A stretch of 64,000 nucleotides of DNA from NCBI RefSeq assembly GCF_029212645.1, contig NZ_JARGND010000006.1, positions 1-64,000 of the forward strand, in the 5' to 3' direction. The notes under the pieces were generated by a model. It worked only from the letters and a program-made list of their open reading frames with translations. It searched no databases and was not told the DNA's origin. Position numbers and translations under genes: made by a program. Below are positions 1-64,000 of this stretch, piece by piece (position 1 is the first letter of the stretch; every line of letters starts with the position of its first letter). This DNA is from Vannielia sp. GTDB lineage: Bacteria > Pseudomonadota > Alphaproteobacteria > Rhodobacterales > Rhodobacteraceae.

Positions 1-875
1 GCCTGACCCACTCCAACGACACCACCGGCAAGGACAAGAAGGCCAACGGCTTCCGGCACTTCTTCAACGCCTATATGTCCGGTGCGGCTCTGGCCCCCGT
101 GCTCGCTGCCCGCTACGGCACCGACCGCAAGGCCTATCACCTCACCGCCGATTACACCTGGGGCTGGACACAGGAAGAGTCGATCAAGGCATCAACCGAA
201 GCCCTTGGTTGGGAAACCATCAACGCCGTGAAAACGCCGCTCGCCGCGACCGACTTCTCGTCCTATATCGCGCCCGTGCTGAACTCCGGTGCCGATGTGC
301 TGGTGCTCAACCACTACGGTGGCAACATGGTGAACTCGCTCACCAACGCCGTGCAGTTCGGCTTGCTCGACAAGGAAGTGAACGGCAAGAAGTTCGAGAT
401 CGTCGTGCCGCTCTACTCGCGCCTGATGGCCCGTGGCGCTGGCGAGAACGTCAAGGGTATCCTTGGCTCGACCAACTGGCACTGGTCGCTTCAGGATGAA
501 GCTTCCAAAACCTTCGTGAAGTCCTTCGGCACCAAATACGGCTTCCCGCCATCCCAGGCCGCGCACACCTGCTACGTGCAAACCCTGCTCTATGCGGATG
601 CCGCCGAGCGCGCCGGAAGCTTCAACCCCTGCGCCATCGGCGAAGCCCTCTCGGACTTCGACTTTGACGGCATGGGCAACGGCCCAACCTCCTATCGCGG
701 CGCAGACCACCAGTGCTTCAAGGATGTGCTGGTCGTGCAGGGTAAAGAAAACCCGACCTCCGAGTTTGACCTTCTCGAAGTGATCGAAGTGACCCCGGCC
801 GCTCAGGTCACCTATGCGCCGGATCACCCGATGTTCGCCGGTGGCGACCTCGGCACCTGCAACGAAGGCGCCTGA
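1..875 (+). CDS. ABC transporter substrate-binding protein, LivK type (5' end outside window)
   Basis: The reading frame is open from the first bases of the window to a TGA at 873-875, so the N-terminus and signal peptide lie outside. The visible 290 or so residues look like the second half of a Peripla_BP_6 protein (leucine/urea/amide-binding type I fold), including a stretch that spans the hinge and lobe 2. Two features support this: the aromatic-rich segment TWGWTQE and the Cys-containing C-terminus typical of alphaproteobacterial HAAT binding proteins. It heads an importer operon with LivH, LivM, LivG and LivF homologues immediately downstream. Substrate cannot be read from sequence; the acyl-CoA synthetase at the end of the cluster hints at a carboxylate rather than an amino acid (inference). 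Confidence 0.85.
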   Translation, partial: LTHSNDTTGKDKKANGFRHFFNAYMSGAALAPVLAARYGTDRKAYHLTADYTWGWTQEESIKASTEALGWETINAVKTPLAATDFSSYIAPVLNSGADVLVLNHYGGNMVNSLTNAVQFGLLDKEVNGKKFEIVVPLYSRLMARGAGENVKGILGSTNWHWSLQDEASKTFVKSFGTKYGFPPSQAAHTCYVQTLLYADAAERAGSFNPCAIGEALSDFDFDGMGNGPTSYRGADHQCFKDVLVVQGKENPTSEFDLLEVIEVTPAAQVTYAPDHPMFAGGDLGTCNEGA

Positions 876-884
876 TCGCGCTTC

Positions 885-908
885 GGGAAGCCGCTCCGGC
901 GGCTTCCC
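885..908 (+). terminator. Hairpin between binding-protein and permease genes
   Basis: A perfect 10-bp stem (GGGAAGCCGC / GCGGCTTCCC) with a TCCG tetraloop begins 10 bases after the binding-protein stop codon. No T-run follows, so it is more likely an mRNA 3'-stabilising or partial-termination hairpin that keeps the binding protein more abundant than the permeases, as is common in ABC import operons. Confidence 0.55.
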
Positions 909-1058
909 ACCCCCACGCCCCTTGGCGCAAAGAGGCCTGAGGCCCTTGGGGGGCAGCCCGGACAATACCTTGAAAGATAATACATAATCGGCCCATGCCG
1001 CGCGGCACCGCTTCGCGCGAACGGGCTTCCTGTAACCATAGCCGCTTAGGTGGGGATC

Positions 1059-2135
1059 ATGGACGCCTTTCTACTGCAAATCCTCAACGGGCTCGACAAG
1101 GGCAGCGCCTATGCGCTCATTGCTCTCGGGCTCACTCTCATTTTCGGCACCCTCGGCGTGGTCAACTTCGCCCACGGTGCCCTGTTCATGATCGGGGCGT
1201 TTTGCGCCGTGACGCTCAGCCGTATCCTCGGGGCCTCCTACGAGGTGATCGACCCGACCAAAACAGATTTTCTGGGCAATCCCGCCAAGGTGCAGATGCC
1301 CTATGTGAACGACTGGTTCGGGCCCGTCGCTGGCCCCGCCCTGCAGGATTGGGCCGTGCCGCTGGCCATCCTCTTCTCCATCCCCGTGATGCTGCTGGTG
1401 GGCTGGATCATGGAGCGCGGGCTGATCAAGCACTTCTACAAACGCCCCCACGCCGACCAGATCCTGGTGACCTTCGGCCTCGCCATCACCCTTCAGGAAA
1501 TCATCCGCAATTTTTACGGTGCCAACCCCATCCAAACCCCGGCCCCCGAAGCCTTCACCGGCTCGGTGGATTTTGGGGTCTGGCTCGGGTTTGCCGAAAA
1601 CGCGATCATCTATCCCGAATGGCGCCTCGTCTACTTCGTCTTCGCCGGGATCGTGATCGCGGGGGTGTTTGCCTTCCTTCAGTTCACCACCTTCGGGATG
1701 GTCGTTCGCGCCGGTATGGCAGACCGTGAAACCGTGGGGCTGCTCGGCATCAACATCGACAAGAAGTTCACCATCATGTTCGGCATCGCTGCCGCCGTGG
1801 CGGGCCTTGCCGGGGTGATGTATGCACCTATCAACTCTCCCAATTACCACATGGGCATGGACTTTCTGGTGCTCTCCTTCGTGGTGGTCGTGGTCGGCGG
1901 CATGGGCTCTTTGCCCGGTGCCGTGCTGGCGGGCTTCCTCCTGGGCATCCTCGAAAGCTTCTTCTCGAACAGCTCGTTCAAGGGCTGGATCATCGAGAAC
2001 CTCTACCTTGATGGCACCTTCCTGGCCTCGTTCATTCAAGGCATCGACCAGATCATCATCTACCTTGTCGCAATCGTTATCCTTCTGACCCGCCCGCGCG
2101 GTCTGATGGGTCGCAAAGGCGTGATGGAGGACTAA
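1059..2135 (+). CDS. livH: Branched-chain amino acid-type ABC permease (LivH family)
   Basis: The 358-residue polytopic protein belongs to the BPD_transp_2 family and forms one half of the inner-membrane channel. The N-terminus [16 protein letters not shown] followed by [13 protein letters not shown] is the hallmark LivH opening. A longer insert than in E. coli LivH lies between the first membrane spans (about residues 65-110). I start at ATG 1059 because AGGTGGGG precedes it by a few bases; a GTG at 1050 is in frame but its would-be ribosome site abuts it. The next gene follows after 4 bases. Confidence 0.9.
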
Positions 2136-2139
2136 TCAC

Positions 2140-3339
2140 ATGTTCGGACTTTCAAGCAAACATGACCGGACGATCCTGATCGTCGCAACGCTGTTCATGC
2201 TCCTCGCCCCGGTGATCTTCAACCTGTTCCCGGAAAACTCGGCCCTCGCCTTCTTCAACGGCGGCTACCCTGACCTGATGCAGCGGTTTGCGATCTTCGC
2301 GATCCTTGCGACCGGGTTCAACATCCTCTTCGGCCTCACCGGCTACCTCTCGTTTGGCCACGCGGCCTTCCTTGGGGTGGGCAGCTACTCGGCCGTGTGG
2401 ATGTTCAAACTGCTGGGCTACAACGTGCTGCCCGCGATCCTGCTTTCGATCGTTGTCGCCGGGCTGTTCTCGGTGGTGATCGGCTACATCTCGCTGCGCC
2501 GCTCGGGGATCTACTTCTCGATCCTCACCCTCGCCTTCGCCGAAATGAGCTACCGCCTCGCCTACTCGGTGCTGACGCCGCTCACCAATGGTGAAACCGG
2601 CCTCCAGGTCTATAACAGTGACCCGCAGGTGCTGGCGGGCGCAAATTCACCAACCTCCCCACACCTCTTCGGGATCGAAATGAGCTCGGCCTTCGACATC
2701 AACCTCGGGCCTTGGCAGTTTACCTTCCCGGTGGGCTACTACCTCTGCGCGATCCTGATGCTGATCTCGTTTTACATCGCGATCCGCATCTTCCGCTCGC
2801 CCTTCGGGCTGATGCTGCGGGCCATCAAATCCAACCAGACCCGGATGACCTATACCGGCCTCAACCCCAAGCCCTACACCCTCGCGGCCTTCGTGATTTC
2901 GGGGATGTATGCGGGCCTCGCCGGTGGTCTCCTGGCCTCGATGGACCCGTTGACAGGTGCCGAGCGGATGCAGTGGACAGCCTCCGGCGAGGTGGTCATC
3001 ATGACCGTCCTCGGCGGCGCGGGCACCCTTTTGGGGCCAATCCTCGGCGCGGGCGTCATCAAGTATCTTGAAAACGTGTTCTCCAAGATGAACGAAACCC
3101 TGCTCGAAACCTGGTTCGCCTTCCTGCCCGATTCACTGCAACACGCCGTGGTCTGGGTCCTGTCCAAGTTCACCGGCGAAGGCTGGCACCTCACCCTCGG
3201 CCTGATCTTCATGGTCGTGATCATCTTCCTGCCCGGTGGCCTCGTTGAAGGCGGCCAGCGTATCGGCAAGCGGTTCTCCAGGCGCAAATCGTCCGGCAAC
3301 GACGACGACAATGCCGCCGCCTCTGAACCTGCTGAATAA
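2140..3339 (+). CDS. livM: Branched-chain amino acid-type ABC permease (LivM family)
   Basis: This 399-residue membrane protein is the second channel subunit. It has the LivM core motif [17 protein letters not shown] (about residues 66-82) and the late [14 protein letters not shown] segment that contacts the ATPases. The C-terminus ends in an acidic, probably disordered tail (DDDN...EPAE). A GGAGGA ribosome site inside the end of livH lies 8 bases before the ATG, so the two permeases are probably translationally linked. Confidence 0.9.
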
Positions 3340-3351
3340 GGAGAAAGACCA

Positions 3352-4107
3352 ATGGGAATTCTCGAAGTCAAAGGCGTCAACAAGCGCTTCGGCGGCCTTC
3401 AGGCGCTGGGAGATGTCAATCTCTCGGTGCAGGAAAATACCGTCCACGCCATCATCGGCCCCAACGGGGCGGGCAAATCCACCCTGCTCAACTGCCTCGT
3501 CGGCAAGCTGATCCCCGATAGCGGATCGGTCAGCTTTGATGGCCAGTCGGTGCTGGGCCGCTCGCCCTTCGCGATCAATCAAATGGGGATTTCACGGGTG
3601 TTCCAGACACCCGAAATCTTCAGCGATCTCACCGTGCTCGAAAACGTCATGATCCCCTGTTTCGCGCGGCGCGACGGCACCTTCAAGCTGAACGGCATTC
3701 GCTCGGTGATGAGCCAGAACGACATGCGCGCCAAGGCAATGGCCATGCTGGAAGACGTGAACATGGCCGACAAGGCCACCATGCACGCCGCCGCCATGTC
3801 CCGCGGTGACAAGCGGCGCCTCGAAATGGCAATGTGCCTCGTGCAAGACCCCAAGATGCTCCTGCTCGATGAGCCAACCGCCGGCATGGCCCGCGCCGAT
3901 ACCAACAACACCATCGACCTGCTCAAGGAGATCAAGGAAAAGCGCAACATCACCATCGCCATCATCGAGCACGACATGCACGTCGTGTTCTCGCTGGCCG
4001 AGCGCATCACCGTGCTCGCCCAGGGCACACCGCTGGTGGAAGACACGCCGGAAAACATCAAGGGGCACCCGAAAGTTCAGGAAGCCTACCTTGGTGGCAA
4101 CCACTAG
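3352..4107 (+). CDS. livG: ABC transporter ATP-binding protein (LivG family)
   Basis: The 251-residue protein is one of two nucleotide-binding subunits of the importer. Walker A is GPNGAGKS at residues 36-43, and Walker B is the MLLLDEPTAGM segment, followed by a switch histidine in IIEHDMHVV. The signature loop reads MSRGDKRRLE rather than LSGGQ, a degenerate form seen in the LivG branch. The family-specific C-terminal extension (GHPKVQEAYLGG) is present. The ATG is preceded by AAGGAGAAAGACCA, a strong ribosome site. Confidence 0.9.
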   Translation: MGILEVKGVNKRFGGLQALGDVNLSVQENTVHAIIGPNGAGKSTLLNCLVGKLIPDSGSVSFDGQSVLGRSPFAINQMGISRVFQTPEIFSDLTVLENVMIPCFARRDGTFKLNGIRSVMSQNDMRAKAMAMLEDVNMADKATMHAAAMSRGDKRRLEMAMCLVQDPKMLLLDEPTAGMARADTNNTIDLLKEIKEKRNITIAIIEHDMHVVFSLAERITVLAQGTPLVEDTPENIKGHPKVQEAYLGGNH

Positions 4108-4129
4108 GGCCGGAAAAGGAACCAATCAG

Positions 4130-4885
4130 ATGAACGTCAAACCCGACTTTTCCAAGAACGCCAACCATGCGGCAACCGCCCCGGCCTATTTCTCGGTCTG
4201 GGATCTCGAGGCCTATTACGGCGAAAGCTACATCGTTCAGGGCATCAGCTTCAACGTCCATGAAGGCGAGATCCTCGCGCTTCTGGGCCGCAACGGCGCT
4301 GGAAAAACCTCAACCCTGCGCGCCCTCGCCCGGCTTGATTCCCCCATGGTGACCCATGGCGAAATCTGGCTAGACCACCAGCCGCTGCATGGCAAAAAGT
4401 CATATGAGGCCGCGATTGCCGGCATCTCGCTGGTGCCCGAAGATCGCCGCATCATCCCCGGCCTCACGGTGGAGGAAAACCTGAAACTGGCGCAGATCGT
4501 CGAGCCGGTCGGCTGGTCGCTGGAGCGCATCTACGAGCTGTTCCCCCGCCTCGGCGAGCGCCGCAGCCAGGAGGGCGTCACCCTCTCGGGCGGCGAGCAG
4601 CAAATGCTGGCCATCGCCCGCGCGCTGGCCCGTGACATCAAGGTGCTGCTGCTCGATGAGCCTTATGAAGGTCTTGCCCCGGTGATCGTTGACGAAATCG
4701 AGAAAACCCTGCGCATCATCAAGGAGCAGGGCATCACCACCGTGATCGTCGAGCAAAACGCCGTGCGCGCGCTTGAGCTTTCGGATCGCGCGGTGATCCT
4801 CGACACCGGAAAGATCGTGTTTGACGGCACCGCCGAAGAGGTGCTTGAAAATGAAAGCCTGCGGTCGGAATATCTCGCAATCTGA
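4130..4885 (+). CDS. livF: ABC transporter ATP-binding protein (LivF family)
   Basis: The 251-residue protein is the partner ATPase. It has Walker A GRNGAGKT at residues 53-60, a canonical signature [10 protein letters not shown], Walker [14 protein letters not shown] and the VEQN switch region typical of LivF. An N-terminal extension of about 20 residues precedes the usual family start. The frame is open much further upstream, through livG, but ATG 4130 has AAAAGGA ten bases before it and begins just after the livG stop. It closes the transporter part of the operon; the synthetase follows after 128 bases. Confidence 0.9.
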
Positions 4886-5013
4886 CCGGGCCAAAATCAG
4901 GCACAGGACCAATGGAGGGCTGGCGTGCGAACCGGGCCAGCCCTACACACGACCCAAAGTCAAAGACCGGCCCCCAGCGGCGCATCCTACGTCCCGGGCC
5001 AAGAGGAGGACAG

Positions 5014-6960
5014 ATGACCGACACACCCACCTACCCGCCCAGTGCAGACTTTGCCGCCAAGGCCCATGTCAACGAAGCCAAATATAACGAGATGTATGCC
5101 GCTTCGGTGAACGATCCCGAAGGCTTCTGGAAAGAGCAGGCCCGGCGCGTTGACTGGATGACCTTCCCGACCAAGATCAAGAACACCTCGTTCAAAAGCG
5201 ATGACGTGTCGATCAAGTGGTTCGAAGACGGCGTGCTGAACGTCGCCGCCAACTGCATTGACCGCCACCTCGAAACCCGCGCCAACCAAACCGCCATCAT
5301 CTTCGAGCCGGACGATCCCGAAACCCCGGCACGCCACATCACCTACCGTGAGCTTCACGAGAAGGTCTGCCGCATGGCCAACGTGCTGCTCTCGCAAGGG
5401 GTGATGCGCGGCGACCGCGTGGTGATCTATCTGCCCATGATCCCCGAAGCCGCCTTCGCCATGCTGGCCTGCGCGCGCATCGGCGCGATCCACTCCATCG
5501 TCTTTGCCGGGTTCTCGCCCGATGCGCTGGCCAACCGGATCAACGATAGCCAGGCCAAGCTCGTCATCACCGCCGATACCGCGCCCCGTGGCGGGCGGCG
5601 CACCGCGCTGAAATCCAACTGCGACGCCGCCCTGCTGCACTGCTCCGACAAGGTGCGCTGCCTCGTCATCAAGCACACCGGCGATCAAACCACCTGGATC
5701 GACGAGCGCGATGTGGATGTGCTGGCCCTGATGGAAACCGCCGCCCCCGATTGCCCGCCTCGCCCGATGAACGCCGAAGACCCGCTCTTCATCCTCTATA
5801 CCTCCGGCTCCACTGGCAAGCCCAAGGGCGTGGTCCACACCACCGGCGGCTACCTCACCTATGCCGCGCTCACCCATGAGGTGTCGTTCGATTATCATGA
5901 CGGGGATATCTACTGGTGCACCGCCGATGTGGGCTGGGTCACCGGCCACACCTATATCGTCTATGGTCCGCTGGCGAACGGCGCGACCACGCTGATGTTT
6001 GAAGGCGTGCCAACCTATCCAGATGCCGCGCGCTTCTGGCAGGTCGTCGAAAAGCACAAGGTGGCGCAGTTCTACGCCGCCCCCACCGCCCTGCGTGCCT
6101 TGATGGGCCAGGGCACCAAGTTCCCCGAAAGCTGCGATCTGTCGTCGCTCAAGCTGCTCGGCACCGTGGGTGAGCCAATCAACCCCGAAGCCTGGAACTG
6201 GTACAATGATGTGATCGGCAAGGGCAAATGCCCCATCGTCGATACCTGGTGGCAAACCGAAACCGGCGGCCACATGATGACCCCCCTGCCCGGCGCCCAC
6301 GCCACAAAGCCCGGTGCCGCGATGAAACCCTTCTTCGGCGTGCAGCCCGTGGTGCTTGAGCCAACCACCGGCGAAGAGATCCACGACATCCCCACCGAAG
6401 GCGTGCTCGCCATCAAAGACAGCTGGCCCGGCCAGATGCGCACCATCTGGGGGGACCATGACCGTTTCGAGAAAACCTACTTCTCGGATTACAAAGGCTA
6501 TTACTTCTCCGGTGACGGCTGCCGGGTAGACGGCGATGGCGATTACTGGATCACCGGCCGCGTCGATGACGTGATCAATGTATCCGGTCACCGCATGGGC
6601 ACCGCCGAGGTCGAAAGCGCATTGGTGGCCCACGCCAAGGTCGCCGAAGCCGCCGTTGTGGGCTACCCGCATGACATCAAGGGCCAGGGCATCTACTGCT
6701 ATGTCACCCTGATGAACGGCATCGAGCCCTCTGATGAGTTGAGCAAGGAGCTGCGCGCATGGGTGCGCACCGAAATCGGCCCCATCGCCACGCCCGATGT
6801 CATCCAATGGGCACCGGGCCTGCCAAAAACCCGCTCCGGCAAGATCATGCGCCGCATCCTGCGCAAGATCGCCGAAAACGACTACGGCGCATTGGGCGAC
6901 ACCTCCACCCTGGCCGACCCTTCGGTGGTGGACGACCTGATCGCCAACCGCGCCGGATAG
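5014..6960 (+). CDS. acs: Acetyl-CoA synthetase-type acyl-CoA ligase
   Basis: The 648-residue enzyme matches the length and architecture of AMP-forming acetyl-CoA synthetase: N-terminal ACAS_N segment, AMP-binding core with the P-loop [11 protein letters not shown] at about 262-272, and a C-terminal domain ending in [11 protein letters not shown]. Lys610 there is the position acetylated to switch off Acs in other bacteria. It activates acetate (or another short carboxylate) to acyl-CoA through an acyl-AMP. The start at ATG 5014 is fixed by AGAGGAGGA. Its position after livKHMGF suggests that the importer may supply its substrate. Propionate or another small acid is a possible alternative substrate. 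Confidence 0.88.
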
Positions 6961-7008
6961 CTCGTTTCCACCGGCTGTAGGGTGGGTGCCAACCCATCTC
7001 TCGCACCT

Positions 7009-7040
7009 AAAAAGGCCGGGCCTCCACGCCCGGCCTTTTT
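7009..7040 (+). terminator. Rho-independent terminator after acs
   Basis: An 8-bp GC stem (GGCCGGGC / GCCCGGCC) is extended by five A-T pairs and followed by TTTTT. It lies 49 bases after the acs stop and ends the liv-acs transcript before the catalase gene. Confidence 0.85.
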
Positions 7041-7136
7041 ATGCGCTCCCCCCGGCTCTCGCGCCCCACCCCAAATCCCGTGGAACTTCCGGCACGACCA
7101 TGGGTTGGTCTTTATGCAATGAAGGAGCGACCGATC

Positions 7137-8651
7137 ATGCCCGATGAAAAAGACGTCCCCCACACAACCACAGATGCCGGAATTCGCGTTCAAAGTGATG
7201 AGCATTCGCTAACCGTCGGCCCCGATGGTCCGATCCTCTTGAACGACCATTACCTCCTCGAACAGATGGCCAACTTCAACCGCGAGCGCATCCCCGAGCG
7301 TCAGCCCCATGCCAAGGGCTCCGGTGCGTTTGGCCACTTCAAGGTCACCGAGGATGTCACCAAATACACCAAGGCCAGCGTCTTTCAGCCCGGCACCAAA
7401 ACCGATGTGCTGATGCGCTTTTCCACCGTCGCCGGCGAGCGCGGCAGCCCCGACACATGGCGCGACCCCCGCGGCTTCTCGATAAAAATGTATACCGACG
7501 AAGGCAACTTCGACATGGTCGGCAACAACACCCCGATCTTCTTCGTCCGCGACCCGATGAAATTTCAGCACTTCATCCGCTCCCAGAAACGCCGCGCCGA
7601 TAACGGCCTGCGCGATCATGACATGCAGTGGGATTTCTGGACCCTCTCCCCCGAAAGCGCCCACCAGGTCACCTACCTCATGGGGGATCGCGGCATCCCC
7701 AAAACCTGGCGCGAAATGAACGGCTATTCCAGCCACACCTACTCCCTGATCAATGCCTCGGGTGAGAAGTTCTGGGTCAAGTTCCACTTCCACACCGATC
7801 AGGGCGACGGCAACGCTCACTTCACCCAGGCCGAGGCTGACAAGATGGCTGGCATGGACGGCGATTATCACCGCCGTGACCTGTTTGATGCCATCGCAGG
7901 GGGCAATGCTCCAAGCTGGACCCTGAAATGGCAGATCATGCCCTACGAGGACGCCAAAACCTACCGCATTAACCCTTTCGATCTCACCAAGATCTGGCCG
8001 CACGCCGATTACCCGCTGATCGAAGTCGGCAAACTGGTGCTTGATCGCAACCCAACCGATTTTCACACCGAGATCGAACAAGCCGCCTTTGAACCCAATA
8101 ACATGGTTCCGGGCGTCGGCCTGTCACCGGACAAGATGCTGCTGGCCCGTGGCTTTTCCTACACCGATGCTCACCGCGCCCGCCTCGGGGTGAACTACAA
8201 GCACATCCCGGTCAACGCGCCCCAATCCCCAACCCACAGCTACTCCAAGGATGGCGAAGGCCGGGTCGTGAACGCCACCGATCCGGTCTACGCTCCCAAT
8301 TCCTACGGCGGCCCCGCCGCGCAGCCTCATCAGCACGAGGCCGGGCTCTGGCACACCGATGGTGAGATGGTCCGCGAGGCCTACACCCTGCGCCCCGACG
8401 ATGATGATTGGAGCCAGGCGGGCGCGCTGGTTCGTGACGTGATGGACGAGGCCGCCCGAGGCCGTCTGGTCGACAATGTCACCGGCCACCTCTGCGATGG
8501 TGTCAGTGAAAAAGTGCTGGTGCGGGCCTTTGAATACTGGCGCAACATCGACCGCGAAACCGGCGACAAGATCGAAGCCGCCGTGCGCGAAAAGCTGGGC
8601 GGTGCATCCAAAGCACCGGGCCTTGCCTCCGCCAAAAGCATCAGCGGCTAA
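7137..8651 (+). CDS. katA: Catalase (monofunctional, small-subunit clade)
   Basis: The 504-residue haem enzyme disproportionates hydrogen peroxide. The catalytic His58 lies in [16 protein letters not shown], the distal Asn in [10 protein letters not shown] (residues 130-131), and the proximal haem ligand Tyr342 in [12 protein letters not shown]. The length of about 500 residues without a flavodoxin-like C-terminal domain puts it in the small-subunit clade. No signal peptide is visible, so it should be cytoplasmic. I chose ATG 7137 because AAGGAG lies about 10 bases upstream; in-frame ATGs further upstream lack a site. It is flanked by two terminators, so it is probably monocistronic. Confidence 0.93.
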
Positions 8652-8676
8652 AGCCCGGACGAGACGACGAGAACAC

Positions 8677-8705
8677 AAAAGGCGGGGCCATCGGCGCCGC
8701 CTTTT
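8677..8705 (+). terminator. Terminator after katA
   Basis: The inverted repeat AAAAGGCGG / CCGCCTTTT encloses an 11-base loop and ends in TTTT, 25 bases after the catalase stop codon. Confidence 0.75.
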
Positions 8706-8897
8706 GCTCCCCAGCCCCCTCTCCAACACAGGCCCGCACCACCTCCCACATAGCCGCCCCCAAAGGCGCAACCGCCCCCTCTTGCACCCCGGCTCCCGTC
8801 CCTGACAGCCATTGCCGCAGCCATGCCGTCATAAAGCAATGCACCCAATTTTCCCCCATTTTCAGAGCCTTGAGCAACACCCTCACCGCCGGGAAAC

Positions 8898-8942
8898 GTT
8901 TCATCCCACCGTTACAAAACCGTCGCGCCCCCGTTATGAAAC
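8898..8942 (+). promoter_or_regulatory. 11-bp phased direct-repeat array upstream of phytase-like gene (possible Pho box)
   Basis: In the 335-base gap between katA and the next gene, CCGTTAC, CCGTCGC and CCGTTAT start at 8909, 8920 and 8931, exactly 11 bases apart. A weaker unit (GTTTCAT) starts at 8898. Known PhoB sites are 7-mers (CTGTCAT-like) on an 11-bp period. The match to the consensus is partial, so PhoB control is an inference from spacing plus the phytase-like product. The remaining bases of the gap show nothing else clear. Confidence 0.35.
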
Positions 8943-8986
8943 CCGCCGACTTTGCGCGCGAAAGCGTTCATAACAGGGAATCCAAC

Positions 8987-11137
8987 ATGTCACTCAAACT
9001 GCTCGGCATGACGTCAATCATTGCGCTCACCGCAACACATGCTGAGGCTGAGATGAACTTCAATCGCATCAGCAGCTTTGCGACCTTTGCCAACAACGAA
9101 GATGCGACTGCGGAATCCTCCGCCGAAATCATCAGCGCATCCAGCGATGGCATGACGCTTGTTTATTCAGACAGCCCGCTTGGCGTGATCGGCATGATCG
9201 ACATCACGGACCCATCCGCACCCGCCGCGAAAGGCACAATAAACGTGGGCGGCGAGCCAACAGCCGTGTCCGTTTCGGGCAATATCGCTATCGCAGGCGT
9301 GAACACCTCCAAAAGCTACACCGCCCCCTCCGGCATACTGAAAGCTTTCGATCTGAGCACTCTGCAAGAGGTCGCCGCCTGCGATCTGGGAGGCCAGCCC
9401 GACAGCACTGCAATTGCCCCCGACGGCAGCTTTATCGCCATTGCGATCGAAAACGAGCGTGATGAAGATCTGGGCGATGGCGGGCTTGGCCAAATGCCGG
9501 GCGGCTATGTTGTCACGGTTGGCCTCAACAATGGCATTCCCGCCTGTGACAGCATGGTCAAGATTGACGTCACCGGCTTGGCAGAGATCGGCGCCGACGA
9601 TCCGGAGCCAGAGTTTGTGGACGTAAACGCCGACGGTGAAATCACTGTCACCATGCAGGAAAACAACCACATCGTGGTGATGACCCGCACCGGCGAAATC
9701 CTCAACCATTTCTCGGCGGGCTCCGTTGATCTCACCGGGATTGATGCCACCGACGAGCGCGGCGCGCTGTTGTTCACCGAAACCCAAAAGGGCCGCCTGC
9801 GTGAACCCGACGGCGTTCAGTGGATCGACGCGGATCACTTCGCAACCGCCAATGAGGGCGATATGGACGGCGGCGCGCGTGGCTGGACCATTTTCAACAA
9901 GGACGGAACCGAAGTTTTTGAGGCAGGCACCAGCTTTGAACATGCCATCGTGCAGCATGGCCACTACCCCGACAAACGCTCAGATTCCAAAGGTGCCGAG
10001 CCCGAAGGCATGGAGTTCGCCATTTTTGACGGCACGCCCTACGCCTTTATTCTGGCAGAACGCGCCTCACTGGTCGGGGTTTACGATGTCACCGACCCGC
10101 GTGCGCCGACCCTTGTGCAAGTGCTCCCCTCCGGTATCGCGCCAGAAGGGGCCATCGCGATCCCCTCGCGCGGCCTGTTCATCACCGCAAACGAGGCTGA
10201 CCTGATCGAGGACGGCGGCGTGCGCAGCCATGTGATGATTTATGAGTATCAGGACGCCCCCGCAGCCTATCCGCAGCTTACCTCTGCAGGTGCGGATGAT
10301 TTGATCGGCTGGGGCGCGATTTCGGGCATGGTCGCGGGCGAAAACGGCCTGGTTTACGCCGTCAACGACAGCTTTTACGGCTACCAGCCAACGATTTTCA
10401 CCATCGACACAGCCGTTTCCCCGGCGCAAATCACCTCGGCCCTGCCGGTCACACGGGGGGGCTTTGCCGCGCAAAAGCTCGACCTTGAAGGTATCACGCT
10501 GGACGGTGAAGGCGGCTTTTGGCTCGCCTCCGAAGGCCGCACAGACCGCATGGTCCCCCACGGGATCTACCACGTAAATGCGAAGGGTGAGATCACGGAA
10601 GAAATCAGCCTCCCCGCCGCGCTCTTGGCGGTTGAGCGGCGTTTCGGGTTTGAAGGCATCACCCTGATCGACGGAACACTCTGGATGGCCGTTCAGCGCG
10701 AATGGGCAGACGATCCGGCGGATCATGTCAAACTGATCGCCTACAACATCGAGTCCGGTGAATGGGGCGCGGTTCTCTACCCCAAAACAGCGGCTGACAA
10801 GGGATGGGTCGGGCTTTCCGAAATCGTGAGCCACGCGGGCGATGTTTATGTCATCGAACGCGATAACCAGATCGGCGACAAGGCCAAGATCAAAATGGTC
10901 TACCGCATTTCCGGCGACCAAATGGTGCCCTCGGCCCTTGGTAGCGATCTCCCGGTGGTGGAGAAGGAAGCGGTTTACGATCTGATCCCGGATCTGCAAT
11001 CCGGCAACGGCTATGTCGTGGACAAAATCGAAGGTCTGGCAATTTTCCCCGATGGCACAGCTTGGGTCAGCACCGACAACGATGGTGTTGATGACAGCTC
11101 GGGCGAAACGTTCTTCTGGACCATCGGCAAACTCTAA
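8987..11137 (+). CDS. Secreted esterase-like / phytase-family domain protein with N-terminal beta-propeller
   Basis: The 716-residue protein starts with a signal peptide (MSLKLLGMTSIIALTATHAEA, cleavage near residue 21), so it is exported. Residues about 30-420 are a beta-propeller-like region with repeated MIDITDPSAP and VYDVTDPRAP strands (LVIVD/choice-of-anchor type). Residues about 440-716 resemble the phytase-like esterase domain, with GLVYAVNDSFYG, DLEGITLDGEGGFWLASEG and FEGITLIDGTLWMAVQRE. Members of this family are thought to act on phosphoesters, but the activity is not proven. ATG 8987 has AGGGA upstream; the frame is open further 5' without a better start. Confidence 0.75.
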   Translation: MSLKLLGMTSIIALTATHAEAEMNFNRISSFATFANNEDATAESSAEIISASSDGMTLVYSDSPLGVIGMIDITDPSAPAAKGTINVGGEPTAVSVSGNIAIAGVNTSKSYTAPSGILKAFDLSTLQEVAACDLGGQPDSTAIAPDGSFIAIAIENERDEDLGDGGLGQMPGGYVVTVGLNNGIPACDSMVKIDVTGLAEIGADDPEPEFVDVNADGEITVTMQENNHIVVMTRTGEILNHFSAGSVDLTGIDATDERGALLFTETQKGRLREPDGVQWIDADHFATANEGDMDGGARGWTIFNKDGTEVFEAGTSFEHAIVQHGHYPDKRSDSKGAEPEGMEFAIFDGTPYAFILAERASLVGVYDVTDPRAPTLVQVLPSGIAPEGAIAIPSRGLFITANEADLIEDGGVRSHVMIYEYQDAPAAYPQLTSAGADDLIGWGAISGMVAGENGLVYAVNDSFYGYQPTIFTIDTAVSPAQITSALPVTRGGFAAQKLDLEGITLDGEGGFWLASEGRTDRMVPHGIYHVNAKGEITEEISLPAALLAVERRFGFEGITLIDGTLWMAVQREWADDPADHVKLIAYNIESGEWGAVLYPKTAADKGWVGLSEIVSHAGDVYVIERDNQIGDKAKIKMVYRISGDQMVPSALGSDLPVVEKEAVYDLIPDLQSGNGYVVDKIEGLAIFPDGTAWVSTDNDGVDDSSGETFFWTIGKL

Positions 11138-11159
11138 GCCAACCCGGTTTCAAGATTTC

Positions 11160-11181
11160 GGCGCGCAGCCCCCTGCGCGCC
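11160..11181. terminator. Hairpin between convergent genes
   Basis: A perfect 9-bp stem (GGCGCGCAG / CTGCGCGCC) with a CCCC loop lies between the phytase-like gene on the plus strand and tupA on the minus strand. A short GATTGCGTTTT follows on the plus strand. It could serve both transcripts. Confidence 0.6.
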
Positions 11182-11226
11182 GATTGCGTTTTCAAAGCGG
11201 CCCTCGCAGCACGCCGCCCAAAGCCC

Positions 11227-12030
11227 CTACTGCGCGTTAAACACAAACAGCCCCTCGCCGCCGATCTCATAGCCATCAATCAGCGCTTTGGCGCGGGGGG
11301 ATACCAACCAGCCCTCCAACTTCTCCGCAAGCTCGGCCTTCACATGCCCATGGCGCGCCGGGTTCACGGGGATGTAGGCATATTGGTTGAACAGCGCCGG
11401 ATCGCCCGCATATAGCAGCGCCAACCCGCCCTTGTTGCCAAAGTTCAGCCAGCTCGCCCGGTCCGAAAGCACATAGCCCCCCATCCCCGACGCGGTGTTG
11501 AGCGCCGCCCCCATGCCCGCGCCCACCGCCTTGTACCACGCGCCAAAGCGCTCCGGTTCCAACCCGGCGGCGCGCCAGAGCGACAGCTCCTTCTTGTGGG
11601 TGCCGCTGTCATCCCCGCGGCTGACAAAATCCGCCTTCGCGCCCTCGATCCGTTGCAGCGCCCCTGCGGCGCTTTCAGCCTCGCCCACCCCGGCAGGGTC
11701 GCCAGCAGGGCCGATCACAACGAAATCGTTATACATGATCTCCCGGCGGTGGGTGCCGTAACCCGCTTCCACAAAGGCCTCCTCCGCCGCCTTGGCGTGG
11801 ACCAGTATCGCATCCACATCGCCCGCCTCTCCCAGCTTCAAGGCCTGCCCGGTGCCCACCACCAAAAGCTGCACCTCAAGCCCCAAGTCATCGCTGATCT
11901 CGGGCAGCAGCACATCAGCCAACCCCGAGTTGTGAAAGGAGGTTGTCACCGCCATGCGCATCACATCTTCGGCCTGCGCAACACCCGCCGCCCACACCAC
12001 GGCCACCGCCGCCAACACCCGCTTCATCAT
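11227..12030 (-). CDS. tupA: Tungstate ABC transporter substrate-binding protein
   Basis: The 267-residue periplasmic protein has a signal peptide ending in VAQA (about residue 20). Its opening lobe carries TTSFHNSGL, the oxyanion-binding TTS...SG motif of TupA, then VGTGQALKLGEAGDVD, YNDFVVIGP and SRGDDSGTH, all diagnostic of TupA rather than ModA. It captures tungstate for the TupBC channel. Its ATG overlaps the tupC stop as ATGA, with GGAG upstream. Tungstate would feed tungsten-dependent enzymes such as formate dehydrogenases (family knowledge; none are encoded here). Confidence 0.88.
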   Translation of the reverse strand: MMKRVLAAVAVVWAAGVAQAEDVMRMAVTTSFHNSGLADVLLPEISDDLGLEVQLLVVGTGQALKLGEAGDVDAILVHAKAAEEAFVEAGYGTHRREIMYNDFVVIGPAGDPAGVGEAESAAGALQRIEGAKADFVSRGDDSGTHKKELSLWRAAGLEPERFGAWYKAVGAGMGAALNTASGMGGYVLSDRASWLNFGNKGGLALLYAGDPALFNQYAYIPVNPARHGHVKAELAEKLEGWLVSPRAKALIDGYEIGGEGLFVFNAQ

Positions 12031-12737
12031 ATGATATCTCCTCGCAAGAAAGCCTGTGCCTCTGCCGTTTCCGGCCCTTCAAAAAACCCCTGCGCCGGGC
12101 TGCGCTCCCGCACCCGCCCGGCCAGCAAAAACAACACCTCATCGCCCAGCCGCCGCGCCTGCCCCATGTCATGCGTGGCCATCACCAGCGCTGTGCCGCC
12201 TGCCTTGGCCTCGCTCAATATGGCCTCGATATCGCGGGTTGCAGCCCCATCAAGCGCAGCGCATGGCTCATCCAAAAACAACACCTCCGGCCCAATGATC
12301 AACGCCCGCGCCAGGGCCAGCTTCTGGCGTTCCCCGCCAGACAGCACCGGCGCCTGCCGCCCCAGCATCGCGCCCAAGCCCACCCGCTCAGCCCAGACCC
12401 TTGCCTTCGCGCGCGCCTCGCCCCGCGCCACCCCGCGCGCGCGCAGCGGATAGGCAAGGTTCTCCTCAACCGAGCGACGCAGCATCACCGGCTGCTGAAA
12501 CACAAACGCCTGCCGCTGGCGCGCCTCTGCCTCGCCACAGCCCCAGCGCAAAGACCCACCCGTCAACCGCGCCGTGCCATGCATCAGCCGCAGGAGCGAG
12601 GTCTTGCCCGCCCCGTTCGGACCAATCACCACCGTGCAGCCCGCCCCCTCAAGGCGCACATCCACCGGCCCCACCAGCCGCTGGCCACGCCGCGCGGTTT
12701 CGGCAGCTTTCAACTCCAGCGGAAACAACGCCCTCAC
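12027..12737 (-). CDS. tupC: Tungstate ABC transporter ATP-binding protein
   Basis: The 236-residue ABC ATPase has Walker A GPNGAGKT (residues 39-46), Q-loop FQQPVMLRRSV, signature LSGGERQKLALARAL and Walker B VLFLDEPCAALD. It lacks the C-terminal Mop/TOBE domain of ModC, as expected for TupC. It overlaps tupB upstream and tupA downstream by 4 bases each (ATGA), so the order tupB-tupC-tupA is a tightly coupled operon. Confidence 0.87.
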   Translation of the reverse strand: MRALFPLELKAAETARRGQRLVGPVDVRLEGAGCTVVIGPNGAGKTSLLRLMHGTARLTGGSLRWGCGEAEARQRQAFVFQQPVMLRRSVEENLAYPLRARGVARGEARAKARVWAERVGLGAMLGRQAPVLSGGERQKLALARALIIGPEVLFLDEPCAALDGAATRDIEAILSEAKAGGTALVMATHDMGQARRLGDEVLFLLAGRVRERSPAQGFFEGPETAEAQAFLRGDII

Positions 12738-13438
12738 CAGCGCCCCTCCCGTTCGGTGCGGCTCAGGCTGTGGATCGCAAGGTTCACCGCAATCGCAAGG
12801 CCGATCAGCACAAAGCCCAGCGCCAGCGCCAGCGCAAAATCCCCCTTGCCGGTTTCCAGCGCGATCGCCGTCGTCAGCACCCGTGTCGCGTGATCAATAT
12901 TGCCTCCCACGATCATGATCGCCCCCACCTCGCCAATCGCCCGCCCAAAGCCCGCCAGCGCCGCCGTCAACAGCGCCCGCCGCGCATCCCAAAGCAGGGT
13001 GCGCATCTTCTGGCCCTGGCTCACATTCATCGAGATCAGCAGATCATGGTATTCATGCCAAAGATCGCGCAGCGACTGATGCGCAATCGAGGCCACCAGC
13101 GGCACGATAATGGTAACCTGCGCAATCACCATCGCCGTGGGGGTAAACAGCAGCCCAAGCACCCCAAACGGCCCCGAACGGGACAGCAGGATATAAACCA
13201 GCAACCCCACCACCACCGGCGGCAGGCCCATCAAGGCATTGAGCAGCGCAATCACCGCCCGCCTGTAGCGAAACCGTTTGACCGCGAGGAAAGCCGCAAG
13301 CGGCATGGCGATGACAGAGGCAATCGCAAGCGCGCTCAGCGTCACCCGCAGGGAGCGCGCGGAAATCTCCACCAGTGCCGCGTCCAGCGTCACCACCAGC
13401 CAGAAGGCCTGCACCAACCCGTCCCAGAGATCGACCAT
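12734..13438 (-). CDS. tupB: Tungstate ABC transporter permease
   Basis: The 234-residue inner-membrane protein has about five hydrophobic spans and the binding-protein-dependent permease motif in GFGRAIGEVGAIMIVGGNI, the EAA-like loop of TupB/ModB. The segment GLPPVVVGLLVYILLSRSGPFG is typical of TupB. It is the first gene of the tup operon; a short leader of 75 bases separates it from the upstream DUF2478 gene on the same strand. Confidence 0.87.
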   Translation of the reverse strand: MVDLWDGLVQAFWLVVTLDAALVEISARSLRVTLSALAIASVIAMPLAAFLAVKRFRYRRAVIALLNALMGLPPVVVGLLVYILLSRSGPFGVLGLLFTPTAMVIAQVTIIVPLVASIAHQSLRDLWHEYHDLLISMNVSQGQKMRTLLWDARRALLTAALAGFGRAIGEVGAIMIVGGNIDHATRVLTTAIALETGKGDFALALALGFVLIGLAIAVNLAIHSLSRTEREGRW

Positions 13439-13513
13439 CCGCGGGCCTCCCCCCTTGCCGCTCCTGTGGTAAACCTGTCAGAGGATCCCGGCCAGCGCCA
13501 GACCCACCTGCGC

Positions 13514-14026
13514 CTAGGCCAGTTGCTTGTGGCACCAGCCCAGCACCGCCTGCACATCGGCAGGCAAGGCCTCAGCCATGCCATCGGCAAAGCTTTCGAA
13601 CCCGGCCAGACTGCCCCGCGCCACCGCCGCCAGCACCGGCACATCCCGCGCCAGCGCCTCGCCGATCAGCGGGCGAAAGCCTCGGCCATCCGCCTCTTGC
13701 TTGCCAAATTTGTTGATGATCATTAGCTGCGCGCCGCCCTCCAGCGCCGCGTTCGCAAGGCCCACCACCTGCTCCAGCCCATCCGGGTCCAGCCGGCAGC
13801 CCTCAGACAAGGCACCAAGGTCCTGGCTGATACGAACAACCTCGCCGCCCGCCAGCACGTGCAAATCCATGTGGCAGTGGTTTTCGGGGGCGGTCTCAAG
13901 GTTCACCTGCACCGCGCCCGCCAGCTTTACGCCCTCGGCCCGCAGCGCCTTGGCCACCTCTCGCAAGAGCGCATCCGACGCCCCCCGCCCCTCTGCCATG
14001 ACATATCCCAACATGGCCAAATTCAT
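13514..14026 (-). CDS. DUF2478 protein associated with molybdate/tungstate uptake
   Basis: The 170-residue soluble protein matches the DUF2478 family, small proteins often encoded beside Mo/W transport genes and suspected to bind nucleotide or cofactor. Visible family features are MLGYVMAEGRGASDALL at the N-terminus, a His/Cys-rich NHCHMDLHVL, the RISQDLG segment, and LMIINKFGKQEADGRGFRPLI, which resembles a P-loop-type strand/loop. The open frame extends to 14122, but ATG 14026 begins the conserved region and has a GAGGG-type site. It is probably co-transcribed with tupBCA. Its function is unknown. Confidence 0.7.
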   Translation of the reverse strand: MNLAMLGYVMAEGRGASDALLREVAKALRAEGVKLAGAVQVNLETAPENHCHMDLHVLAGGEVVRISQDLGALSEGCRLDPDGLEQVVGLANAALEGGAQLMIINKFGKQEADGRGFRPLIGEALARDVPVLAAVARGSLAGFESFADGMAEALPADVQAVLGWCHKQLA

Positions 14027-14113
14027 GCGCCCCGCCCTCGCCGCCGTCAAGGCCCGCCGCCTGATTTGCCGGCCCGAACCCGGCGCAAATGTCCCATCCT
14101 TTCCGGGCGCTGC

Positions 14114-14149
14114 GTTAACCATCGAGTCACTTTTGGAGCGGCCGTTAAC
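14114..14149 (+). promoter_or_regulatory. Pair of GTTAAC half-sites, possible CtrA binding region
   Basis: GTTAACCAT at 14114-14122 and GTTAAC at 14144-14149 lie 67-102 bases before the next plus-strand gene. TTAACCAT is a known CtrA half-site form in alphaproteobacteria. The spacing of the pair is not the classical TTAA-N7-TTAA, so this is a weak candidate. Confidence 0.2.
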
Positions 14150-14215
14150 ACCTTGGAGAGATGTGTGAAGATATCGTGTCTGTGTGGGGTCCCCTCAGGA
14201 CAAAGGAGCGACGAT

Positions 14216-14755
14216 ATGAGCACCGTAAGGCTCGATGCAAACACCCAATCGCAGGCAGCCCTGGCCCTGCCCGCGCAAATCCTTGCCGCACGCCAGCAGC
14301 AAAACAGCGTCTCCCCGCAGGAGACAGATATTCGACCACCCGAAAGGGTTGAACCGGCTGAAAAGGCCCGGATGGACATGAAGCAAGGCGAATACGTCAA
14401 CCACGATGGCGAGCGCCGTCCGCCTCCACCGCTCAAGGAATACGCCCGTATTCCCACCAAGGTCACCGCCGAGATCCTGCGCTTGCAGGAAGAAGCCCTG
14501 CAAAAGGCCGATGAAGCGCACCGGGCCGAGGCCAAGGCCGAAACCGCCCGCACCGCCGCCGCCCATGCCGAAGCCGCCGCCGCCAATGCGCGCACGGCTC
14601 CAACCGGCCCCAGCGAGGCCCCCGCGCCTGAGGTGGCACCGCAGATCACCCAGGCCGAGGCGCCCCCCCAGCCCAGCCCCGCCAGCACCGGCTACGCCAA
14701 TGATCTGGTGGCGATCAGTGACACCGCCGAAAGCCGCGTCAACCTGCAAGCCTGA
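14216..14755 (+). CDS. Hypothetical Ala/Pro-rich protein
   Basis: The 179-residue protein has no family I recognise. ATG 14216 is supported by AAAGGAG 7 bases upstream. Residues 1-80 are polar, with a KEYARIPTKVTAEIL motif at about 74-88 that looks the most conserved. Residues 85-125 form an Ala/Glu/Lys-rich heptad-like helix, probably a coiled coil. The C-terminal part is Pro/Ala-rich and low complexity, ending in DTAESRVNLQA. There is no signal peptide or membrane span, so it is likely cytoplasmic. It stands alone between the divergent tup block and a GIY-YIG gene. Confidence 0.6.
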   Translation: MSTVRLDANTQSQAALALPAQILAARQQQNSVSPQETDIRPPERVEPAEKARMDMKQGEYVNHDGERRPPPPLKEYARIPTKVTAEILRLQEEALQKADEAHRAEAKAETARTAAAHAEAAAANARTAPTGPSEAPAPEVAPQITQAEAPPQPSPASTGYANDLVAISDTAESRVNLQA

Positions 14756-14906
14756 ACCACGCCCCTTTTCCCGGTGTCGCGCTTGCTCACCAAGGCCGAT
14801 TCCCGGCCCCAAAGCGCATGGTTCTATCTTGCCTGACCCCTCCGCTCTGCTAAACTTCTCCCACAATTGATTATTTAAAACTTGATTCAATCACGAGGTT
14901 ATCCGC

Positions 14907-15335
14907 ATGGCCGCCCCTGACTGGCTCCAGCACATCCAATGGTCCAAACCGCATCGGCTTTCCGAGCTTATGGCCGATATGTCGAAAATCCCTGACTACC
15001 AGGGCTTTTACGCCTTCAACGAAGATCCCGGCCCCCTCCAGGTGGGCCGTGTCCTCTACATCGGTGAAACTGGCCAAGCCGGCGGGTTGCGCTCCCGCCT
15101 GCGCACCTATCTCCACGCCGATCCGGAGAACGCCAGCATCAAGCACTCCGGCGCGATCTGGATTCACAACCACCGTCTCTACGAAACCTCCAACGATCAG
15201 ATCTACCTGCGCTGGTCCGGCTGGGAGAGTGACAAACGCACCCGCATGGATATCGAAACCGGCCTCATGCAGTATTATCAGGCCTGGTATAACAAGCGGC
15301 AGATGAAAAAAGACATCGACCTCGAAACCATCTGA
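14907..15335 (+). CDS. Stand-alone GIY-YIG domain protein
   Basis: The 142-residue protein has the layout of a GIY-YIG nuclease fold: GFY at residues 33-35, LYIG at 50-53, the arginine helix LRSRLRTYL at 61-69, and a candidate catalytic Glu117 in DIETGLMQYYQ. Such domains cut DNA through a single metal site. It has no attached DNA-binding domain and no obvious repair or homing partner, so its target is unknown. The 40 bases upstream are unusually A+T-rich for this genome (TTGATTATTTAAAACTTG), and a GAGG site precedes the ATG. It may be a recently gained gene. Confidence 0.65.
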   Translation: MAAPDWLQHIQWSKPHRLSELMADMSKIPDYQGFYAFNEDPGPLQVGRVLYIGETGQAGGLRSRLRTYLHADPENASIKHSGAIWIHNHRLYETSNDQIYLRWSGWESDKRTRMDIETGLMQYYQAWYNKRQMKKDIDLETI

Positions 15336-15354
15336 CCCGCTCCCGATACCCCAC

Positions 15355-15394
15355 AAAAAAAGCCCGGCAGGTTTCCCCGCCGGGCCTTCTTTCT
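15355..15394. terminator. Bidirectional terminator between convergent genes
   Basis: A 7-bp stem GCCCGGC / GCCGGGC is preceded by seven A residues and followed by CTTCTTTCTT. It gives a T-run on the minus strand and a T-rich end on the plus strand, so it can end both the GIY-YIG gene and the transporter operon coming from the other side. Confidence 0.8.
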
Positions 15395-15405
15395 TATCCC
15401 GCGCC

Positions 15406-16395
15406 TTACTTCAATGCAGCGTCAGTGATCTCATGGGTCCAGGCGGTGCCCTCCGGCTCCTTAGTGATCGCCGGGTTCTCCGGGCTCACCGCCGAAAGCA
15501 GCGTTGCCACCGTCTGCTCATAATCCTCCGGGGCAAGCTCACCGTCGGTCTCGGCCGTCAGCTTGGCAACCTCGGTCATCATGTAGGTCTGGTGAGCCAG
15601 CGTCTGCGCGCCGGTGTCATCGTTATCCACAACGATCTGCGCGGCCTCTTCAGGATGCTCCTCGGCATATTTCCAGCCCTTCATCGACGCCCGCACAAAG
15701 CGCGCCATCTTGTCCTTGAAGGCCTCGTCCGAAAGGTTTTCTTCCAGCACATAAAGGCCATCTTCCATCATGCCAACGCCCTCCTCGAGGTAGTTGAAGG
15801 TCACCAGCTCGTCCTCGGTGATCCCGGCATCCAGCACCTGGCCATATTCATTATAGGTCATCACGCTGATGCAATCGGCCTGCTTTTGCAGCAACGCATC
15901 CACGTTGAAGGCCTGCTTTAGCACTTCCACACCATCGTCACCGCCCTCGGTCGGCACACCCAGCTTGGCCATCCACGCAAAGAACGGATACTCGTTGCCA
16001 AAGAACCAAACCCCAAGCGTGTGGCCCGGAAAATCGTCCGGCGTGGCAATCCCGCTCTCCTTGAGGCAGGTCAGCTGCATCGCGCCCTTCTTGAAAGGCT
16101 GGGCGATGTTCACCAGCGGCACACCCCGCTCCCGCGCGGCGAGGCCCGCGGCCATCCAGGTCACAATCACATCGGCCCCGCCGCCTGCGATCACCTGCTC
16201 GGGGGCAATATCCGGGCCGCCGGGCTTGATCGTCACGTTCAGGTCTTCTTCTTCGTAAAAGCCCTTGTCGGCGGCCACATAGTAGCCGGCAAACTGCGCC
16301 TGCGTGACCCATTTGAGCTGCAATGTCACATCATCGGCGGCCTGTGCAGCCCCCCCGGCCAGCGCCAGCGCGGCACCCAATACCAGTTTCTTCAT
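15406..16395 (-). CDS. ABC transporter substrate-binding protein, NMT1/THI5 type (probable pyrimidine importer)
   Basis: The 329-residue periplasmic protein has a signal peptide ending AAQAADD (about residue 20). The opening VTLQLKWVTQAQFAGYYVAADKGFYEEEDL is the classic NMT1/THI5/SsuA-like start, a family that binds pyrimidine-like or sulfonate ligands. It is the last gene of a minus-strand unit made of hydantoinase-type hydA, an ATPase and two permeases. The context makes uracil, thymine or a related pyrimidine the likely ligand (inference). HMP or another heterocycle is the alternative. Confidence 0.82.
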   Translation of the reverse strand: MKKLVLGAALALAGGAAQAADDVTLQLKWVTQAQFAGYYVAADKGFYEEEDLNVTIKPGGPDIAPEQVIAGGGADVIVTWMAAGLAARERGVPLVNIAQPFKKGAMQLTCLKESGIATPDDFPGHTLGVWFFGNEYPFFAWMAKLGVPTEGGDDGVEVLKQAFNVDALLQKQADCISVMTYNEYGQVLDAGITEDELVTFNYLEEGVGMMEDGLYVLEENLSDEAFKDKMARFVRASMKGWKYAEEHPEEAAQIVVDNDDTGAQTLAHQTYMMTEVAKLTAETDGELAPEDYEQTVATLLSAVSPENPAITKEPEGTAWTHEITDAALK

Positions 16396-16453
16396 CGTCT
16401 AACCTCCTTGCAGGTTTTGCGCCTCTCCGGACGCAGATTTTTGGTTCCCCCCA

Positions 16454-17299
16454 TCAAACCCTCTGGCTCGGATGCCAGAAGGTCACGATCTTCTCGATCA
16501 GCGCGACCAGCCCATAAAGGGTGGTGCCCACTGCGGCGGCCACGGTGATCTCCGCCCAGACGAGCGGAATGTTCAGGCTCCCCACCCCCGTCGAAATCCG
16601 AAAGCCCATGCCCCGGATCGGCGAGCCGAAATATTCTGCCACGATAGCGCCAATCAGCGCCAATGTGGTGGCAATCTTCAACCCGTTGAAAACAAAGGGC
16701 ATCGCCGCCGGAAGCCGCAGCTTCATCAGGGTTTGCCCATAGGTGGCGCCGTAGGTGCGCATCAGGTCACGCTGCATCGGGTCTGTCTCTTTCAGGCCCT
16801 GCACCACGTTCACGAGGACCGGGAAAAACACCATCACCACCACCACCGCGGCTTTGGAATGCCAGTCAAATCCAAACCAGCTTACCAGGATCGGGGCGAT
16901 GCCAATGATCGGCAGCGCGGCCACAAAGTTGCCAACCGGCAGCAACCCCGCCGTCAAAAAGGCCGAGCGGTCAATCAGCAGCGCCGTCAGAAACCCCACG
17001 CTACAGCCGAGCAAATACCCCGTCAGCGCGCCCTTCAGCACCGTTTGCACAAAGTCGACCCATAGCGTGTCGGTCTCATTGGCGAAGGTGGCGGCAATGT
17101 CGGTCGGTGCGGGCAGGATCACCGGCGAAACATCAAGCCCCCGCACCAGCCCTTGCCACAGCACCAGCAGGGTAAACCCAAACAGAACCGGCACAAAAAT
17201 CCGCACAGCGCGCAAGTCTGACCAGCGCGAGCGCGCCAAAATGGTATTCACCCCCCATGCCGCCAGCCAAAAGGCCAAGGCCCCGTAAAGCACCGTCAT
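16454..17299 (-). CDS. ABC transporter permease (SsuC/ThiX-like)
   Basis: The 281-residue inner-membrane permease has about six spans. The conserved loop TYGATYGQTLMKLRLPAAMPFVFNGLKI is the EAA motif of the NitT/TauT/SsuC permease group. Its start overlaps the stop of the preceding permease by 4 bases (ATGA), showing tight coupling. Two different permeases in one operon suggest a heterodimeric channel. Confidence 0.85.
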   Translation of the reverse strand: MTVLYGALAFWLAAWGVNTILARSRWSDLRAVRIFVPVLFGFTLLVLWQGLVRGLDVSPVILPAPTDIAATFANETDTLWVDFVQTVLKGALTGYLLGCSVGFLTALLIDRSAFLTAGLLPVGNFVAALPIIGIAPILVSWFGFDWHSKAAVVVVMVFFPVLVNVVQGLKETDPMQRDLMRTYGATYGQTLMKLRLPAAMPFVFNGLKIATTLALIGAIVAEYFGSPIRGMGFRISTGVGSLNIPLVWAEITVAAAVGTTLYGLVALIEKIVTFWHPSQRV

Positions 17300-18174
17300 C
17301 GCGCCATCCCCATGCGTTTAAGGACCAGGCCCTGCGCCAGCCCTAGCAGCGTCACCAGAACGCCCGCAAGGATCGCGGCGGCAAACAGCGCCGCCCAGAT
17401 CGCCAGTGGCGTGCCAAACTGGTCGCCAATCAAAATCCGCGCGCCCAGCCCGCTGATGGCCCCGGTCGGCAACTCGCCCACGATGGTGCCCACCAACGCC
17501 GCCGCAATAGCAATCTTGAGCGAGGTGAACAGATAGGGCATCGAGGCGGGCAACCGCAGCTTGAAAAAGCTCGCCGCCACGCCGGCGTTATAGGTTTTCA
17601 GCAGGTCCAACTGCTCGGTTCCGGGCGAGTTCAGCCCTTTGACCATGCCAACCAGCACCGGGAAATAGCACAGGTAGGCCGAAATTATCGCCTTTGGCAC
17701 CGCGCGGCTCTCGATCCCCACCGCGTTTGACAGCACAATAATCATCGGCGCCAGCGCCACGATCGGGATCGTCTGGCTGACAATCGCCCAGGGCATCAGG
17801 CTCATCTCCATCACCCGGCTATAGGTGATTGCCACCGCCCCCAGAATCCCGATAAACACCCCCAGCGCAAAGCCCGTCAACGTAGAGCCAAGGGTGATCG
17901 CCCCATGGTAAATCAGCGACCTTTTGCTAAAGGCCTTCCCCCGCTGCACCATCGCCCCGGTAGATTTCCAAAGCTCCGAAACCACCTGATGCGGCGCCGG
18001 AAGCCGCGGGCGATCTTGCTGCATCGTGGCCTTGAAAAGCTCCCCGGTGGTTAGTGTCTGCTCCGCCCGCGCCGCTTGCTGAAGGGCCCAGGGCGTGTTC
18101 ATCCGCCAGGAGCCAAGATACCAGATCGCGGTGATGACCAGCAAAACGGTTATAACAGGGAAAGTTTTACGCAT
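17296..18174 (-). CDS. ABC transporter permease (SsuC/ThiX-like), second subunit
   Basis: The 292-residue protein has an N-terminal span (about 7-24), a periplasmic stretch of roughly 60 residues, and then a five-to-six-span permease core with the EAA-type loop LLKTYNAGVAASFFKLRLPASMPYLFTSLKI. It pairs with the downstream permease through overlapping codons. The 84-base gap before it, which separates it from the ATPase gene, holds the 11-bp-phased repeat array described separately, so expression of the membrane part may be controlled apart from hydA and the ATPase. Confidence 0.85.
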   Translation of the reverse strand: MRKTFPVITVLLVITAIWYLGSWRMNTPWALQQAARAEQTLTTGELFKATMQQDRPRLPAPHQVVSELWKSTGAMVQRGKAFSKRSLIYHGAITLGSTLTGFALGVFIGILGAVAITYSRVMEMSLMPWAIVSQTIPIVALAPMIIVLSNAVGIESRAVPKAIISAYLCYFPVLVGMVKGLNSPGTEQLDLLKTYNAGVAASFFKLRLPASMPYLFTSLKIAIAAALVGTIVGELPTGAISGLGARILIGDQFGTPLAIWAALFAAAILAGVLVTLLGLAQGLVLKRMGMAR

Positions 18175-18196
18175 TGGTTAATCGACCTATGCGCCA

Positions 18197-18240
18197 AACG
18201 CATGTGTATGGGTTGTGCATGGGATGTGCATCACTTGTGC
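18197..18240 (-). repeat. Four-unit 11-bp phased array, copy A
   Basis: Read on the minus strand, four units follow without a break: GCACAAGTGAT, GCACATCCCAT, GCACAACCCAT and ACACATGCGTT. A 5-bp inverted repeat (ATGCG-TTTGG-CGCAT, 18189-18203) overlaps the end. A second copy lies at 57702-57745 and matches at 37 of 44 positions by eye. The array fills the gap between the ATPase and permease genes of the pyrimidine transporter. The exact 11-bp phase suggests a multimeric DNA-binding protein lined up on one helix face. Confidence 0.75.
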
Positions 18241-18258
18241 CCTTTAACTATTTCGACC

Positions 18259-19065
18259 TTAGTCATCGTAGGAATGCCCCGCTCTCAGCCCTTCACGGAC
18301 CCGGTGCGCCACTTCAAGAAAGGCTTGCGAGTCTCTGATATCCAACGGCCTTTCCTTTGGGAGAGGGCTTTCTATCACATCCGTTATCCGACCGGGCCTT
18401 GGGCTCATCACAACAATTCTGGTTGAGAGATAGACCGCCTCTGGTATGGAATGGGTAACAAATCCAATGGTTTTCCCGGTGCGCGCCCAAAGCGCCAAAA
18501 GCTGCTCATTCAGGTGGTCACGAACGATCTCGTCAAGGGCGCCAAAGGGTTCATCCATAAGGAGAATTTCGGCATCAAAGGCCAGTGCGCGGGCAATCGA
18601 GGCCCGCTGCTGCATACCGCCTGAGAGCTGCCAGGGGTATTTTCCACCAAAGCCTTCAAGATCAACAAGTTGTAGCACGTTCTTCACGCGTTGCTCTTGC
18701 TCGTCGCGCGAAAAGCCCATGATTTCGAGCGGCAGCTTGATGTTTCCCGCAATCGTGCGCCACGGGTAAAGCCCCGCCGCCTGAAAAACATAGCCGTAAG
18801 CCCTTGATTTTCTGGCCTGTTCCGGCGTCATCCCGTTCACGGTCAGCGTCCCGCCGGCGGGGGTTTCGAGGGCGGCGATACAGCGTAAAAAAGTGGTTTT
18901 GCCACAGCCCGATGGTCCGATGAAGCTCACAAAATCGCCCCGCTGAATGTCCAGCGAAACCCCCTTGAGCGCATGCACCGGCCCATCTGTGGTCTCGAAA
19001 GTAAGATCAAGGTTTTCCGCCCTGATAACAGTATCTTCCGACGGGTTCCTAACGTTCTCGTTCAC
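18259..19065 (-). CDS. ABC transporter ATP-binding protein (SsuB/TauB-like)
   Basis: The 268-residue ATPase energises the NMT1-type importer. Walker A is GPSGCGKT (residues 50-57), followed by the signature LSGGMQQRASIARAL, Walker B ILLMDEPFGALDE and switch His in VTHSIPEAV. The pattern is that of the nitrate/taurine/sulfonate ATPase group. It starts with GTG immediately after the TGA of hydA, with no gap, so the two are translationally coupled. This physical link to dihydropyrimidinase supports a pyrimidine-related substrate. Confidence 0.87.
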   Translation of the reverse strand: MNENVRNPSEDTVIRAENLDLTFETTDGPVHALKGVSLDIQRGDFVSFIGPSGCGKTTFLRCIAALETPAGGTLTVNGMTPEQARKSRAYGYVFQAAGLYPWRTIAGNIKLPLEIMGFSRDEQEQRVKNVLQLVDLEGFGGKYPWQLSGGMQQRASIARALAFDAEILLMDEPFGALDEIVRDHLNEQLLALWARTGKTIGFVTHSIPEAVYLSTRIVVMSPRPGRITDVIESPLPKERPLDIRDSQAFLEVAHRVREGLRAGHSYDD

Positions 19066-20526
19066 TCAGATCCCCGCCGGAATATACATCGGATCGCGCT
19101 CGATCCGCTTTGGTGATGTCAGCTCTTTCCACTTGCTAAGGGCTTGATGCGCCGAAGGAAATGCCGGTCGCGGCACAAACCGACCCCGCCCAGGTTGGGG
19201 CTGAGAGTTCTGCCCCCAGGCCCAGATCACCTCGCCACGAGACAGGGTGAAACGGCTTTGCGCCTTCACGTCAAACCCTTCGAAGACGTTGTAATCCAAC
19301 ACAGAATGGTGGTTAGCCTGCGAAATCGTCTTGCTGATTTTCGGGTCCCAAACCACCACATCCGCATCGGCCCCCTCAACGATCGCGCCTTTCTTGGGAT
19401 AGATGTTCAGGATCTTGGCCACATTGGTCGAGGTTGCCGCGACAAACTCATTCGGCGTCAACCGCCCCGTCTCCACCCCTTCGGTCCAGAGCACCGCAAG
19501 CCGCTCTTCCAGCCCGTTGGAACCATTTGGAATCAGGCAGAAATTGTCGACGCCCAGGCGCTTTTGTTCGGTGCTGAAGGCTGCGTGATCTGTCGCCACA
19601 ACCTGCAAGCTGCCGCTCTGCAAACCGGCCCAAAGGCTTTGCTGGTGGTCCTTGTTTCGGAACGGCGGCGACATTACGCGGCGCGCAGCATGGTCCCAGT
19701 CTTTGTTGAAATACTCGGATTCATCCAATGTTAGGAATTGTATGAGAGGTTCACCATATACACGCATCCCCTTCTGCCGCGCCCGCCGGATCGCTTCATG
19801 GGACTGCTCACAGGAGACATGCACGATATACAGCGGCACACCCGCCGCATCGGCGATGGTGATGGCGCGATTTGCCGCCTCGCCCTCAAATTCGGGCGGG
19901 CGAGAATAGGCGTGGCCTTCGGGCCCGGTGATCCCCTCGGCGAGCATCTGCTCCTGCATGTCGGCCACCAAGTCGCCGTTCTCGGCGTGGACCATCGGCA
20001 AGGCCCCAAGTTCCTTGCAACGCTTGAAGGAGGCAAACATCTCGTCGTCCTCGACCATCAGAGAGCCCTTATAGGCCATGAAATGCTTGAATGAGTTCAC
20101 GCCCATCTCTACGGCGTCTTTCATCTCATTGAAAATCGTTTCGTTCCAACCGGTTATCGCCATATGATAACCGATATCGCAGCATATCTGCGGCGCTGAC
20201 TTGCGGTGCCACTCATTGATCGCATTCTTGATCGAGCCATCTTCGCCCGGCAAACAGAAGTCGATCAGCATCGTCGTGCCGCCCGCCGCCGCCGCCCATG
20301 TGCCCGATTCGAAGGTTTCCGCCGCAGTGGTGCCCATGAAGGGCATCTCAAGGTGCGTGTGGGGATCAATGCCGCCGGGGATCACATAGGCCCTCTCCGC
20401 ATCGATGTACTCATCCCCTTTCAAGTCTTCACCGATCTGCTTGATGATCTCGTCCTCGATCAGCACATCGGCTTTCCATGTGCGATCAGCGGTACAGACC
20501 ATACCACCTTTGATGACTTTGCTCAT
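19066..20526 (-). CDS. hydA: Dihydropyrimidinase
   Basis: The 486-residue amidohydrolase opens the ring of dihydrouracil or dihydrothymine to N-carbamoyl-beta-amino acid. The binuclear metal site is visible: His56 and His58 in DPHTH, carboxylated Lys153 in FMAYKGS, His180 in VHAENGD, His236 in YIVHVSCEQ, and Asp313 in ATDHAAFS. GVDNFCLIPNGSNGLEERL is the usual substrate loop region. The length is normal for bacterial dihydropyrimidinase. GGGGAG precedes the ATG by 7 bases. It performs step 2 of the reductive pathway, between PreTA and the amidohydrolase encoded next door. Confidence 0.92.
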   Translation of the reverse strand: MSKVIKGGMVCTADRTWKADVLIEDEIIKQIGEDLKGDEYIDAERAYVIPGGIDPHTHLEMPFMGTTAAETFESGTWAAAAGGTTMLIDFCLPGEDGSIKNAINEWHRKSAPQICCDIGYHMAITGWNETIFNEMKDAVEMGVNSFKHFMAYKGSLMVEDDEMFASFKRCKELGALPMVHAENGDLVADMQEQMLAEGITGPEGHAYSRPPEFEGEAANRAITIADAAGVPLYIVHVSCEQSHEAIRRARQKGMRVYGEPLIQFLTLDESEYFNKDWDHAARRVMSPPFRNKDHQQSLWAGLQSGSLQVVATDHAAFSTEQKRLGVDNFCLIPNGSNGLEERLAVLWTEGVETGRLTPNEFVAATSTNVAKILNIYPKKGAIVEGADADVVVWDPKISKTISQANHHSVLDYNVFEGFDVKAQSRFTLSRGEVIWAWGQNSQPQPGRGRFVPRPAFPSAHQALSKWKELTSPKRIERDPMYIPAGI

Positions 20527-20790
20527 TGGCTAACTCCCCGTGTCAATTGCAAGATTTACTCCCGCTGCGATATCATGGTCCTTCAACAGCAGCTTGATCC
20601 CGCGTGTTTTACTGTCCGTACAGATGGTGCCTGCATCCAAGCTACCGTCGATTTATTCTATTGCCAACACATCCTAACCCCCCTCGGCGTGGGGCTAAAG
20701 ATCATCACAAGACTGGCCCGTGCAGCCCACATCAACCATCAAAAAAGCGAACGTGCTCACCAATTCATCCCCTAGGTCAGGCGCGGTTTT
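20527..20790. other. Leader / intergenic region upstream of hydA
   Basis: No convincing gene is seen in these bases. The composition is less GC-rich than the flanking genes. It should hold the promoter of the hydA-transporter unit. I looked for a RutR-type TTGACCA-N2-TGGTCAA palindrome here and saw only poor matches, in contrast to the clear boxes at 22362 and 25863. Confidence 0.4.
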
Positions 20791-20987
20791 CTACGCAACT
20801 TCCGGCCCCTCAAAGTGGGCATGGTCAGCCATGCCGTGCACATAGATTAGAGCGTCGTCCTGGTTGATTGGAAAGCCGCACCTTCATTGGAGCCAGCACG
20901 CGTGGATCACGAGTGTTGAGGTAGGTCTCATCACGCCATCCGCCGAAGGGCCTGCCCCGCAGTTCGGCCGGAAAATCAATGACTTCC
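20791..20987 (-). pseudogene. Possible remnant of a gene C-terminus between hydA and the amidohydrolase gene
   Basis: Directly after the amidohydrolase stop, one minus-strand frame reads DFPAELRGRPFGGWRDETYL...DPRVLAPMKVRL. The next frame continues with INQDDALIYVHGMADHAHF...EVA before a stop at 20791-20793. Both pieces have protein-like composition, with a single frame change between them. No start codon or ribosome site is visible. I do not recognise the family. It could be a decayed gene once part of this operon, or chance open frames in GC-rich DNA. Confidence 0.3.
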
Positions 20988-22238
20988 TCACGCCTCGATC
21001 CCTGCGGTTTCGACCACCGCGTGGAACAGCACATCCGCGCCAGCGCTCGCCCATTCCTTGGAAATCTCCTCAGCCTCATTGTGCGAAAGCCCGTCCACGC
21101 AAGGGCACATCACCATCGCCGTTGGCGCAACATCGTTGATCCAGCAAGCATCGTGGCCGGCCCCTGATACGATATCCATGTGGCGATAGCCGAGCCGTTC
21201 AGCGGCCTTCCGAAGGGCCCCAACGCAGCCCTCGTCGAAGGTGGGCGGATCAAACTGGCCGACGATCTCGGCATCAAACTCCACTCCGATCTCGGCGCAG
21301 ATTCCGGGGGCCTTTTCCATCAATTCCGCGGCCATTCCCTCAAGCTTTTCAAGGTTGGGGGTGCGGAAATCGATGGTGAAAACAACCTTGCCGGGGATGA
21401 TATTGCGCGAGTTCGGGTAGACATCGATATGCCCAATCGCCCCCACCGCATTGGGCTGATTTTTCATAGCGATTTCATGCACCAGCTCGGTGATCAGCGC
21501 CAGACCGCGGCCTGCATTCTTGCGCATGTGCATCGGAGTGGAGCCGGTGTGGCTTTCCTTGCCGGTGACCGTGCATTCGATCCAGCGCAGCCCTTGGCCA
21601 TGGGTCACAACGCCAATATCACAGCCCTCGGCTTCAAGGATCGGGCCTTGCTCGATGTGCAGCTCAAAGAAGGCGTGCATCTTGCGATCCCCCACCTTTT
21701 CGGGGCCTTTCCAGCCGATCCGCTCCAGCTCATCGCCAAAGCGTTTCCCTCCGGCATCAACCCGGTCATAGGCCCAGTCACGCTCATGGATTCCGGCAAA
21801 CACGCCCGAGGAAAGCATCGCGGGGGCAAAGCGGGTGCCCTCTTCGTTGGTCCAGTTGGTCACAACGATCGGGTGCCTGGTTTTGATGTCCAAGTCATTG
21901 AGAGAACGGATAATTTCAAGCCCGCCAAGCACGCCAAGCACGCCATCATACTTGCCGCCAGTCGGCTGGGTATCAAGGTGGCTGCCCACGTAAACCGGCA
22001 GCGCGTCGGGGTCGGTGCCCTCACGGCGGGCAAACATATTGCCCATCTCGTCCACACCCATCGTCATCCCTGCGGCTTCACACCATTTCTGGAACAGGGC
22101 GCGGCCTTCGGCGTCTTCGTCGGTCAGGGTCTGGCGATTGTTGCCGCCTGCGATTCCGGGGCCGATCTTGGCCATCTCCATCAGGCTGTCCCACAGCCGA
22201 TCACCGTTGATCCTAAGGTTTTCTCCTGGGGCGGCCAT
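20988..22238 (-). CDS. hyuC: N-carbamoyl-beta-alanine amidohydrolase (Zn-dependent, M20 family)
   Basis: The 416-residue enzyme hydrolyses N-carbamoyl-beta-alanine (or the methyl analogue from thymine) to beta-amino acid, CO2 and ammonia, the last step of the reductive pathway. Metal-site residues are recognisable: His87 and Asp89 in GSHLDTQPTGGKYDG, Asp98, Glu132-Glu133 in TNEEGTRF, His194 in LHIEQGP, and a late His in LSHNEAEE. The conserved GAGHDA motif is present. I start at ATG 22238 with AAAAGGA upstream; an in-frame upstream extension to 22301 has no good site. A RutR-type box lies 124 bases upstream. Confidence 0.88.
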   Translation of the reverse strand: MAAPGENLRINGDRLWDSLMEMAKIGPGIAGGNNRQTLTDEDAEGRALFQKWCEAAGMTMGVDEMGNMFARREGTDPDALPVYVGSHLDTQPTGGKYDGVLGVLGGLEIIRSLNDLDIKTRHPIVVTNWTNEEGTRFAPAMLSSGVFAGIHERDWAYDRVDAGGKRFGDELERIGWKGPEKVGDRKMHAFFELHIEQGPILEAEGCDIGVVTHGQGLRWIECTVTGKESHTGSTPMHMRKNAGRGLALITELVHEIAMKNQPNAVGAIGHIDVYPNSRNIIPGKVVFTIDFRTPNLEKLEGMAAELMEKAPGICAEIGVEFDAEIVGQFDPPTFDEGCVGALRKAAERLGYRHMDIVSGAGHDACWINDVAPTAMVMCPCVDGLSHNEAEEISKEWASAGADVLFHAVVETAGIEA

Positions 22239-22361
22239 GGGCGTTCCTTTTGCGCTGGGGGCCACCCTGGGTGGCCGTCTTGCTATTGTGGGGGCCGCCA
22301 TCAGCTTTGGCGGGTCGCCCCGGAGTTTGGCAGCGGGTGCGCACCCGGCTGATATGGATGT

Positions 22362-22377
22362 TTGACCATATGGTCAG
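22362..22377. promoter_or_regulatory. RutR operator (TTGACCA-TA-TGGTCAG)
   Basis: The palindrome matches the E. coli RutR consensus TTGACCANNTGGTCAA at 13 of 14 defined positions. It lies in the 301-base divergent gap between hyuC (minus) and the RutR-family gene (plus), where one site can control both. RutR is released by uracil or thymine, so this fits induction of pyrimidine breakdown. I saw no other gene or element in the rest of the gap. Confidence 0.85.
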
Positions 22378-22539
22378 GATAACGCTACCACTCTCAGGAA
22401 GAGGGTCAAGAAAATGCGGGGCAACAGTCGGGTGCATGATTTGAAATTTGGGCACAGACCCCGGATAGCGGCTGGAATTTGGGCGGGATGAAAAGTTTCA
22501 CGAGTGCGCGGTAGAGCAGACCGCGAGGAAAGGTTGGGA

Positions 22540-23157
22540 ATGGAAGGAAAACCGCAAACGCGAATCCAGCACAAGAACACGGCGGCCATCCTTGATGCGG
22601 CGCTTGATGTGTTCTCAAGCCACGGGTTTCGCGGCGCGACGGTGGACCAGATCGCCAAGGCGGCCGGTCTCTCAAAACCCAATCTTCTTTACTACTTCTC
22701 CTCAAAGGAGGTGATCCACCGAACCCTCCTCGAAGGGCTGCTTGATACCTGGCTCGCGCCGCTGCATGCCCTTGATTCCCAAGCCGAAGATCCGCTGGAA
22801 GAGATCCTCGATTATGCCCGGCGCAAGCTGGAGATGAGCCGCGAGATGCCGCGCGAGAGCCGCCTTTTTGCTAATGAAATCCTGCAAGGGGCGCCCCGTC
22901 TGGAGGAGGTGCTGAGCGGCCATCTGAAACCCTTGGTGGATGAAAAGGCGCAGATCATTTCAGGCTGGGTTGCGGCGGGCAAGATCGCGCCGGTTCACCC
23001 CTATCACCTGATCTTTTCGATCTGGTCCCTCACCCAGCATTACGCCGATTTTGACATACAGGTGCGCACCGTCCTGCCCGAAAATGAAGCGGCTGACCCC
23101 TTCCCGGAGGCCAGCCACCATTTGGAAACCATACTGCGCAAAATGCTGGCGCCCTAG
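22540..23157 (+). CDS. rutR: TetR-family regulator RutR
   Basis: The 205-residue protein has an N-terminal TetR helix-turn-helix (about residues 12-58, DQIAKAAGLSKPNLLYYFSSKE) and the RutR-specific C-terminal domain (DTWLAPLHALD, YARRKLEMSREMPRESRLFANEILQGAP). RutR binds uracil or thymine and represses or reprograms pyrimidine genes. ATG 22540 has GAGGAAAGG upstream; a GTG at 22504 in the same frame is the alternative start. It is divergent from hyuC across a RutR box and convergent with preA, whose stop is only 3 bases away. Confidence 0.88.
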   Translation: MEGKPQTRIQHKNTAAILDAALDVFSSHGFRGATVDQIAKAAGLSKPNLLYYFSSKEVIHRTLLEGLLDTWLAPLHALDSQAEDPLEEILDYARRKLEMSREMPRESRLFANEILQGAPRLEEVLSGHLKPLVDEKAQIISGWVAAGKIAPVHPYHLIFSIWSLTQHYADFDIQVRTVLPENEAADPFPEASHHLETILRKMLAP

Positions 23158-23159
23158 GG

Positions 23160-24467
23160 TTACTCCGCCGCCGTCACGGCACCGGGGTTGTTGGGGTGGG
23201 TTGTCCAGTTGGCATAGTCCGCCTCCACCTTGCGGCCGGTGCGCGGGTCGGTCGTGCCCGGCTCCAGGCGCTCCATGGTGATGCACCCCTCCACCGGGCA
23301 CACGTTGACACACAGGTTGCAGGCCACGCATTCGGCGTCGATCACCTCAAACACCCGGTCTTCGCTCATCGAGATCGCCTGGTGCGATGTGTCCTCACAT
23401 GCGGCAAAACAGCGGCCACATTTGATGCAATCGTCCTGGCTGATCCGCGCCTTGGAGATGTAGTTGAGGTTGAGGTGCTGCCAATCGGTGACGTTGGGCA
23501 CGGCCATGCCGATAAAATCGGCAGTTGAGGTATAGCCCTTCTCGTCCATCCAGCTGGACAGGCCCGAGCACATCTCCTCCACTACCTTGAAGCCATAGGT
23601 CATCGCGGCGGTGCACACCTGCACATTGCCGCACCCCAGCGCCATGTATTCCGCCGCATCGCGCCACGTGGTCACGCCGCCGATCCCGCTGATCGGCAGC
23701 CCGTGGGTCGCCGGGTTGCGCGCAATTTCAGAAACCATCGACAGCGCAATCGGCTTTACCGCCGGGCCGCAATAGCCCCCGTGCGAGCCCTTGCCATCAA
23801 TGGTGGGTTCAGGGGCCATGCAATCCAGATCAACGGCGGTGATCGAGTTGATCGTGTTGATGAGCGACACCGCATCGGCGCCGCCCAGCTTGGCGGCTGT
23901 CGCCGGTTTGGTGATATCGGTGATGTTGGGGGTGAGCTTCACGATGACAGGTTTTGAGTAGTATTTCTTGCACCACTCAGCGACCATCTGAATGTACTCA
24001 GGCACCTGCCCCACCGCCGATCCCATGCCGCGCTCGCTCATCCCATGCGGGCAGCCAAAGTTCAGCTCGATGCCATCCGCGCCGGTTTCCTCCACCAACG
24101 GCAGGATCGCCTTCCAGCTCTCCTCATCGCAAGGCACCATGATTGAAACGATCACAGCTCGGTCGGGGTAATCGCGCTTCACGCGGGTGATCTCTTCGAG
24201 GTTGGTGTAAAGGTCACGGTCGGTGATCAGCTCGATGTTGTTGAGCCCCAGCAAGCGCCGGTCCGCCCCCCAGATCGCGCCGTAGCGGGGGCCGTTGACG
24301 TTAACAACAGGCGGCCCTTCCTCGCCCAGCGTTTTCCACACCACGCCGCCCCAGCCAGCCTCGAAGGCGCGGCGAACGTTGTATTCCTTGTCGGTCGGCG
24401 GCGCAGAGGCGAGCCAGAACGGGTTGGGGCTTTTGATGCCCAGAAAGTCGGTTGTGAGGTCGGCCAT
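23160..24467 (-). CDS. preA: NAD-dependent dihydropyrimidine dehydrogenase subunit PreA
   Basis: The 435-residue protein carries the FMN/pyrimidine-reducing barrel and two C-terminal [4Fe-4S] clusters. Visible motifs are FWLASAPPTDK at the N-terminus, the active-site cysteine region ELNFGCPHGMSERGMGSA, the GIGGVTTW phosphate loop, and the cluster motifs CIKCGRCFAAC and CVACNLCVNVCP. It reduces uracil and thymine to the 5,6-dihydro forms. It follows preT with a 3-base gap. The FAD and NAD part is supplied by PreT; in animals both are fused in DPYD. Confidence 0.93.
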   Translation of the reverse strand: MADLTTDFLGIKSPNPFWLASAPPTDKEYNVRRAFEAGWGGVVWKTLGEEGPPVVNVNGPRYGAIWGADRRLLGLNNIELITDRDLYTNLEEITRVKRDYPDRAVIVSIMVPCDEESWKAILPLVEETGADGIELNFGCPHGMSERGMGSAVGQVPEYIQMVAEWCKKYYSKPVIVKLTPNITDITKPATAAKLGGADAVSLINTINSITAVDLDCMAPEPTIDGKGSHGGYCGPAVKPIALSMVSEIARNPATHGLPISGIGGVTTWRDAAEYMALGCGNVQVCTAAMTYGFKVVEEMCSGLSSWMDEKGYTSTADFIGMAVPNVTDWQHLNLNYISKARISQDDCIKCGRCFAACEDTSHQAISMSEDRVFEVIDAECVACNLCVNVCPVEGCITMERLEPGTTDPRTGRKVEADYANWTTHPNNPGAVTAAE

Positions 24468-24470
24468 GGT

Positions 24471-25805
24471 TCAGCCCTCCATCAACGTGCTGTGAATGTC
24501 TTCTGCGGCGTCGCGGCCCTCGGCCACGGCCACCACGGTGAGGTCTTCACCCGGCGTGCAATCCCCCCCGGCCCATACCCCCTTGAGAGAGGTGCGCCCC
24601 GGTCCGCTGACGGCAATCTTGCGCCCGTCAAGCTCCAGCCCATCGGGCACCCCATCAAGGCGCTGGCCTATGGCCATGAAAACCTGATCGGCCTTTAGGG
24701 TGATGGTTTCACCGGTGGTCGCCAGCCCGCTCGGCCCGCTTTTTGTGCGCTCAAAGGTGATGTCGGTTACCCCGGCGTCGCCATTCACCGCAGAGGGCGC
24801 CGCATTGGTGACGACGCGCACGCCCTGTTGGGCGGCATAATCAACCTCGTAATCCGAAGCGCCCATCGCCGCGCGGTCCCGGCGATAAACCATCGAAACA
24901 GTCTCCGCGCCGAGTTTGCGGGCCTGCACCGCCGCATCAACCGCCGTCATCCCGCCGCCCACAACAACCACATCACGGCCAACGGGAAGGGCCGCAAGAT
25001 CATCGCTCTGGCGCAGGCGATCAATGAAATCCACGGCGTCATCGCAATTATCAAGGGTTTCACCGGGAAGGCCGGGACGGTTGACGCCCGCAAGGCCAAT
25101 GCCAAGGAAAACCGCATCATAACCGTCCTGCAACTCTGCCAGCGTGATGGTTTCGCCAAGCTTGTGGCCGGTCTTGAGGGTGATGCCGCCGATTCCCATC
25201 AGCCAATCCACCTCACGGGCCGCAAAATTTTCCACCGATTTGTAAGCGGCGATGCCATATTCATTGAGGCCACCGGGCTTTTTGCGCGCCTCATATAGCG
25301 TCACCTCATGGCCTTTCATGGCCAGCCGGTGCGCACAGGCAAGCCCCGCCGGCCCCGCACCAACCACCGCAATCCGCTTTCCGGTGGGTTCGGCGCGGCT
25401 GAAGGGGTGCGTATTGCCCGCCATGACCCTATCGGTGCCATAGCGCTGAAGGCGGCCAATCTCGACAGGCTCACCCTCGGCCGCGTTGCGCACGCAGGCC
25501 TCTTCGCAAAGCGTTTCGGTGGGGCAGACGCGGGCGCACATACCGCCCAGAATATTCTGGCCCAGAATCGTTTGGCCCGCATCCGCTGGCTTTCCGCCCT
25601 GAATCTGCCGGATGAAAAGCGGGATATCAATCGCCGTGGGGCAGGCCGTGATACAGGGGGCATCGTGGCAAAAGTAGCAGCGATCAGCCGCGACAGATGC
25701 TTCATGGTCGCCGAGCGGCGCATGCATATCGGTGAAGTTCGCGGCGATCTCCTCGCCCGTCAGTCGGGCGGGCTTCACCCCGTCGGCATAGTGATTTACG
25801 GTCAT
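24471..25805 (-). CDS. preT: NAD-dependent dihydropyrimidine dehydrogenase subunit PreT
   Basis: The 444-residue FAD/NAD(P) oxidoreductase passes electrons from NADH to PreA. Its N-terminal Fer4_20-type region has a cysteine series (CYFCHDAPCITACP, CARVCPTETLCEEAC) that binds clusters. Two Rossmann motifs follow, VVGAGPAGLACAHRLA for FAD and VVVGGGMTAVDAAVQARKLG for NAD. The late GGDCTPGEDLTVVAVAEG motif is family-typical. I start at ATG 25805, preceded by AAAGGA; an upstream in-frame start at 25859 would add 18 residues without support. It is the first gene of the preT-preA unit, with a RutR-like box in its leader. Confidence 0.92.
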   Translation of the reverse strand: MTVNHYADGVKPARLTGEEIAANFTDMHAPLGDHEASVAADRCYFCHDAPCITACPTAIDIPLFIRQIQGGKPADAGQTILGQNILGGMCARVCPTETLCEEACVRNAAEGEPVEIGRLQRYGTDRVMAGNTHPFSRAEPTGKRIAVVGAGPAGLACAHRLAMKGHEVTLYEARKKPGGLNEYGIAAYKSVENFAAREVDWLMGIGGITLKTGHKLGETITLAELQDGYDAVFLGIGLAGVNRPGLPGETLDNCDDAVDFIDRLRQSDDLAALPVGRDVVVVGGGMTAVDAAVQARKLGAETVSMVYRRDRAAMGASDYEVDYAAQQGVRVVTNAAPSAVNGDAGVTDITFERTKSGPSGLATTGETITLKADQVFMAIGQRLDGVPDGLELDGRKIAVSGPGRTSLKGVWAGGDCTPGEDLTVVAVAEGRDAAEDIHSTLMEG

Positions 25806-25862
25806 CGTGGCGTCCTTTGCTGCAATGATCGGTGTGCAGGAACGCTGGCACAGGGTCAATTT

Positions 25863-25878
25863 TTTATCAAATGGTAAA
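25863..25878. promoter_or_regulatory. RutR-like operator upstream of preT
   Basis: TTTATCA-AA-TGGTAAA is an imperfect palindrome that keeps the core of the RutR consensus (TTGACCA-N2-TGGTCAA) with three changes. It lies 58-73 bases upstream of the preT start. Together with the better box at 22362 it would place the dehydrogenase and the amidohydrolase in one regulon. Confidence 0.6.
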
Positions 25879-25917
25879 TTTCTAAAAATGCGTTTTGCTC
25901 TTTCAAAGCGCTTGCGC

Positions 25918-25946
25918 TTTCACTCGGCTGGCAATCGGCGTATAAC
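25918..25946 (+). promoter_or_regulatory. Candidate sigma-70 promoter for accBC
   Basis: TTTCAC and TATAAC are separated by 17 bases and end 52 bases before the accB start. Both hexamers are near consensus. This is a visual match only. Confidence 0.3.
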
Positions 25947-25998
25947 CTGCCCATAAATTGTGCCCGGCGTGAACAGGCACAGGCAGAAAGAGGACGGC

Positions 25999-26490
25999 AT
26001 GAGTAAGACCCACGATGCAGACGTCGCCTTCATCCAGGCACTGGCCGAGATGTTGGAGGCCAACGATCTTACCGAGCTTCAGGTGAAGCGTGAGTATAGC
26101 GAGAATGACAGCCTCAATGTGCGGGTGAGCCGCAAGGGTGAACCGCCCGTCATGCAGATGGCCCCGCCTCCGGCGCCTCACGGGGCGTTCGCCCCGGCAC
26201 CCGCCGCTCCGGCTCCCGCTGCTGCTGCCGCCCCGTCTGACGACCCGGCCCAACTGCCGGGGGCCGTGACCTCCCCCATGGTTGGCACCGCCTATTTGCA
26301 GCCCGAACCCGGCTCTGCCGTCTTCGTGAAGGTTGGCGATAAGGTCGAAGAAGGGCAAACTCTGCTGATCGTCGAGGCGATGAAAACCATGAACCAGATT
26401 CCCGCCCCGCATGGGGGGACCGTTAAGCGCATCTTGATCGAAGATGGAGCGCCGGTGGAGTTTGGCGCGCCTCTGATGATCGTCGAGTAA
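25999..26490 (+). CDS. accB: Biotin carboxyl carrier protein of acetyl-CoA carboxylase
   Basis: The 163-residue protein has an N-terminal domain (about 1-55), a flexible Ala/Pro linker (about 55-88) and a C-terminal biotinyl domain. The biotin acceptor is Lys129 in EAMKTMNQI. It carries CO2 from biotin carboxylase to the carboxyltransferase in the first step of fatty-acid synthesis. ATG 25999 follows AAAGAGGACGGC; the frame opens slightly upstream without a better site. It pairs with accC 11 bases downstream. Confidence 0.93.
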
Positions 26491-26501
26491 GGGCGCAGGG
26501 C

Positions 26502-27851
26502 ATGTTCGACAAGATCCTCATCGCCAACCGGGGCGAGATTGCGCTGCGTGTCGTGCGGGCCTGCCGTGAAATGGGCATTCCCTCTGTTGCGGTTCACTCA
26601 ACGGCTGATAGTGACGCGATGCACGTTCGCATGGCGGACGAGGCCATTTGTATTGGCCCCCCCTCTTCGACTCAAAGCTACCTCAGCTTTCCCGCCATCA
26701 TCTCGGCGTGCGAAATTTCCGGCGCGAATGCGATTCACCCCGGCTATGGCTTCCTGTCCGAGAACGCCAATTTCGTGCAGATCGTCGAGGATCATGGCCT
26801 CACCTTTATCGGCCCGACCGCCGAACATATCCGGGTGATGGGGGACAAGATCACCGCCAAGGAAACCATGCGAAACCTCGGGGTGCCTTGCGTTCCTGGC
26901 TCCGAAGGTGGTGTGCCCGATTATGAAACGGCCAAGGTCGTGGCCGAAGAAATCGGCTACCCGGTCATCATCAAGGCCACCGCTGGCGGCGGCGGGCGCG
27001 GCATGAAGCTGGCCAAAACGGCGGCTGATCTTGAAACGGCCTTCCGCACCGCGCGGGCCGAGGGCAAATCGGCCTTTGGCAACGATGAAGTCTACCTTGA
27101 GAAATATCTTGGCAAGCCGCGCCATATCGAGGTTCAGGTGTTTGGCGATGGCAAAGGCGGCGCGGTGCATCTGGGTGAGCGTGACTGCTCGCTGCAACGC
27201 CGCCACCAGAAGGTTTTTGAAGAGGCCCCCGGCCCCTCAATCACCCCTGAACTGCGCGCCCGGATCGGGAAAACCTGTGCCGATGCTGTGGCCTCGATCA
27301 ACTACGCGGGCGCCGGGACGATCGAGTTCTTGTACGAGAATGGCGAGTTCTACTTCATCGAAATGAACACCCGCCTTCAGGTGGAACATCCGGTGACGGA
27401 ACTGGTGTATGGCCAGGACCTCGTGCGCGAACAAATCCGTGTGGCCGCAGGCTTGCCACTGTCGTTCACGCAGGACGAAGTCAAGCTGAACGGTCATTCC
27501 ATCGAGGTGCGGATCAACGCTGAAAAATTGCCAGACTTCTCGCCCTGCCCCGGCCGGATTACCCAATTTCACGCGCCCGGCGGGCTCGGCGTGCGGATGG
27601 ATAGCGCCCTTTACGATGGCTATTCGATCCCGCCCTACTACGACAGCCTGATCGGCAAGCTTATCGTCCATGGACGGGATCGCCCCGAAGCGTTGGCCCG
27701 GTTGAACCGGGCGCTTGGGGAGTTGATCGTGGATGGGGTTGATACCACGGTGCCGCTGTTCAACGCCCTGCTCCAGGAGCCTGACGTGCAAAGCGGTGAC
27801 TATGATATCCACTGGCTGGAAGGCTGGCTGGAACACAATTTCCAAGGCTGA
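26502..27851 (+). CDS. accC: Acetyl-CoA carboxylase biotin carboxylase subunit
   Basis: The 449-residue ATP-grasp enzyme carboxylates the biotin on AccB. The N-terminal biotin-carboxylase motif [22 protein letters not shown], the glycine-rich loop [13 protein letters not shown], the catalytic [14 protein letters not shown] segment and the C-terminal domain motif [14 protein letters not shown] are all present. Its length equals that of the stand-alone subunit. It is co-transcribed with accB and probably with the downstream aat gene, 14 bases away. Confidence 0.95.
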
Positions 27852-27865
27852 AAGCCGGGAACAGC

Positions 27866-28504
27866 ATGGATGAGCTGACCCCCGACCTCCTGCTTCAGGC
27901 CTATCGGATGGGCCTCTTCCCCATGTCCGAAGGCGCCGAGGACGAGGAGATCTTTTGGGTCGAGCCACGCCAGCGTGGGATTTTCCCGTTGGACAATTTC
28001 CACATTTCCCGCTCCCTCGCCCGCCAGATCCGGCGCGAGGCTTTCACTATTTCGATCAACCGCGACTTTGCAGGCGTTATGCGGGGCTGTGCCGACCGCG
28101 AGGAAACATGGATCAACGCGATCATCCTCGATCTCTACCAGCAGCTCCACGAGCGTGGCGATGCCCATTCGCTGGAGGTCTGGGAAGGTGACGAATTGGT
28201 GGGTGGTGTCTACGGGGTCGCCCTTGGCGGGGCGTTTTGCGGGGAGAGCATGTTTTCGCGCCGCACAGGGGCCTCAAAAATTGCGCTCGCCTACTTGGTG
28301 GATCACCTTCGGCGCAACGGGTTTGCCCTGTTTGACACCCAGTTCCTGACACCCCATCTGGCGCGCCTTGGAGCGATTGAAATCCCCCGCGCCGACTATT
28401 TGAAGAGGCTCAGGAACGCGTTGGAATTGCAGGCGGATTTCATCGCCGATTGCCAAATTCCGCCCGGTTACTCAGTGGTGCAGCGCAATACCCAAACATC
28501 GTAG
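27866..28504 (+). CDS. aat: Leucyl/phenylalanyl-tRNA--protein transferase
   Basis: The 212-residue cytoplasmic enzyme adds Leu or Phe to N-terminal Lys/Arg of proteins and so feeds them to ClpS/ClpAP under the N-end rule. Diagnostic motifs are AYRMGLFPMSE, FWVEPRQRGIFPLD, FHISRSLAR, GGVYGVALGGAFCGESMFS and DTQFLTPHLARLGAIEIPR. Its last 37 bases overlap the 3' end of the convergent DUF2155 gene, so no terminator can separate them. Confidence 0.93.
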   Translation: MDELTPDLLLQAYRMGLFPMSEGAEDEEIFWVEPRQRGIFPLDNFHISRSLARQIRREAFTISINRDFAGVMRGCADREETWINAIILDLYQQLHERGDAHSLEVWEGDELVGGVYGVALGGAFCGESMFSRRTGASKIALAYLVDHLRRNGFALFDTQFLTPHLARLGAIEIPRADYLKRLRNALELQADFIADCQIPPGYSVVQRNTQTS

Positions 28505-28827
28505 CGTTGATGATCCAGAGCGTTCAACGCGGGGGCCGAAGCGTCCATCCAGCCTGTGAACGCCGGCACGCTGGCCCGCTCATCCTCAATCACCAGATAG
28601 GCCATAGCCCGCGCGGGCGCACCACTGGGATAGCGGCAGTCCGACAGGGTGATCTGTAGCTTGCCGTAGGCCACGGTTTGGCCGGGGCGAATGGTGATAT
28701 CGGTGGTTTCGCTCGACACCTTATCAAGCCCACGCAGCACCGCGCCAGTGCCGGTGATGGCCTCTTGAGCCGTGAGCGGCATGGCGAAAAACGCGGCGAT
28801 GCCAAGGGCTTGCAGCGCGAGCTTCAT
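28468..28827 (-). CDS. DUF2155 exported protein
   Basis: The 119-residue protein starts with a signal peptide (about 1-20, ending PLTAQEA) and has the DUF2155 core: KVSSETTDITIRPGQ, LQITLSDCRYP, AYLVIEDE, FTGWMDASAPALNALDHQRYDVWVLRC. The two cysteines may pair in the periplasm. It overlaps the end of mlaD by 4 bases (ATGA) and forms a cluster with the NDUFA12 gene. Function is unknown; this neighbourhood is often conserved in Rhodobacteraceae. Confidence 0.82.
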   Translation of the reverse strand: MKLALQALGIAAFFAMPLTAQEAITGTGAVLRGLDKVSSETTDITIRPGQTVAYGKLQITLSDCRYPSGAPARAMAYLVIEDERASVPAFTGWMDASAPALNALDHQRYDVWVLRCTTE

Positions 28828-29276
28828 TCTTCTCCCGATCCGGATACGAAACTTGACAACAACCCAATGAGGCTGATCGCCCCTTGGGTATCCTCAATCT
28901 CGCCACCCTCTTCGAGGTTGAAGGGCGATCCGCCGGGGATGATCTCAACATAGTTTCCACCAAGCAGCCCCTCGGAGGAAATGGCAACCGTGCTGTCCTC
29001 GGGCAGGTCAACGCCTTCTTCAACGGCGAAGGTCATATCGGCGCGGAAGGTCTGGCGATTGAGATCAAGCTGCTGCACCGCGCCAATCTTCACTCCCGCG
29101 AGGCGCACATCGGTGCCCACAGACACACCGTCGGCAGAGCGAAAGCTTGCCGTCAATGAATAGCGCCCACCGCTTGAAACGCCTGCATCGGTAACGCCAG
29201 CGGCATACCAAAGGAAGGCTCCGGCAGCGACCAGGACGGCAGCGCCCACCAGCGCTTCTGTGGTGTTTTCTGACAT
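28824..29276 (-). CDS. mlaD: MlaD-family outer-membrane lipid asymmetry protein
   Basis: The 150-residue protein has an N-terminal membrane anchor (about 8-28) and a single MCE domain with the pattern GGRYSLTASFRSADGVSVGTDVRLAGVKIGAV. The loop EGLLGGNYVEIIPGG and the hydrophobic C-terminus GAISLIGLLSSFV, which lines the central pore in MlaD hexamers, are also present. It should work with an MlaEFB transporter in phospholipid traffic; those genes are not in this window. It overlaps the DUF2155 gene and starts 3 bases after the NDUFA12 stop. Confidence 0.87.
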   Translation of the reverse strand: MSENTTEALVGAAVLVAAGAFLWYAAGVTDAGVSSGGRYSLTASFRSADGVSVGTDVRLAGVKIGAVQQLDLNRQTFRADMTFAVEEGVDLPEDSTVAISSEGLLGGNYVEIIPGGSPFNLEEGGEIEDTQGAISLIGLLSSFVSGSGEE

Positions 29277-29279
29277 GGC

Positions 29280-29663
29280 TTACTCGGGGCTCCAGGCCTC
29301 ATAGTCGGTGCGGCGCGCAGGCTGTGCACGGCGGATCGAGCCAGCGGGCGCATAGGCCAGCGCGGTGCCCGTGTGGTTTTCCTCGTGCGGCTTTTCCCAT
29401 GGCTTGTGGGTCAGCGGGCGGTCAGCGGGCGAATCGGCATAGGTGTGATGCAGCCAACCGTGCCAATCGGGGCTGATCTTGCTCGCCTCGACCTCACCGT
29501 TGAAGATCACCCAGCGGCGGCTGTCATCAGCGTTGCGGTAAAACACATTCCCCGCCTCGTCTTCGCCAACTTTCTTGCCCTTGCGGGCCGTGAAATACTG
29601 GGTGCCCAGGGTAGACCCGTGCCACCATGTGAACAGGCGCAGGATGAAGTTCTTGATGCCCAT
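29280..29663 (-). CDS. NADH:ubiquinone oxidoreductase accessory subunit, NDUFA12 family
   Basis: The 127-residue protein is a bacterial homologue of the mitochondrial complex I accessory subunit NDUFA12 (B17.2). Motifs are [53 protein letters not shown] and the Pro-rich tail. It is found in alphaproteobacteria and mitochondria, which supports the taxonomic reading of the window. It lies away from the nuo operon, upstream of mlaD and the DUF2155 gene on the same strand. Confidence 0.92.
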
Positions 29664-29715
29664 CAGCTCGGCTCCTTGTTTGCATCCCCCGTATGCCCCA
29701 GCGGGCAGGCGAGGT

Positions 29716-30183
29716 CTAGAGTTTCGAGGAAATCATACCGGTATTGATCCCGCCCATTCGCAACTCGCCAAACAGGCGCTGATATTCCATCTTGGGGCAG
29801 AGGTTTTGGACCACGGTGACGCCACGCGCCTCGGCCATTTCGGACGCCTCAGGGCTTTCGATGCCGATCTGTAGCCAGAGCGTTTTGAGATCGGGGAAAG
29901 CCTCCAGCGCTTCCTTGGCGATGGGCTGCACATGCTCGGAGCGGCGAAAAACATCAACCATATCAACCGGCGCGTCGATCGAGGCCAGATCGGGCATGAT
30001 GGTTTCGGCAAAAAGCTGCTTGCCTGCGTGGCCGGGGTTCACCGGGATCACCCGATAGCCCTTCAGCGAAAGATAGCGCGCCACGAAGTAGCTGGGGCGC
30101 GCTTCGTTCATGGAAACGCCAACACAGGCGATGACCTTTGTTTCGTTGAGGATTTGGCGGAGGAGATCGTCAGGATACGTCAT
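29716..30183 (-). CDS. CoA-binding (Rossmann) protein, YccU type
   Basis: The 155-residue protein is a CoA_binding-domain Rossmann protein. Visible are the N-terminal strand and loop [51 protein letters not shown] and the C-terminal [11 protein letters not shown]. The biological role of these small proteins is not established. No clear ribosome site precedes the ATG, and a strong terminator-like hairpin ends only 16 bases upstream, so its expression may need read-through. Confidence 0.8.
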
Positions 30184-30199
30184 GCTTTCGCTTTACCCG

Positions 30200-30233
30200 A
30201 AAAAAAGCGCCCAGGCCATACAGCCCGAGCGCC
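30200..30233 (-). terminator. Terminator/attenuator in the leader of the CoA-binding gene
   Basis: On the minus strand GGCGCTCGGGC pairs with GCCTGGGCGCT over 11 positions (three G-U pairs), followed by TTTTTTT. It lies 144 bases downstream of the YHS gene and ends 16 bases before the next start codon. It may terminate the YHS transcript or attenuate the downstream gene. The rest of the 193-base gap contains a 6-bp CGATGG/CCATCG hairpin and nothing else clear. Confidence 0.7.
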
Positions 30234-30376
30234 AGTCACGGAACGAGGGACAGTGAAGTGAAACGATGGTGTTCCGGGCCATCGCTCCTGTGCAAAAGGT
30301 AATCACCGGAGGGGCCTTTCCAAGAGGGTGTAATATACATGTGAACAACCCGTTAACTTCCGCAGGCGGCGCGCGA

Positions 30377-30820
30377 TTATTTCAACAGGCCGGGCCAGGC
30401 CTTGTCCGCCGTCTCTATCCGGGCCGCCGCGCTTTTCGTCCAGATCGTTCTTACCGCCCTGGAGGCGTTCAAAAAGAGCCGCCCTTCGTGGATGGTGAAG
30501 GCCTCTGGGTCGGTTGGCGCCACATAGCCCTCGGAGGCCGCATAGGCGCAGTAGCCGCCGTAGGCGGGCGCGTATTTTTGCGGCATCCGCTCAAACCGCT
30601 CCCGATTCGTCGCGGTTGAAAAGCGCCACGTCGTGCCCATCCACATCAGTTGATAGGCCTCTTTGCCCCGCACCGGGCCGCCCTCGCTGAAGTAGGAAAC
30701 CGGATCATACCCACCCAGCGCAAGGCCGGAGGCGGAATAAATAGGCGGCTCCCCGGCAAGCGCCGGGAAGGCGGCTGCACCAAGGGCGGTGGCAATGAAC
30801 AGGCGGCGCGTGAGCATCAT
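30377..30820 (-). CDS. Exported YHS-domain protein
   Basis: The 147-residue protein has a Tat-like or Sec signal (MMLTRRLFIATALGAAAFPALAG) and a YHS domain: LALGGYDPVSYFSEGGPVRGKEAY, TTWRFSTATNRERFE, PQKYAPAYGGYCAYAAS. YHS domains are linked to metal-dependent proteins, often copper-related, but this protein's role is unknown. The YGGYC cysteine is conserved in the family. AAGGAG lies 5 bases before ATG 30820; a few upstream in-frame codons are less likely. Confidence 0.8.
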   Translation of the reverse strand: MMLTRRLFIATALGAAAFPALAGEPPIYSASGLALGGYDPVSYFSEGGPVRGKEAYQLMWMGTTWRFSTATNRERFERMPQKYAPAYGGYCAYAASEGYVAPTDPEAFTIHEGRLFLNASRAVRTIWTKSAAARIETADKAWPGLLK

Positions 30821-30889
30821 GGCTTCTCCTTGGGCCAAAGGATGGCCCAGTGCCGCGCGCCCGACTAGCCCCTTCGCAGAAAGGTGAAA

Positions 30890-31669
30890 TCAGGAAACAT
30901 TTCGCGACGCAGCATAAAGCGATACGGCGGCCGCGTTGGACACATTGAGCGAGCCGAAATCGCGGGCGAAGGGGATTTTCACCAGCCTGTCGCAGGTCTC
31001 CTTGGTGCGCTCGCGCAGCCCCGGTCCCTCGGCCCCGAGCACCAGCGCAATCGCGGCCCCTTCGGGCATTTCGCCAAGCGCGTGATCCAGGGTTTCCTCC
31101 GCCTCGCCATCAAGCCCGAGCAGGATGTAGCCAAGGCCGCGCAGGGTTTCCATCGCGTTGGCAAGGTTCTTCACCCGCAGGTAGGGCTGGCGCTCCAGCG
31201 CCCCGGAGGCGGTTTTGGCCAGGGCCCCGGTTTCGGGGGCTGAGTGGCGGGCGGGGGCGATGACCGCTTTGGCGCCGAACACCTCAGCCGAGCGCAGGAT
31301 CGCGCCCACATTGTGCGGGTCTGTCACCCGGTCAAGCAACACCGTCAGCGCCGCCCCGGCACCGGGATAACAGGCATCCTCCAGCCCACCCCAATCCAGC
31401 GGGCGCACCTCAAGCGCGGCCCCCTGGTGCACCGAACCAGGATCAAGCGGCACCGGAAACCGGCGCGGATCGGCGATCTCCGGCTCAATCCCGGCGCCGG
31501 CCCAGGCATCCTCGCCCAAACGGTCGGCGGCATTGCGGGTGAGCACCAGCCGCAGCTTTACACGGGCCGGATTGGCCAATGCATCACGCACCGCATGTAG
31601 CCCAAAAAGCCACAGCCCCTCGCGCTTTTCACGTTCCTTGTCGATCACCCAGGACGGTTTCTTGGCCAC
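30890..31669 (-). CDS. rlmB: 23S rRNA (guanosine-2'-O-)-methyltransferase RlmB / TrmH-family SPOUT enzyme
   Basis: The 259-residue SPOUT methyltransferase has an N-terminal substrate-binding domain (LWLFGLHAVRDALANPARVKLRL) and a C-terminal knot: LDRVTDPHNVGAILRSAEVFGA (motif 1), ALVLGAEGPGLRERTKE (motif 2) and IPFARDFGSLNVSNAAAVSLY (motif 3). It should methylate a guanosine in 23S rRNA. The open frame runs back through the tRNA gene, so the true start must be downstream; I choose GTG 31669 (VAKKPSWVIDKEREKREG), where the conserved sequence begins. Confidence 0.88.
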   Translation of the reverse strand: MAKKPSWVIDKEREKREGLWLFGLHAVRDALANPARVKLRLVLTRNAADRLGEDAWAGAGIEPEIADPRRFPVPLDPGSVHQGAALEVRPLDWGGLEDACYPGAGAALTVLLDRVTDPHNVGAILRSAEVFGAKAVIAPARHSAPETGALAKTASGALERQPYLRVKNLANAMETLRGLGYILLGLDGEAEETLDHALGEMPEGAAIALVLGAEGPGLRERTKETCDRLVKIPFARDFGSLNVSNAAAVSLYAASRNVS

Positions 31670-31779
31670 GTTTCTCTGCCTTTCCCTTGTCGGGCCTCTC
31701 CATGCGGCCCGCCCGGAAAAAGCGCAAGGTTTTTCGTCTTGACGGGGGTGAGGGCGGCGTTTATCCACCCCTTCGCAGT

Positions 31780-31863
31780 GGGCGACAGGCCGCAAGGTGT
31801 GGCAGGGGACTGTAACTCCCTCGCGGAGACGCACGCCTGGTTCGATTCCAGGGTCGCCCACCA
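31780..31863 (+). tRNA. tRNA-Tyr (anticodon GTA)
   Basis: The acceptor stem GGGCGAC pairs with GTCGCCC, followed by discriminator A and an encoded CCA. The anticodon stem GGGGA/TCCCT holds loop CTGTAAC with anticodon GTA at the normal place. A long class II variable arm (GCG-GAGA-CGC) and T-arm CCTGG-TTCGATT-CCAGG are present. Total length is 84 bases with CCA. It is read away from rlmB; a plus-strand esterase gene starts 82 bases downstream. Confidence 0.95.
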
Positions 31864-31944
31864 CTGCTCCCCCTCTTTCACAGCGTTGCAATGTGATCGC
31901 ATCCGCGCGATGCTGCATGTGCATCCTTGGTCGGAGCTATCGCT

Positions 31945-32952
31945 GTGCGCATTGTCCAAACCCTTGCTTTTATTGCCGGTATAGGCGCGGGCACCGCCGC
32001 TTGGGGCCTCGATGAGATCACCGATTTTGCCCATAATCCCGGTGCGTTGCGCGCCTTTCTGCATCGCCCTGAAGGGGCTGGCAGCAACCTGCCGCTGATC
32101 GTGGCGCTGCATGGCTGCACCCAGGAGGCGGCTGATTTTGACAATGAAACCGGGTTGACCGCCCTTGCCGATGACCTCCCCGCGCTGCTTCTCCTCCCCG
32201 AGCAAACCCCCGCCAATATGGCCCGGCGCTGCTTTCGTTGGTGGGACACCGACGATAATCGCCCGGCCTCAGGCGAAAGTGCGTCGATTTTGGCGATGAT
32301 CGACCATGCCATCGCGGTTGAGGGGGCCGATCCAGACCGGGTGTTCATCCTGGGCCTTTCGGCAGGGGGCAGCATGGCGGGCGTGATGATGGCCAACCAC
32401 CCTGCCCGGTTTCAGGGCGGCGCGGTGATCGCCGGGCTTCCCTTTGATTGCAATCGTCCCCGAGGCCTTTTTGACGGGCTTTGGTGGTGGCTCCACACTT
32501 GGGGCCTGGACGGAGCCGATGCCTCTTATGCCTGTGGGCTCCTCGGCGCAAAACCTGCTGACCGGGAGGCAACCGACTGGGCTGAATATGCCAGGTCGGT
32601 GGCAGCGGGGCCGCAAATCTGGCCACCGGTATCCCTTTGGCAGGGTGGCGCAGATGGCACCGTCAACCCCGATAACCTGCGCGAGTTGGTTGACCAATGG
32701 ACCGGCCTGCACCAGATAAACGCGCGGCCTGACAGCACTGAAACCGTGGGAACCGCCACAAGGCAACGCTTCTTCGATGCACAAGGCAAGCCACGCGTCG
32801 AAGCCTGGGCCCTGCCCGGCTTCCCCCATGCGGTGCCGATTGATGGTGATGGAGATCCCCTGCCCTGCGGAACAACCGGGGCCCACATCGCCGAGGCCAA
32901 CCTTTGCGCTGTGCGTGAGATCGCCCGCTTCTGGGGTTTGCACCAACAATAG
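31945..32952 (+). CDS. Exported PHB-depolymerase-family esterase
   Basis: The 335-residue alpha/beta hydrolase is of the LpqC / poly(3-hydroxybutyrate) depolymerase family. A signal peptide (about 1-20) precedes LPLIVALHGCTQEA (oxyanion strand). The lipase box GLSAGGS puts the nucleophile at Ser139, and a late GFPHAVPID supplies the likely His. The substrate could be a polyester, a feruloyl ester or another ester. I start at GTG 31945 because GGAG lies about 9 bases upstream; a TTG at 31927 is in frame but unsupported. Confidence 0.78.
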   Translation: MRIVQTLAFIAGIGAGTAAWGLDEITDFAHNPGALRAFLHRPEGAGSNLPLIVALHGCTQEAADFDNETGLTALADDLPALLLLPEQTPANMARRCFRWWDTDDNRPASGESASILAMIDHAIAVEGADPDRVFILGLSAGGSMAGVMMANHPARFQGGAVIAGLPFDCNRPRGLFDGLWWWLHTWGLDGADASYACGLLGAKPADREATDWAEYARSVAAGPQIWPPVSLWQGGADGTVNPDNLRELVDQWTGLHQINARPDSTETVGTATRQRFFDAQGKPRVEAWALPGFPHAVPIDGDGDPLPCGTTGAHIAEANLCAVREIARFWGLHQQ

Positions 32953-33051
32953 CCAACTCGCGGTTTGGTCACGGGCTTCGGCATCAGGTGCTGTCAAACC
33001 TCAGCATTCTCTTGCCAAAAATATCCCCGCCGGAGGCGAATAAAACAAAGG

Positions 33052-33083
33052 AATGCGCCGCAGGCGCTCAATTTAACAACAGC
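33052..33083. repeat. Short dispersed intergenic repeat, copy 1
   Basis: AATGCGCCGCAGGCGC followed by TCAATTTAACAACAGC ends exactly at the calB stop codon. A closely similar 33-base sequence lies at 50755-50787, also beside a gene 3' end. The GCGCC/GGCGC part can form a small hairpin. Upstream sequence CCAAAAATATCCCCGCCGGAGG resembles short repeats I associate with Roseobacter intergenic regions. Confidence 0.5.
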
Positions 33084-34457
33084 TCATCCAAGGAAATGGC
33101 CAAGGATGCGGCGGGTCCATTTGCCGTAAGGTGGGCGGATCAGCGCGGCACCGTTCCACTTGGCCTGGGTGAACACCGATTTCGCGTGGCTCATCGAGCG
33201 AAACCCTTCAGGCCCGTGATAAGACCCAAGACCAGAGGGGCCGATGCCGCCGAAGGGCAGGTCATCAACCGCCACATGGAGCAGCGTGTCGTTCACCGTC
33301 ACCCCGCCGGAGGTGGTGCCGCTCAAAACCGCCTCGCGGGCGGCGTCATCAGGGCCAAAGTGATAGAGCGCCAGCGGACGGGGCCGCGCGTTGATATAGG
33401 CAATCGCCTCGGAGATACTGTCATAGGGGACAACGGGCAGCAGGGGGCCAAAGATTTCCTCCTGCATCACCTTCATATCGTCATTCACCCCGGTGAGCAG
33501 CGCCGGCCCATCGCCACCTTCCAGCAGGGCGATGCGTTTTGCGCCCTGGGCCTCGGCGTCATCCGTAAAGGCCGCGAGGCGCTTTGCGTGGCGGGCGTGG
33601 ATGGGGCCGGTGAGGTTCGCGTCAGCCGCGCCGTCCGGGTAAAGTGCGCGCGCGGCGCTGATCATACCGTCACAAAAAGCCTCCATCTCGGCGCGGGGGA
33701 CCAGCGCGTAATCAGGCGCAATGCACGTTTGCCCGCCGTTGGCCAGTTTGCCAAAGGCGATGGAGGCAGTGGCCTTTTCAAGGTCGGCACCCGGCGCAAG
33801 CACAGCAGGGCTTTTGCCACCGAGTTCCAGCGTCACGGGGGTGAGGTTTTTGGCTGCCGCCTGCATCACCTTGCGGCCCACCTCAGTGCCGCCGGTGAAG
33901 AACAGGTGATCAAACGGCAAGGCCGCAAAGGCCGCGCCGAGCTTGGCATCGCCCTGCACCACCGCCACCTCGCCCGGACGAAAGAGATCATCAAGCAAAT
34001 CGGCCAGCACGGCGTTGCAAGCAGGGGTAAATTCGGACGGTTTCAGCATCACCCGGTTGCCAGCGGCAAGGGCCGTTGCGAGCGGGACAAGGGCCAGCAA
34101 AATCGGGTAGTTCCATGGCGAAACCACCCCAACCACCCCTTTGGGCTGGTAGTGCACATGCGCGCGCCCCGGCCAGAGCGCAGGGGTCACCCGGCGGCGC
34201 TCGGGGGCCATGAACCGGCGCAGATTGGCATCAAGGTAGTCGATGGCATTAACCGTTGGCAGAATGTCGAGCAGCTTGGTTTCGTCAGGTGCGCGATTGA
34301 AAAAGTCCTGCGCGGTGGCCTTCGCAAGGTCATCAGCGCGTTTCACCACCGCTCTTCGCAGGCGTGAGAGGGTGGCGCGCCGGGTGGCCAGTTCGGGCGC
34401 AGGAGCCTCGGCGAAGGCGGCGCGTTGGGCGGCAAGAATGGCTTCAAGGTCGGTCAT
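33084..34457 (-). CDS. calB: Coniferyl-aldehyde-dehydrogenase-type aldehyde dehydrogenase
   Basis: The 457-residue NAD(P)-dependent enzyme oxidises aldehydes to acids. Catalytic Glu211 lies in TLELGGKSP and nucleophile Cys245 in GGQTCIAPDY; SPWNYP and FTGGTEVG of the cofactor site are present. The short length, the QTCIAPDY context and the C-terminal hydrophobic stretch (PYGKWTRRILGHFLG) point to the CalB/fatty-aldehyde class 3-like group. Coniferyl aldehyde is the named family substrate; a general role in aldehyde detoxification is equally possible. The gene start overlaps a possible short upstream ORF. Confidence 0.85.
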   Translation of the reverse strand: MTDLEAILAAQRAAFAEAPAPELATRRATLSRLRRAVVKRADDLAKATAQDFFNRAPDETKLLDILPTVNAIDYLDANLRRFMAPERRRVTPALWPGRAHVHYQPKGVVGVVSPWNYPILLALVPLATALAAGNRVMLKPSEFTPACNAVLADLLDDLFRPGEVAVVQGDAKLGAAFAALPFDHLFFTGGTEVGRKVMQAAAKNLTPVTLELGGKSPAVLAPGADLEKATASIAFGKLANGGQTCIAPDYALVPRAEMEAFCDGMISAARALYPDGAADANLTGPIHARHAKRLAAFTDDAEAQGAKRIALLEGGDGPALLTGVNDDMKVMQEEIFGPLLPVVPYDSISEAIAYINARPRPLALYHFGPDDAAREAVLSGTTSGGVTVNDTLLHVAVDDLPFGGIGPSGLGSYHGPEGFRSMSHAKSVFTQAKWNGAALIRPPYGKWTRRILGHFLG

Positions 34458-34530
34458 ATTTTTGGCCTTTCAACAGGGCATCAAGGAAGGCCTCGGCCTC
34501 CCGCGACGCGAAAATGAGCGTGTGGGTCAT
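34444..34530 (-). CDS. Possible 28-residue upstream ORF overlapping calB start
   Basis: Reading MTHTLIFASREAEAFLDALL and ending KYDRP, this frame stops 14 bases inside calB. A perfect AGGAGGT lies 13 bases before its ATG, a longer spacing than usual. It is the only coding-like element in the 318-base gap between calB and the glyoxalase gene. It may be a coupling leader peptide, or its frame may be the tail of a decayed gene. Confidence is low. Confidence 0.25.
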   Translation of the reverse strand: MTHTLIFASREAEAFLDALLKGQKYDRP

Positions 34531-34775
34531 GGCGTGGTCACGCACCTCCTGTGGCGGCGTTTTGGAAGCTGTCAAAGCGGCTACAGCCTACCTCCCATCC
34601 ATCATCCTGCAGGCGGGTCGAAGGTCAGGGCGTTTTTCTTGGGCGGGCGCGCGCATCGTCAGCCTCTGCCGCCACCTTGGCCATCACCACAGGGTTTATC
34701 CCCTTTCCCGGCGGCCTGCAAAGCGGCCACCGGGACGCGGGGTTGACCGCTTGAAACGCGGACAAGGCGCATGGC

Positions 34776-35219
34776 TTACCAGCTGCCGGTATTTTCCATG
34801 CTAGCCCAAGGTTCTTGCGGGGCTTGGGCATCACCCTCCTGAAGCAGCTCGATCGAGATGTTGTCGGGCGATTTCACAAAAGCCATCCAGCCATCGCGCG
34901 GCGGGCGGTTGATGGTAACACCCGCGTCCATCAGCTTTTGGCAGGTCGCATAGATATCATCGACCCGATAGGCGAGGTGGCCCCAGGCGCGGCCGGTTTC
35001 AAGCTTTTCGTCGCTGTCCCAATTGTAGGTAAGCTCCAACTCGGGCGCGCGGGTTTCAATGGCGCTGGCTTTGTCAGCCGGGGCGGCGAGGAAGATCAGG
35101 GTAAATTTGCCCTCGGGCACCTCGGTGCGGCGCACCTCTTCAAGGCCAAACTTGTTCACCCAGAAATCAAGGCTTTCGTCGATATCGGTGATGCGAACCA
35201 TCGTGTGAACGTAGCGCAT
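34776..35219 (-). CDS. gloA: Lactoylglutathione lyase (glyoxalase I)
   Basis: The 147-residue vicinal-oxygen-chelate protein opens RYVHTMVRITDIDESLDFWVNKFGLEEV, the standard GloA start with a metal His at residue 5. It continues with LELTYNWDSD (metal Glu), GHLAYRVDDIYATC (metal His) and SPDNISIELLQ (metal Glu). It converts the methylglyoxal-glutathione adduct to S-lactoylglutathione. It lies near the aldehyde dehydrogenase on the same strand, a small aldehyde-handling neighbourhood. Confidence 0.92.
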   Translation of the reverse strand: MRYVHTMVRITDIDESLDFWVNKFGLEEVRRTEVPEGKFTLIFLAAPADKASAIETRAPELELTYNWDSDEKLETGRAWGHLAYRVDDIYATCQKLMDAGVTINRPPRDGWMAFVKSPDNISIELLQEGDAQAPQEPWASMENTGSW

Positions 35220-35276
35220 TGCTGCCCCTCCTTTTGCTTCTGTCTGGTCGCAAGATAGGGCTGCCCGGCGCGGCGT

Positions 35277-35702
35277 CTATGGCATAAGCACTTCTTTGCG
35301 CGTTATCTTCTGCTGGTCGAGCGCGCCGTCCCGGTAGACGAGGCGCACCGTTACGCTTTCGACCGATTTCGCAGGCGCGGTGACAAGCGGGATCGGGTCA
35401 TCATCGAGCATCACGTTGGGGTTGGCGAACTCGGTGTGGCACTCGCCCATCTCCAACTCGGTGGTTGGTGGATCGTCGTTGAACCCATAGTGGACCTCTT
35501 GCAACCCGCAGCGCCATGAGGTGAGCGCGGTGAAGAACACGAAGTCCTGCGCGCCCTCGACGCGGATCGCCACCCATCCCGGCTTGGCCGCATCAAGCGC
35601 CATTTTGGTAAAAACCGGGTCCATGAAGTCTGCCGCGGTGGCGGATGTGGTGGCCTGTGTGGCGGCAAGGCACGCAGCCAAAGTGAACTTTCGGAAATTC
35701 AT
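35277..35702 (-). CDS. Hypothetical exported protein
   Basis: The 141-residue protein has a signal peptide (MNFRKFTLAACLAATQAT, cleavage near TATAADF, about residue 24). The mature part has a pair of cysteines (WRCGLQEVHYG and MGECHTEFANP) that could form a disulfide, and a strand-rich C-terminus with SVESVTVRLVYRDG. I do not recognise the family. The start at ATG 35702 is chosen because it gives the signal peptide and has AGGGGGAAG upstream; a longer open frame to 36026 runs antisense to the next gene. Confidence 0.65.
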   Translation of the reverse strand: MNFRKFTLAACLAATQATTSATAADFMDPVFTKMALDAAKPGWVAIRVEGAQDFVFFTALTSWRCGLQEVHYGFNDDPPTTELEMGECHTEFANPNVMLDDDPIPLVTAPAKSVESVTVRLVYRDGALDQQKITRKEVLMP

Positions 35703-35774
35703 CAGGGTCTTCCCCCTTTTCGCAAATGATCTGATCTCTATAGTGGCCCCAAAATAAGCGGGGCTGAGGGCAGT

Positions 35775-36779
35775 ATGGCCGCGAAGGCGCGAAAAGCAAA
35801 ACCTTTCAATATCCTTGTGGTGGCACAGGGGGGGCGGCTGCAATATGAAGCGCTGCTGTTTGCGGCGTCGTTGCGCCACTCTGATCCCGGCTTCAAGGGC
35901 CGCCTGATTGTGGCCGAGCCGCAGCCCGGCCCGCGCTGGGAAAGTGACCCGAGGATCCAAAGCCACGGCGTGCGAGAAGCGCTGGAGTGGCTGGGCGCCG
36001 AGGTGCTGCCCTTCGAAAGCAAGCATTTTGGCCAGTCCTACCCTTATGGCAACAAGATCGAGGCACTCCGGGTGCTGCCGAAGGGCGAGCCTTTTGTTTT
36101 TTTTGACAGTGACACGCTGGTCACCGGCGCACTTTCAAAGCTGGCGTTCGATTTCAAGCGTCCCTCGGCCTCGATGCGGCGAGAGGGCACATGGCCGGAA
36201 GTGCCGCTTTACGGGCCGGGCTACGGCGGCATCTGGAAATCACTCTATGACAAGTTGGGCCTTGAGTATGAAAGCAGCCTCGATCTGAGCCAGCCGGATG
36301 AATACTGGCAGCGTTACCTTTACTTCAACGCGGGCTGGTTCTTTGGCCCATGCGGCCCGAGCTTTGGCGCGCGGTTCGAGGAGTATGCGCTGGCGATCCG
36401 CGATGACACACCGGATGCGCTGGCCTGCCAAGAGCTTGATCCCTGGCTTGATCAGGTGGCGCTGCCGCTGGTGATCCACTCCTTTGGCGGTGGCCGTCCG
36501 GGGCCGGAACTTGACGGGCTGGACGGCGATATCACTTGCCATTGGCGAGTGCTGGCCTTGCTGTTCGCGCGGGAAAGTGACCGGGTGGTCGAGGTGCTGC
36601 AAGAGGCGGCCGCGCCCAACAAGGTGAAGAAGGTGCTAAAGGAATACGAGCCCTTCAAGCGGATGATCTACCAGAACAAAGGCACACGAGCGCGGGAGAT
36701 GTTTGACCGCGACAACCTGCCGCGCAAGGAACAGCAGATGCGCAACCAATTGAAGAAAAAGAACCTTTGGTTGCGCTAG
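35775..36779 (+). CDS. Glycosyltransferase-like protein with DXD motif
   Basis: The 334-residue soluble protein resembles nucleotide-diphospho-sugar transferases of the GT-A kind. It has an N-terminal Rossmann-like strand (FNILVVAQGGRLQYEALLFAASL) and VFFDSDTL, where Asp111-Ser-Asp113 would hold the metal and sugar nucleotide, followed by YFNAGWFFG. The C-terminus is Lys-rich (MRNQLKKKNLWLR). No partner genes for capsule or LPS are nearby, so donor and acceptor are unknown. It diverges from the exported hypothetical protein by 72 bases. Confidence 0.6.
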   Translation: MAAKARKAKPFNILVVAQGGRLQYEALLFAASLRHSDPGFKGRLIVAEPQPGPRWESDPRIQSHGVREALEWLGAEVLPFESKHFGQSYPYGNKIEALRVLPKGEPFVFFDSDTLVTGALSKLAFDFKRPSASMRREGTWPEVPLYGPGYGGIWKSLYDKLGLEYESSLDLSQPDEYWQRYLYFNAGWFFGPCGPSFGARFEEYALAIRDDTPDALACQELDPWLDQVALPLVIHSFGGGRPGPELDGLDGDITCHWRVLALLFARESDRVVEVLQEAAAPNKVKKVLKEYEPFKRMIYQNKGTRAREMFDRDNLPRKEQQMRNQLKKKNLWLR

Positions 36780-37225
36780 GCGCGGTCAATCCATTTCCGG
36801 ATCGGGGCGCAGATGCGTCAACCTACCCGCAAAGAGCCGCGCCAGTGCCTGCTTCAAAAGCTCCACCGTGCTGAACGCCCCCCTTGCGGCGAGCGGTGTC
36901 AAGCAAGACCCTCACCATGAGAGAACCCGCCAAGGAGATGCGCACGATCATCGGGCCGATGACAGCTTGATGTTCCGGCATACCTTGCCCCAGCATGGCC
37001 TTTCGCGCCCTCCCTCAACTGCCTTGGCCTTGGCACCAAACCATGCCCAAAGGGAAGCGGCGGCCTGAAAAGCCGGGATCATGCCCTACAATCCGCTTGG
37101 TTTTATGGAGCGCGTTCCGTTTTTGAGGAGGGGCCAAAAACAGCATCCCTTCCGGACAATGGCTGATTGCCGATGAGGGCGTGTTCGCCTAGTTTGCGGC
37201 CAAAACCAGCCTCAGGGAGAGAACT
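36780..37225. other. 446-base gap; possible decayed reading frames and metY leader
   Basis: No intact gene is seen. On the minus strand two adjacent frames look coding-like: HQAVIGPMIVRISLAGSLMV (about 36900-36980), then after a frame change AFSTVELLKQALARLFAGRL ending at a TGA near 36786. They may be one broken gene. At 37119-37141 a hairpin GTTTTTG/CAAAAAC encloses AGGAGGGGC. I looked for a SAM-II-type riboswitch before the metY start and did not find its conserved blocks. Confidence 0.35.
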
Positions 37226-38512
37226 ATGACCGCCAATTACGGTTTCGACACGCTGCAAATCCACGCGGGCGCTCGCCCCGATCCGGCCACTGGCGCGCGC
37301 CAGACCCCGATCTACCAAACCACCGCCTATGTGTTTCGCGACGCCGATCACGCGGCGGCGCTTTTTGGCCTGAAAGAGGTGGGTTACATCTATTCGCGGC
37401 TGACCAACCCCACCGTTGCCGTGCTGCAAGAGCGCATTGCCACGCTGGAAGGCGGCGCGGGCGCTGTGTGCTGCTCGTCGGGCCATGCGGCCCAGATCTT
37501 GGCGCTGTTTCCGTTGATGGAACCGGGCAGAAATGTCATTGCATCCACACGGCTTTACGGCGGGACCGTCACCCAGTTTTCGCAAACGATCAAGCGGTTT
37601 GGCTGGTCGGCCAAGTTTGTTGATTTTGATGATCTCGACGCGCTGGAAGCGGCCGTCGACGATGACACGCGGGCGATCTTTTGCGAATCCATCGCCAACC
37701 CCGGCGGCTACATCACCGACCTGCCCGCCGTGGGCAAACTGGCGCAAAAGGTGGGCCTGCCGCTGATCGTGGACAACACAGCGGCCACCCCCTACCTCTG
37801 CCGCCCGATCGAGCATGGGGCAACGTTGGTGGTGCATTCAGCCACCAAATACCTCACCGGCAACGGCACCGTCACCGGCGGCTGTGTGGTGGATTCCGGC
37901 ACCTTTGATTGGGCCGCATCGGGCAAGTTTCCCTCCCTCAGCGAACCGGAACCAGCCTACCATGGCCTCAATTTCGCCGAGACGTTCGGGCCGCTGGCCT
38001 TCACCTTCCACGGCATCGCCATTGGCCTGCGCGATCTGGGGATGACGCTGAACCCCCAAGCCGCCCATTACACCCTGATGGGGATCGAAACCCTGAGCCT
38101 GCGGATGGAGCGCCATGTTGAAAACGCCAAAAAGCTGGCCGCGTGGCTTGAAACACACCCGGCGATAGAGGCCGTTACCTACGCGGGCCTGCCCTCCTCG
38201 CCCTACCACAACCGTGTGAAAACCGTGTGCCCCAAGGGCGCTGGCGGGCTATTCACCATCGTGCTGAAGGGCGGCTATGATGTTTGCGTCAAGCTGGTGG
38301 ATAGCCTTGAGCTGTTTTCGCACGTGGCCAACCTCGGCGACACGCGCTCGCTGATCATCCACTCGGCCTCAACCACCCACAGCCAGCTTTCGGAAGAGCA
38401 ACAAAAGGCCGCCGGGGCTGCGCCCGATGTGGTGCGCCTGTCGATCGGGACGGAAACAGCGGATGACCTGATCGCCGACCTTGATCAGGCACTGGCCAAG
38501 GCAACCGCATAA
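37226..38512 (+). CDS. metY: O-acetylhomoserine aminocarboxypropyltransferase (sulfhydrylase)
   Basis: The 428-residue PLP enzyme makes homocysteine from O-acetylhomoserine and sulfide. Lys208 in HSATKYLTGNG is the PLP lysine; YSRLTNPT, the substrate-side CCSSGHAAQ and the C-terminal RSLIIHSASTTHSQL phosphate/carboxylate loop are typical of the Cys/Met metabolism PLP family, MetY branch (length about 430, longer than MetB or MetZ). GGGAGA precedes the ATG. It appears monocistronic. Confidence 0.92.
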   Translation: MTANYGFDTLQIHAGARPDPATGARQTPIYQTTAYVFRDADHAAALFGLKEVGYIYSRLTNPTVAVLQERIATLEGGAGAVCCSSGHAAQILALFPLMEPGRNVIASTRLYGGTVTQFSQTIKRFGWSAKFVDFDDLDALEAAVDDDTRAIFCESIANPGGYITDLPAVGKLAQKVGLPLIVDNTAATPYLCRPIEHGATLVVHSATKYLTGNGTVTGGCVVDSGTFDWAASGKFPSLSEPEPAYHGLNFAETFGPLAFTFHGIAIGLRDLGMTLNPQAAHYTLMGIETLSLRMERHVENAKKLAAWLETHPAIEAVTYAGLPSSPYHNRVKTVCPKGAGGLFTIVLKGGYDVCVKLVDSLELFSHVANLGDTRSLIIHSASTTHSQLSEEQQKAAGAAPDVVRLSIGTETADDLIADLDQALAKATA

Positions 38513-38595
38513 GGCCGCGGGCAGCGGCGCTCCGCCTGTCACCTCGCCGCCATAGGCGGGTTTCCGCCATTTCTGCGCCGTTGCGTCACAACATC

Positions 38596-38619
38596 GGGAG
38601 GCCCGCCAGCGGGCTTCCC
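38596..38619 (+). terminator. Hairpin downstream of metY
   Basis: GGGAGGCCCGC and GCGGGCTTCCC form an almost perfect stem (one G-U pair) 84 bases after the metY stop. There is no T-run, so termination is uncertain. Confidence 0.35.
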
Positions 38620-38705
38620 ATCCCCCTCACCGCAAACAAATTTCCCTATTGTCGCCAATCGGTTGGACGGCAAAGCGAAAGGGCGCGGCGCGACATCGTG
38701 ATAAA

Positions 38706-38734
38706 TTGAAAAATTGCCCCTCATGCTGTAGAAC
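38706..38734 (+). promoter_or_regulatory. Candidate promoter upstream of the large orphan membrane protein
   Basis: TTGAAA and TAGAAC are separated by 17 bases, ending 74 bases before the start codon at 38809. The surrounding region is distinctly A+T-richer than its neighbours, which supports a promoter. Confidence 0.4.
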
Positions 38735-38808
38735 ACATTTGCGGGACAACAGTGTAACGTTGCCCCAATGCTTGGCCATTTTTGATCCTGTTTTGCTGGA
38801 CCCGTTTG

Positions 38809-41586
38809 ATGACCCCCGATTTTGCCCTCGATCTTAGCCATGACGGCATCACCCTTTTCGGCCGCGCCGCCGATGGATGGCGGCGTATGGGCGCTGTCGC
38901 GCTGGATGCTGACCATCTGGTCGAAGATCTCGCTGCGCTGCGCCACACCGGTGAGGCTGCGGCGAAGGAGGGCAAGCTTGCCACCAAGCTGATGCTGCCC
39001 CACAGCCAGATCCTTTACACAACCTGCGCCGCCAGCGGCAAAGACGCGCTGGCCGATGAGGTGCGCATCCGCGCCGCGCTGGTCGGGGCCACGCCCTATG
39101 AGGTTTCCGACCTCGTGTTTGACTGGGAGCTTGTTGGCCAGGAATTGAAAGTCGCCGTTGTGGCGCGCGAAACCCTCGAAGAGGCCCGCGCCTTTGCCGC
39201 CGAATACGGCTTTGCGCCGGTCTGCTATGCCACCGTTCCACCAGAGGGCGCCTTTAGCCGCGAGCCGTTCTTCGGCCCGGTCGAAACCGGACCGGGCGCA
39301 ATGATGGTATCTCCGGACCCGGTGCCGATGAAAGTGCTGGGCGATTGGATCGAAGCGCCTTTGGCGGTGGATGAGGGCGAGGCGCAGACAGGCCCTGAAA
39401 GCCCGCTCAGCGCACCCTCCGAAGCGGCATTGGATGCAGCCCCGCAGGAGGCAAAAGCCGAAGATCCGCCGGTTGAGGAGGTCAAGGCCGAGGAGGTGGA
39501 AACCGAGGAGGCCGCGCTGGTTGAGACCATCCCAGCCTTCCATTCCATCCGCGCCACCGCTGAGCCGGGCAACGCCCCCGCCCTGCGGAACGTGCATGAT
39601 GAGGCCACCGCCAGCACGGGCCGCAAACTCGGCGGTGCGCGGCGCGAGGAAGCTGCCGCAGAGGCCCCTGTTAACGCCGAAATTGCGGCGCAGCCCGAAG
39701 GCACTCGCAGGGGCACAGCGCTGGCCGGGCTGCGCGGCAAGGTCGCCACCTTGCAAAACAGCCGCAGCGCCAGGAAACGTGCGAAAGCCGAGCGCGAAAC
39801 AATGACCCGGCAAGAGGCCATGGCCGCTGCCATTGCCGAACCAACCAAAACAGAAACCCCGCCCACACGGCCCGAAGCCGCACCAACAGCAGGGCCGGTA
39901 GCCAAGTTCCTCAACCGAAAGGCGAAAGAGGCCGCAAAGGCCCCTGCCCCCACGCTTGATCCCGCCGAGGCCCACCCGCAAGACGAAATCGAAGCGACAG
40001 ACACCACCGGAGCCCAGTCAGAAAATCTGACCGTCTTTGGCGCCAAGGCCGACTCGGGCACGCGCAGGAGCTTCCCGGTGGGTCTCACGGCGGCGCTGGT
40101 GGTGTTCATGGCGGTGGTTGGCCTGTGGTCCAAGTTCTTCCTCGGATCAGACAGTGCCAGCACCGATGCTCCCGCAGCTCTGAGCGAGCAAAGCCTTGCC
40201 TCTGCCGTGCCGCTGCTTGGCGAGGGCGGTGCCCTCACCCGGTCGATCACCTTTGGTGAGGCGGGCACCAGCGGGGCGACCCTGCCTGACTCACAAAGCT
40301 CCGGCACGATGGACCCGGAGCTTGCCGATGCGCTCCAGGCCCCCGTGGTTGAGGGCGAGGCGGAGGCCGCGATTGATACCGCAAGCCTTGCCGATGATCC
40401 GTTTTCCGCCTTGCCGGAGCCAGAGTCCGGCGTTTCCGAGCCCTTCTTCGAAAACGCCCCCCTCCCCGAGATGGACGCCGACCCAGAGCTTGCAGACAGT
40501 GAGCCAGAGCCGGTAGAGGGCGCCGAACCGCTGACCGATGAAGAAGCCGGGCAAGCCTATGCTGAAAGCGGCATCTGGCAGCGGGCGCCAAGCGCCGATG
40601 GCACCCCGGATGCAGAAAGCTCAAATGATATCTTCCTCGCCGCCGTTGATCCGCAGGTTGATCTGCATGACGCCGTGGCCCTGCCCGATGCCGCCATCGA
40701 GGCGGAGCCGCAGCGCCAGCCCAATCCGCTGCCACCGGGCCAATTGGTGGTGCTGGATCAAAATGGCCAGGTGATCCCCAGCGAAGACGGGGTTGTCACC
40801 TCGGATGGCATCACCCTCTACGCGGGCAAACCCGCCAAGCTGCCGCCCGTGCGCCCCGGCACCCCGGCCACCGAAGCATCCGCGCCGGCCACCAGTTCGC
40901 TGGCCGATAACCGCCCAAAGGCCCGCCCCGAAGGCCTGGCCGAAGAGAACCAGAGGTCCAATCTGGGCGGCCGCACCTTTGCCGAGCTTGCAGGCCTGCG
41001 CCCCAAGGCACGGCCCCAATCGGTGCAGGATGAGGCCGAGGCCGCCCGCCAGGCCGCTATCGAAGAGGCGGTGAAGAAAAGCGCCGCCGAGGCCGCTGAA
41101 CTGGCCGTCGAGGAAGAGCAACGCGCCGCCGCCGCCGAAGGGCGGGCCGAGGCCGAGTTGCAAAGCGCCTCCCGCCTTGCCATCGCCTCCTCGCCGGAGC
41201 CAAAGTCCCGCCCGCGCGGGTTTGAGCGCAAGGTGGCCGCTGTCAAGAAGCAAAACGAGCGCCAGGAGGCCGAAGAGAAAAAGGCCGCCGCCAATGCCGT
41301 GGTGATCCCCAAGAACCAGAAAACCGCGCCGCGCCTGCCCTCCAGCGCCAATGTCGCCAAGGTCGCCACCAGCAACAACGCGCTGAAAATGCGCAAGGTG
41401 AACCTGATCGGCGTGTTCGGCTCTTCCTCGCAGCGCCGCGCCCTCGTGCGCCTGCCCTCAGGGCGGTTGGTGAAGGTAAAGGTGGGCGACCGGGTGGATG
41501 GCGGCAAGGTTGCCTCTATTGGCGAGAGCGATTTGCGGTACATCAAACGCGGCAAAAACATCACCCTGACCATGCCCCGGGGATAG
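38809..41586 (+). CDS. Large orphan membrane protein: GspL/PilM-like N-terminus, GspC/PilP-like C-terminus
   Basis: This 925-residue protein has four parts. Residues 1-145 look like the actin-like cytoplasmic domain of GspL/PilM proteins (FALDLSHDGITLFGR, then KLMLPHSQILYTTC and GATPYEVSDLVFDWEL). Residues about 150-420 are an acidic Ala/Glu/Pro-rich linker. One membrane span lies near 422-443. A long disordered periplasmic region follows, with charged helices near 740-850. The last 65 residues (LIGVFGSSSQRRALVRL ... VKVGDRVDGGKVASIG ... LRYIKRGKNITLTMPRG) match the homology-region fold of GspC/PilP. No other secretion or pilus gene is near. ATG 38809 is preferred over TTG 38782. Confidence 0.6.
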   Translation: MTPDFALDLSHDGITLFGRAADGWRRMGAVALDADHLVEDLAALRHTGEAAAKEGKLATKLMLPHSQILYTTCAASGKDALADEVRIRAALVGATPYEVSDLVFDWELVGQELKVAVVARETLEEARAFAAEYGFAPVCYATVPPEGAFSREPFFGPVETGPGAMMVSPDPVPMKVLGDWIEAPLAVDEGEAQTGPESPLSAPSEAALDAAPQEAKAEDPPVEEVKAEEVETEEAALVETIPAFHSIRATAEPGNAPALRNVHDEATASTGRKLGGARREEAAAEAPVNAEIAAQPEGTRRGTALAGLRGKVATLQNSRSARKRAKAERETMTRQEAMAAAIAEPTKTETPPTRPEAAPTAGPVAKFLNRKAKEAAKAPAPTLDPAEAHPQDEIEATDTTGAQSENLTVFGAKADSGTRRSFPVGLTAALVVFMAVVGLWSKFFLGSDSASTDAPAALSEQSLASAVPLLGEGGALTRSITFGEAGTSGATLPDSQSSGTMDPELADALQAPVVEGEAEAAIDTASLADDPFSALPEPESGVSEPFFENAPLPEMDADPELADSEPEPVEGAEPLTDEEAGQAYAESGIWQRAPSADGTPDAESSNDIFLAAVDPQVDLHDAVALPDAAIEAEPQRQPNPLPPGQLVVLDQNGQVIPSEDGVVTSDGITLYAGKPAKLPPVRPGTPATEASAPATSSLADNRPKARPEGLAEENQRSNLGGRTFAELAGLRPKARPQSVQDEAEAARQAAIEEAVKKSAAEAAELAVEEEQRAAAAEGRAEAELQSASRLAIASSPEPKSRPRGFERKVAAVKKQNERQEAEEKKAAANAVVIPKNQKTAPRLPSSANVAKVATSNNALKMRKVNLIGVFGSSSQRRALVRLPSGRLVKVKVGDRVDGGKVASIGESDLRYIKRGKNITLTMPRG

Positions 41587-41637
41587 TTTAGCAGTCTCCA
41601 GACTTTACGATGGTATGCCCCCTCCGGCCTGCAATCA

Positions 41638-42049
41638 TCACACAGGATTTCTGGCTCCAGCGGCGATGGTCAAATCGGTGTGCGCGGCGCGGGTCTTGGC
41701 GGCTTTCAGCGCATTAACAGCGATTTGGATACGCGCACCCTCAAGTTCGCCGATCAAACCGAAACAGGACGCCAACCATACAGCCGAGATGCTGGACAAG
41801 GCGCTTGACCTTAGCCCCAACCACGCCGGGCGGCGCAGGCAACGGTTGGAAACCGAAGCGCTGGTAGAGGGCTATCACGCACGGCTCGGTGGCCCGCGTG
41901 CAAAGCCAGATCGTGAACGACGCGCTCCTGCGGGTTTGAGCGGCGCTTGTCACGGGGTGAAGGATTTTGTGCTTGGCGCGGCGAGGGTTTACGGCGCATT
42001 TAGGCGCAAGCGATACAAAAATACGATAAGCTCCGGAGTGACGGGGCAA
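41638..42049 (-). pseudogene. Decayed acetyltransferase-like gene
   Basis: In the 500-base gap before the antiporter, one minus-strand frame contains TRATEPCVIALYQRFGFQPL, which resembles the CoA-binding end of GNAT acetyltransferases. The frame then ends at 41741. An adjacent frame continues FGLIGELEGARIQIAVNALK to a stop at 41638. No intact start or full domain is present. I read this as a broken gene, but the evidence is one motif plus protein-like composition. Confidence 0.35.
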
Positions 42050-42086
42050 TGATTGGCCTGGAAATGCGGGCAGCAGCGGGAGCAGG

Positions 42087-43958
42087 ATGGAAGGTTTTCT
42101 CTTTCAGGCGGTGATCTACCTGGGCGCGGCGGTTATTGCAGTGCCCATCTGCGCAAGGCTGGGGCTGGGCTCGGTGCTGGGCTACTTGCTTTCGGGTATC
42201 GCGATTGGGCCAATCCTTGGGCTGGTTGGCTCAGAAACACAGGAGCTTCAGCACTTCGCAGAGTTTGGCGTGGTGGTGATGCTGTTCCTGATCGGCCTGG
42301 AGTTGGAGCCAAAGGCGCTTTGGCGTTTGCGCCACCGCCTGCTGGGACTTGGTGGAATGCAGGTGGTGGGCACAACGCTGGTGATCGCGCTGTTCGCCTG
42401 GTTGTTTGGCAATAGCTGGAGCCTGTCGCTTGCCGTAGGGATGGTGCTGGCCCTGTCTTCCACCGCGATCGTGCTGCAAACCCTCAGTGAAAAAGGGCTG
42501 ATGCAAACGCCGGGCGGGCGCTCGGTCATATCGGTCCTGCTGACCCAGGATATCGCGGTGATCCCGATCCTTGCGCTGCTGCCCCTGCTTCCGGTGACCG
42601 TGGTCATGCAGCTGGATGCTTCCGGCACCATCCAGCGGGGCGAAGCGGCAGACAGCCACGCGATGTCGCTGGTGGAGGGGCTGCCCGGATGGGGCGTGGC
42701 GCTGGTTACGGTGGGCGCGGTGGCGGCGGTGATCCTTGCGGGCATCTTCCTGACGCGGCCGTTGTTTCGCTTCGTCCATATGGCCAAGCTGCGCGAGCTT
42801 TATACCGCCACCGCGCTGCTGATGGTGGTGATGATCGCCTTCCTGATGAACCTCGTCGGCCTCTCCCCGGCGCTTGGCGCGTTTCTGGGCGGGGTGATGC
42901 TGGCCAACACCGAGTTCAAGCACCAGCTTGAGGCCGATCTCAACCCCTTCAAGGGCCTGCTGCTGGGGCTGTTTTTCATCACCGTTGGCGCGGGCATCAA
43001 CTTTACCGTGCTGTGGAACAACCTCTTCACCATCCTTGGCCTCACCTTCGCGGTGATGTTCCTCAAGGGGGTGGTGCTTTATGCCCTTGGCCTTGTTTTT
43101 GGCCTCAAGGGCAAGGGGCGGTGGCTGTTTACCCTGGGGCTGGCGCAAGCGGGTGAATTTGGCTTTGTGCTGATCGGTTTCATGACAGGGCAACGCATGC
43201 TGGAGCCGCTGATGGCGCAGATTTTGCTGCTGGTGGTCGCTATGACGATGCTGCTCACACCGTTGTTTTTCATCCTGAATGACAAGCTTTCAACCCGGCT
43301 GACCGAAGAGAGCGCCGCGCCGGAGCCGGACGAAATGAACGAAGACGCGCCGGTGATCATTGCCGGGCTGGGCCGGTTTGGCCAGGTGGTGAGCCGGATG
43401 GTGCAGGTGGCGGGCGTTAAAACAACGGTGCTGGATTCAGACCTCGACACGGTGAACCTGCTGCGGACCTTTGGTTTCAAAGGGTTTTTCGGCGATCCCA
43501 ACCGCCCGGAGCTGCTCCATGCCGCCGGGTTGGAGCATGCGCGGGTGCTTGTGGTGGCAATGGATGATCCAGAGGCCGCGGTGCAATTGGTGAGCTATGC
43601 CCGCGCTGAGCGGCCTGATCTGCACATCGTCGCGCGGGCGCGGGACAGGCTGCAAGTTTATGAGCTTTACAAGGCGGGCGCCAATGACATTGTGCGCGAA
43701 CTCTTCGATTCAAGCCTGCGGGCGGGCCGCTATGTGCTGGAAAATATGGATTTTTCCGAGTTTGAGGCGAGCGAGATCGAGAAGGATTTTTACAAGCACG
43801 ACCGTTACAATCTGCGCGAACTCGCCGAGTTGTGGCAGCCCGAGGCACCGATCATGGAGAACTCCGCCTATCTGGAACGGGTTCGCGAGCTGAACTCCGA
43901 TCTCGAAGCTGCTTTGGTTGAGGGCTTGCAGGAAAGCGAGACTGCCAAGAAAACCTGA
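42087..43958 (+). CDS. CPA2-family cation:proton antiporter (KefB/KefC type)
   Basis: The 623-residue protein has about 12 membrane spans (residues 1-400) with the CPA2 motifs LGYLLSGIAIGP, FLIGLELEPKALW, LALSSTAIVLQTL and LTQDIAVIPILALLPLL. These are followed by a cytoplasmic TrkA-N domain whose dinucleotide-binding glycines lie in VIIAGLGRFGQVVSRM near residue 425. It probably exchanges K+ or Na+ for protons. The Kef ancillary subunit is not adjacent. Glutathione-adduct gating, known for KefB/C, is only suggested by similarity. Confidence 0.85.
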   Translation: MEGFLFQAVIYLGAAVIAVPICARLGLGSVLGYLLSGIAIGPILGLVGSETQELQHFAEFGVVVMLFLIGLELEPKALWRLRHRLLGLGGMQVVGTTLVIALFAWLFGNSWSLSLAVGMVLALSSTAIVLQTLSEKGLMQTPGGRSVISVLLTQDIAVIPILALLPLLPVTVVMQLDASGTIQRGEAADSHAMSLVEGLPGWGVALVTVGAVAAVILAGIFLTRPLFRFVHMAKLRELYTATALLMVVMIAFLMNLVGLSPALGAFLGGVMLANTEFKHQLEADLNPFKGLLLGLFFITVGAGINFTVLWNNLFTILGLTFAVMFLKGVVLYALGLVFGLKGKGRWLFTLGLAQAGEFGFVLIGFMTGQRMLEPLMAQILLLVVAMTMLLTPLFFILNDKLSTRLTEESAAPEPDEMNEDAPVIIAGLGRFGQVVSRMVQVAGVKTTVLDSDLDTVNLLRTFGFKGFFGDPNRPELLHAAGLEHARVLVVAMDDPEAAVQLVSYARAERPDLHIVARARDRLQVYELYKAGANDIVRELFDSSLRAGRYVLENMDFSEFEASEIEKDFYKHDRYNLRELAELWQPEAPIMENSAYLERVRELNSDLEAALVEGLQESETAKKT

Positions 43959-44259
43959 AGCGTTTCGGTGAAAGCCTCAATCGCGGGGGGCCGTTTTACC
44001 CCTGTTTGGCAGGATGGATCACTTCAGCGCTAGCGTCTGACGATGGTTCGCAAGCTGGGGCAAGCAAGCTCTGATCGCAGATGCGCTAATCCGGCAGGAC
44101 ACCGCAGAGCGAACCCGCGCAGGCCCTCTACCACCATGGCTTCACCGGCGGGTTCGATGCCATCAGCACACTCTGCCGCCTCTACGCCTCGCCCGTTTGC
44201 TGGACCCACTTCAAGGCTGCCGGAAATGCCACGAGTTGATCCCGAAGGCGCTCACGCAC
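43959..44259. other. Gap between convergent antiporter and carD genes
   Basis: No intact gene is visible. A plus-strand stretch reading YHHGFTGGFDAISTLCRLYA and ending near 44238 has protein-like composition but no start and no family I know. It may be a gene remnant. Confidence 0.25.
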
Positions 44260-44296
44260 AAAAAAAGGCCGCGCCTATAAGGCACGGCCAGTTTTT
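44260..44296 (-). terminator. Terminator after carD
   Basis: On the minus strand GGCCGTGCC pairs with GGCGCGGCC (one G-U pair), loop TTATA, followed by seven T residues. It begins 18 bases after the carD stop. Confidence 0.88.
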
Positions 44297-44313
44297 ACCG
44301 GATCAGGGCGCGT

Positions 44314-44823
44314 TCAGGCGGCGACGCGGCTCACCAGAACGTCATCAATCTGCTTTTGCGCAACGGCTTCATCACCGCCCGAAACAGCGGCGACTTCGCG
44401 GGTCAGGCGCTCTAGCGCGGCTTCGTAAAGCTGGCGCTCGGAGTAGGACTGTTCCCGCTGGTCATCGGTGCGGTGCAGGTCACGGACCACCTCGGCAATG
44501 GCGATCAGGTCGCCCGAGTTGATCTTTTGCTCGTATTCCTGCGCACGGCGCGACCACATGGCCCGCTTGACCTTGGCCTTGCCTTTGAGGGTTGTCATGG
44601 CTTTGCTCACCTCATCGGGCGAGGAGAGCGAGCGCATGCCCACTTCGGTAGCCTTGTGGGTGGGAACGCGCAGGGTCATCTTGTCTTTTTCAAACGAGAT
44701 CACGAACAGTTCCAGCTCTATGCCGGCCACTTCCTGTTTCTCGATCGAAACGATTTTCCCAACCCCGTGGGCCGGGTAAACAACGAATTCGTTAGGGCGA
44801 AAGTCGAGCTTCTTCTTGGACAT
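44314..44823 (-). CDS. carD: CarD-family RNA polymerase-binding regulator
   Basis: The 169-residue protein has the N-terminal RNA-polymerase-interacting domain (DFRPNEFVVYPAHGVGKIVSIEKQEVAG, LRVPTHKATEVGMRSLS) and the C-terminal helical DNA-binding domain (LKGKAKVKRAMWSRRAQEYEQKINSGDLIAIAEVVRDL). CarD stabilises open complexes at many promoters, including rRNA, and is essential in several alphaproteobacteria. A 260-base gap upstream separates it from fdxA; it probably holds the carD promoter, though I could not choose one. Confidence 0.93.
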   Translation of the reverse strand: MSKKKLDFRPNEFVVYPAHGVGKIVSIEKQEVAGIELELFVISFEKDKMTLRVPTHKATEVGMRSLSSPDEVSKAMTTLKGKAKVKRAMWSRRAQEYEQKINSGDLIAIAEVVRDLHRTDDQREQSYSERQLYEAALERLTREVAAVSGGDEAVAQKQIDDVLVSRVAA

Positions 44824-45083
44824 GTAGTGCCTTCTCCGAAAGGATCCCTTGGAGCCGAAAAGGCCCTGTCCCCGGAACGTAGGTGCCGGGAGCGGGCCTT
44901 TGTTGCGCTATGTTATCCCCCGCTTCGGGCGAGCAGCGCAGCCTCGGGGGACTAGGATCTTATTTGCATTGGTAAAGACCATATCACAAATTGGGCGATT
45001 CTCAAAGCGCTTGGGGAACGCAGAACAGCGCCCCGGCAGATATGCCGCAACGTTCGGGCCGCTTTCGCGCCGTTTGGCCCCGT

Positions 45084-45419
45084 TTAGCCGCCCTCGCCGG
45101 GCGCTTCGGAGAAGAGCTCCATCTTGCCCTCCTTGCCATCCATCTCTTCGGCGGTTGGCAGCGGGTCTTTCTTGGTCACGATAACCGGCCAAAGCTCGGA
45201 ATACTTGCGATTGAACTCCACCCATTTTTCCATCTCCGGCTCGGTGTCCGGGCGGATCGCATCGGCGGGGCATTCGGGCTCGCAAACGCCACAGTCAATG
45301 CACTCGTCCGGGTGGATCACCAGAAAGTTCTCGCCCTCGTAGAAGCAGTCCACGGGGCACACCTCTACGCAATCGGTGTATTTGCAGGCGATGCAGTTTT
45401 CGGTGACGATATAGGTCAT
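45084..45419 (-). CDS. fdxA: 7Fe ferredoxin FdxA
   Basis: The 111-residue ferredoxin has the Azotobacter-type arrangement: Cys9, Cys17 and Cys50 for the [3Fe-4S] cluster; Cys21, Cys40, Cys43 and Cys46 for the [4Fe-4S] cluster; and extra Cys12 and Cys25. The C-terminal extension ([21 protein letters not shown]) is typical of FdxA. It is a soluble electron carrier. It lies 45 bases downstream of the S4-domain gene on the same strand, so it may be read from the helicase-S4 transcript. Confidence 0.93.
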
Positions 45420-45464
45420 GACGGCCTCTCAGCTGTTTGGGCAGAGGTATTTCAAACGCCCCGG

Positions 45465-45845
45465 TCAATCAAGCGGCTTGCCCCGCAAAAGACGCGCCTT
45501 GCGACGATCCCTCGCATGAGGGCGCTTTTCGGTCTGCATTCCGCCCGGATCGCGGGACTTTGTTTCGGGTGGGGCCAGATCTTCGTACAGCGTTTGCGCT
45601 TCGGGGGCGGGGCCGCGCCGGGTGCCAAGAGCCACAATGCGGATCACCCGGATCGCATCGCCCTTGGGGAAGGTCAGCACATCGCCGGGCGACACCATGC
45701 GCGAGGGTTTGGAGATGCGGGTGCTATCAACCCGCAGCTTGCCCTCCCCCACCACACGGGCGGCGAGGGAGCGGGTTTTGAAGAAGCGGGCGTGAAACAG
45801 CCACTTGTCGATCCGCAGGCTCTCCGCAGAGCCGTCGTCGCTCAA
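45465..45845 (-). CDS. S4-domain RNA-binding protein (HslR-like)
   Basis: The 126-residue protein has an S4 fold at its N-terminus: LRIDKWLFHARFFKTRSLAARVVGEGKLRV, then SRMVSPGDVLTF. The C-terminal tail is basic (RPHARDRRKARLL). HslR/Hsp15 binds stalled 50S subunits carrying nascent chains with tRNA, so a role in ribosome rescue or RNA handling is plausible. Its start overlaps the helicase stop by 4 bases, suggesting both act on RNA in one process. Confidence 0.82.
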   Translation of the reverse strand: MSDDGSAESLRIDKWLFHARFFKTRSLAARVVGEGKLRVDSTRISKPSRMVSPGDVLTFPKGDAIRVIRIVALGTRRGPAPEAQTLYEDLAPPETKSRDPGGMQTEKRPHARDRRKARLLRGKPLD

Positions 45846-48763
45846 GACTTGTCCTTGAGCCCCATCAACGCCTGAGCAAACGGGTTATCGGGGTCGATCT
45901 GCTTTTCCTTGCGCGGCGGGCGGGCCTGAAAGCTTTTGGCCTTGTTGTCATCGCGGCGCGGGCCGCCCTTGCCCTTGGGGCCACCCTTGCCGCCCTTGTT
46001 GGCGCGGGGTTTGCCCTGCCCTTGCGGACGGCCACCGCCGCCCTGGCGGCGCTGCCGGTTGCCGGCCCATGTGAAGGTGTAAAAAACCTCCATCTCGGGG
46101 CCTGCGATCTCGGCGTCGGGCGCGGTGCCGGGGGCCAGCTCTTCTGCCGGGGTCTCGGCGATGGGCTCTTCGGGGGCCGGATCGGCAGGCGTTTCGGCAA
46201 TGGGGGCAAGGCCTTCGTCAGGCAGCGCCTCGGCGGCGGGCAGGGTATCATCCGCCGGGGTTTCGGGGGTGGGCTGCTCGATAATGCCGCCTTCAGGCGC
46301 GGCCTGGGCCGCATCCATCACCGGGGTATCCTCGGGCACCGCCTCGGCCTTATCGGCCTCTGGCACCACCGCATCAACGGCCTTCACCTTGGCGCGCTCG
46401 CCCTTTTCGGCGGCATATCCAAGGCCCTGCATCAGATCGGCGAATTGCTCCAGCGTCATCCCGGTGATCGAGAGCATATCGGCGTTGGCCTCAAAACCAC
46501 CACGGGTATTCTGGCTGCGAAGCTGGTCGGCCAAGCGCTCAAGCATGTCGATCCGGATGGCGCGCGCCCCTGCGGGGCGATAGCCTGACAGGGTGGCATA
46601 GCCCTCGGGCTGGCCCTGCGGCGTGGGGATGGTGACAAGGCCAGGCGGCGGGCTTTCGGGGAACTCCTGCAAGCCCTTGTCGAGCGACCAGAGCACAAGG
46701 CGCAGGCGCGTGGGCGCGGGTTTCAGCAGCAGCGGCATGAAAATGGTGAACTGGCCAAAACGCACACCATGTTTGCGCAAAGCGCCACGGGCGTCCTGAT
46801 CCAGCTCCTTGACCTCATTGGCAACCTGATCGCGCGGAATCACGCCCAGAGCCTCGATCATCTGGAAGCCAAAGCCACGGGCCAGCCCGGTGAGCGCTTC
46901 GTCATTCTTGATCGTCATCAGCGGCTCGAACAGCGTAGCGATCTTGCGATCAATGAAGTGCTGCAAGCGGCGTGTGACCTTCTCGGCAACATCGGCGCCA
47001 GCCTCGTCATCCACAAAGGCATGAACCTGCGGCTTGAGCGCCTCGGACCCTTTGACCAGCTTGCCAACAGCCTGATCGCCCCACATCAACCCACCCTGCT
47101 CGGTGTAGTCAAACTCGGTATCGGGCGCGTTATAAAAGCGATCCGCCCGCAGGTGGAATTGCGGCCCAAGAGCGGCGGTGGCGGCGGCGCGTAGGGTTTT
47201 CGCCTCGCCCGCATCCGAGGTTTCTTCCTGCCGGAACCGGAAGCCCTCGATCCGGCCCACAACGTGACCTTCGATTACCACTTCGCCCTTGTCGTTCACA
47301 TCAGCCACGAGGCTCTCCTTCTGTTTCAACCGGCGCAGCAACACAGAGGTGCGCCGGTCGACAAATCTTTGGGTCAGCGCACCGTGCAGCGCATCTGACA
47401 GGCGGTCTTCTACAGCGCGGGTGGCCCCGCGCCAATGGGATTCGTCGTCAAGCCAGCCCTTGCGCTGCGCAACGTAAGTCCAGGTGCGAATATAGGCGAG
47501 GCGCTTGGACAGGGTATCAATATCACCATCGGTACGATCTATGCGTTTAACCTGCCGCGCAAACCAATCCTCCGGCACCCGGCCAAACTCATGCAGATCG
47601 GCGAAAATCCGCGTGAGCAGGCTGGCGTGCTCGCCGTGGGAGATGCTGCGAAAGTCCGGGATGCGGCAGACATCCCACAAAAGCTGCACATCAGCGCGGG
47701 CAGTAAGGCGCGCGGCCAGCTCCGGCTGGGCCGAAAGCACCTTGAGCGAGGTCAGATCATCAGCCGGGCGGGCGCGCAGCAACAGGTCATTCTCAGGGCG
47801 CGCTTCAAGCGAAGCGATAAGGGCGGGCGCGGACGCAAAGTTAAGCTGCGAGGAGCGCCATTGCAGCTTTTGCACCGGGGCAAAACGGTGCTCGGTCACC
47901 GCCTCGACCATCTCTTCATGCAGCGGCGGGGCCTCGCCCGTGACGCCAAAGGAGCCGTCTTGCTGGTAGCGCCCGGCCCGCCCCGCGATCTGGCCAATCT
48001 CGGACGGGGTGAGCGGGCGCATCCGGCGGCCATCAAACTTGGAGAGCGCCGAAAAGGCGACATGGCGCAGATCAAGGTTGAGCCCCATCCCAATGGCATC
48101 GGTCGCCACGAGGTAATCAACATCGCCGTTTTGATAGAGCGCCACCTGCGCGTTGCGAGTGCGCGGGGAAAGCGCCCCCATCACCACCGCACAGCCGCCC
48201 TTCTGGCGGCGGATCAGCTCGGCGATGGCATAGACGTTCTCAACCGAGAAGCCGACGATGGCCGAACGGGCGGGCATCCGGCTGATCTTCTTGGAGCCTG
48301 CATAAACCAAGTGCGAAAACCGCTCGCGCCGCATGAACTGGGCGCGGGGCACCAGCTTGGCGATGGTGGGGCGCATGGTATCGGCGCCAAGGAACAGGGT
48401 TTCATGCAACCCCCGCGCATTGAGCAGACGGTCGGTAAAGACATGGCCGCGCTCGGGGTCATCACAAAGCTGGATCTCGTCAATCGCCAAAAAATCATGG
48501 CCGCCGCCGGTAGGCATCGCCTCCACCGTGCACACCCAGAAGCGCGCACGCTCCGGCACGATCCGCTCTTCGCCGGTGAGCAGCGCCACCGCGTTGGGGC
48601 CGCGCAGGCTGACGATCCGGTCATAAACCTCGCGCGCCAGAAGCCGCAGCGGCAGGCCGATGATCCCGGTGCGATGGGCCAGCATCCGCTCGATCGCGTA
48701 ATGCGTTTTGCCCGTGTTGGTGGGGCCAAGGATGGCCGTGATGGTGCTTTGCTCGCCGCCCAT
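45842..48763 (-). CDS. SUV3-like RNA/DNA helicase with long C-terminal tail
   Basis: The 973-residue helicase resembles mitochondrial SUV3. Walker A is LGPTNTGKTHYAIERML (residues about 12-28), the DEVH-like box is AIDEIQLCDDPERGHVFTDRLL, and helicase domain 2 has ALSPRTRNAQVALYQNGDVDYLVATDAIGMGLNLD and QIAGRAGRYQQDG. Family-typical middle and SUV3_C-like segments follow. From about residue 780 the chain becomes acidic Ala/Pro/Glu-rich and then Gly/Arg/Lys-rich (RRQGGGGRPQG and similar), a probable RNA-binding tail. In mitochondria SUV3 unwinds RNA for the degradosome. It overlaps the S4 gene. Confidence 0.88.
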   Translation of the reverse strand: MGGEQSTITAILGPTNTGKTHYAIERMLAHRTGIIGLPLRLLAREVYDRIVSLRGPNAVALLTGEERIVPERARFWVCTVEAMPTGGGHDFLAIDEIQLCDDPERGHVFTDRLLNARGLHETLFLGADTMRPTIAKLVPRAQFMRRERFSHLVYAGSKKISRMPARSAIVGFSVENVYAIAELIRRQKGGCAVVMGALSPRTRNAQVALYQNGDVDYLVATDAIGMGLNLDLRHVAFSALSKFDGRRMRPLTPSEIGQIAGRAGRYQQDGSFGVTGEAPPLHEEMVEAVTEHRFAPVQKLQWRSSQLNFASAPALIASLEARPENDLLLRARPADDLTSLKVLSAQPELAARLTARADVQLLWDVCRIPDFRSISHGEHASLLTRIFADLHEFGRVPEDWFARQVKRIDRTDGDIDTLSKRLAYIRTWTYVAQRKGWLDDESHWRGATRAVEDRLSDALHGALTQRFVDRRTSVLLRRLKQKESLVADVNDKGEVVIEGHVVGRIEGFRFRQEETSDAGEAKTLRAAATAALGPQFHLRADRFYNAPDTEFDYTEQGGLMWGDQAVGKLVKGSEALKPQVHAFVDDEAGADVAEKVTRRLQHFIDRKIATLFEPLMTIKNDEALTGLARGFGFQMIEALGVIPRDQVANEVKELDQDARGALRKHGVRFGQFTIFMPLLLKPAPTRLRLVLWSLDKGLQEFPESPPPGLVTIPTPQGQPEGYATLSGYRPAGARAIRIDMLERLADQLRSQNTRGGFEANADMLSITGMTLEQFADLMQGLGYAAEKGERAKVKAVDAVVPEADKAEAVPEDTPVMDAAQAAPEGGIIEQPTPETPADDTLPAAEALPDEGLAPIAETPADPAPEEPIAETPAEELAPGTAPDAEIAGPEMEVFYTFTWAGNRQRRQGGGGRPQGQGKPRANKGGKGGPKGKGGPRRDDNKAKSFQARPPRKEKQIDPDNPFAQALMGLKDKS

Positions 48764-48799
48764 GGTTCGCTGCCCTTTCGGCCTGCCGCAGGGCGGCGA

Positions 48800-49360
48800 T
48801 CAGATACGCTTGCCCAGAACGGCAAGCTCAAGCCGCTCCACGGCCTCGGCCACATTGGGCCGGTGCGGATGCAGGCGCATGACTTCGCGGTAAGCATCCA
48901 GCGCCTCGTCCTCGCGGCCCATCTGCTCAAGAATCACGGCCAGACCGGTGAGGGCGGCAAAGTGGCGCGGGTTCAGCTCCAGCGTGCGGCGAATATCCAT
49001 CATCGCCGGGCCATATTGATCCATCTGGAAGTAGGTCGTGGCGCGGGCATTATAGCCCTCGGCAAAGTCTGGCGCGTGGTCAATGAGGGCTGTCAGGTGG
49101 CCAAGGGCTAGATCGTAATCCTCACGCTCCAGCGCGTCACGCCCTTGTTTCAACAGTAAATCCATCGAAGGCGAGCCGGATTTGGACCACTCCAGCCAAA
49201 TCGCATCTTCGATCCGTTGCCAGCCCTCTTGCTCCGGCTCGGCCAGTTCATCAAACAGCTGATCAAGCGTTGGCCCCGCGGCATAGGCCGGAGAGACAAG
49301 CGCCATCGCGACAATAAATGCCGTGACGTGAAAGTTGAGGTATCGCAACGTGTCCTTCAT
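48800..49360 (-). CDS. Exported tetratricopeptide-repeat protein
   Basis: The 186-residue protein has a signal peptide (MKDTLRYLNFHVTAFIVAMA, cleavage after SPAYAAG) and three TPR units from about residue 75: DALEREDYDLALGHLTALIDHAPDF, GYNARATTYFQMDQYGPAMMDIRRTLELNPRH, and a third with EQMGREDEALDAYREVMRLHPH. TPRs bind peptides; its partner is unknown. ATG 49360 is chosen because it gives the signal peptide; the ribosome site is weak. It lies upstream of the helicase on the same strand. Confidence 0.75.
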   Translation of the reverse strand: MKDTLRYLNFHVTAFIVAMALVSPAYAAGPTLDQLFDELAEPEQEGWQRIEDAIWLEWSKSGSPSMDLLLKQGRDALEREDYDLALGHLTALIDHAPDFAEGYNARATTYFQMDQYGPAMMDIRRTLELNPRHFAALTGLAVILEQMGREDEALDAYREVMRLHPHRPNVAEAVERLELAVLGKRI

Positions 49361-49432
49361 ATCTAAGCATGAGTTTAGCGCATGAGACGGGCGCGCCAAG
49401 CCCCCGGATCGTCACATTAGAAGGAGAAGCGC

Positions 49433-49723
49433 ATGAGTTCGGTGATCGAGGGGGCAGTTGCGGCCCTCAATGAGAAGATCGAAGGGGGTTTTGATGGCGG
49501 CACCGCGAAGTTCGACATCGAAGACGAAGGCTGCATCATGCTGGATGGCGATGGCGCCCGCGCTGGCGATGAAGAGGCCGATGTGACGCTTTCTGCCAGT
49601 GCCGATACCTTTCAGGAAATGCTGTCGGGCGAGTTGAACCCAACCGCCGCCTTCATGACCGGCAAGCTCAAGGTTGATGGCGACATGGGCCTTGCGATGA
49701 AGCTCGGCGGCGCATTGGGCTAA
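49433..49723 (+). CDS. SCP2 sterol/lipid-carrier domain protein
   Basis: The 96-residue protein is a single SCP2 domain: FDGGTAKFDIEDEGCIMLDG, ADVTLSASADTFQEMLSGELNPTAAFMTGKLKVDGDMGLAMKL. SCP2 proteins hold fatty acyl or other lipids in a hydrophobic tunnel. AGAAGGAGAAGCGC precedes the ATG. The downstream lysophospholipase-like gene starts 3 bases later, so the pair is probably one lipid-handling operon. Confidence 0.87.
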   Translation: MSSVIEGAVAALNEKIEGGFDGGTAKFDIEDEGCIMLDGDGARAGDEEADVTLSASADTFQEMLSGELNPTAAFMTGKLKVDGDMGLAMKLGGALG

Positions 49724-49726
49724 CCC

Positions 49727-50689
49727 ATGCAAGAGGCACCGCTCTATGAAGAGGCCGAGGGGCCGGCCGGTGGCCGGGCCTTCTGGCTGACCACCTCTGA
49801 TGGGGTGCGCATCCGCATGGGCTGGTGGCCTGCGCAGGGTGAGGCAAAGGGCACGGTGCTGCTCTTCCCCGGACGTACCGAATACGTCGAAAAATATGGC
49901 CACGCGGCCTGCGCCTATACCAAGGCCGGGTTCAACATGATCTCGGTAGACTGGCGCGGCCAGGGCCTGGCCGACCGGGCGCTGCCCGAGCGCGCCACCG
50001 GCCACATCGACGAGTTTGATGAGTATCAGCGCGACGTTGCCGCCGTTACCGCCGCCGTGCGCGAGCTTGAGGGCGAGCGCCCGCTGCCCTGGTCGGTGAT
50101 CGGCCACTCAATGGGCGGGGCGATTGGGCTGCGGGCGATCTACGAAGGGTTGCCGGTTGCCGCCAGCGTCTTTTCGGCACCGATGTGGGGCATCCGCTTT
50201 CATCCCATTGTACGGCCTGCGGCCTGGGTGCTGAGCACCCTGTCACGCCCCCTGCGGATGAGTGATCGGTTTGCGCCGGGCACCGTGCCCGAGGCTTACA
50301 CCCAAGCCAATCCCTTTGCCGACAACATGCTCACCCGAGATCCTGAAATGTGGGAGTACATGCGCCGCCAGATCGCCGCGCACCCCGACCTGTCACTTGG
50401 TGGCCCCAGCCTCAACTGGCTCAACCGCGCCCTGCTCGATGTGCGTGACCTGATGCGCCGCCCCGCCCCTGCCCTGCCCTGCATGACATGGCTGGGCGAA
50501 GGCGAACGCATCGTTGACAAAAGCGCGGTGCAAAAGCGCATGGCAAGCTGGCCCGATGGGGATCTGGTGATGCCCGAAGGGGCCGAACATGAGATCATGA
50601 TGGAGCTGCCCGAAGTGCGTGAGGCGTTCTATGCCCGCACCACAGCATTTTTTGCCGAGCACTTCGCCAAGGCCAAGCCCTCGGCCTGA
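49727..50689 (+). CDS. Alpha/beta hydrolase, lysophospholipase/monoacylglycerol lipase type
   Basis: The 320-residue protein is of the serine aminopeptidase S33 / PldB group. The nucleophile Ser128 lies in GHSMGGA, the oxyanion region in LLFPGRTEYVEKYG, a DWRGQGLADR loop follows, and the late EHEIMMELPEVRE supplies the acid/base His. It is probably cytoplasmic, as no signal peptide is visible. It should cleave an acyl ester from a glycerolipid, consistent with the SCP2 lipid carrier just upstream. Confidence 0.83.
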   Translation: MQEAPLYEEAEGPAGGRAFWLTTSDGVRIRMGWWPAQGEAKGTVLLFPGRTEYVEKYGHAACAYTKAGFNMISVDWRGQGLADRALPERATGHIDEFDEYQRDVAAVTAAVRELEGERPLPWSVIGHSMGGAIGLRAIYEGLPVAASVFSAPMWGIRFHPIVRPAAWVLSTLSRPLRMSDRFAPGTVPEAYTQANPFADNMLTRDPEMWEYMRRQIAAHPDLSLGGPSLNWLNRALLDVRDLMRRPAPALPCMTWLGEGERIVDKSAVQKRMASWPDGDLVMPEGAEHEIMMELPEVREAFYARTTAFFAEHFAKAKPSA

Positions 50690-50754
50690 TTGCTGTTGCG
50701 GGCTGGCCTTTGGCGTGGGCCCCACCAGTCGCTACCTGACCCAATAAATAATGT

Positions 50755-50787
50755 AATGCGCCGCAAGGCGCGCAATGTAACAGCAGC
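50755..50787. repeat. Short dispersed intergenic repeat, copy 2
   Basis: AATGCGCCGCAAGGCGC followed by GCAATGTAACAGCAGC matches the element at 33052-33083 with one inserted base and a few changes. It lies just before the bidirectional terminator between the hydrolase and degP. Confidence 0.5.
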
Positions 50788-50795
50788 ACCCATGA

Positions 50796-50825
50796 AAAAG
50801 GCCCGCCGGTCAGGGCGGGCCTTTT
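50796..50825. terminator. Bidirectional terminator between the hydrolase and degP
   Basis: AAAAGGCCCGCC pairs with GGCGGGCCTTTT around a short loop, giving an 8-bp GC stem with an A-run before and a T-run after. It can end the plus-strand hydrolase and the minus-strand degP transcripts. Confidence 0.88.
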
Positions 50826-50845
50826 CAAGTTGATGGGTTGAAGCC

Positions 50846-52324
50846 TTAGTCGAGCGAAAGCGCCACGAAGCGCGGCTCACCCGAGCGACGGATCAGCAAC
50901 AGCAGAGATTTGCGCCCGGCCTCGCGGGCCTCTTCCACGCGGTCTTCCAGATCGCTCACGTCACGCACCTTTTGCTGGCCGGCTTCGGTGATTACGTCCC
51001 CTGCCCGCAAGCCCTTTTCGTAAGCTTCGGCAGCTTCGTCGACCTGCTTGATCAGCAGCCCCTCCTCAGCCTCGTCCAGCCCCATCTGCTCACGGGTCGC
51101 GGCATCAAGCTGCGCTACCGTGAGGCCCAAAAGCTCGGCCTCGGCGGGGGCTCCGGGCTCACCGCCCTGCTCGGCAGAGGCAGGCACAGCGGCTTCAGCC
51201 TCTTCACGGCGACCAAGGGTGACCTTCAGCGTTTCGGTCTTGCCGTCGCGGAACACCAGCACACGCACGGTTTTTCCAACTTCGGTATTGCCGACCTGCT
51301 TCACGAGGCCGCGCACATCGTCCACGTCAACGCCGTCAAACGACAGGATCACATCGCCCGCTTCCATGCCGGATTCCATCGCCGGACCTTCGGGCACATC
51401 CGTTACCAAAGCGCCTTTGGCGGGGGTCAGCCCCATCGCTTCGGCCACGTCAGGGGTGACATCCTGAATGCGCACGCCAAGCCAGCCGCGCCGGGTTTCC
51501 CCAAACTCCTTCAGTTGGTCCACGACCCTGGTAACAACGTTGGACGCCATCGAAAACCCAATGCCAATAGAGCCGCCGTTGGGCGAAAGGATCGCCGTGT
51601 TCACCCCGATAACCTCACCGTCCATGTTGAACAGCGGGCCACCCGAGTTGCCCCGGTTGATGGCTGCGTCGGTCTGGATATAGTCGTCATAGGTGCCCGA
51701 AAGGGCACGGTTGCGGGCCGAAACGATCCCGGCGGAAACAGAAAATCCCTGCCCCAGCGGGTTGCCCATCGCCATGACCCAATCGCCGACGCGCGCGATG
51801 TCGCTGTCACCAAAGGGCACAAACGTCAGCGCCTCTTCCGGCTCTACCTTCAAAAGGGCGATATCGGTATTGGCATCCGTGCCAACCACCACGGCATCAA
51901 GCTCTTCGCCGGAGAAGAATTCGATGGTGATCTCATCCGCGCCTTCGATAACGTGGTTGTTCGTCACGATGTAGCCATCCTCGGAAATCACGAAGCCCGA
52001 ACCAAGTGCCGAGCTGCGGCGCGGCCGATTGGGTTGATCCTGACGATCAAAGAAATCTTCGAAGAAGTCCTCAAAAGGTGAGCCTTCGGGCACCTGTGGC
52101 CGCGCTTGGGTGTTGCGCGAGATGGTGGTTGAGGTGGTGATGTTCACCACCGCCGGGCTGACCTGATCAGCCAGATCGGCAAAGCTGCCGGGAATGGTGC
52201 GGGCCTGCGCCGAGAGGCTCTGCGCTGCGAACAGCGCCAGAACCAGCAGCATGGCGAGGCCAGCCTTGAAGGCCAGTCCGGCCTGCGTGGCGCGGCGGGG
52301 AATTGCGGTTGCCTGTGATATCAC
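50846..52324 (-). CDS. degP: Do-family periplasmic serine protease DegP
   Basis: The 492-residue trypsin-fold protease/chaperone has a signal peptide (AMLLVLALFAAQSLSAQA). The catalytic triad is His124 in TNNHVIEG, Asp154 in TDIALLKV and Ser227 in GNSGGPLF. Two PDZ domains follow (about 290-375 and 400-490), the second ending LLLLIRRSGEPRFVALSLD. It degrades or refolds damaged envelope proteins. I start at GTG 52324, preceded by GGGAG and giving a normal signal peptide; an in-frame ATG at 52399 would add 25 residues. It follows DUF2065, hflC and hflK on the same strand, a conserved proteostasis cluster. Confidence 0.92.
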   Translation of the reverse strand: MISQATAIPRRATQAGLAFKAGLAMLLVLALFAAQSLSAQARTIPGSFADLADQVSPAVVNITTSTTISRNTQARPQVPEGSPFEDFFEDFFDRQDQPNRPRRSSALGSGFVISEDGYIVTNNHVIEGADEITIEFFSGEELDAVVVGTDANTDIALLKVEPEEALTFVPFGDSDIARVGDWVMAMGNPLGQGFSVSAGIVSARNRALSGTYDDYIQTDAAINRGNSGGPLFNMDGEVIGVNTAILSPNGGSIGIGFSMASNVVTRVVDQLKEFGETRRGWLGVRIQDVTPDVAEAMGLTPAKGALVTDVPEGPAMESGMEAGDVILSFDGVDVDDVRGLVKQVGNTEVGKTVRVLVFRDGKTETLKVTLGRREEAEAAVPASAEQGGEPGAPAEAELLGLTVAQLDAATREQMGLDEAEEGLLIKQVDEAAEAYEKGLRAGDVITEAGQQKVRDVSDLEDRVEEAREAGRKSLLLLIRRSGEPRFVALSLD

Positions 52325-52643
52325 TTTCGGGGTCTCCCTGATCTTGCGGGCGCGAGGCCGGGCCGCAATGGACGGGGCCTCATCAACTGGGTCTGTCATT
52401 CCAGATAGTGGCACGGGTGTGCAACTCAAGGCCTATCGCGGCGCGTCAACTGCCCGTGAGGATGTTGTCAGCGCGACGTGAGTGTCTCAGGCCGCGCGAT
52501 GCTGTGCAAGGAAAACACACGCAGGAGCCCAGAAAACGGTTTTTCGCAGAAAAATCGCCCGCAGGGGGCCTGCCGAGCGAAGCGAGGCTACGAGGCACTA
52601 TCTGAGCGTAGCGAAGCCACCGAAAGCCCGCCGCGCAGCGGCG
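52325..52643. other. Gap upstream of degP with paired GAGCGNAGCGA repeats
   Basis: This 319-base gap should carry the degP promoter. GAGCGAAGCGAGGC (52575-52588) and GAGCGTAGCGAAGCC (52604-52618) are near-identical copies 29 bases apart. The stretch GAAAACGGTTTTTCGCAGAAAAATCG (split, about 52530-52556) is A+T-rich. No gene is visible, apart from a possible N-terminal extension of degP to 52399. Confidence 0.4.
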
Positions 52644-52838
52644 TCAGCCAGTGAGCCAGGCTGCGGCCCAAAGGCAAAAGCCGCCTGCGGTGAGGGCGAG
52701 AAAGCCGATCAGGCGGCGGGTTTCCAGCGGCTGCGTGATGAGCCAGCGCAGGATGTCTTCATAAAGCGAAGGGGCCAGTGCAAGCACCAGCCCCTCCACG
52801 ACACATACAAAGCCCAGCGCGGCCAGCGCGAGGGCCAT
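52644..52838 (-). CDS. DUF2065 small membrane protein
   Basis: The 64-residue protein has two hydrophobic spans (about 1-22 and 40-62) flanking APSLYEDILRWLITQPLETRRLIG, the DUF2065 signature. Homologues are usually encoded beside hflC, as here, with only 2 bases between the hflC stop and this start. It may be an accessory of the HflKC membrane complex (inference from gene order). Confidence 0.82.
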   Translation of the reverse strand: MALALAALGFVCVVEGLVLALAPSLYEDILRWLITQPLETRRLIGFLALTAGGFCLWAAAWLTG

Positions 52839-52840
52839 GG

Positions 52841-53959
52841 CTAGTTGCCCGACCCGGTGGTTTCACCCATGTCAGAAGCCTCCGGCGCGGGGGCCTCCTC
52901 GGCAGGAGCCTCCTCGGCGGGAGAGGCGTCTTCCACCGGGGTTTCGCCGGTCGCCTTTTCGCTGGCTTTCAGTGCCTCGCTGGCCTGTTGCGCCTCTTCG
53001 GTTGTCTTCTTGGCGGCTTCCTCAGCGGCCCTGATCGCGGCGCTGTTGTCTGCCGCCGAAGCGATTGGCGCAACATCCGCCAAGGCACCCACACCATCGT
53101 TGATCATATAGTTGAAGAACTCCGAATTGGGCGAGAGCACCATGGTTGAGTTTTTCCCTTGCAGGGCCTGCTCATAGGCTGTGAGAGAGCGATAGAAGTC
53201 AAAGAACTCAGGGTCTTGGCCATAGGCTTCGGCAAAGATCCGGTTCCGTTGCGCATCGGCCTGACCTTCAATGATCCGCGAGTCACGATTGGCTTCCGAG
53301 AGCAGCTCGGTATAGGTCCGGTCGGCGGCGGCGCGGACGCGCTTGGCGGCCTCCTGACCACGGGCGCGCTCGTCAATCGCTTCCCGCTCACGCTCGGCGA
53401 TCATCCGCTGGAGCGTCGCATCAAAGTTCTGCTCCGGCAGGTTGGTCTGGCGCAAACGCACGTCCACCACGTCGATCCCCAGCGCCGAGGCCCGTGCGTT
53501 CACGCGCTCCTCGATCTGCTCCATCAGCTGGGTCCGCTCGGGCGACAGGATGGTGTTGGAGGTCACACCGTCCGAGCCAAGCACCGCGCGGATCTGACCG
53601 TCGAGGATATCGCCAAGGTCAATCTCGGCCTTGCGCTGGCCACCACGGGCCACAGCTTGGCGAAACTGCACCATGTCTTCGATCCGCCACAGCACGAAAG
53701 CATCCACCACAAGGCGGCGATCATCGGCCGGGGTCACTTCGATCAGCGGAGTTTCGAGCGACAGGATACGATCCTCGTAGCGCACAACCTCATCAAACAG
53801 CGGCAGCTTGAAGTACCAGCCCGCCTCGTCGCGGGTTTGCTCAATCTGGCCGAAGCGCAGCACAAGCACCTGTTCGCGCTCATCAACGATATAGATCGAC
53901 GACAAAAGCCCGGCGATCACCAGCACGAAGACTGGCAGGATATAGGTTAGGCGGTTCAT
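52841..53959 (-). CDS. hflC: Protease modulator HflC
   Basis: The 372-residue SPFH/prohibitin protein has an N-terminal anchor (LTYILPVFVLVIAGLLSSIYIV) and a band-7 domain (about 22-190). A coiled-coil stretch rich in Arg/Glu/Ala follows (REREAIDERARGQEAAKRVRA). The C-terminal tail from about 300 is unusually long and acidic (repeated EEAPAEEAP). With HflK it forms a cage round the FtsH protease and tunes membrane-protein turnover. Its ATG overlaps the hflK stop by one base (TGATG). Confidence 0.93.
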   Translation of the reverse strand: MNRLTYILPVFVLVIAGLLSSIYIVDEREQVLVLRFGQIEQTRDEAGWYFKLPLFDEVVRYEDRILSLETPLIEVTPADDRRLVVDAFVLWRIEDMVQFRQAVARGGQRKAEIDLGDILDGQIRAVLGSDGVTSNTILSPERTQLMEQIEERVNARASALGIDVVDVRLRQTNLPEQNFDATLQRMIAEREREAIDERARGQEAAKRVRAAADRTYTELLSEANRDSRIIEGQADAQRNRIFAEAYGQDPEFFDFYRSLTAYEQALQGKNSTMVLSPNSEFFNYMINDGVGALADVAPIASAADNSAAIRAAEEAAKKTTEEAQQASEALKASEKATGETPVEDASPAEEAPAEEAPAPEASDMGETTGSGN

Positions 53960-55182
53960 CAGTTGCTCCCCCCTGTGTTGGAACCGCTGCGGCGCAGCTC
54001 ATTTAGCGGAAGATAAGGAACCACGCCCTGGCCGCCGCCCGGACCGCCTTGATTTTCAATGAGAACCTTGTCGACGCCCCCCAGAACCTTCTCCATGGTT
54101 TCAATGTAAAGGCGCTTGCGCGTCACCTCGGGAGCGGCTTGGTATTCCTCCAGCACCGACAGGAAGCGAGAGCTTTCACCGGTGGCGTCATTCACCACGC
54201 GGGCGCGGTAGCCTTCGGCGGCTTCGAGCAGGCGGGCACTTTCACCACGGGCTTCTGCGAGTTTGCCGTTGGCGTAGGCGTCGGCCTGGCGCTCAAGCTG
54301 GTCACGCTGCTGTTCGGCGGCCTGCACATCGCGGAAAGCGTCGATCACCGAGGTGGTCTTGGTCTGACCCTGAATGTCGGTCACCTGCACCTGCTGCGAG
54401 GGCGGGTCCACCTTGTTGAAGTTGACGCGGATCACGTTGATGCCCGTCGACTGCTGGTCAAGCACGCTTTGGATCAACTCGCGCACCGCGGCTTCAATCG
54501 AGGCGCGGTCACGGTTGAGGATCGGTGCCAGCTCGGATTGTGCGATCACTTCGCGCATTGCCGATTCGGCGACAGCCTGCACAGTGGCTTCGGGCTGTTC
54601 GAGCGCAAACAGGAACTCCTGCGCGCTTTTCACGTTCCAGACCACCTGAAAATCAATATCAACGATGTTCTCGTCGGTCGTCAGCATCAGCCCGTCATTG
54701 CCAGAGCCGCCGCGGCGCACGCCAATGTCTTCGGTGCGGTTGGTGGTCACGTCGATCACCTCGGCGCGGACCAGCGGCCAAGGCGCAAAGTTCAGGCCTT
54801 CGGTGCCGATATCGTAGAATTCACCAAGAAACAGCTCTACGGATTCCTGCTCGGGCTGAACGGTGTAAAAGCTTGAAAACGCCCAAAGAAGTGCCGCAGC
54901 ACCTACCCCCAGAAGGACCGTGCCGCCGGTGAGCCAGGGGGCACCGCCGCCGGAGCCGCCGGGCTTGCGCCCACCGCCATTTCCGCCGCGTCCGCCCATG
55001 AGCACCTTCAGTTGCTCCTGGCCCTTTTTCATCATCTGTTCAATCTCGGGAATGCCCTGCGGGCCGCCCTGATTGTCACCGGGCCTGCGACCGCCGCGAT
55101 CCCGATCATCCCCGTTTCCGTTATCTCCACCGGAGCCACCGGACGAGCCGCCGCCCCAGGGGCCGCCATTGTTGCCAGCCAT
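53959..55182 (-). CDS. hflK: FtsH protease activity modulator HflK
   Basis: The 407-residue partner of HflC has a Gly/Asn/Asp-rich cytoplasmic N-terminus (about 1-85), one membrane span (GGTVLLGVGAAALLWAFSSF) and an SPFH domain. The segment NVIRVNFNKVDPPSQQVQ and a late helical region with RLYIETMEKVLGGVDKVLI are typical. I start at ATG 55182, preceded by AGAGGAAAAG; the upstream open frame to 55293 has Arg-rich non-family sequence. Confidence 0.93.
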   Translation of the reverse strand: MAGNNGGPWGGGSSGGSGGDNGNGDDRDRGGRRPGDNQGGPQGIPEIEQMMKKGQEQLKVLMGGRGGNGGGRKPGGSGGGAPWLTGGTVLLGVGAAALLWAFSSFYTVQPEQESVELFLGEFYDIGTEGLNFAPWPLVRAEVIDVTTNRTEDIGVRRGGSGNDGLMLTTDENIVDIDFQVVWNVKSAQEFLFALEQPEATVQAVAESAMREVIAQSELAPILNRDRASIEAAVRELIQSVLDQQSTGINVIRVNFNKVDPPSQQVQVTDIQGQTKTTSVIDAFRDVQAAEQQRDQLERQADAYANGKLAEARGESARLLEAAEGYRARVVNDATGESSRFLSVLEEYQAAPEVTRKRLYIETMEKVLGGVDKVLIENQGGPGGGQGVVPYLPLNELRRSGSNTGGSN

Positions 55183-55325
55183 AAGTTTTTCTTTTCCTCT
55201 CCTAGCGGCCTGCCTCGCACGCAGTGCGAAGGGCCTTTCATCCAAATTCTTGCGGACTGCTCTATCAGGTGGGGAGCGAAGTGCCAATTTCAACTGGACG
55301 ACCTGCCGCAGCCCCTTGCCTGCCG

Positions 55326-56693
55326 TCAGCTCTCCCGCACCGGGCTTTTCATTGTGACCAGTTCTTCGGCCATGGTCGGGTGGACCGCGCAGGTGCGGTC
55401 AAAGTCTTCCTTGGTGGCGCCCATCTTGATGGCGATTCCGGCCATCTGGATCATTTCGCCCGCATCGGGCGCAACGATGTGGCAGCCCAGCACCTTGCGG
55501 GTGGTCTTGCACACGACGAGCTTCATCATCACGCGATCTTCCTTGCCCGCAAAGAGCGATTTCATCGGGCGGAAGGTGGTGGAGTAGACCTCGATCGGCC
55601 CGGCATCTTCGGCCTCGGCCTCGGTCATCCCAACGGTGCCAAACTCTGGTTGGGTGTAGACGGCGGAGGCCACAAGCTCGTGGTCAACCGGGGTGGGCTT
55701 GCCGTGAAAGACGGTGTTCACAAAGGCCACGCCTTCGCGGATCGCCACTGGCGTCAGCTCGATCCGGCCGGTGACATCGCCGATGGCATAGATCGAAGGC
55801 ACATCGGTTTGGCTATATTCGTTGACCAGAATTTCCCCGAAACGCCCGAGGGTTACACCGGCATCTTCAAGTCCCAGACCGGCGGTGCTGGGGGCACGCC
55901 CGGTCGCAAAGAGGATTTTATCAAAGTCGCCCTCATGGCCGGTGGTGGAGCGCACATGGATCGGTGCGCCCTCTGCCTCGCGGCTCATCTCAAGGATGGA
56001 GGAGCCGCAGTGAATTTCGATGCCCATGCTTTCCATATGGTCGGAAAGGTGGCCGCGTGCCTCATCATCAAAGCCGCGCAAAATCTGCGCGCCGCGCAGG
56101 AAGATCGTTACCTTCACGCCCAACCCATGCAGGATGCAGGCCATCTCACAGGCGATGAACCCACCGCCAATGATCAGGATGCTCTCGGGCAGCGCATCGA
56201 GCTTGAAGATATCGTTCGAGGTAATCCCGAACTCTTCGGCCTTGTCGAGCGGCGGGAAGGCGGGCGCGCCGCCGGTGGCCACAAGGATATGACGCGCCGA
56301 GAACCGGGTGCCATCGGCCAGCTCAACCGTGTGCGGATCGCGGATTACCGCGCGCTGCGGGAATATCTCTACCCCGGCCTTCTTAAGATTTGATGTATAT
56401 GCCGCCTCAAGGCGGTCCAGCTCAGCATCAAGCTTGCTGCGGAACTTGCTCCAATCAAAGCCGCCGTGGTGCACTGTCCAGCCATATTCCTGCGCCTCTT
56501 CAATGGCTTCGGGAAAGGCCGAGGCATAGACCATCAGCTTTTTGGGCACACAGCCCCGGATCACGCAGGTGCCGCCCATGCGATATTCTTCCGCAAGGCC
56601 CACGCGGGCCCCGGCCTCGGAACTGGCCAGACGCGCCGCACGCACCCCGCCGGAGCCGCCACCGATGACGAAAAGGTCGTAGTCGAAATCCAT
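55326..56693 (-). CDS. gor: Glutathione-disulfide reductase
   Basis: The 455-residue FAD/NADPH enzyme reduces GSSG. The FAD motif is FVIGGGSGGVRAARLA, and the redox disulfide is Cys43-Cys48 in GGTCVIRGCVPKKLM, the CVIRGC variant common in alphaproteobacteria and plants instead of CVNVGC. The NADPH motif is ILIIGGGFIACEMACILHGLG, and the C-terminal active-site His-Glu pair lies in CAVHPTMAEELV. It supports glutathione-dependent systems such as the glyoxalase encoded earlier. Confidence 0.94.
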   Translation of the reverse strand: MDFDYDLFVIGGGSGGVRAARLASSEAGARVGLAEEYRMGGTCVIRGCVPKKLMVYASAFPEAIEEAQEYGWTVHHGGFDWSKFRSKLDAELDRLEAAYTSNLKKAGVEIFPQRAVIRDPHTVELADGTRFSARHILVATGGAPAFPPLDKAEEFGITSNDIFKLDALPESILIIGGGFIACEMACILHGLGVKVTIFLRGAQILRGFDDEARGHLSDHMESMGIEIHCGSSILEMSREAEGAPIHVRSTTGHEGDFDKILFATGRAPSTAGLGLEDAGVTLGRFGEILVNEYSQTDVPSIYAIGDVTGRIELTPVAIREGVAFVNTVFHGKPTPVDHELVASAVYTQPEFGTVGMTEAEAEDAGPIEVYSTTFRPMKSLFAGKEDRVMMKLVVCKTTRKVLGCHIVAPDAGEMIQMAGIAIKMGATKEDFDRTCAVHPTMAEELVTMKSPVRES

Positions 56694-56732
56694 CTATGCT
56701 CGCCTCTTGTTATCCGCCCGCCAGCCTGCCGC

Positions 56733-57515
56733 CTAGAGGTCAGCGAAGATGTTGTCGGCCTCCAGAAGATCAATTCTATCTTCTGATACAGTGCCTTCGT
56801 TAATGTCACGCAGCTCAATCCGGCCATCGCCATGGCCAACGATCACCACGTCACAGATATCAATAAACAGGCCATTTTCAACCACGCCGGGCACCTGATT
56901 GAGCACCAGCGAAAGCTGGCGCGGGTTGTTGATGCGGCGCAGGTGAAGATCGAGGATATAGTTGCCCTCATCGGTGATGAAGGGCGCCTCATCGTTCATC
57001 CGCAGGGTGGTGTCGCGGCCCAGAACATCCATGTTTATAAGGGTTTCCTCGATCAGCGCCTTGGTGGTTTGCCAGCCAAAGGGGATCATCTCGACCGGCA
57101 GGGGGAACGCGCCGAGCGCGGTCACTTCCTTGCCGGCATCGGTGATCACCACCATGCGATCGGAGGCGGTGGCGACGATCTTTTCCTGCAAAAGCGCCCC
57201 GCCGCCGCCTTTGGTGAGGTTCAGCTCGGGGTCAAATTCATCGGCGCCGTCGATGGTGAGATCAAGCCATTTCGCCTCGTCCAGCGAGGTGACAGTGATG
57301 CCCAGTTCGCGGGCCAGATCGGCGGTGCGGGTGGAGGTGGGAACGCCAATGATATCGATGCCTTCATCGCGGATTTTCTCAGCCAGGCAGCGCACCATCC
57401 AGGCCGCCGTGGAGCCGGTTCCGAGGCCCACGCGCATCCCGTCCTGAACGTAATCAACAGCTTTGCGGGCGGCGACGAACTTGGCTTTGTCGATGGGCGA
57501 TAGGTCAGAACTCAT
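56733..57515 (-). CDS. rpiA: Ribose-5-phosphate isomerase A
   Basis: The 260-residue enzyme interconverts ribose-5-phosphate and ribulose-5-phosphate in the pentose phosphate pathway. RpiA motifs are VGLGTGSTAAWMVRCLA (phosphate loop), DLTIDGADEFDPELNLTKGGGGALLQEKIVA (with the catalytic Asp and Lys) and GVVENGLFIDICDVVIVG. ATG 57515 has GGGG nine bases upstream; an in-frame ATG at 57524 is the alternative. It precedes gor on the same strand with a 39-base gap. Confidence 0.94.
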   Translation of the reverse strand: MSSDLSPIDKAKFVAARKAVDYVQDGMRVGLGTGSTAAWMVRCLAEKIRDEGIDIIGVPTSTRTADLARELGITVTSLDEAKWLDLTIDGADEFDPELNLTKGGGGALLQEKIVATASDRMVVITDAGKEVTALGAFPLPVEMIPFGWQTTKALIEETLINMDVLGRDTTLRMNDEAPFITDEGNYILDLHLRRINNPRQLSLVLNQVPGVVENGLFIDICDVVIVGHGDGRIELRDINEGTVSEDRIDLLEADNIFADL

Positions 57516-57701
57516 TGGCGGCATCCCCAGGCAGATATCCCGGGCGTTATAGGCGGTTGGAGGCCGGGGTGCGAGGAGAAACTGGCCCGAATTGTCGCGG
57601 CGTTATAGCCGGTGCTAGGAGGGCAAATGTTGCTGGGCAGGGCTTTGCAGATTTGGCGGCATGGCCGGGGGTTTGCGGCGTTAAGCCTGTTTTTTGAGCC
57701 T

Positions 57702-57745
57702 GCACAAGGGATGCACAACCCATGCACAAGCGATACACATGCAAA
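57702..57745 (+). repeat. Four-unit 11-bp phased array, copy B
   Basis: GCACAAGGGAT, GCACAACCCAT, GCACAAGCGAT and ACACATGCAAA follow without a break, each 11 bases. A TGCA-AAAA-TGCA inverted repeat overlaps the last unit. The array sits in the 268-base gap between the rpiA start and the 3' end of the cation-efflux gene. Relative to copy A (18197-18240) it is on the opposite strand. Two further GGCGTTATAG(G/C)CGGT copies lie nearer rpiA (near 57543 and 57599). Confidence 0.75.
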
Positions 57746-57783
57746 AATGCAAAGCCGCGCCGGGTTAACCCGCCGCGCGCGCC

Positions 57784-58695
57784 CTAGCCGTGGCCGATCA
57801 GCCGGGGAGAGGGGCAGGCATGGGCCGCGCATTCTGTCTCAAAGGTGACGTGGTGGATATCAAAGCGGCTGGCGAGGGTGTGCTTGAGGGCGGATTTGAT
57901 CGCGTCGGCCTCTTCCCAGCGGCCCGGCGCGATGACGAGATGCGCCTCAAGGGCCGGTTCATGCTCTTGCATCTGCCAGAGGTGGAGATTGTGGGTGGAG
58001 GACACCCCGTCTTGCGCGGTGATGGCTGCGGCGACGTCGCTGAAGGCCATGCCAGCCGGAGCGCCCAGCATGAGGATGCGGATCACCCCGCCGATCTCGG
58101 ACAAGGCGTGCCAGAGGATATAGGCGGAGATGAAGAGGGTGATCAGCGGATCAGCCAGGCGCCAGTCATAGAGCAGGATCAGGGTGCCTGCGACGATCAC
58201 CGCAACAGAGCCGAGCGCATCGGCGAGGTTGTGCAGGAAGGCGGCGCGGATATTGGCCGAGGATTTCGACATCGCGTAGGTGAGCAGCGCGGTGATGGTA
58301 TCGACCGCCAGCGCGATGGCGGCGATGATCACCACCGTCCAGCCCTCAACATCGGTGGGATTGATCAGCCGCAGGACCGCCTCATAAGCGAGGTAGATCG
58401 CGAGCAGGATGAGGGTGGTGAAGTTGATCAGCGCCGCCACCACCTCGGCGCGGCCATAGCCAAAGGTCATGTCTTCATCCGCCGGGCGGCGGGCGATCCG
58501 GCGGGCGACGAAGGCGATAACGAGGGAGGCGGCATCCGACAGGTTGTGCAGCGCATCGGCGATGAGCGCGAGCGAGCCAGAGAGGATGCCGCCGATGATT
58601 TGCGCCACTGTGAGCAGCAGGTTGACGGCGACCGCAAGCGCAATGCGGCGGTCACCTGCCTGGGGGTCGATATGGTGGTGATGCGTGTTGCTCAT
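57784..58695 (-). CDS. Cation diffusion facilitator (CDF) metal efflux protein
   Basis: The 303-residue protein has six membrane spans and a cytoplasmic C-terminal domain. The metal sites are visible as HNLSDAASLVIAF (span 2, DALHNLSD) and HNLADALGSVAVI (span 5), the HxxxD pairs of zinc-type CDF proteins. The N-terminus has a His-rich tag (NTHHHHID), and the C-terminal domain ends with several His and Cys residues. It probably exports Zn2+, Co2+ or Cd2+ in exchange for protons. Confidence 0.9.
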   Translation of the reverse strand: MSNTHHHHIDPQAGDRRIALAVAVNLLLTVAQIIGGILSGSLALIADALHNLSDAASLVIAFVARRIARRPADEDMTFGYGRAEVVAALINFTTLILLAIYLAYEAVLRLINPTDVEGWTVVIIAAIALAVDTITALLTYAMSKSSANIRAAFLHNLADALGSVAVIVAGTLILLYDWRLADPLITLFISAYILWHALSEIGGVIRILMLGAPAGMAFSDVAAAITAQDGVSSTHNLHLWQMQEHEPALEAHLVIAPGRWEEADAIKSALKHTLASRFDIHHVTFETECAAHACPSPRLIGHG

Positions 58696-58757
58696 GGCGG
58701 GAGAGTAGGACGCTGGCGGCGGGTCGCAATGGTTAAATGGCCGCAGGGCCGCGCGGC

Positions 58758-59288
58758 TCAGCCGGGCGCGGCGAGGCGGTGGACCTTCATGGGGCGCAGC
58801 GGGTGACCCTTGGGGATGGCGGGGTGGTTGAAGGCGAGATCCGGCGCGGCGGTCATGTTGAGGCGGCGCATCACGGCGAGGGAGGGCGCGTTGAGCGATG
58901 GGGCGAAGGCGAGGATTTCAGGGATGCCACGGGCAAAGCCCCATGTGAGCCAGGCCTCGGCGGCCTCGGTTGCCAGCCCCTTGCCCCAGGCCGATGGGGT
59001 GAGGCGCCAGCCAACCTCGGTGCAGGGCGAAATGGGCAGCGTTTCGGGCGGGGTGTTGAGGCCGCACATGCCGAGGAGCTCACCGCTGCCCCGGTCGTCA
59101 ACCGCCGCGAAGGCGAGGCCGTTGATGCGCCATTTTTCAGCGAAGGTGTCCAGCATCCGGGCGGTTTGCGCGCGGGTGTAAGGGGCCGGGAAGAAACGCA
59201 TGACCTGCGGGTCGGCGTTGATCGCGGCGAAGGGCGCAAGATCGGCCGGGGTGAAGGGGCGCAGGGTGAGGCGGGCGGTTTGCAGCAT
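58758..59288 (-). CDS. GNAT-family N-acetyltransferase (RimJ-like)
   Basis: The 176-residue protein has the Acetyltransf_3 layout: LQTARLTLRPFTPADLAPFAAIN at the start, GMCGLN, EVGWRLTPSAWGKGLATEAAEAWLTWGF (acetyl-CoA loop Q/RxxGxG/A form) and NAPSLAVMRRLNMT near the end. The acceptor is unknown; the RimJ/RimL group modifies protein N-termini or small amines. ATG 59288 starts the conserved region; a longer open frame upstream runs into the intergenic repeats. Confidence 0.82.
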   Translation of the reverse strand: MLQTARLTLRPFTPADLAPFAAINADPQVMRFFPAPYTRAQTARMLDTFAEKWRINGLAFAAVDDRGSGELLGMCGLNTPPETLPISPCTEVGWRLTPSAWGKGLATEAAEAWLTWGFARGIPEILAFAPSLNAPSLAVMRRLNMTAAPDLAFNHPAIPKGHPLRPMKVHRLAAPG

Positions 59289-59325
59289 GGCGGTTGGTCC
59301 GGGTGGAGATCGGTGGCTCGCGGGG

Positions 59326-59382
59326 GTTTCACACCCCCGCACCCCCGTTTCCTCGCGGCGGTTTCACACCCCCGCACCCCCG
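59326..59382. repeat. Two direct copies of a 22-base intergenic repeat
   Basis: GTTTCACACCCCCGCACCC plus CCG occurs at 59326-59347 and again, identical, at 59361-59382 (35-base period), just 5' of the GNAT start and followed by TGGGATATTTGAG. This resembles short intergenic elements I associate with Rhodobacteraceae. The 234-base gap to the serine dehydratase contains no other clear feature. Confidence 0.6.
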
Positions 59383-59522
59383 TGGGATATTTGAGGGGCA
59401 TTGGGAGTTGGGGCAGTTTGAGAGGGATGGGAGGGGGTGTCTAGCTGTTGGGGAGGCTTTTGTGGCGCGGCATGTGTCGCTTTTGGGATTGCCGTGGCGG
59501 TGCTTGGTGGCAGAGTGGCGCT

Positions 59523-60896
59523 ATGTTTGTCAGCACCTTCGAGATGTTCAAGATCGGGATCGGGCCGTCATCGTCGCACACGATGGGGCCGATGCTTGCG
59601 GCGGCGGCCTATTTGGAGCGGCTGCGCGGATTGCCCTTTGCGGTGAACGGGGTAAAGGCGGTGCTGCATGGCAGCCTGGCCTTTACCGGGGTGGGCCATG
59701 GGACGGATCGCGCGGTGATCCTTGGCCTCGCCGGGCTGTTGCCCGAGAGCTATGAGGCGGGCGCGGCGGAGGCGGCATTGGCAGAGGTGAAGGCCAATGG
59801 GGTGATCACGCCCGAGGGTTTGGGGGTGCTGCGCTTTGCGCCGGCCAATGACCTTGTGTTCAACTACGATACCCCCCTGCCCCTGCATCCCAATGGGCTG
59901 GCCTTTGAAGCGCTGGACAGGCAGGGCGATGTGATTGATCGCGCGGTGTATTATTCGGTTGGTGGTGGGTTTGTGCTGACCGAAGAGGCGCTTGAGGCCG
60001 GGGTTGATACGGCGCCGCGCGGGAAGATTCCGTTTCCGTTTCACTCGGCGGCGGAGATGCTGGAGATGGCCGCCAAGAGCGGGCGCAGCGTGGCCGGGAT
60101 GAAGCGGGCGAATGAGCGGGTGTTTCGCACGGACGCCGAGATTGACGCGGGGTTGGCGCGGATTTGGCAGGTTATGCGCGATTGCATTGAGCGGGGGCTG
60201 CATGAGCGTGGCGAGTTGCCGGGCGGGCTGAGGGTGAAGCGCCGGGCGGCCTTGATCTGGGAAGCGTTGCAGGCCGAGCGGGGCATGAACCTGGCCGCGC
60301 CGCATGTGATCAACGACTGGATTTCGACGCTGGCGATGGCCGTAAATGAAGAGAACGCCGCGGGGGGCCAGGTGGTGACAGCGCCGACCAACGGCGCCTC
60401 GGGGGTGGTGCCTGCGGTGATCCGCTACTGGCTGGATCATGTGCCGACGGCAAGCGCGGCCAAGCTGGGAGATTTCCTGCTGACGGCGGCGGCGATTGGC
60501 GGGTTGATCAAGCATAATGCCAGCATTTCGGGGGCCGAGGCGGGTTGCCAGGCCGAGGTGGGCGCGGCCTCGGCGATGGCGGCAGCGGGGCTGTGCGCGG
60601 TGATGGGGGGCAGCGTGGCGCAGGTGGAAAACGCCGCCGAGATCGCGCTGGAACATCATCTGGGCATGACCTGTGATCCGGTGCGCGGATTGGTGCAGGT
60701 GCCGTGCATCGAGCGCAACGGCCTTGGTGCGATCAAGGCGGTGAGTGCGGCCTCGCTGGCGCTGCGCGGTGATGGCGCGCATTTTGTGCCGCTGGATGCC
60801 TGTATCAAGACCCTCATGGAAACCGGCCGGGACATGAGTGAGAAGTATAAGGAAACCGCGCTTGGCGGACTGGCGGTGAATGTGCCCAACTGTTGA
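59523..60896 (+). CDS. sdaA: L-serine ammonia-lyase (iron-sulfur type)
   Basis: The 457-residue enzyme deaminates L-serine to pyruvate. The N-terminal beta-domain begins FVSTFEMFKIGIGPSSSHTMGPM, the hallmark substrate loop. The catalytic alpha-domain has TAPTNGASGVVPAV and cluster cysteines in GAEAGCQAE and MTCDPVRG, and the chain ends in Cys (NVPNC), which in this family caps the cluster as a tail. ATG 59523 is the family start; the open frame continues upstream but with non-family sequence. Confidence 0.94.
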   Translation: MFVSTFEMFKIGIGPSSSHTMGPMLAAAAYLERLRGLPFAVNGVKAVLHGSLAFTGVGHGTDRAVILGLAGLLPESYEAGAAEAALAEVKANGVITPEGLGVLRFAPANDLVFNYDTPLPLHPNGLAFEALDRQGDVIDRAVYYSVGGGFVLTEEALEAGVDTAPRGKIPFPFHSAAEMLEMAAKSGRSVAGMKRANERVFRTDAEIDAGLARIWQVMRDCIERGLHERGELPGGLRVKRRAALIWEALQAERGMNLAAPHVINDWISTLAMAVNEENAAGGQVVTAPTNGASGVVPAVIRYWLDHVPTASAAKLGDFLLTAAAIGGLIKHNASISGAEAGCQAEVGAASAMAAAGLCAVMGGSVAQVENAAEIALEHHLGMTCDPVRGLVQVPCIERNGLGAIKAVSAASLALRGDGAHFVPLDACIKTLMETGRDMSEKYKETALGGLAVNVPNC

Positions 60897-61048
60897 GGCC
60901 GCGCGGGGGGGGAAAGGCTTTGGCAACCCGATGGGCGGATCGTTTGGCGCTTGAACCCGCCGGGGGCGCTTTTAGGGTGTGGGGCGGGGCGGATGGGGCG
61001 AGAGGCCGCCATTCTGGCAGGGTGGCAGATTTGACAGGGGCAGTGAAA

Positions 61049-61678
61049 ATGATGGATGGCCTTGAAATAAAAACGATTGGCGACACCCGCGTGCTCTTTG
61101 TTATGGCGGTGGATGCTGAATATGGCGCGTGCCTGAGGCGGCAGTTTGCGCCGCTGTTTACCGGCGTGGGGCCGGTTGAGGCGGCGGTTGTGGTGACGCG
61201 GGCGCTGGCCATGCTTGAGGCGGCGGGCGGCCTGCCGGATATGGTGGTTTCGCTTGGGTCTGCCGGATCGGCCAGTTTGCAGAAAACGCAGGTTTATCAG
61301 GCAAGTGCCGTGTCTTACCGGGATATGGATGCCTCGCCTTTGGGCTTTGCCAGGGGGGCAACGCCGTTTTTGGACCTGCCTGCGGTGGTTGACCTGCCAT
61401 TCGCCATCCCGGGTGTGCCGGAGGCGACATTATCAACCGGGGCGAACATTATTTCGGGCGCGGCTTATGGCGATGTTCCGGCAGAGATGGTCGATATGGA
61501 GACCTTCGCCGTGTTGCGGGCCTGCCATGCCTTTGAGGTGGAGCTGGTGGCGCTGCGCGGGATCAGTGACGGCGATCAGGAGCTTGGCGGGGTGGCGGAC
61601 TGGACCGAGTATTTGCATCTGGTTGATGAAAACCTCGCCCATGCCTGTGATCTGTTGGCGGCGGCGCTGAGCAAATGA
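61049..61678 (+). CDS. MTA/SAH nucleosidase-type phosphorylase-superfamily protein
   Basis: The 209-residue protein belongs to the PNP_UDP_1 superfamily: RVLFVMAVDAEYG at the start, TGVGPVEAAVVVTRAL, DMVVSLGSAGSAS, and the catalytic segment AEMVDMETFAVLRACHAFEVELVALRGISDGDQE, matching the (V/M)xMExxA...R.(I/V)SD pattern of MTA/SAH nucleosidases. It should cleave the N-glycosidic bond of methylthioadenosine, S-adenosylhomocysteine or a related nucleoside. ATG 61049 has AGGGG upstream. It follows sdaA after 152 bases. Confidence 0.82.
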   Translation: MMDGLEIKTIGDTRVLFVMAVDAEYGACLRRQFAPLFTGVGPVEAAVVVTRALAMLEAAGGLPDMVVSLGSAGSASLQKTQVYQASAVSYRDMDASPLGFARGATPFLDLPAVVDLPFAIPGVPEATLSTGANIISGAAYGDVPAEMVDMETFAVLRACHAFEVELVALRGISDGDQELGGVADWTEYLHLVDENLAHACDLLAAALSK

Positions 61679-61682
61679 GGCG

Positions 61683-62867
61683 CTAGGCCCAGCGCACCGT
61701 TTCGACCCCGGCCAGACGGGCCAGGCGGGCGAGTTCACCGTGAAGCTTATCGGTCCGGTTTGGGGTGGCGGTGATGCCCGGCTCCCACCAGAGGTTACTC
61801 ACGGTCAGGGTGCCTTCGGCGCGGTTGGCCTTGGCCTCGATCCGGCCCACAAAGCGCGCGCCTTCCAGCAGCGGATAAACGTAGTAGCCCCATTGGCGCT
61901 TGGCGGCGGGCACGAACATTTCGACCGTGTAATCAAAGCCGAACAGGCGTTTCAGACGGGTGCGGTCGCGGATAGCGGGATCAAACGGGTTGAGGATGCG
62001 CAGGCGCCTCGTGGCGGGTTTGAGAGCGGCGAGGCGCTGCTCGATATCGGGGGTAGCAAGGGCGCGGGTGGTGGTGCCATCGGCGGATTGCACCTCCACC
62101 TCCACATGCGGGGCGTGCTTGGCCCAGGTGGTGACTTCACCCGGCTCCACCGCCTCCCAGAACCTGCGGATTTCGGTGGGGGTTGCGACGCCAAGGCGCT
62201 TTAGCGCGGCGGTGCAGAGCCAGTTGATTTGCTCCTCTTCACCAAGGTTGGCGCGGCGTAGATCGGCGGGGAAAACCCGCTCGGCGAGGTCATAGAACTT
62301 GGTAAAGCCTTCGCGGTGGCATGTCGCCAGCTCCCCCGCATACCAGAGGTAATCAAGCGCCAGTTTATGCGGCGGGCGGCGCCACATTTTGCGCGGGCCT
62401 TCGATTTGGGTGTCGAAATGGCGGGTGCAGGCGGGGCCATGCTCGGCGATCTGGCGCTTCACGCTGGCGAGCAGGCTGGTATCGAGGTGTTTGCCGAACC
62501 ACGAGGAGCGCGCGACCTTGGCCTTCATCCGGGTGAATTGGCGTTGCCACATCGGCAGAAATTCCATCGGCAGCACCGAGGCATCATGGGTGAAATGCTC
62601 AAACACCGCGCGATCACGGGCGAGGAGCTTATCGAGCATCGGCTCGCGGTAGCTTTGCGCGCGGCTCCACAGGATATGGTGGTGGGCGCGCGAGATCACC
62701 TGGATCGTATCAAGCTGCACGAAGCCAAGGTCATGGATGAGCGCCGCCATATCGCTGCGCCCGGTGGGGGCGGTGGCGAGGTGGTTGGTGGCCAGCCAAA
62801 GCCCGCGGGCGGCGCTGTTGGAGATATGCAGGGCGGTCAAGGGCGGCTCCGGGTGAGATCGCCCCAT
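61683..62867 (-). CDS. YcaQ-like winged-helix (HTH_42) DNA glycosylase family protein
   Basis: The 394-residue protein is of the YcaQ/AlkX family, which includes glycosylases that unhook interstrand crosslinks. The N-terminal wHTH-type part has FVQLDTIQVISRAHHHILWSR, containing the QLD catalytic-region motif. Later segments are VLPMEFLPMWQ, RRPPHKLALDYLWYAGEL, RILNPFDPAIRDRTRLKRLFGFDY and VPAAKRQWGYYVYPLLEG. ATG 62867 is used; a TTG at 62840 with GGAG just upstream is a plausible true start. It is convergent with the nucleosidase, stops 4 bases apart. Confidence 0.82.
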   Translation of the reverse strand: MGRSHPEPPLTALHISNSAARGLWLATNHLATAPTGRSDMAALIHDLGFVQLDTIQVISRAHHHILWSRAQSYREPMLDKLLARDRAVFEHFTHDASVLPMEFLPMWQRQFTRMKAKVARSSWFGKHLDTSLLASVKRQIAEHGPACTRHFDTQIEGPRKMWRRPPHKLALDYLWYAGELATCHREGFTKFYDLAERVFPADLRRANLGEEEQINWLCTAALKRLGVATPTEIRRFWEAVEPGEVTTWAKHAPHVEVEVQSADGTTTRALATPDIEQRLAALKPATRRLRILNPFDPAIRDRTRLKRLFGFDYTVEMFVPAAKRQWGYYVYPLLEGARFVGRIEAKANRAEGTLTVSNLWWEPGITATPNRTDKLHGELARLARLAGVETVRWA

Positions 62868-63113
62868 GCCTAGCGCGGCGGAGGGGCGGCGGGCAATGGG
62901 GCGGAGGGGCGGTTAGGGGTGTCTGCTGACAGTGGCGGGATGCGACACTGTGGCCGGGCGAATACATTCGAAATCTTGATTTTGAGGGTTAGCTATGGGG
63001 GACCGGGGCAGCAGAGCCAAGGCTCGCCGACGTGCCGGAAGAACCACAATGCGCCCCGCCGGGGTGACACCAACGCGGCAACGGCCAAGCGCCGCGCCGC
63101 TCAGGAGAAAAAC

Positions 63114-63485
63114 ATGCAGACAGCCGATTTTGTGACAACCCTGTTTGACGGAAAATCCAACCCCGCAAAGGTGACCGTGGCGATGACCATGGCGCTCAAC
63201 GCCGTGAAGGCGGGCCATAGTGCGATGGTTTTGCTGATGGTTGAAGCGGTGGAACTGGGCCTGCCCGAAGCGATGGACGAGCTTGATGTGGGCAAGCCCT
63301 TTGAGCCGGTGGGCGACCTGCTGAAAGCCTATCTGGCAGGCGGCGGGCGGATCGGGATTTGCGGCTCCTGCATGATCCACAACGGCTTTACCGCCGAGCA
63401 GATGGTCCCCGATTATGAGATCATCACCGCGCCGGAAGTGGTGGAGCTGCTGATGGCCAGCAACGGCTCGCTCCAGATCACCTGA
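63114..63485 (+). CDS. DsrE-family protein
   Basis: The 123-residue protein has a DsrE/DsrF-like fold: a short N-terminal strand, VTVAMTMALNAVKAGHSAMVLLMVEAVELG (helix and strand), and GGGRIGICGSCMIHNGF with Cys83 and Cys86, then a C-terminal helix (APEVVELLMASNGSLQIT). DsrE proteins carry sulfur on a conserved cysteine; here a CxxC pair is in the expected place. TCAGGAGAAAAAC fixes the start. Physiological partner is unknown. Confidence 0.82.
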   Translation: MQTADFVTTLFDGKSNPAKVTVAMTMALNAVKAGHSAMVLLMVEAVELGLPEAMDELDVGKPFEPVGDLLKAYLAGGGRIGICGSCMIHNGFTAEQMVPDYEIITAPEVVELLMASNGSLQIT

Positions 63486-63639
63486 GCAAAGCGCGGGGTT
63501 GGCGGGCAACGATCCGGCGACCACGCCCCCTTTTTCGCGCCCCCTTTTTACGCCCATACTGGACGCGCTGCGATGGGCTTTCATTTAGGTTGCGCCACCT
63601 GCCCCGCAATCGAAACGACGTTTTGATGCGGGGGGATTA
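63486..63639. other. Gap downstream of the DsrE gene
   Basis: No gene is visible. An imperfect GC stem followed by CCCTTTTT near 63535 could end the DsrE transcript. The rest leads into the transposase remnant. Confidence 0.3.
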
Positions 63640-63905
63640 TCGCTGACTTTTTCTCGTGGCGCTGCGCAAGGCCAGCTATCATCTGCGCAAAGTCGCCCCT
63701 ATCGCTCCACCGCGTCCAACGGTTGAAGCGTCTTATGTGATCCATAGTCTTTCAGCGCATCACGCCAGCGTAAGCCATTGCACTTTATGAAGATAACCCC
63801 ACTCAGACCGCGCCGGGCGTCGTCGCGCGGCGTGCTGTGGCACATCGAGAAACGGGGTTCCAGATGTGCCATTTGTGTGTTGCTCAGCCAGAACAGAGCA
63901 GGCAT
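63640..63905 (-). pseudogene. IS5-family transposase remnant (frameshifted, truncated)
   Basis: One frame from ATG 63905 reads MPALFWLSNTQMAHL ... GVIFIKCNGLRWRDALKDYG...HKTL, then ends at 63699. Shifting by one base at that point gives NRWTRWSDRGDFAQMIAGLA, which continues the same conserved IS5-type N-terminal domain (DUF4096-like, NGLRWRDAP-YGPHKTLYNRW-RWS). The DDE catalytic domain is missing; the frame runs into unrelated sequence near 63640. IS427-group elements use a programmed frameshift, but the missing catalytic part shows that this copy is dead. Confidence 0.75.
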
Positions 63906-64000
63906 GTCACCGCTCGATTTTCGAACGGTGAACCATGCTGCCCGGCCAGACTCAATGGGTGGTCTTGAACTTAATACTGACCCATTTCAACTACTTGCTC

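Follow-up and report, generated by a model that had tools for sequence, protein, structure and literature searches.

Dispersed 11-bp tandem arrays in Rhodobacteraceae: candidate platforms for a trans-acting protein with a proposed chromosome-scale role

What kind of element fills a short gap between two transporter genes with four head-to-tail units on an exact 11-bp pitch, and recurs in nearly the same form elsewhere on the same stretch of DNA? We examined this question for two arrays, A and B, in 64,000 nucleotides of Vannielia sp. (the window). An earlier note, made from the letters alone, had described them as an array duplicated at two unlinked places and had proposed a selected binding platform or an RNA element.

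Two arrays in the window and their wider family

The arrays, their units and the inverted repeats at their ends were read directly from the sequence and are listed here with their surroundings.

18197..18240, minus strand: array A, four 11-bp units
18230-18240, minus strand: unit 1 of array A
18219-18229, minus strand: unit 2 of array A
18208-18218, minus strand: unit 3 of array A
18197-18207, minus strand: degenerate unit 4 of array A
18189..18203, minus strand: inverted repeat ATGCG-N5-CGCAT, overlapping unit 4 of array A
18176..18182, minus strand: ATTAACC near array A, weak for this copy
18259..19065, minus strand: ABC transporter ATPase gene, its stop 18 nt before the start of array A
17296..18174, minus strand: ABC transporter permease gene, neighbour of array A
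57702..57745, plus strand: array B, four 11-bp units
57702-57712, plus strand: unit 1 of array B
57713-57723, plus strand: unit 2 of array B
57724-57734, plus strand: unit 3 of array B
57735-57745, plus strand: degenerate unit 4 of array B
57740..57751, plus strand: inverted repeat TGCA-AAAA-TGCA (TGCA-N4-TGCA), overlapping unit 4 of array B
57680..57684, plus strand: GTTAA of the genus upstream box (GTTAACCGCAAAAAG in many copies), beside array B
57763..57770, plus strand: GGTTAACC, the genus downstream box, beside array B
57784..58695, minus strand: CDF cation-efflux gene, with array B 38 nt beyond its stop
56733..57524, minus strand: rpiA, neighbour of array B

Array A reads GCACAAGTGAT-GCACATCCCAT-GCACAACCCAT-ACACATGCGTT on the minus strand and array B reads GCACAAGGGAT-GCACAACCCAT-GCACAAGCGAT-ACACATGCAAA. 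Their coordinates and strands, the 37 of 44 identical positions and the short inverted repeat at each end are as the earlier note gave them. Its claim that chance is not at work also holds: the two-unit pattern occurs four times in the window versus 0 times in 100 dinucleotide-preserving shuffles, and the resemblance of A and B is far above chance level. Array A lies among genes for a dihydropyrimidinase, an ABC ATPase, two permeases and an NMT1-like binding protein, a context for which the proposed pyrimidine-transport operon is correct in kind. Our own codon-bias caller, from which the gene calls in this study come, places the permease start at 18144, 52 nt beyond array A.

Searching for the repeated unit, as the earlier note had suggested, returned dozens of matches in the window's own genome and in relatives, with a control of 0. 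The own draft genome holds 60 exact two-unit matches and 138 with at most one mismatch, figures that count overlapping pairs and not separate arrays; the reversed control pattern gave 0. We read 53 arrays in context, a subset of those present. Both copies in the window exist, but they are not a duplication; they are two members of a dispersed family. The 53 arrays share a layout in which three 11-bp units, each ATGCACA followed by four variable bases, precede a fourth, degenerate one, and the degenerate last unit described for A and B is therefore general among them. Most arrays of the genus Vannielia also sit between two boxes, one resembling GTTAACCGCAAAAAG on the upstream side and GGTTAAC on the downstream side, which brings the element to ~105 bp; ATTAACC near array A is a possible, if weak, degenerate counterpart of the downstream box. 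Outside the genus the array is retained and the flanking boxes hardly. The flank classes AAAAAGATCACAG and AAAAAGCGAAGGG recur among non-orthologous own copies and are often not retained at orthologous places, a pattern expected more readily if loci copy from one another than if each is maintained on its own.

How widely are the arrays distributed? A profile (R1) found at least 56 in G002, 57 in G003 and 56 in G001, lower bounds obtained by scoring 150 of 633-653 candidates per genome; G002 and G003 are single-contig genomes, the window's own a draft. Scanning 400 kb of G003 exhaustively with a matrix gave seven arrays scoring 51-65, with nothing further at 14 or above and 0 in the reversed control. 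Exact two-unit matches number 33-99 copies in six of the seven genomes of the genus and 0 in the seventh (G005); among other relatives, one of 54 sampled has a single match. A degenerate pattern matched 12 of 198 family genomes, five of them in many copies (G000 87, G062 61, G093 58, G017 28 and G114 26), with controls of 0. Outside the family, 3 of 285 alphaproteobacteria sampled gave matches (18, 3 and 1, against 2 in the control), and those listed, 13 of the 18 in the first case, proved to be single hits or local tandem repeats. Across these samples the arrays are thus restricted to Rhodobacteraceae, where they occur patchily. Named carriers among the matches listed are Vannielia, Oceanicola sp. 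m2, Actibacterium, Harenicola, Thalassovita, Cognatishimia, Marivivens, Pelagimonas and Thalassobius. The scan behind them found at least 115 loci, of which 89 were kept and 26, with titles lacking Rhodobacteraceae, were dropped. The 88 'named loci' used below are mostly from other genera, with Vannielia and Oceanicola sp. m2 included; two arrays with a template score below 17 were dropped before the counts, and the named-locus logo was made after removing four Vannielia loci and retaining those of Oceanicola sp. m2, which is seemingly close to G002.

Other arrays came to light in these searches. The small-genome alphaproteobacterium G335 has a long tandem array of TTATGCACAGG units (L126 and G335; C4:51052-51165, C28), the source of L126 being a Holosporales MAG. 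Viral contigs (L168, L170, L171, L172, L176, L184, L187, L193, L195, L199 and L207) carry DnaA-box-like arrays on an 11-bp pitch, in which TTATGCACA adjoins TGTGGATAAC, unlike the Rhodobacteraceae type. A motif-free periodicity scan, which recovers four of the seven known G003 arrays, found no other motif on this pitch in 180 kb each of G009 and G019, a weak null result because few arrays would be expected in stretches of that length. We found no description of the four-unit Rhodobacteraceae arrays in literature listings and the starts of abstracts.

The inverted repeat of A and B extends to their relatives in part. With arms of at least six it is present in 26% of the 53 own arrays versus 4-5% in shuffled tails and flanks, an enrichment within the own genome; it is hardly enriched in the 88 named loci, at 10% versus 5-8% in controls.

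Selection on the units and placement along the chromosome

Absence from all relatives, by the earlier note's reasoning, would have spoken against a functional element; the arrays are common to relatives, and many keep their places. Among 47 G003 arrays examined, 27 match an own array in place (6 of the 7 in the 400 kb and 21 of 40 further ones). In the other direction, nine own arrays have flanks that map into the 400 kb, and six of them have an array at the orthologous place. The other three have no G003 array there, with both flanks aligned for L020 and one flank only for two; short 67-69% matches of L005 and L036 were dropped as paralogues, and both were later paired with other G003 arrays. 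The G003 orthologue of array A (L364) likewise lies between the ATPase and permease genes. Orthologues of array B lie between rpiA and the CDF gene in G002 (L294) and G001 (L314). Its G003 counterpart (L386 1571-1614) is on the opposite side of the CDF gene, ~1 kb away, as would result from the loss of one site and the gain of a second close by. In comparisons between genera, neighbour and orientation agree in 8 of 12 pairs hand-picked from shared-neighbour clusters of named loci; the other four match only in part.

Within these conserved sites, the 7-bp unit and the 4-bp spacer have fared differently. We matched the one-to-one order of 56 G001 and 56 G002 arrays by eye and aligned 20 pairs. 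In 14 evenly chosen pairs, changes affect 1 of 350 unit positions and 8 of 168 spacer positions (Fisher P 7e-4). In six pairs picked for differing scores, units are nearly as changed as spacers (9/150 and 7/72), the unit figure counting a deleted unit base by base; all 20 pairs together give 10/500 and 15/240. Across the larger distance of 21 G000/G003 pairs, unit identity is 470/525, and spacer identity, at 105/252, is no better than in non-orthologous or shuffled pairs. The spacers have thus reached saturation by drift, and the units have stayed. With units kept and spacers drifted, the species comparison shows that natural selection keeps the 7-bp unit and not the 4-bp spacer. Two of the six G002/G001 pairs picked for differing scores, L308/L328 and L309/L329, differ in length by a single 11-bp unit, a sign that close species gain or lose units whole.

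We then considered where the arrays lie relative to genes. None of the 53 own arrays is inside a called gene, and one, L012, is overlapped over 13 nt by a predicted gene start; the earlier note had held that a pattern as frequent in genes as between them would not be a functional element. The 49 own arrays with both neighbours visible comprise 18 in convergent, 28 in tandem and 3 in divergent gaps. For 40 G003 arrays the counts are 15, 19 and 5, with one incomplete, and for the 88 named loci 28, 39 and 8, with 4 inside genes and 9 incomplete. As background, the 216 gaps of at least 60 bp in 400 kb of G003 comprise 30 convergent, 130 tandem and 56 divergent. Convergent gaps are enriched (P 6e-5 in the own genome, 1e-4 in G003, 4e-7 in named loci) and divergent gaps depleted (P 0.0004, 0.04 and 0.0009), the depletion being weaker when weighted by base pairs (P 0.003, 0.12 and 0.01). 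Two of the four in-gene named loci (L109, L146) lie within valS, where Cognatishimia and Actibacterium have the array at one and the same position.

Proximity to gene ends raises the possibility of an RNA element or terminator in the 3' UTR. Of the 43 named-locus arrays that lie 3' of a co-oriented gene, 23 are within 30 nt of its stop; the unit is C-rich and G-poor; and RNAalifold, applied to 18 hand-picked own elements (ten with a TGTCA- or CGTCA-type tail), gives a stem of three covarying pairs at unit 4, with both-sided changes in 2, 5 and 5 sequences. This covariation is not specific to RNA, because a DNA inverted repeat would show it as well. RNAalifold finds no fold beyond that stem (-0.65 kcal/mol), the window has no Rfam match, and array orientation is independent of transcription. 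With a three-pair stem only, and with 17 of the 49 own arrays antisense to both neighbouring genes, the RNA half of the earlier proposal is little supported and scarcely probable, whereas its claim of selection is borne out by the species comparison.

In some of the chromosomes, the arrays keep apart. In G003 the smallest gap is 20,284 bp, and 0 of 57 gaps are below 20 kb versus 13.8 expected (analytic P 7e-9). In G002 the smallest is 14,435 bp, with 3 of 56 below 20 kb versus 12.6 expected (P 8e-5); these are not two independent tests, because many sites are probably common to both genomes. The largest contig of G001 has 2 of 42 gaps below 20 kb, the smallest 19.6 kb, and one listed gap in G004 is 13 kb. 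Over-dispersion was not seen in the own draft genome (7 of 20 gaps below 20 kb versus 9.6 expected, P 0.16), where gaps are as short as 4.6 kb. A minimum-spacing rule thus has strong support in a few related chromosomes, and its generality is unproven. From origin to terminus, with the origin placed by parB, quartile counts show no clear gradient (12/14/14/16 in G002, 11/16/18/12 in G003), and 37 of 56 arrays in G002 (P 0.02) and 34 of 57 in G003 (P 0.18) are co-oriented with replication. The wide spacing in G003 and G002 suggests a chromosome-scale role and not control of adjacent genes.

The main competitor to such a role is regulation of the neighbouring genes, in which the arrays would serve as operators for a global transcription factor of a conventional type, such as one of the OmpR/PhoB kind. 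Sites of the OmpR/PhoB type consist of 7-bp half sites on an 11-bp pitch, and the head-to-tail layout of 7 + 4 bp resembles the Pho box. Promoter regions do contain some of the arrays (5 of 39 are divergent in G003), including those before the ribbon-helix-helix gene described below, and the base-pair-weighted divergent depletion in G003 is not significant. Against operators, all three sets show an excess of convergent gaps, divergent ones are depleted in the own genome and named loci, the 17 antisense own arrays are oriented against both neighbours, we saw no common theme among array neighbours, and the minimum spacing in G003 is large. Promoter operators are disfavoured by this placement, and we regard the reading as unlikely.

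Could the arrays instead belong to a non-autonomous mobile repeat of the MITE or REP/RAYT type, being transposase-binding sites whose spacing reflects target immunity? The ~105-bp genus element with GTTAAC boxes at both ends, the flank classes common to non-orthologous copies, the three of nine own arrays with no array in the mapped part of G003, and the G003 array beyond the CDF gene would all suit such a repeat. Yet place and orientation are kept between species and in the 8 of 12 picked between-genus pairs, including valS in two genera; units are conserved while spacers drifted; and loci outside the genus retain the array and hardly the boxes. Mobility of this kind is decidedly improbable. 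Its REP/RAYT form is not supported: the repeat unit is direct, not palindromic, and a Y1_Tnp (RAYT) match is absent from all 11 array-bearing genomes (0/11; one among 10 others).

Motif dialects and a candidate binding protein

The seventh genome of the genus, G005, lacks exact matches and has 27 weak profile hits. The best 20 of these 27 all read GTRCACA instead of ATGCACA, and 10 of the 20, all GTRCACA, are in the place and orientation of an own-genome array. The same dialect occurs in another genus (G017), in all 20 matches listed out of 28. A concerted switch at orthologous sites fits what is expected from a specificity change of a shared binding protein; it fits any trans-acting factor, a conventional regulator included, and copying between loci could be an alternative route, given the recurring flank classes. 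If the first account is true, the two dialects are a natural experiment on the joint change in specificity of a protein and its dozens of sites. One G003 array in the GTRCACA dialect, L389 (G003:3316762), is by eye near-identical, near flanks included, to L254 of G005 (G005:45972), and perhaps represents a recent transfer with the dialect retained.

Could the protein be DnaA, with the arrays as clusters of weak DnaA boxes acting as titration or regulatory sites? The DnaA box consensus is TTATNCACA, and the unit [AG]T[GA]CACA matches its 3' part; several viral contigs place DnaA-box-like arrays on an equal pitch; and DnaA of the genus has an unusual FGNRDHTTVLYA segment. We compared DnaA domain IV in 39 of 40 family genomes, G020 having fallen out of the alignment. 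All seven genomes of the genus (L213, L215, L216, L218-L221) have FGNRDHTTVLYA, and most relatives examined have FGGRDHTT followed by VMH, VIH or IMH. Several observations run against DnaA. TT is not favoured 5' of the unit: the last spacer base of unit 1 in 86 named loci is C 46, G 40, T 11 and A 1%. At the likely G005 origin, near rho/mnmE/gidA/parAB-like genes, TTATCCACA occurs twice and TTATGCACA once, whereas the G005 arrays read GTRCACA. The C-terminal domain of G005 DnaA differs from those of the six other genus genomes by conservative changes only, such as V to I after FGNRDHTTVLYA, and array-bearing G093 has an ordinary DnaA segment. On its own, TTATCCACA is at background (13 versus 6 in the control for G003, 8 versus 12 for G005). 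DnaA boxes are not supported, the consensus not being matched, canonical boxes lying at the likely G005 origin and no matching DnaA change having been found there; this reading is very improbable.

A candidate came from clustering the neighbours of arrays, in which one protein family recurs beside arrays in three genera. It is a stand-alone protein of 132-142 aa with a BrnA_antitoxin ribbon-helix-helix (RHH) domain, and the array lies upstream of its gene, by 63 nt in a Pelagimonas MAG, 52 in Actibacterium atlanticum, 66 in the DEBay MAG and 69 in G003. The four proteins match Pfam BrnA_antitoxin (PF14384) with E values of 2.6e-13, 6.6e-14, 8.5e-15 and, for G003, 2e-14, and have T-R-x-T a few residues before D-A-D-V-V. 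The G003 case turned up among 40 further arrays after the candidate had been proposed from the other three. We estimate a chance of ~2% that a given gene borders one of 40 arrays (~3,900 genes, from 384 per 400 kb, and independent sites), which is too generous because descent links three of the four cases. These three have a common neighbourhood, with genes resembling, by eye, carB, tdk, csaA and proC, and are therefore largely one site by descent; L062 differs.

No RHH gene was found beside any of the 53 own arrays. By eye, no BrnT toxin gene was recognised among the called neighbours of the RHH genes, and no ParM among the translated neighbours in L062, L114, L148 and L391. The L114 protein had no match in a plasmid collection, the L148 protein no sequence match in the PDB, and relatives in viral contigs were not confirmed. 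An AlphaFold model of the RHH protein was poor (mean pLDDT 44), too poor for a fold search. We lean slightly towards this protein as the array binder. As described in PMC9426499, ParR proteins are typically RHH proteins and bind direct repeats, at least two 11-bp repeats in plasmid R1. For the RHH candidate the ParR analogy is a lead and does not assign it to that system.

We put a probability of about 0.6 on the reading that the arrays are dispersed platforms for a trans-acting protein, with a chromosome-scale role and the RHH protein as candidate. Each array would be a platform of three or four head-to-tail sites, made of the 7-bp unit [A/G]T[G/A]CACA and a free 4-bp spacer, along which a trans-acting DNA-binding protein would assemble on one helix face, its sites one helical turn apart. 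Some ~55-60 such platforms would stand over the chromosome, mostly by gene ends and, in two single-contig genomes, rarely or never less than ~20 kb apart, where they might anchor, loop or segregate the nucleoid rather than control adjacent genes. The RHH protein would autoregulate at its own array and bind the dispersed ones much as plasmid ParR binds parC. That some protein binds the arrays is highly probable on the sequence evidence, which suggests the platform of the earlier proposal; that their role is chromosome organisation has, in our view, an even chance. The observations fit a platform for a trans-acting protein better than they fit an operator at promoters, a cluster of DnaA boxes, an RNA element or a repeat of the REP/RAYT type. 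The fullest version, a previously undescribed Rhodobacteraceae chromosome organiser in which an antitoxin-derived BrnA-like RHH protein acts on ~55-60 arrays that avoid ~20-kb proximity and has co-evolving dialects, we offer tentatively and consider rather doubtful as a whole. If true, it would mean that a major family of marine bacteria has dispersed chromosomal sites of a new class, with what looks like a minimum spacing; it would also supply a named, testable DNA-binding protein for them, and an example of an antitoxin-type RHH domain that organises a chromosome.

Comparison with known systems

MatP/matS, SlmA and Noc act at the level of the nucleoid through tens of short sites dispersed over the chromosome. 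The arrays are likewise tens of short sites; those of the known systems are palindromes, whereas the arrays are tandem direct repeats with no clear concentration at origin or terminus. REP/BIME elements, too, are intergenic, lie by gene 3' ends and number tens of copies. Their units are palindromic, in contrast to the direct repeats here, in which an inverted repeat occurs at unit 4 only; unlike REP/BIME, the 11 array genomes examined have no RAYT match, and orthologous places are conserved between species and partly between genera. The Pho box of the PhoB/OmpR family shares 7-bp half sites placed head to tail on an 11-bp pitch and differs in sequence, unit number and genomic placement. DnaA-box clusters have the CACA core in common, and their viral arrays the pitch; unlike them, the arrays lack TT, and the motif switch in G005 comes without a matching DnaA change. 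The BrnTA toxin-antitoxin system has its BrnA RHH domain in common with the candidate protein. In ParR/parC, the type II partition system of plasmid R1, the candidate's domain differs in belonging to the BrnA family, and parC is one plasmid centromere of ten repeats, whereas here dozens of arrays of three or four units are dispersed over the chromosome. Both systems have direct tandem repeats on an 11-bp pitch, and in both an RHH gene adjoins an array lying upstream, as seen in four array genomes, where binding is predicted.
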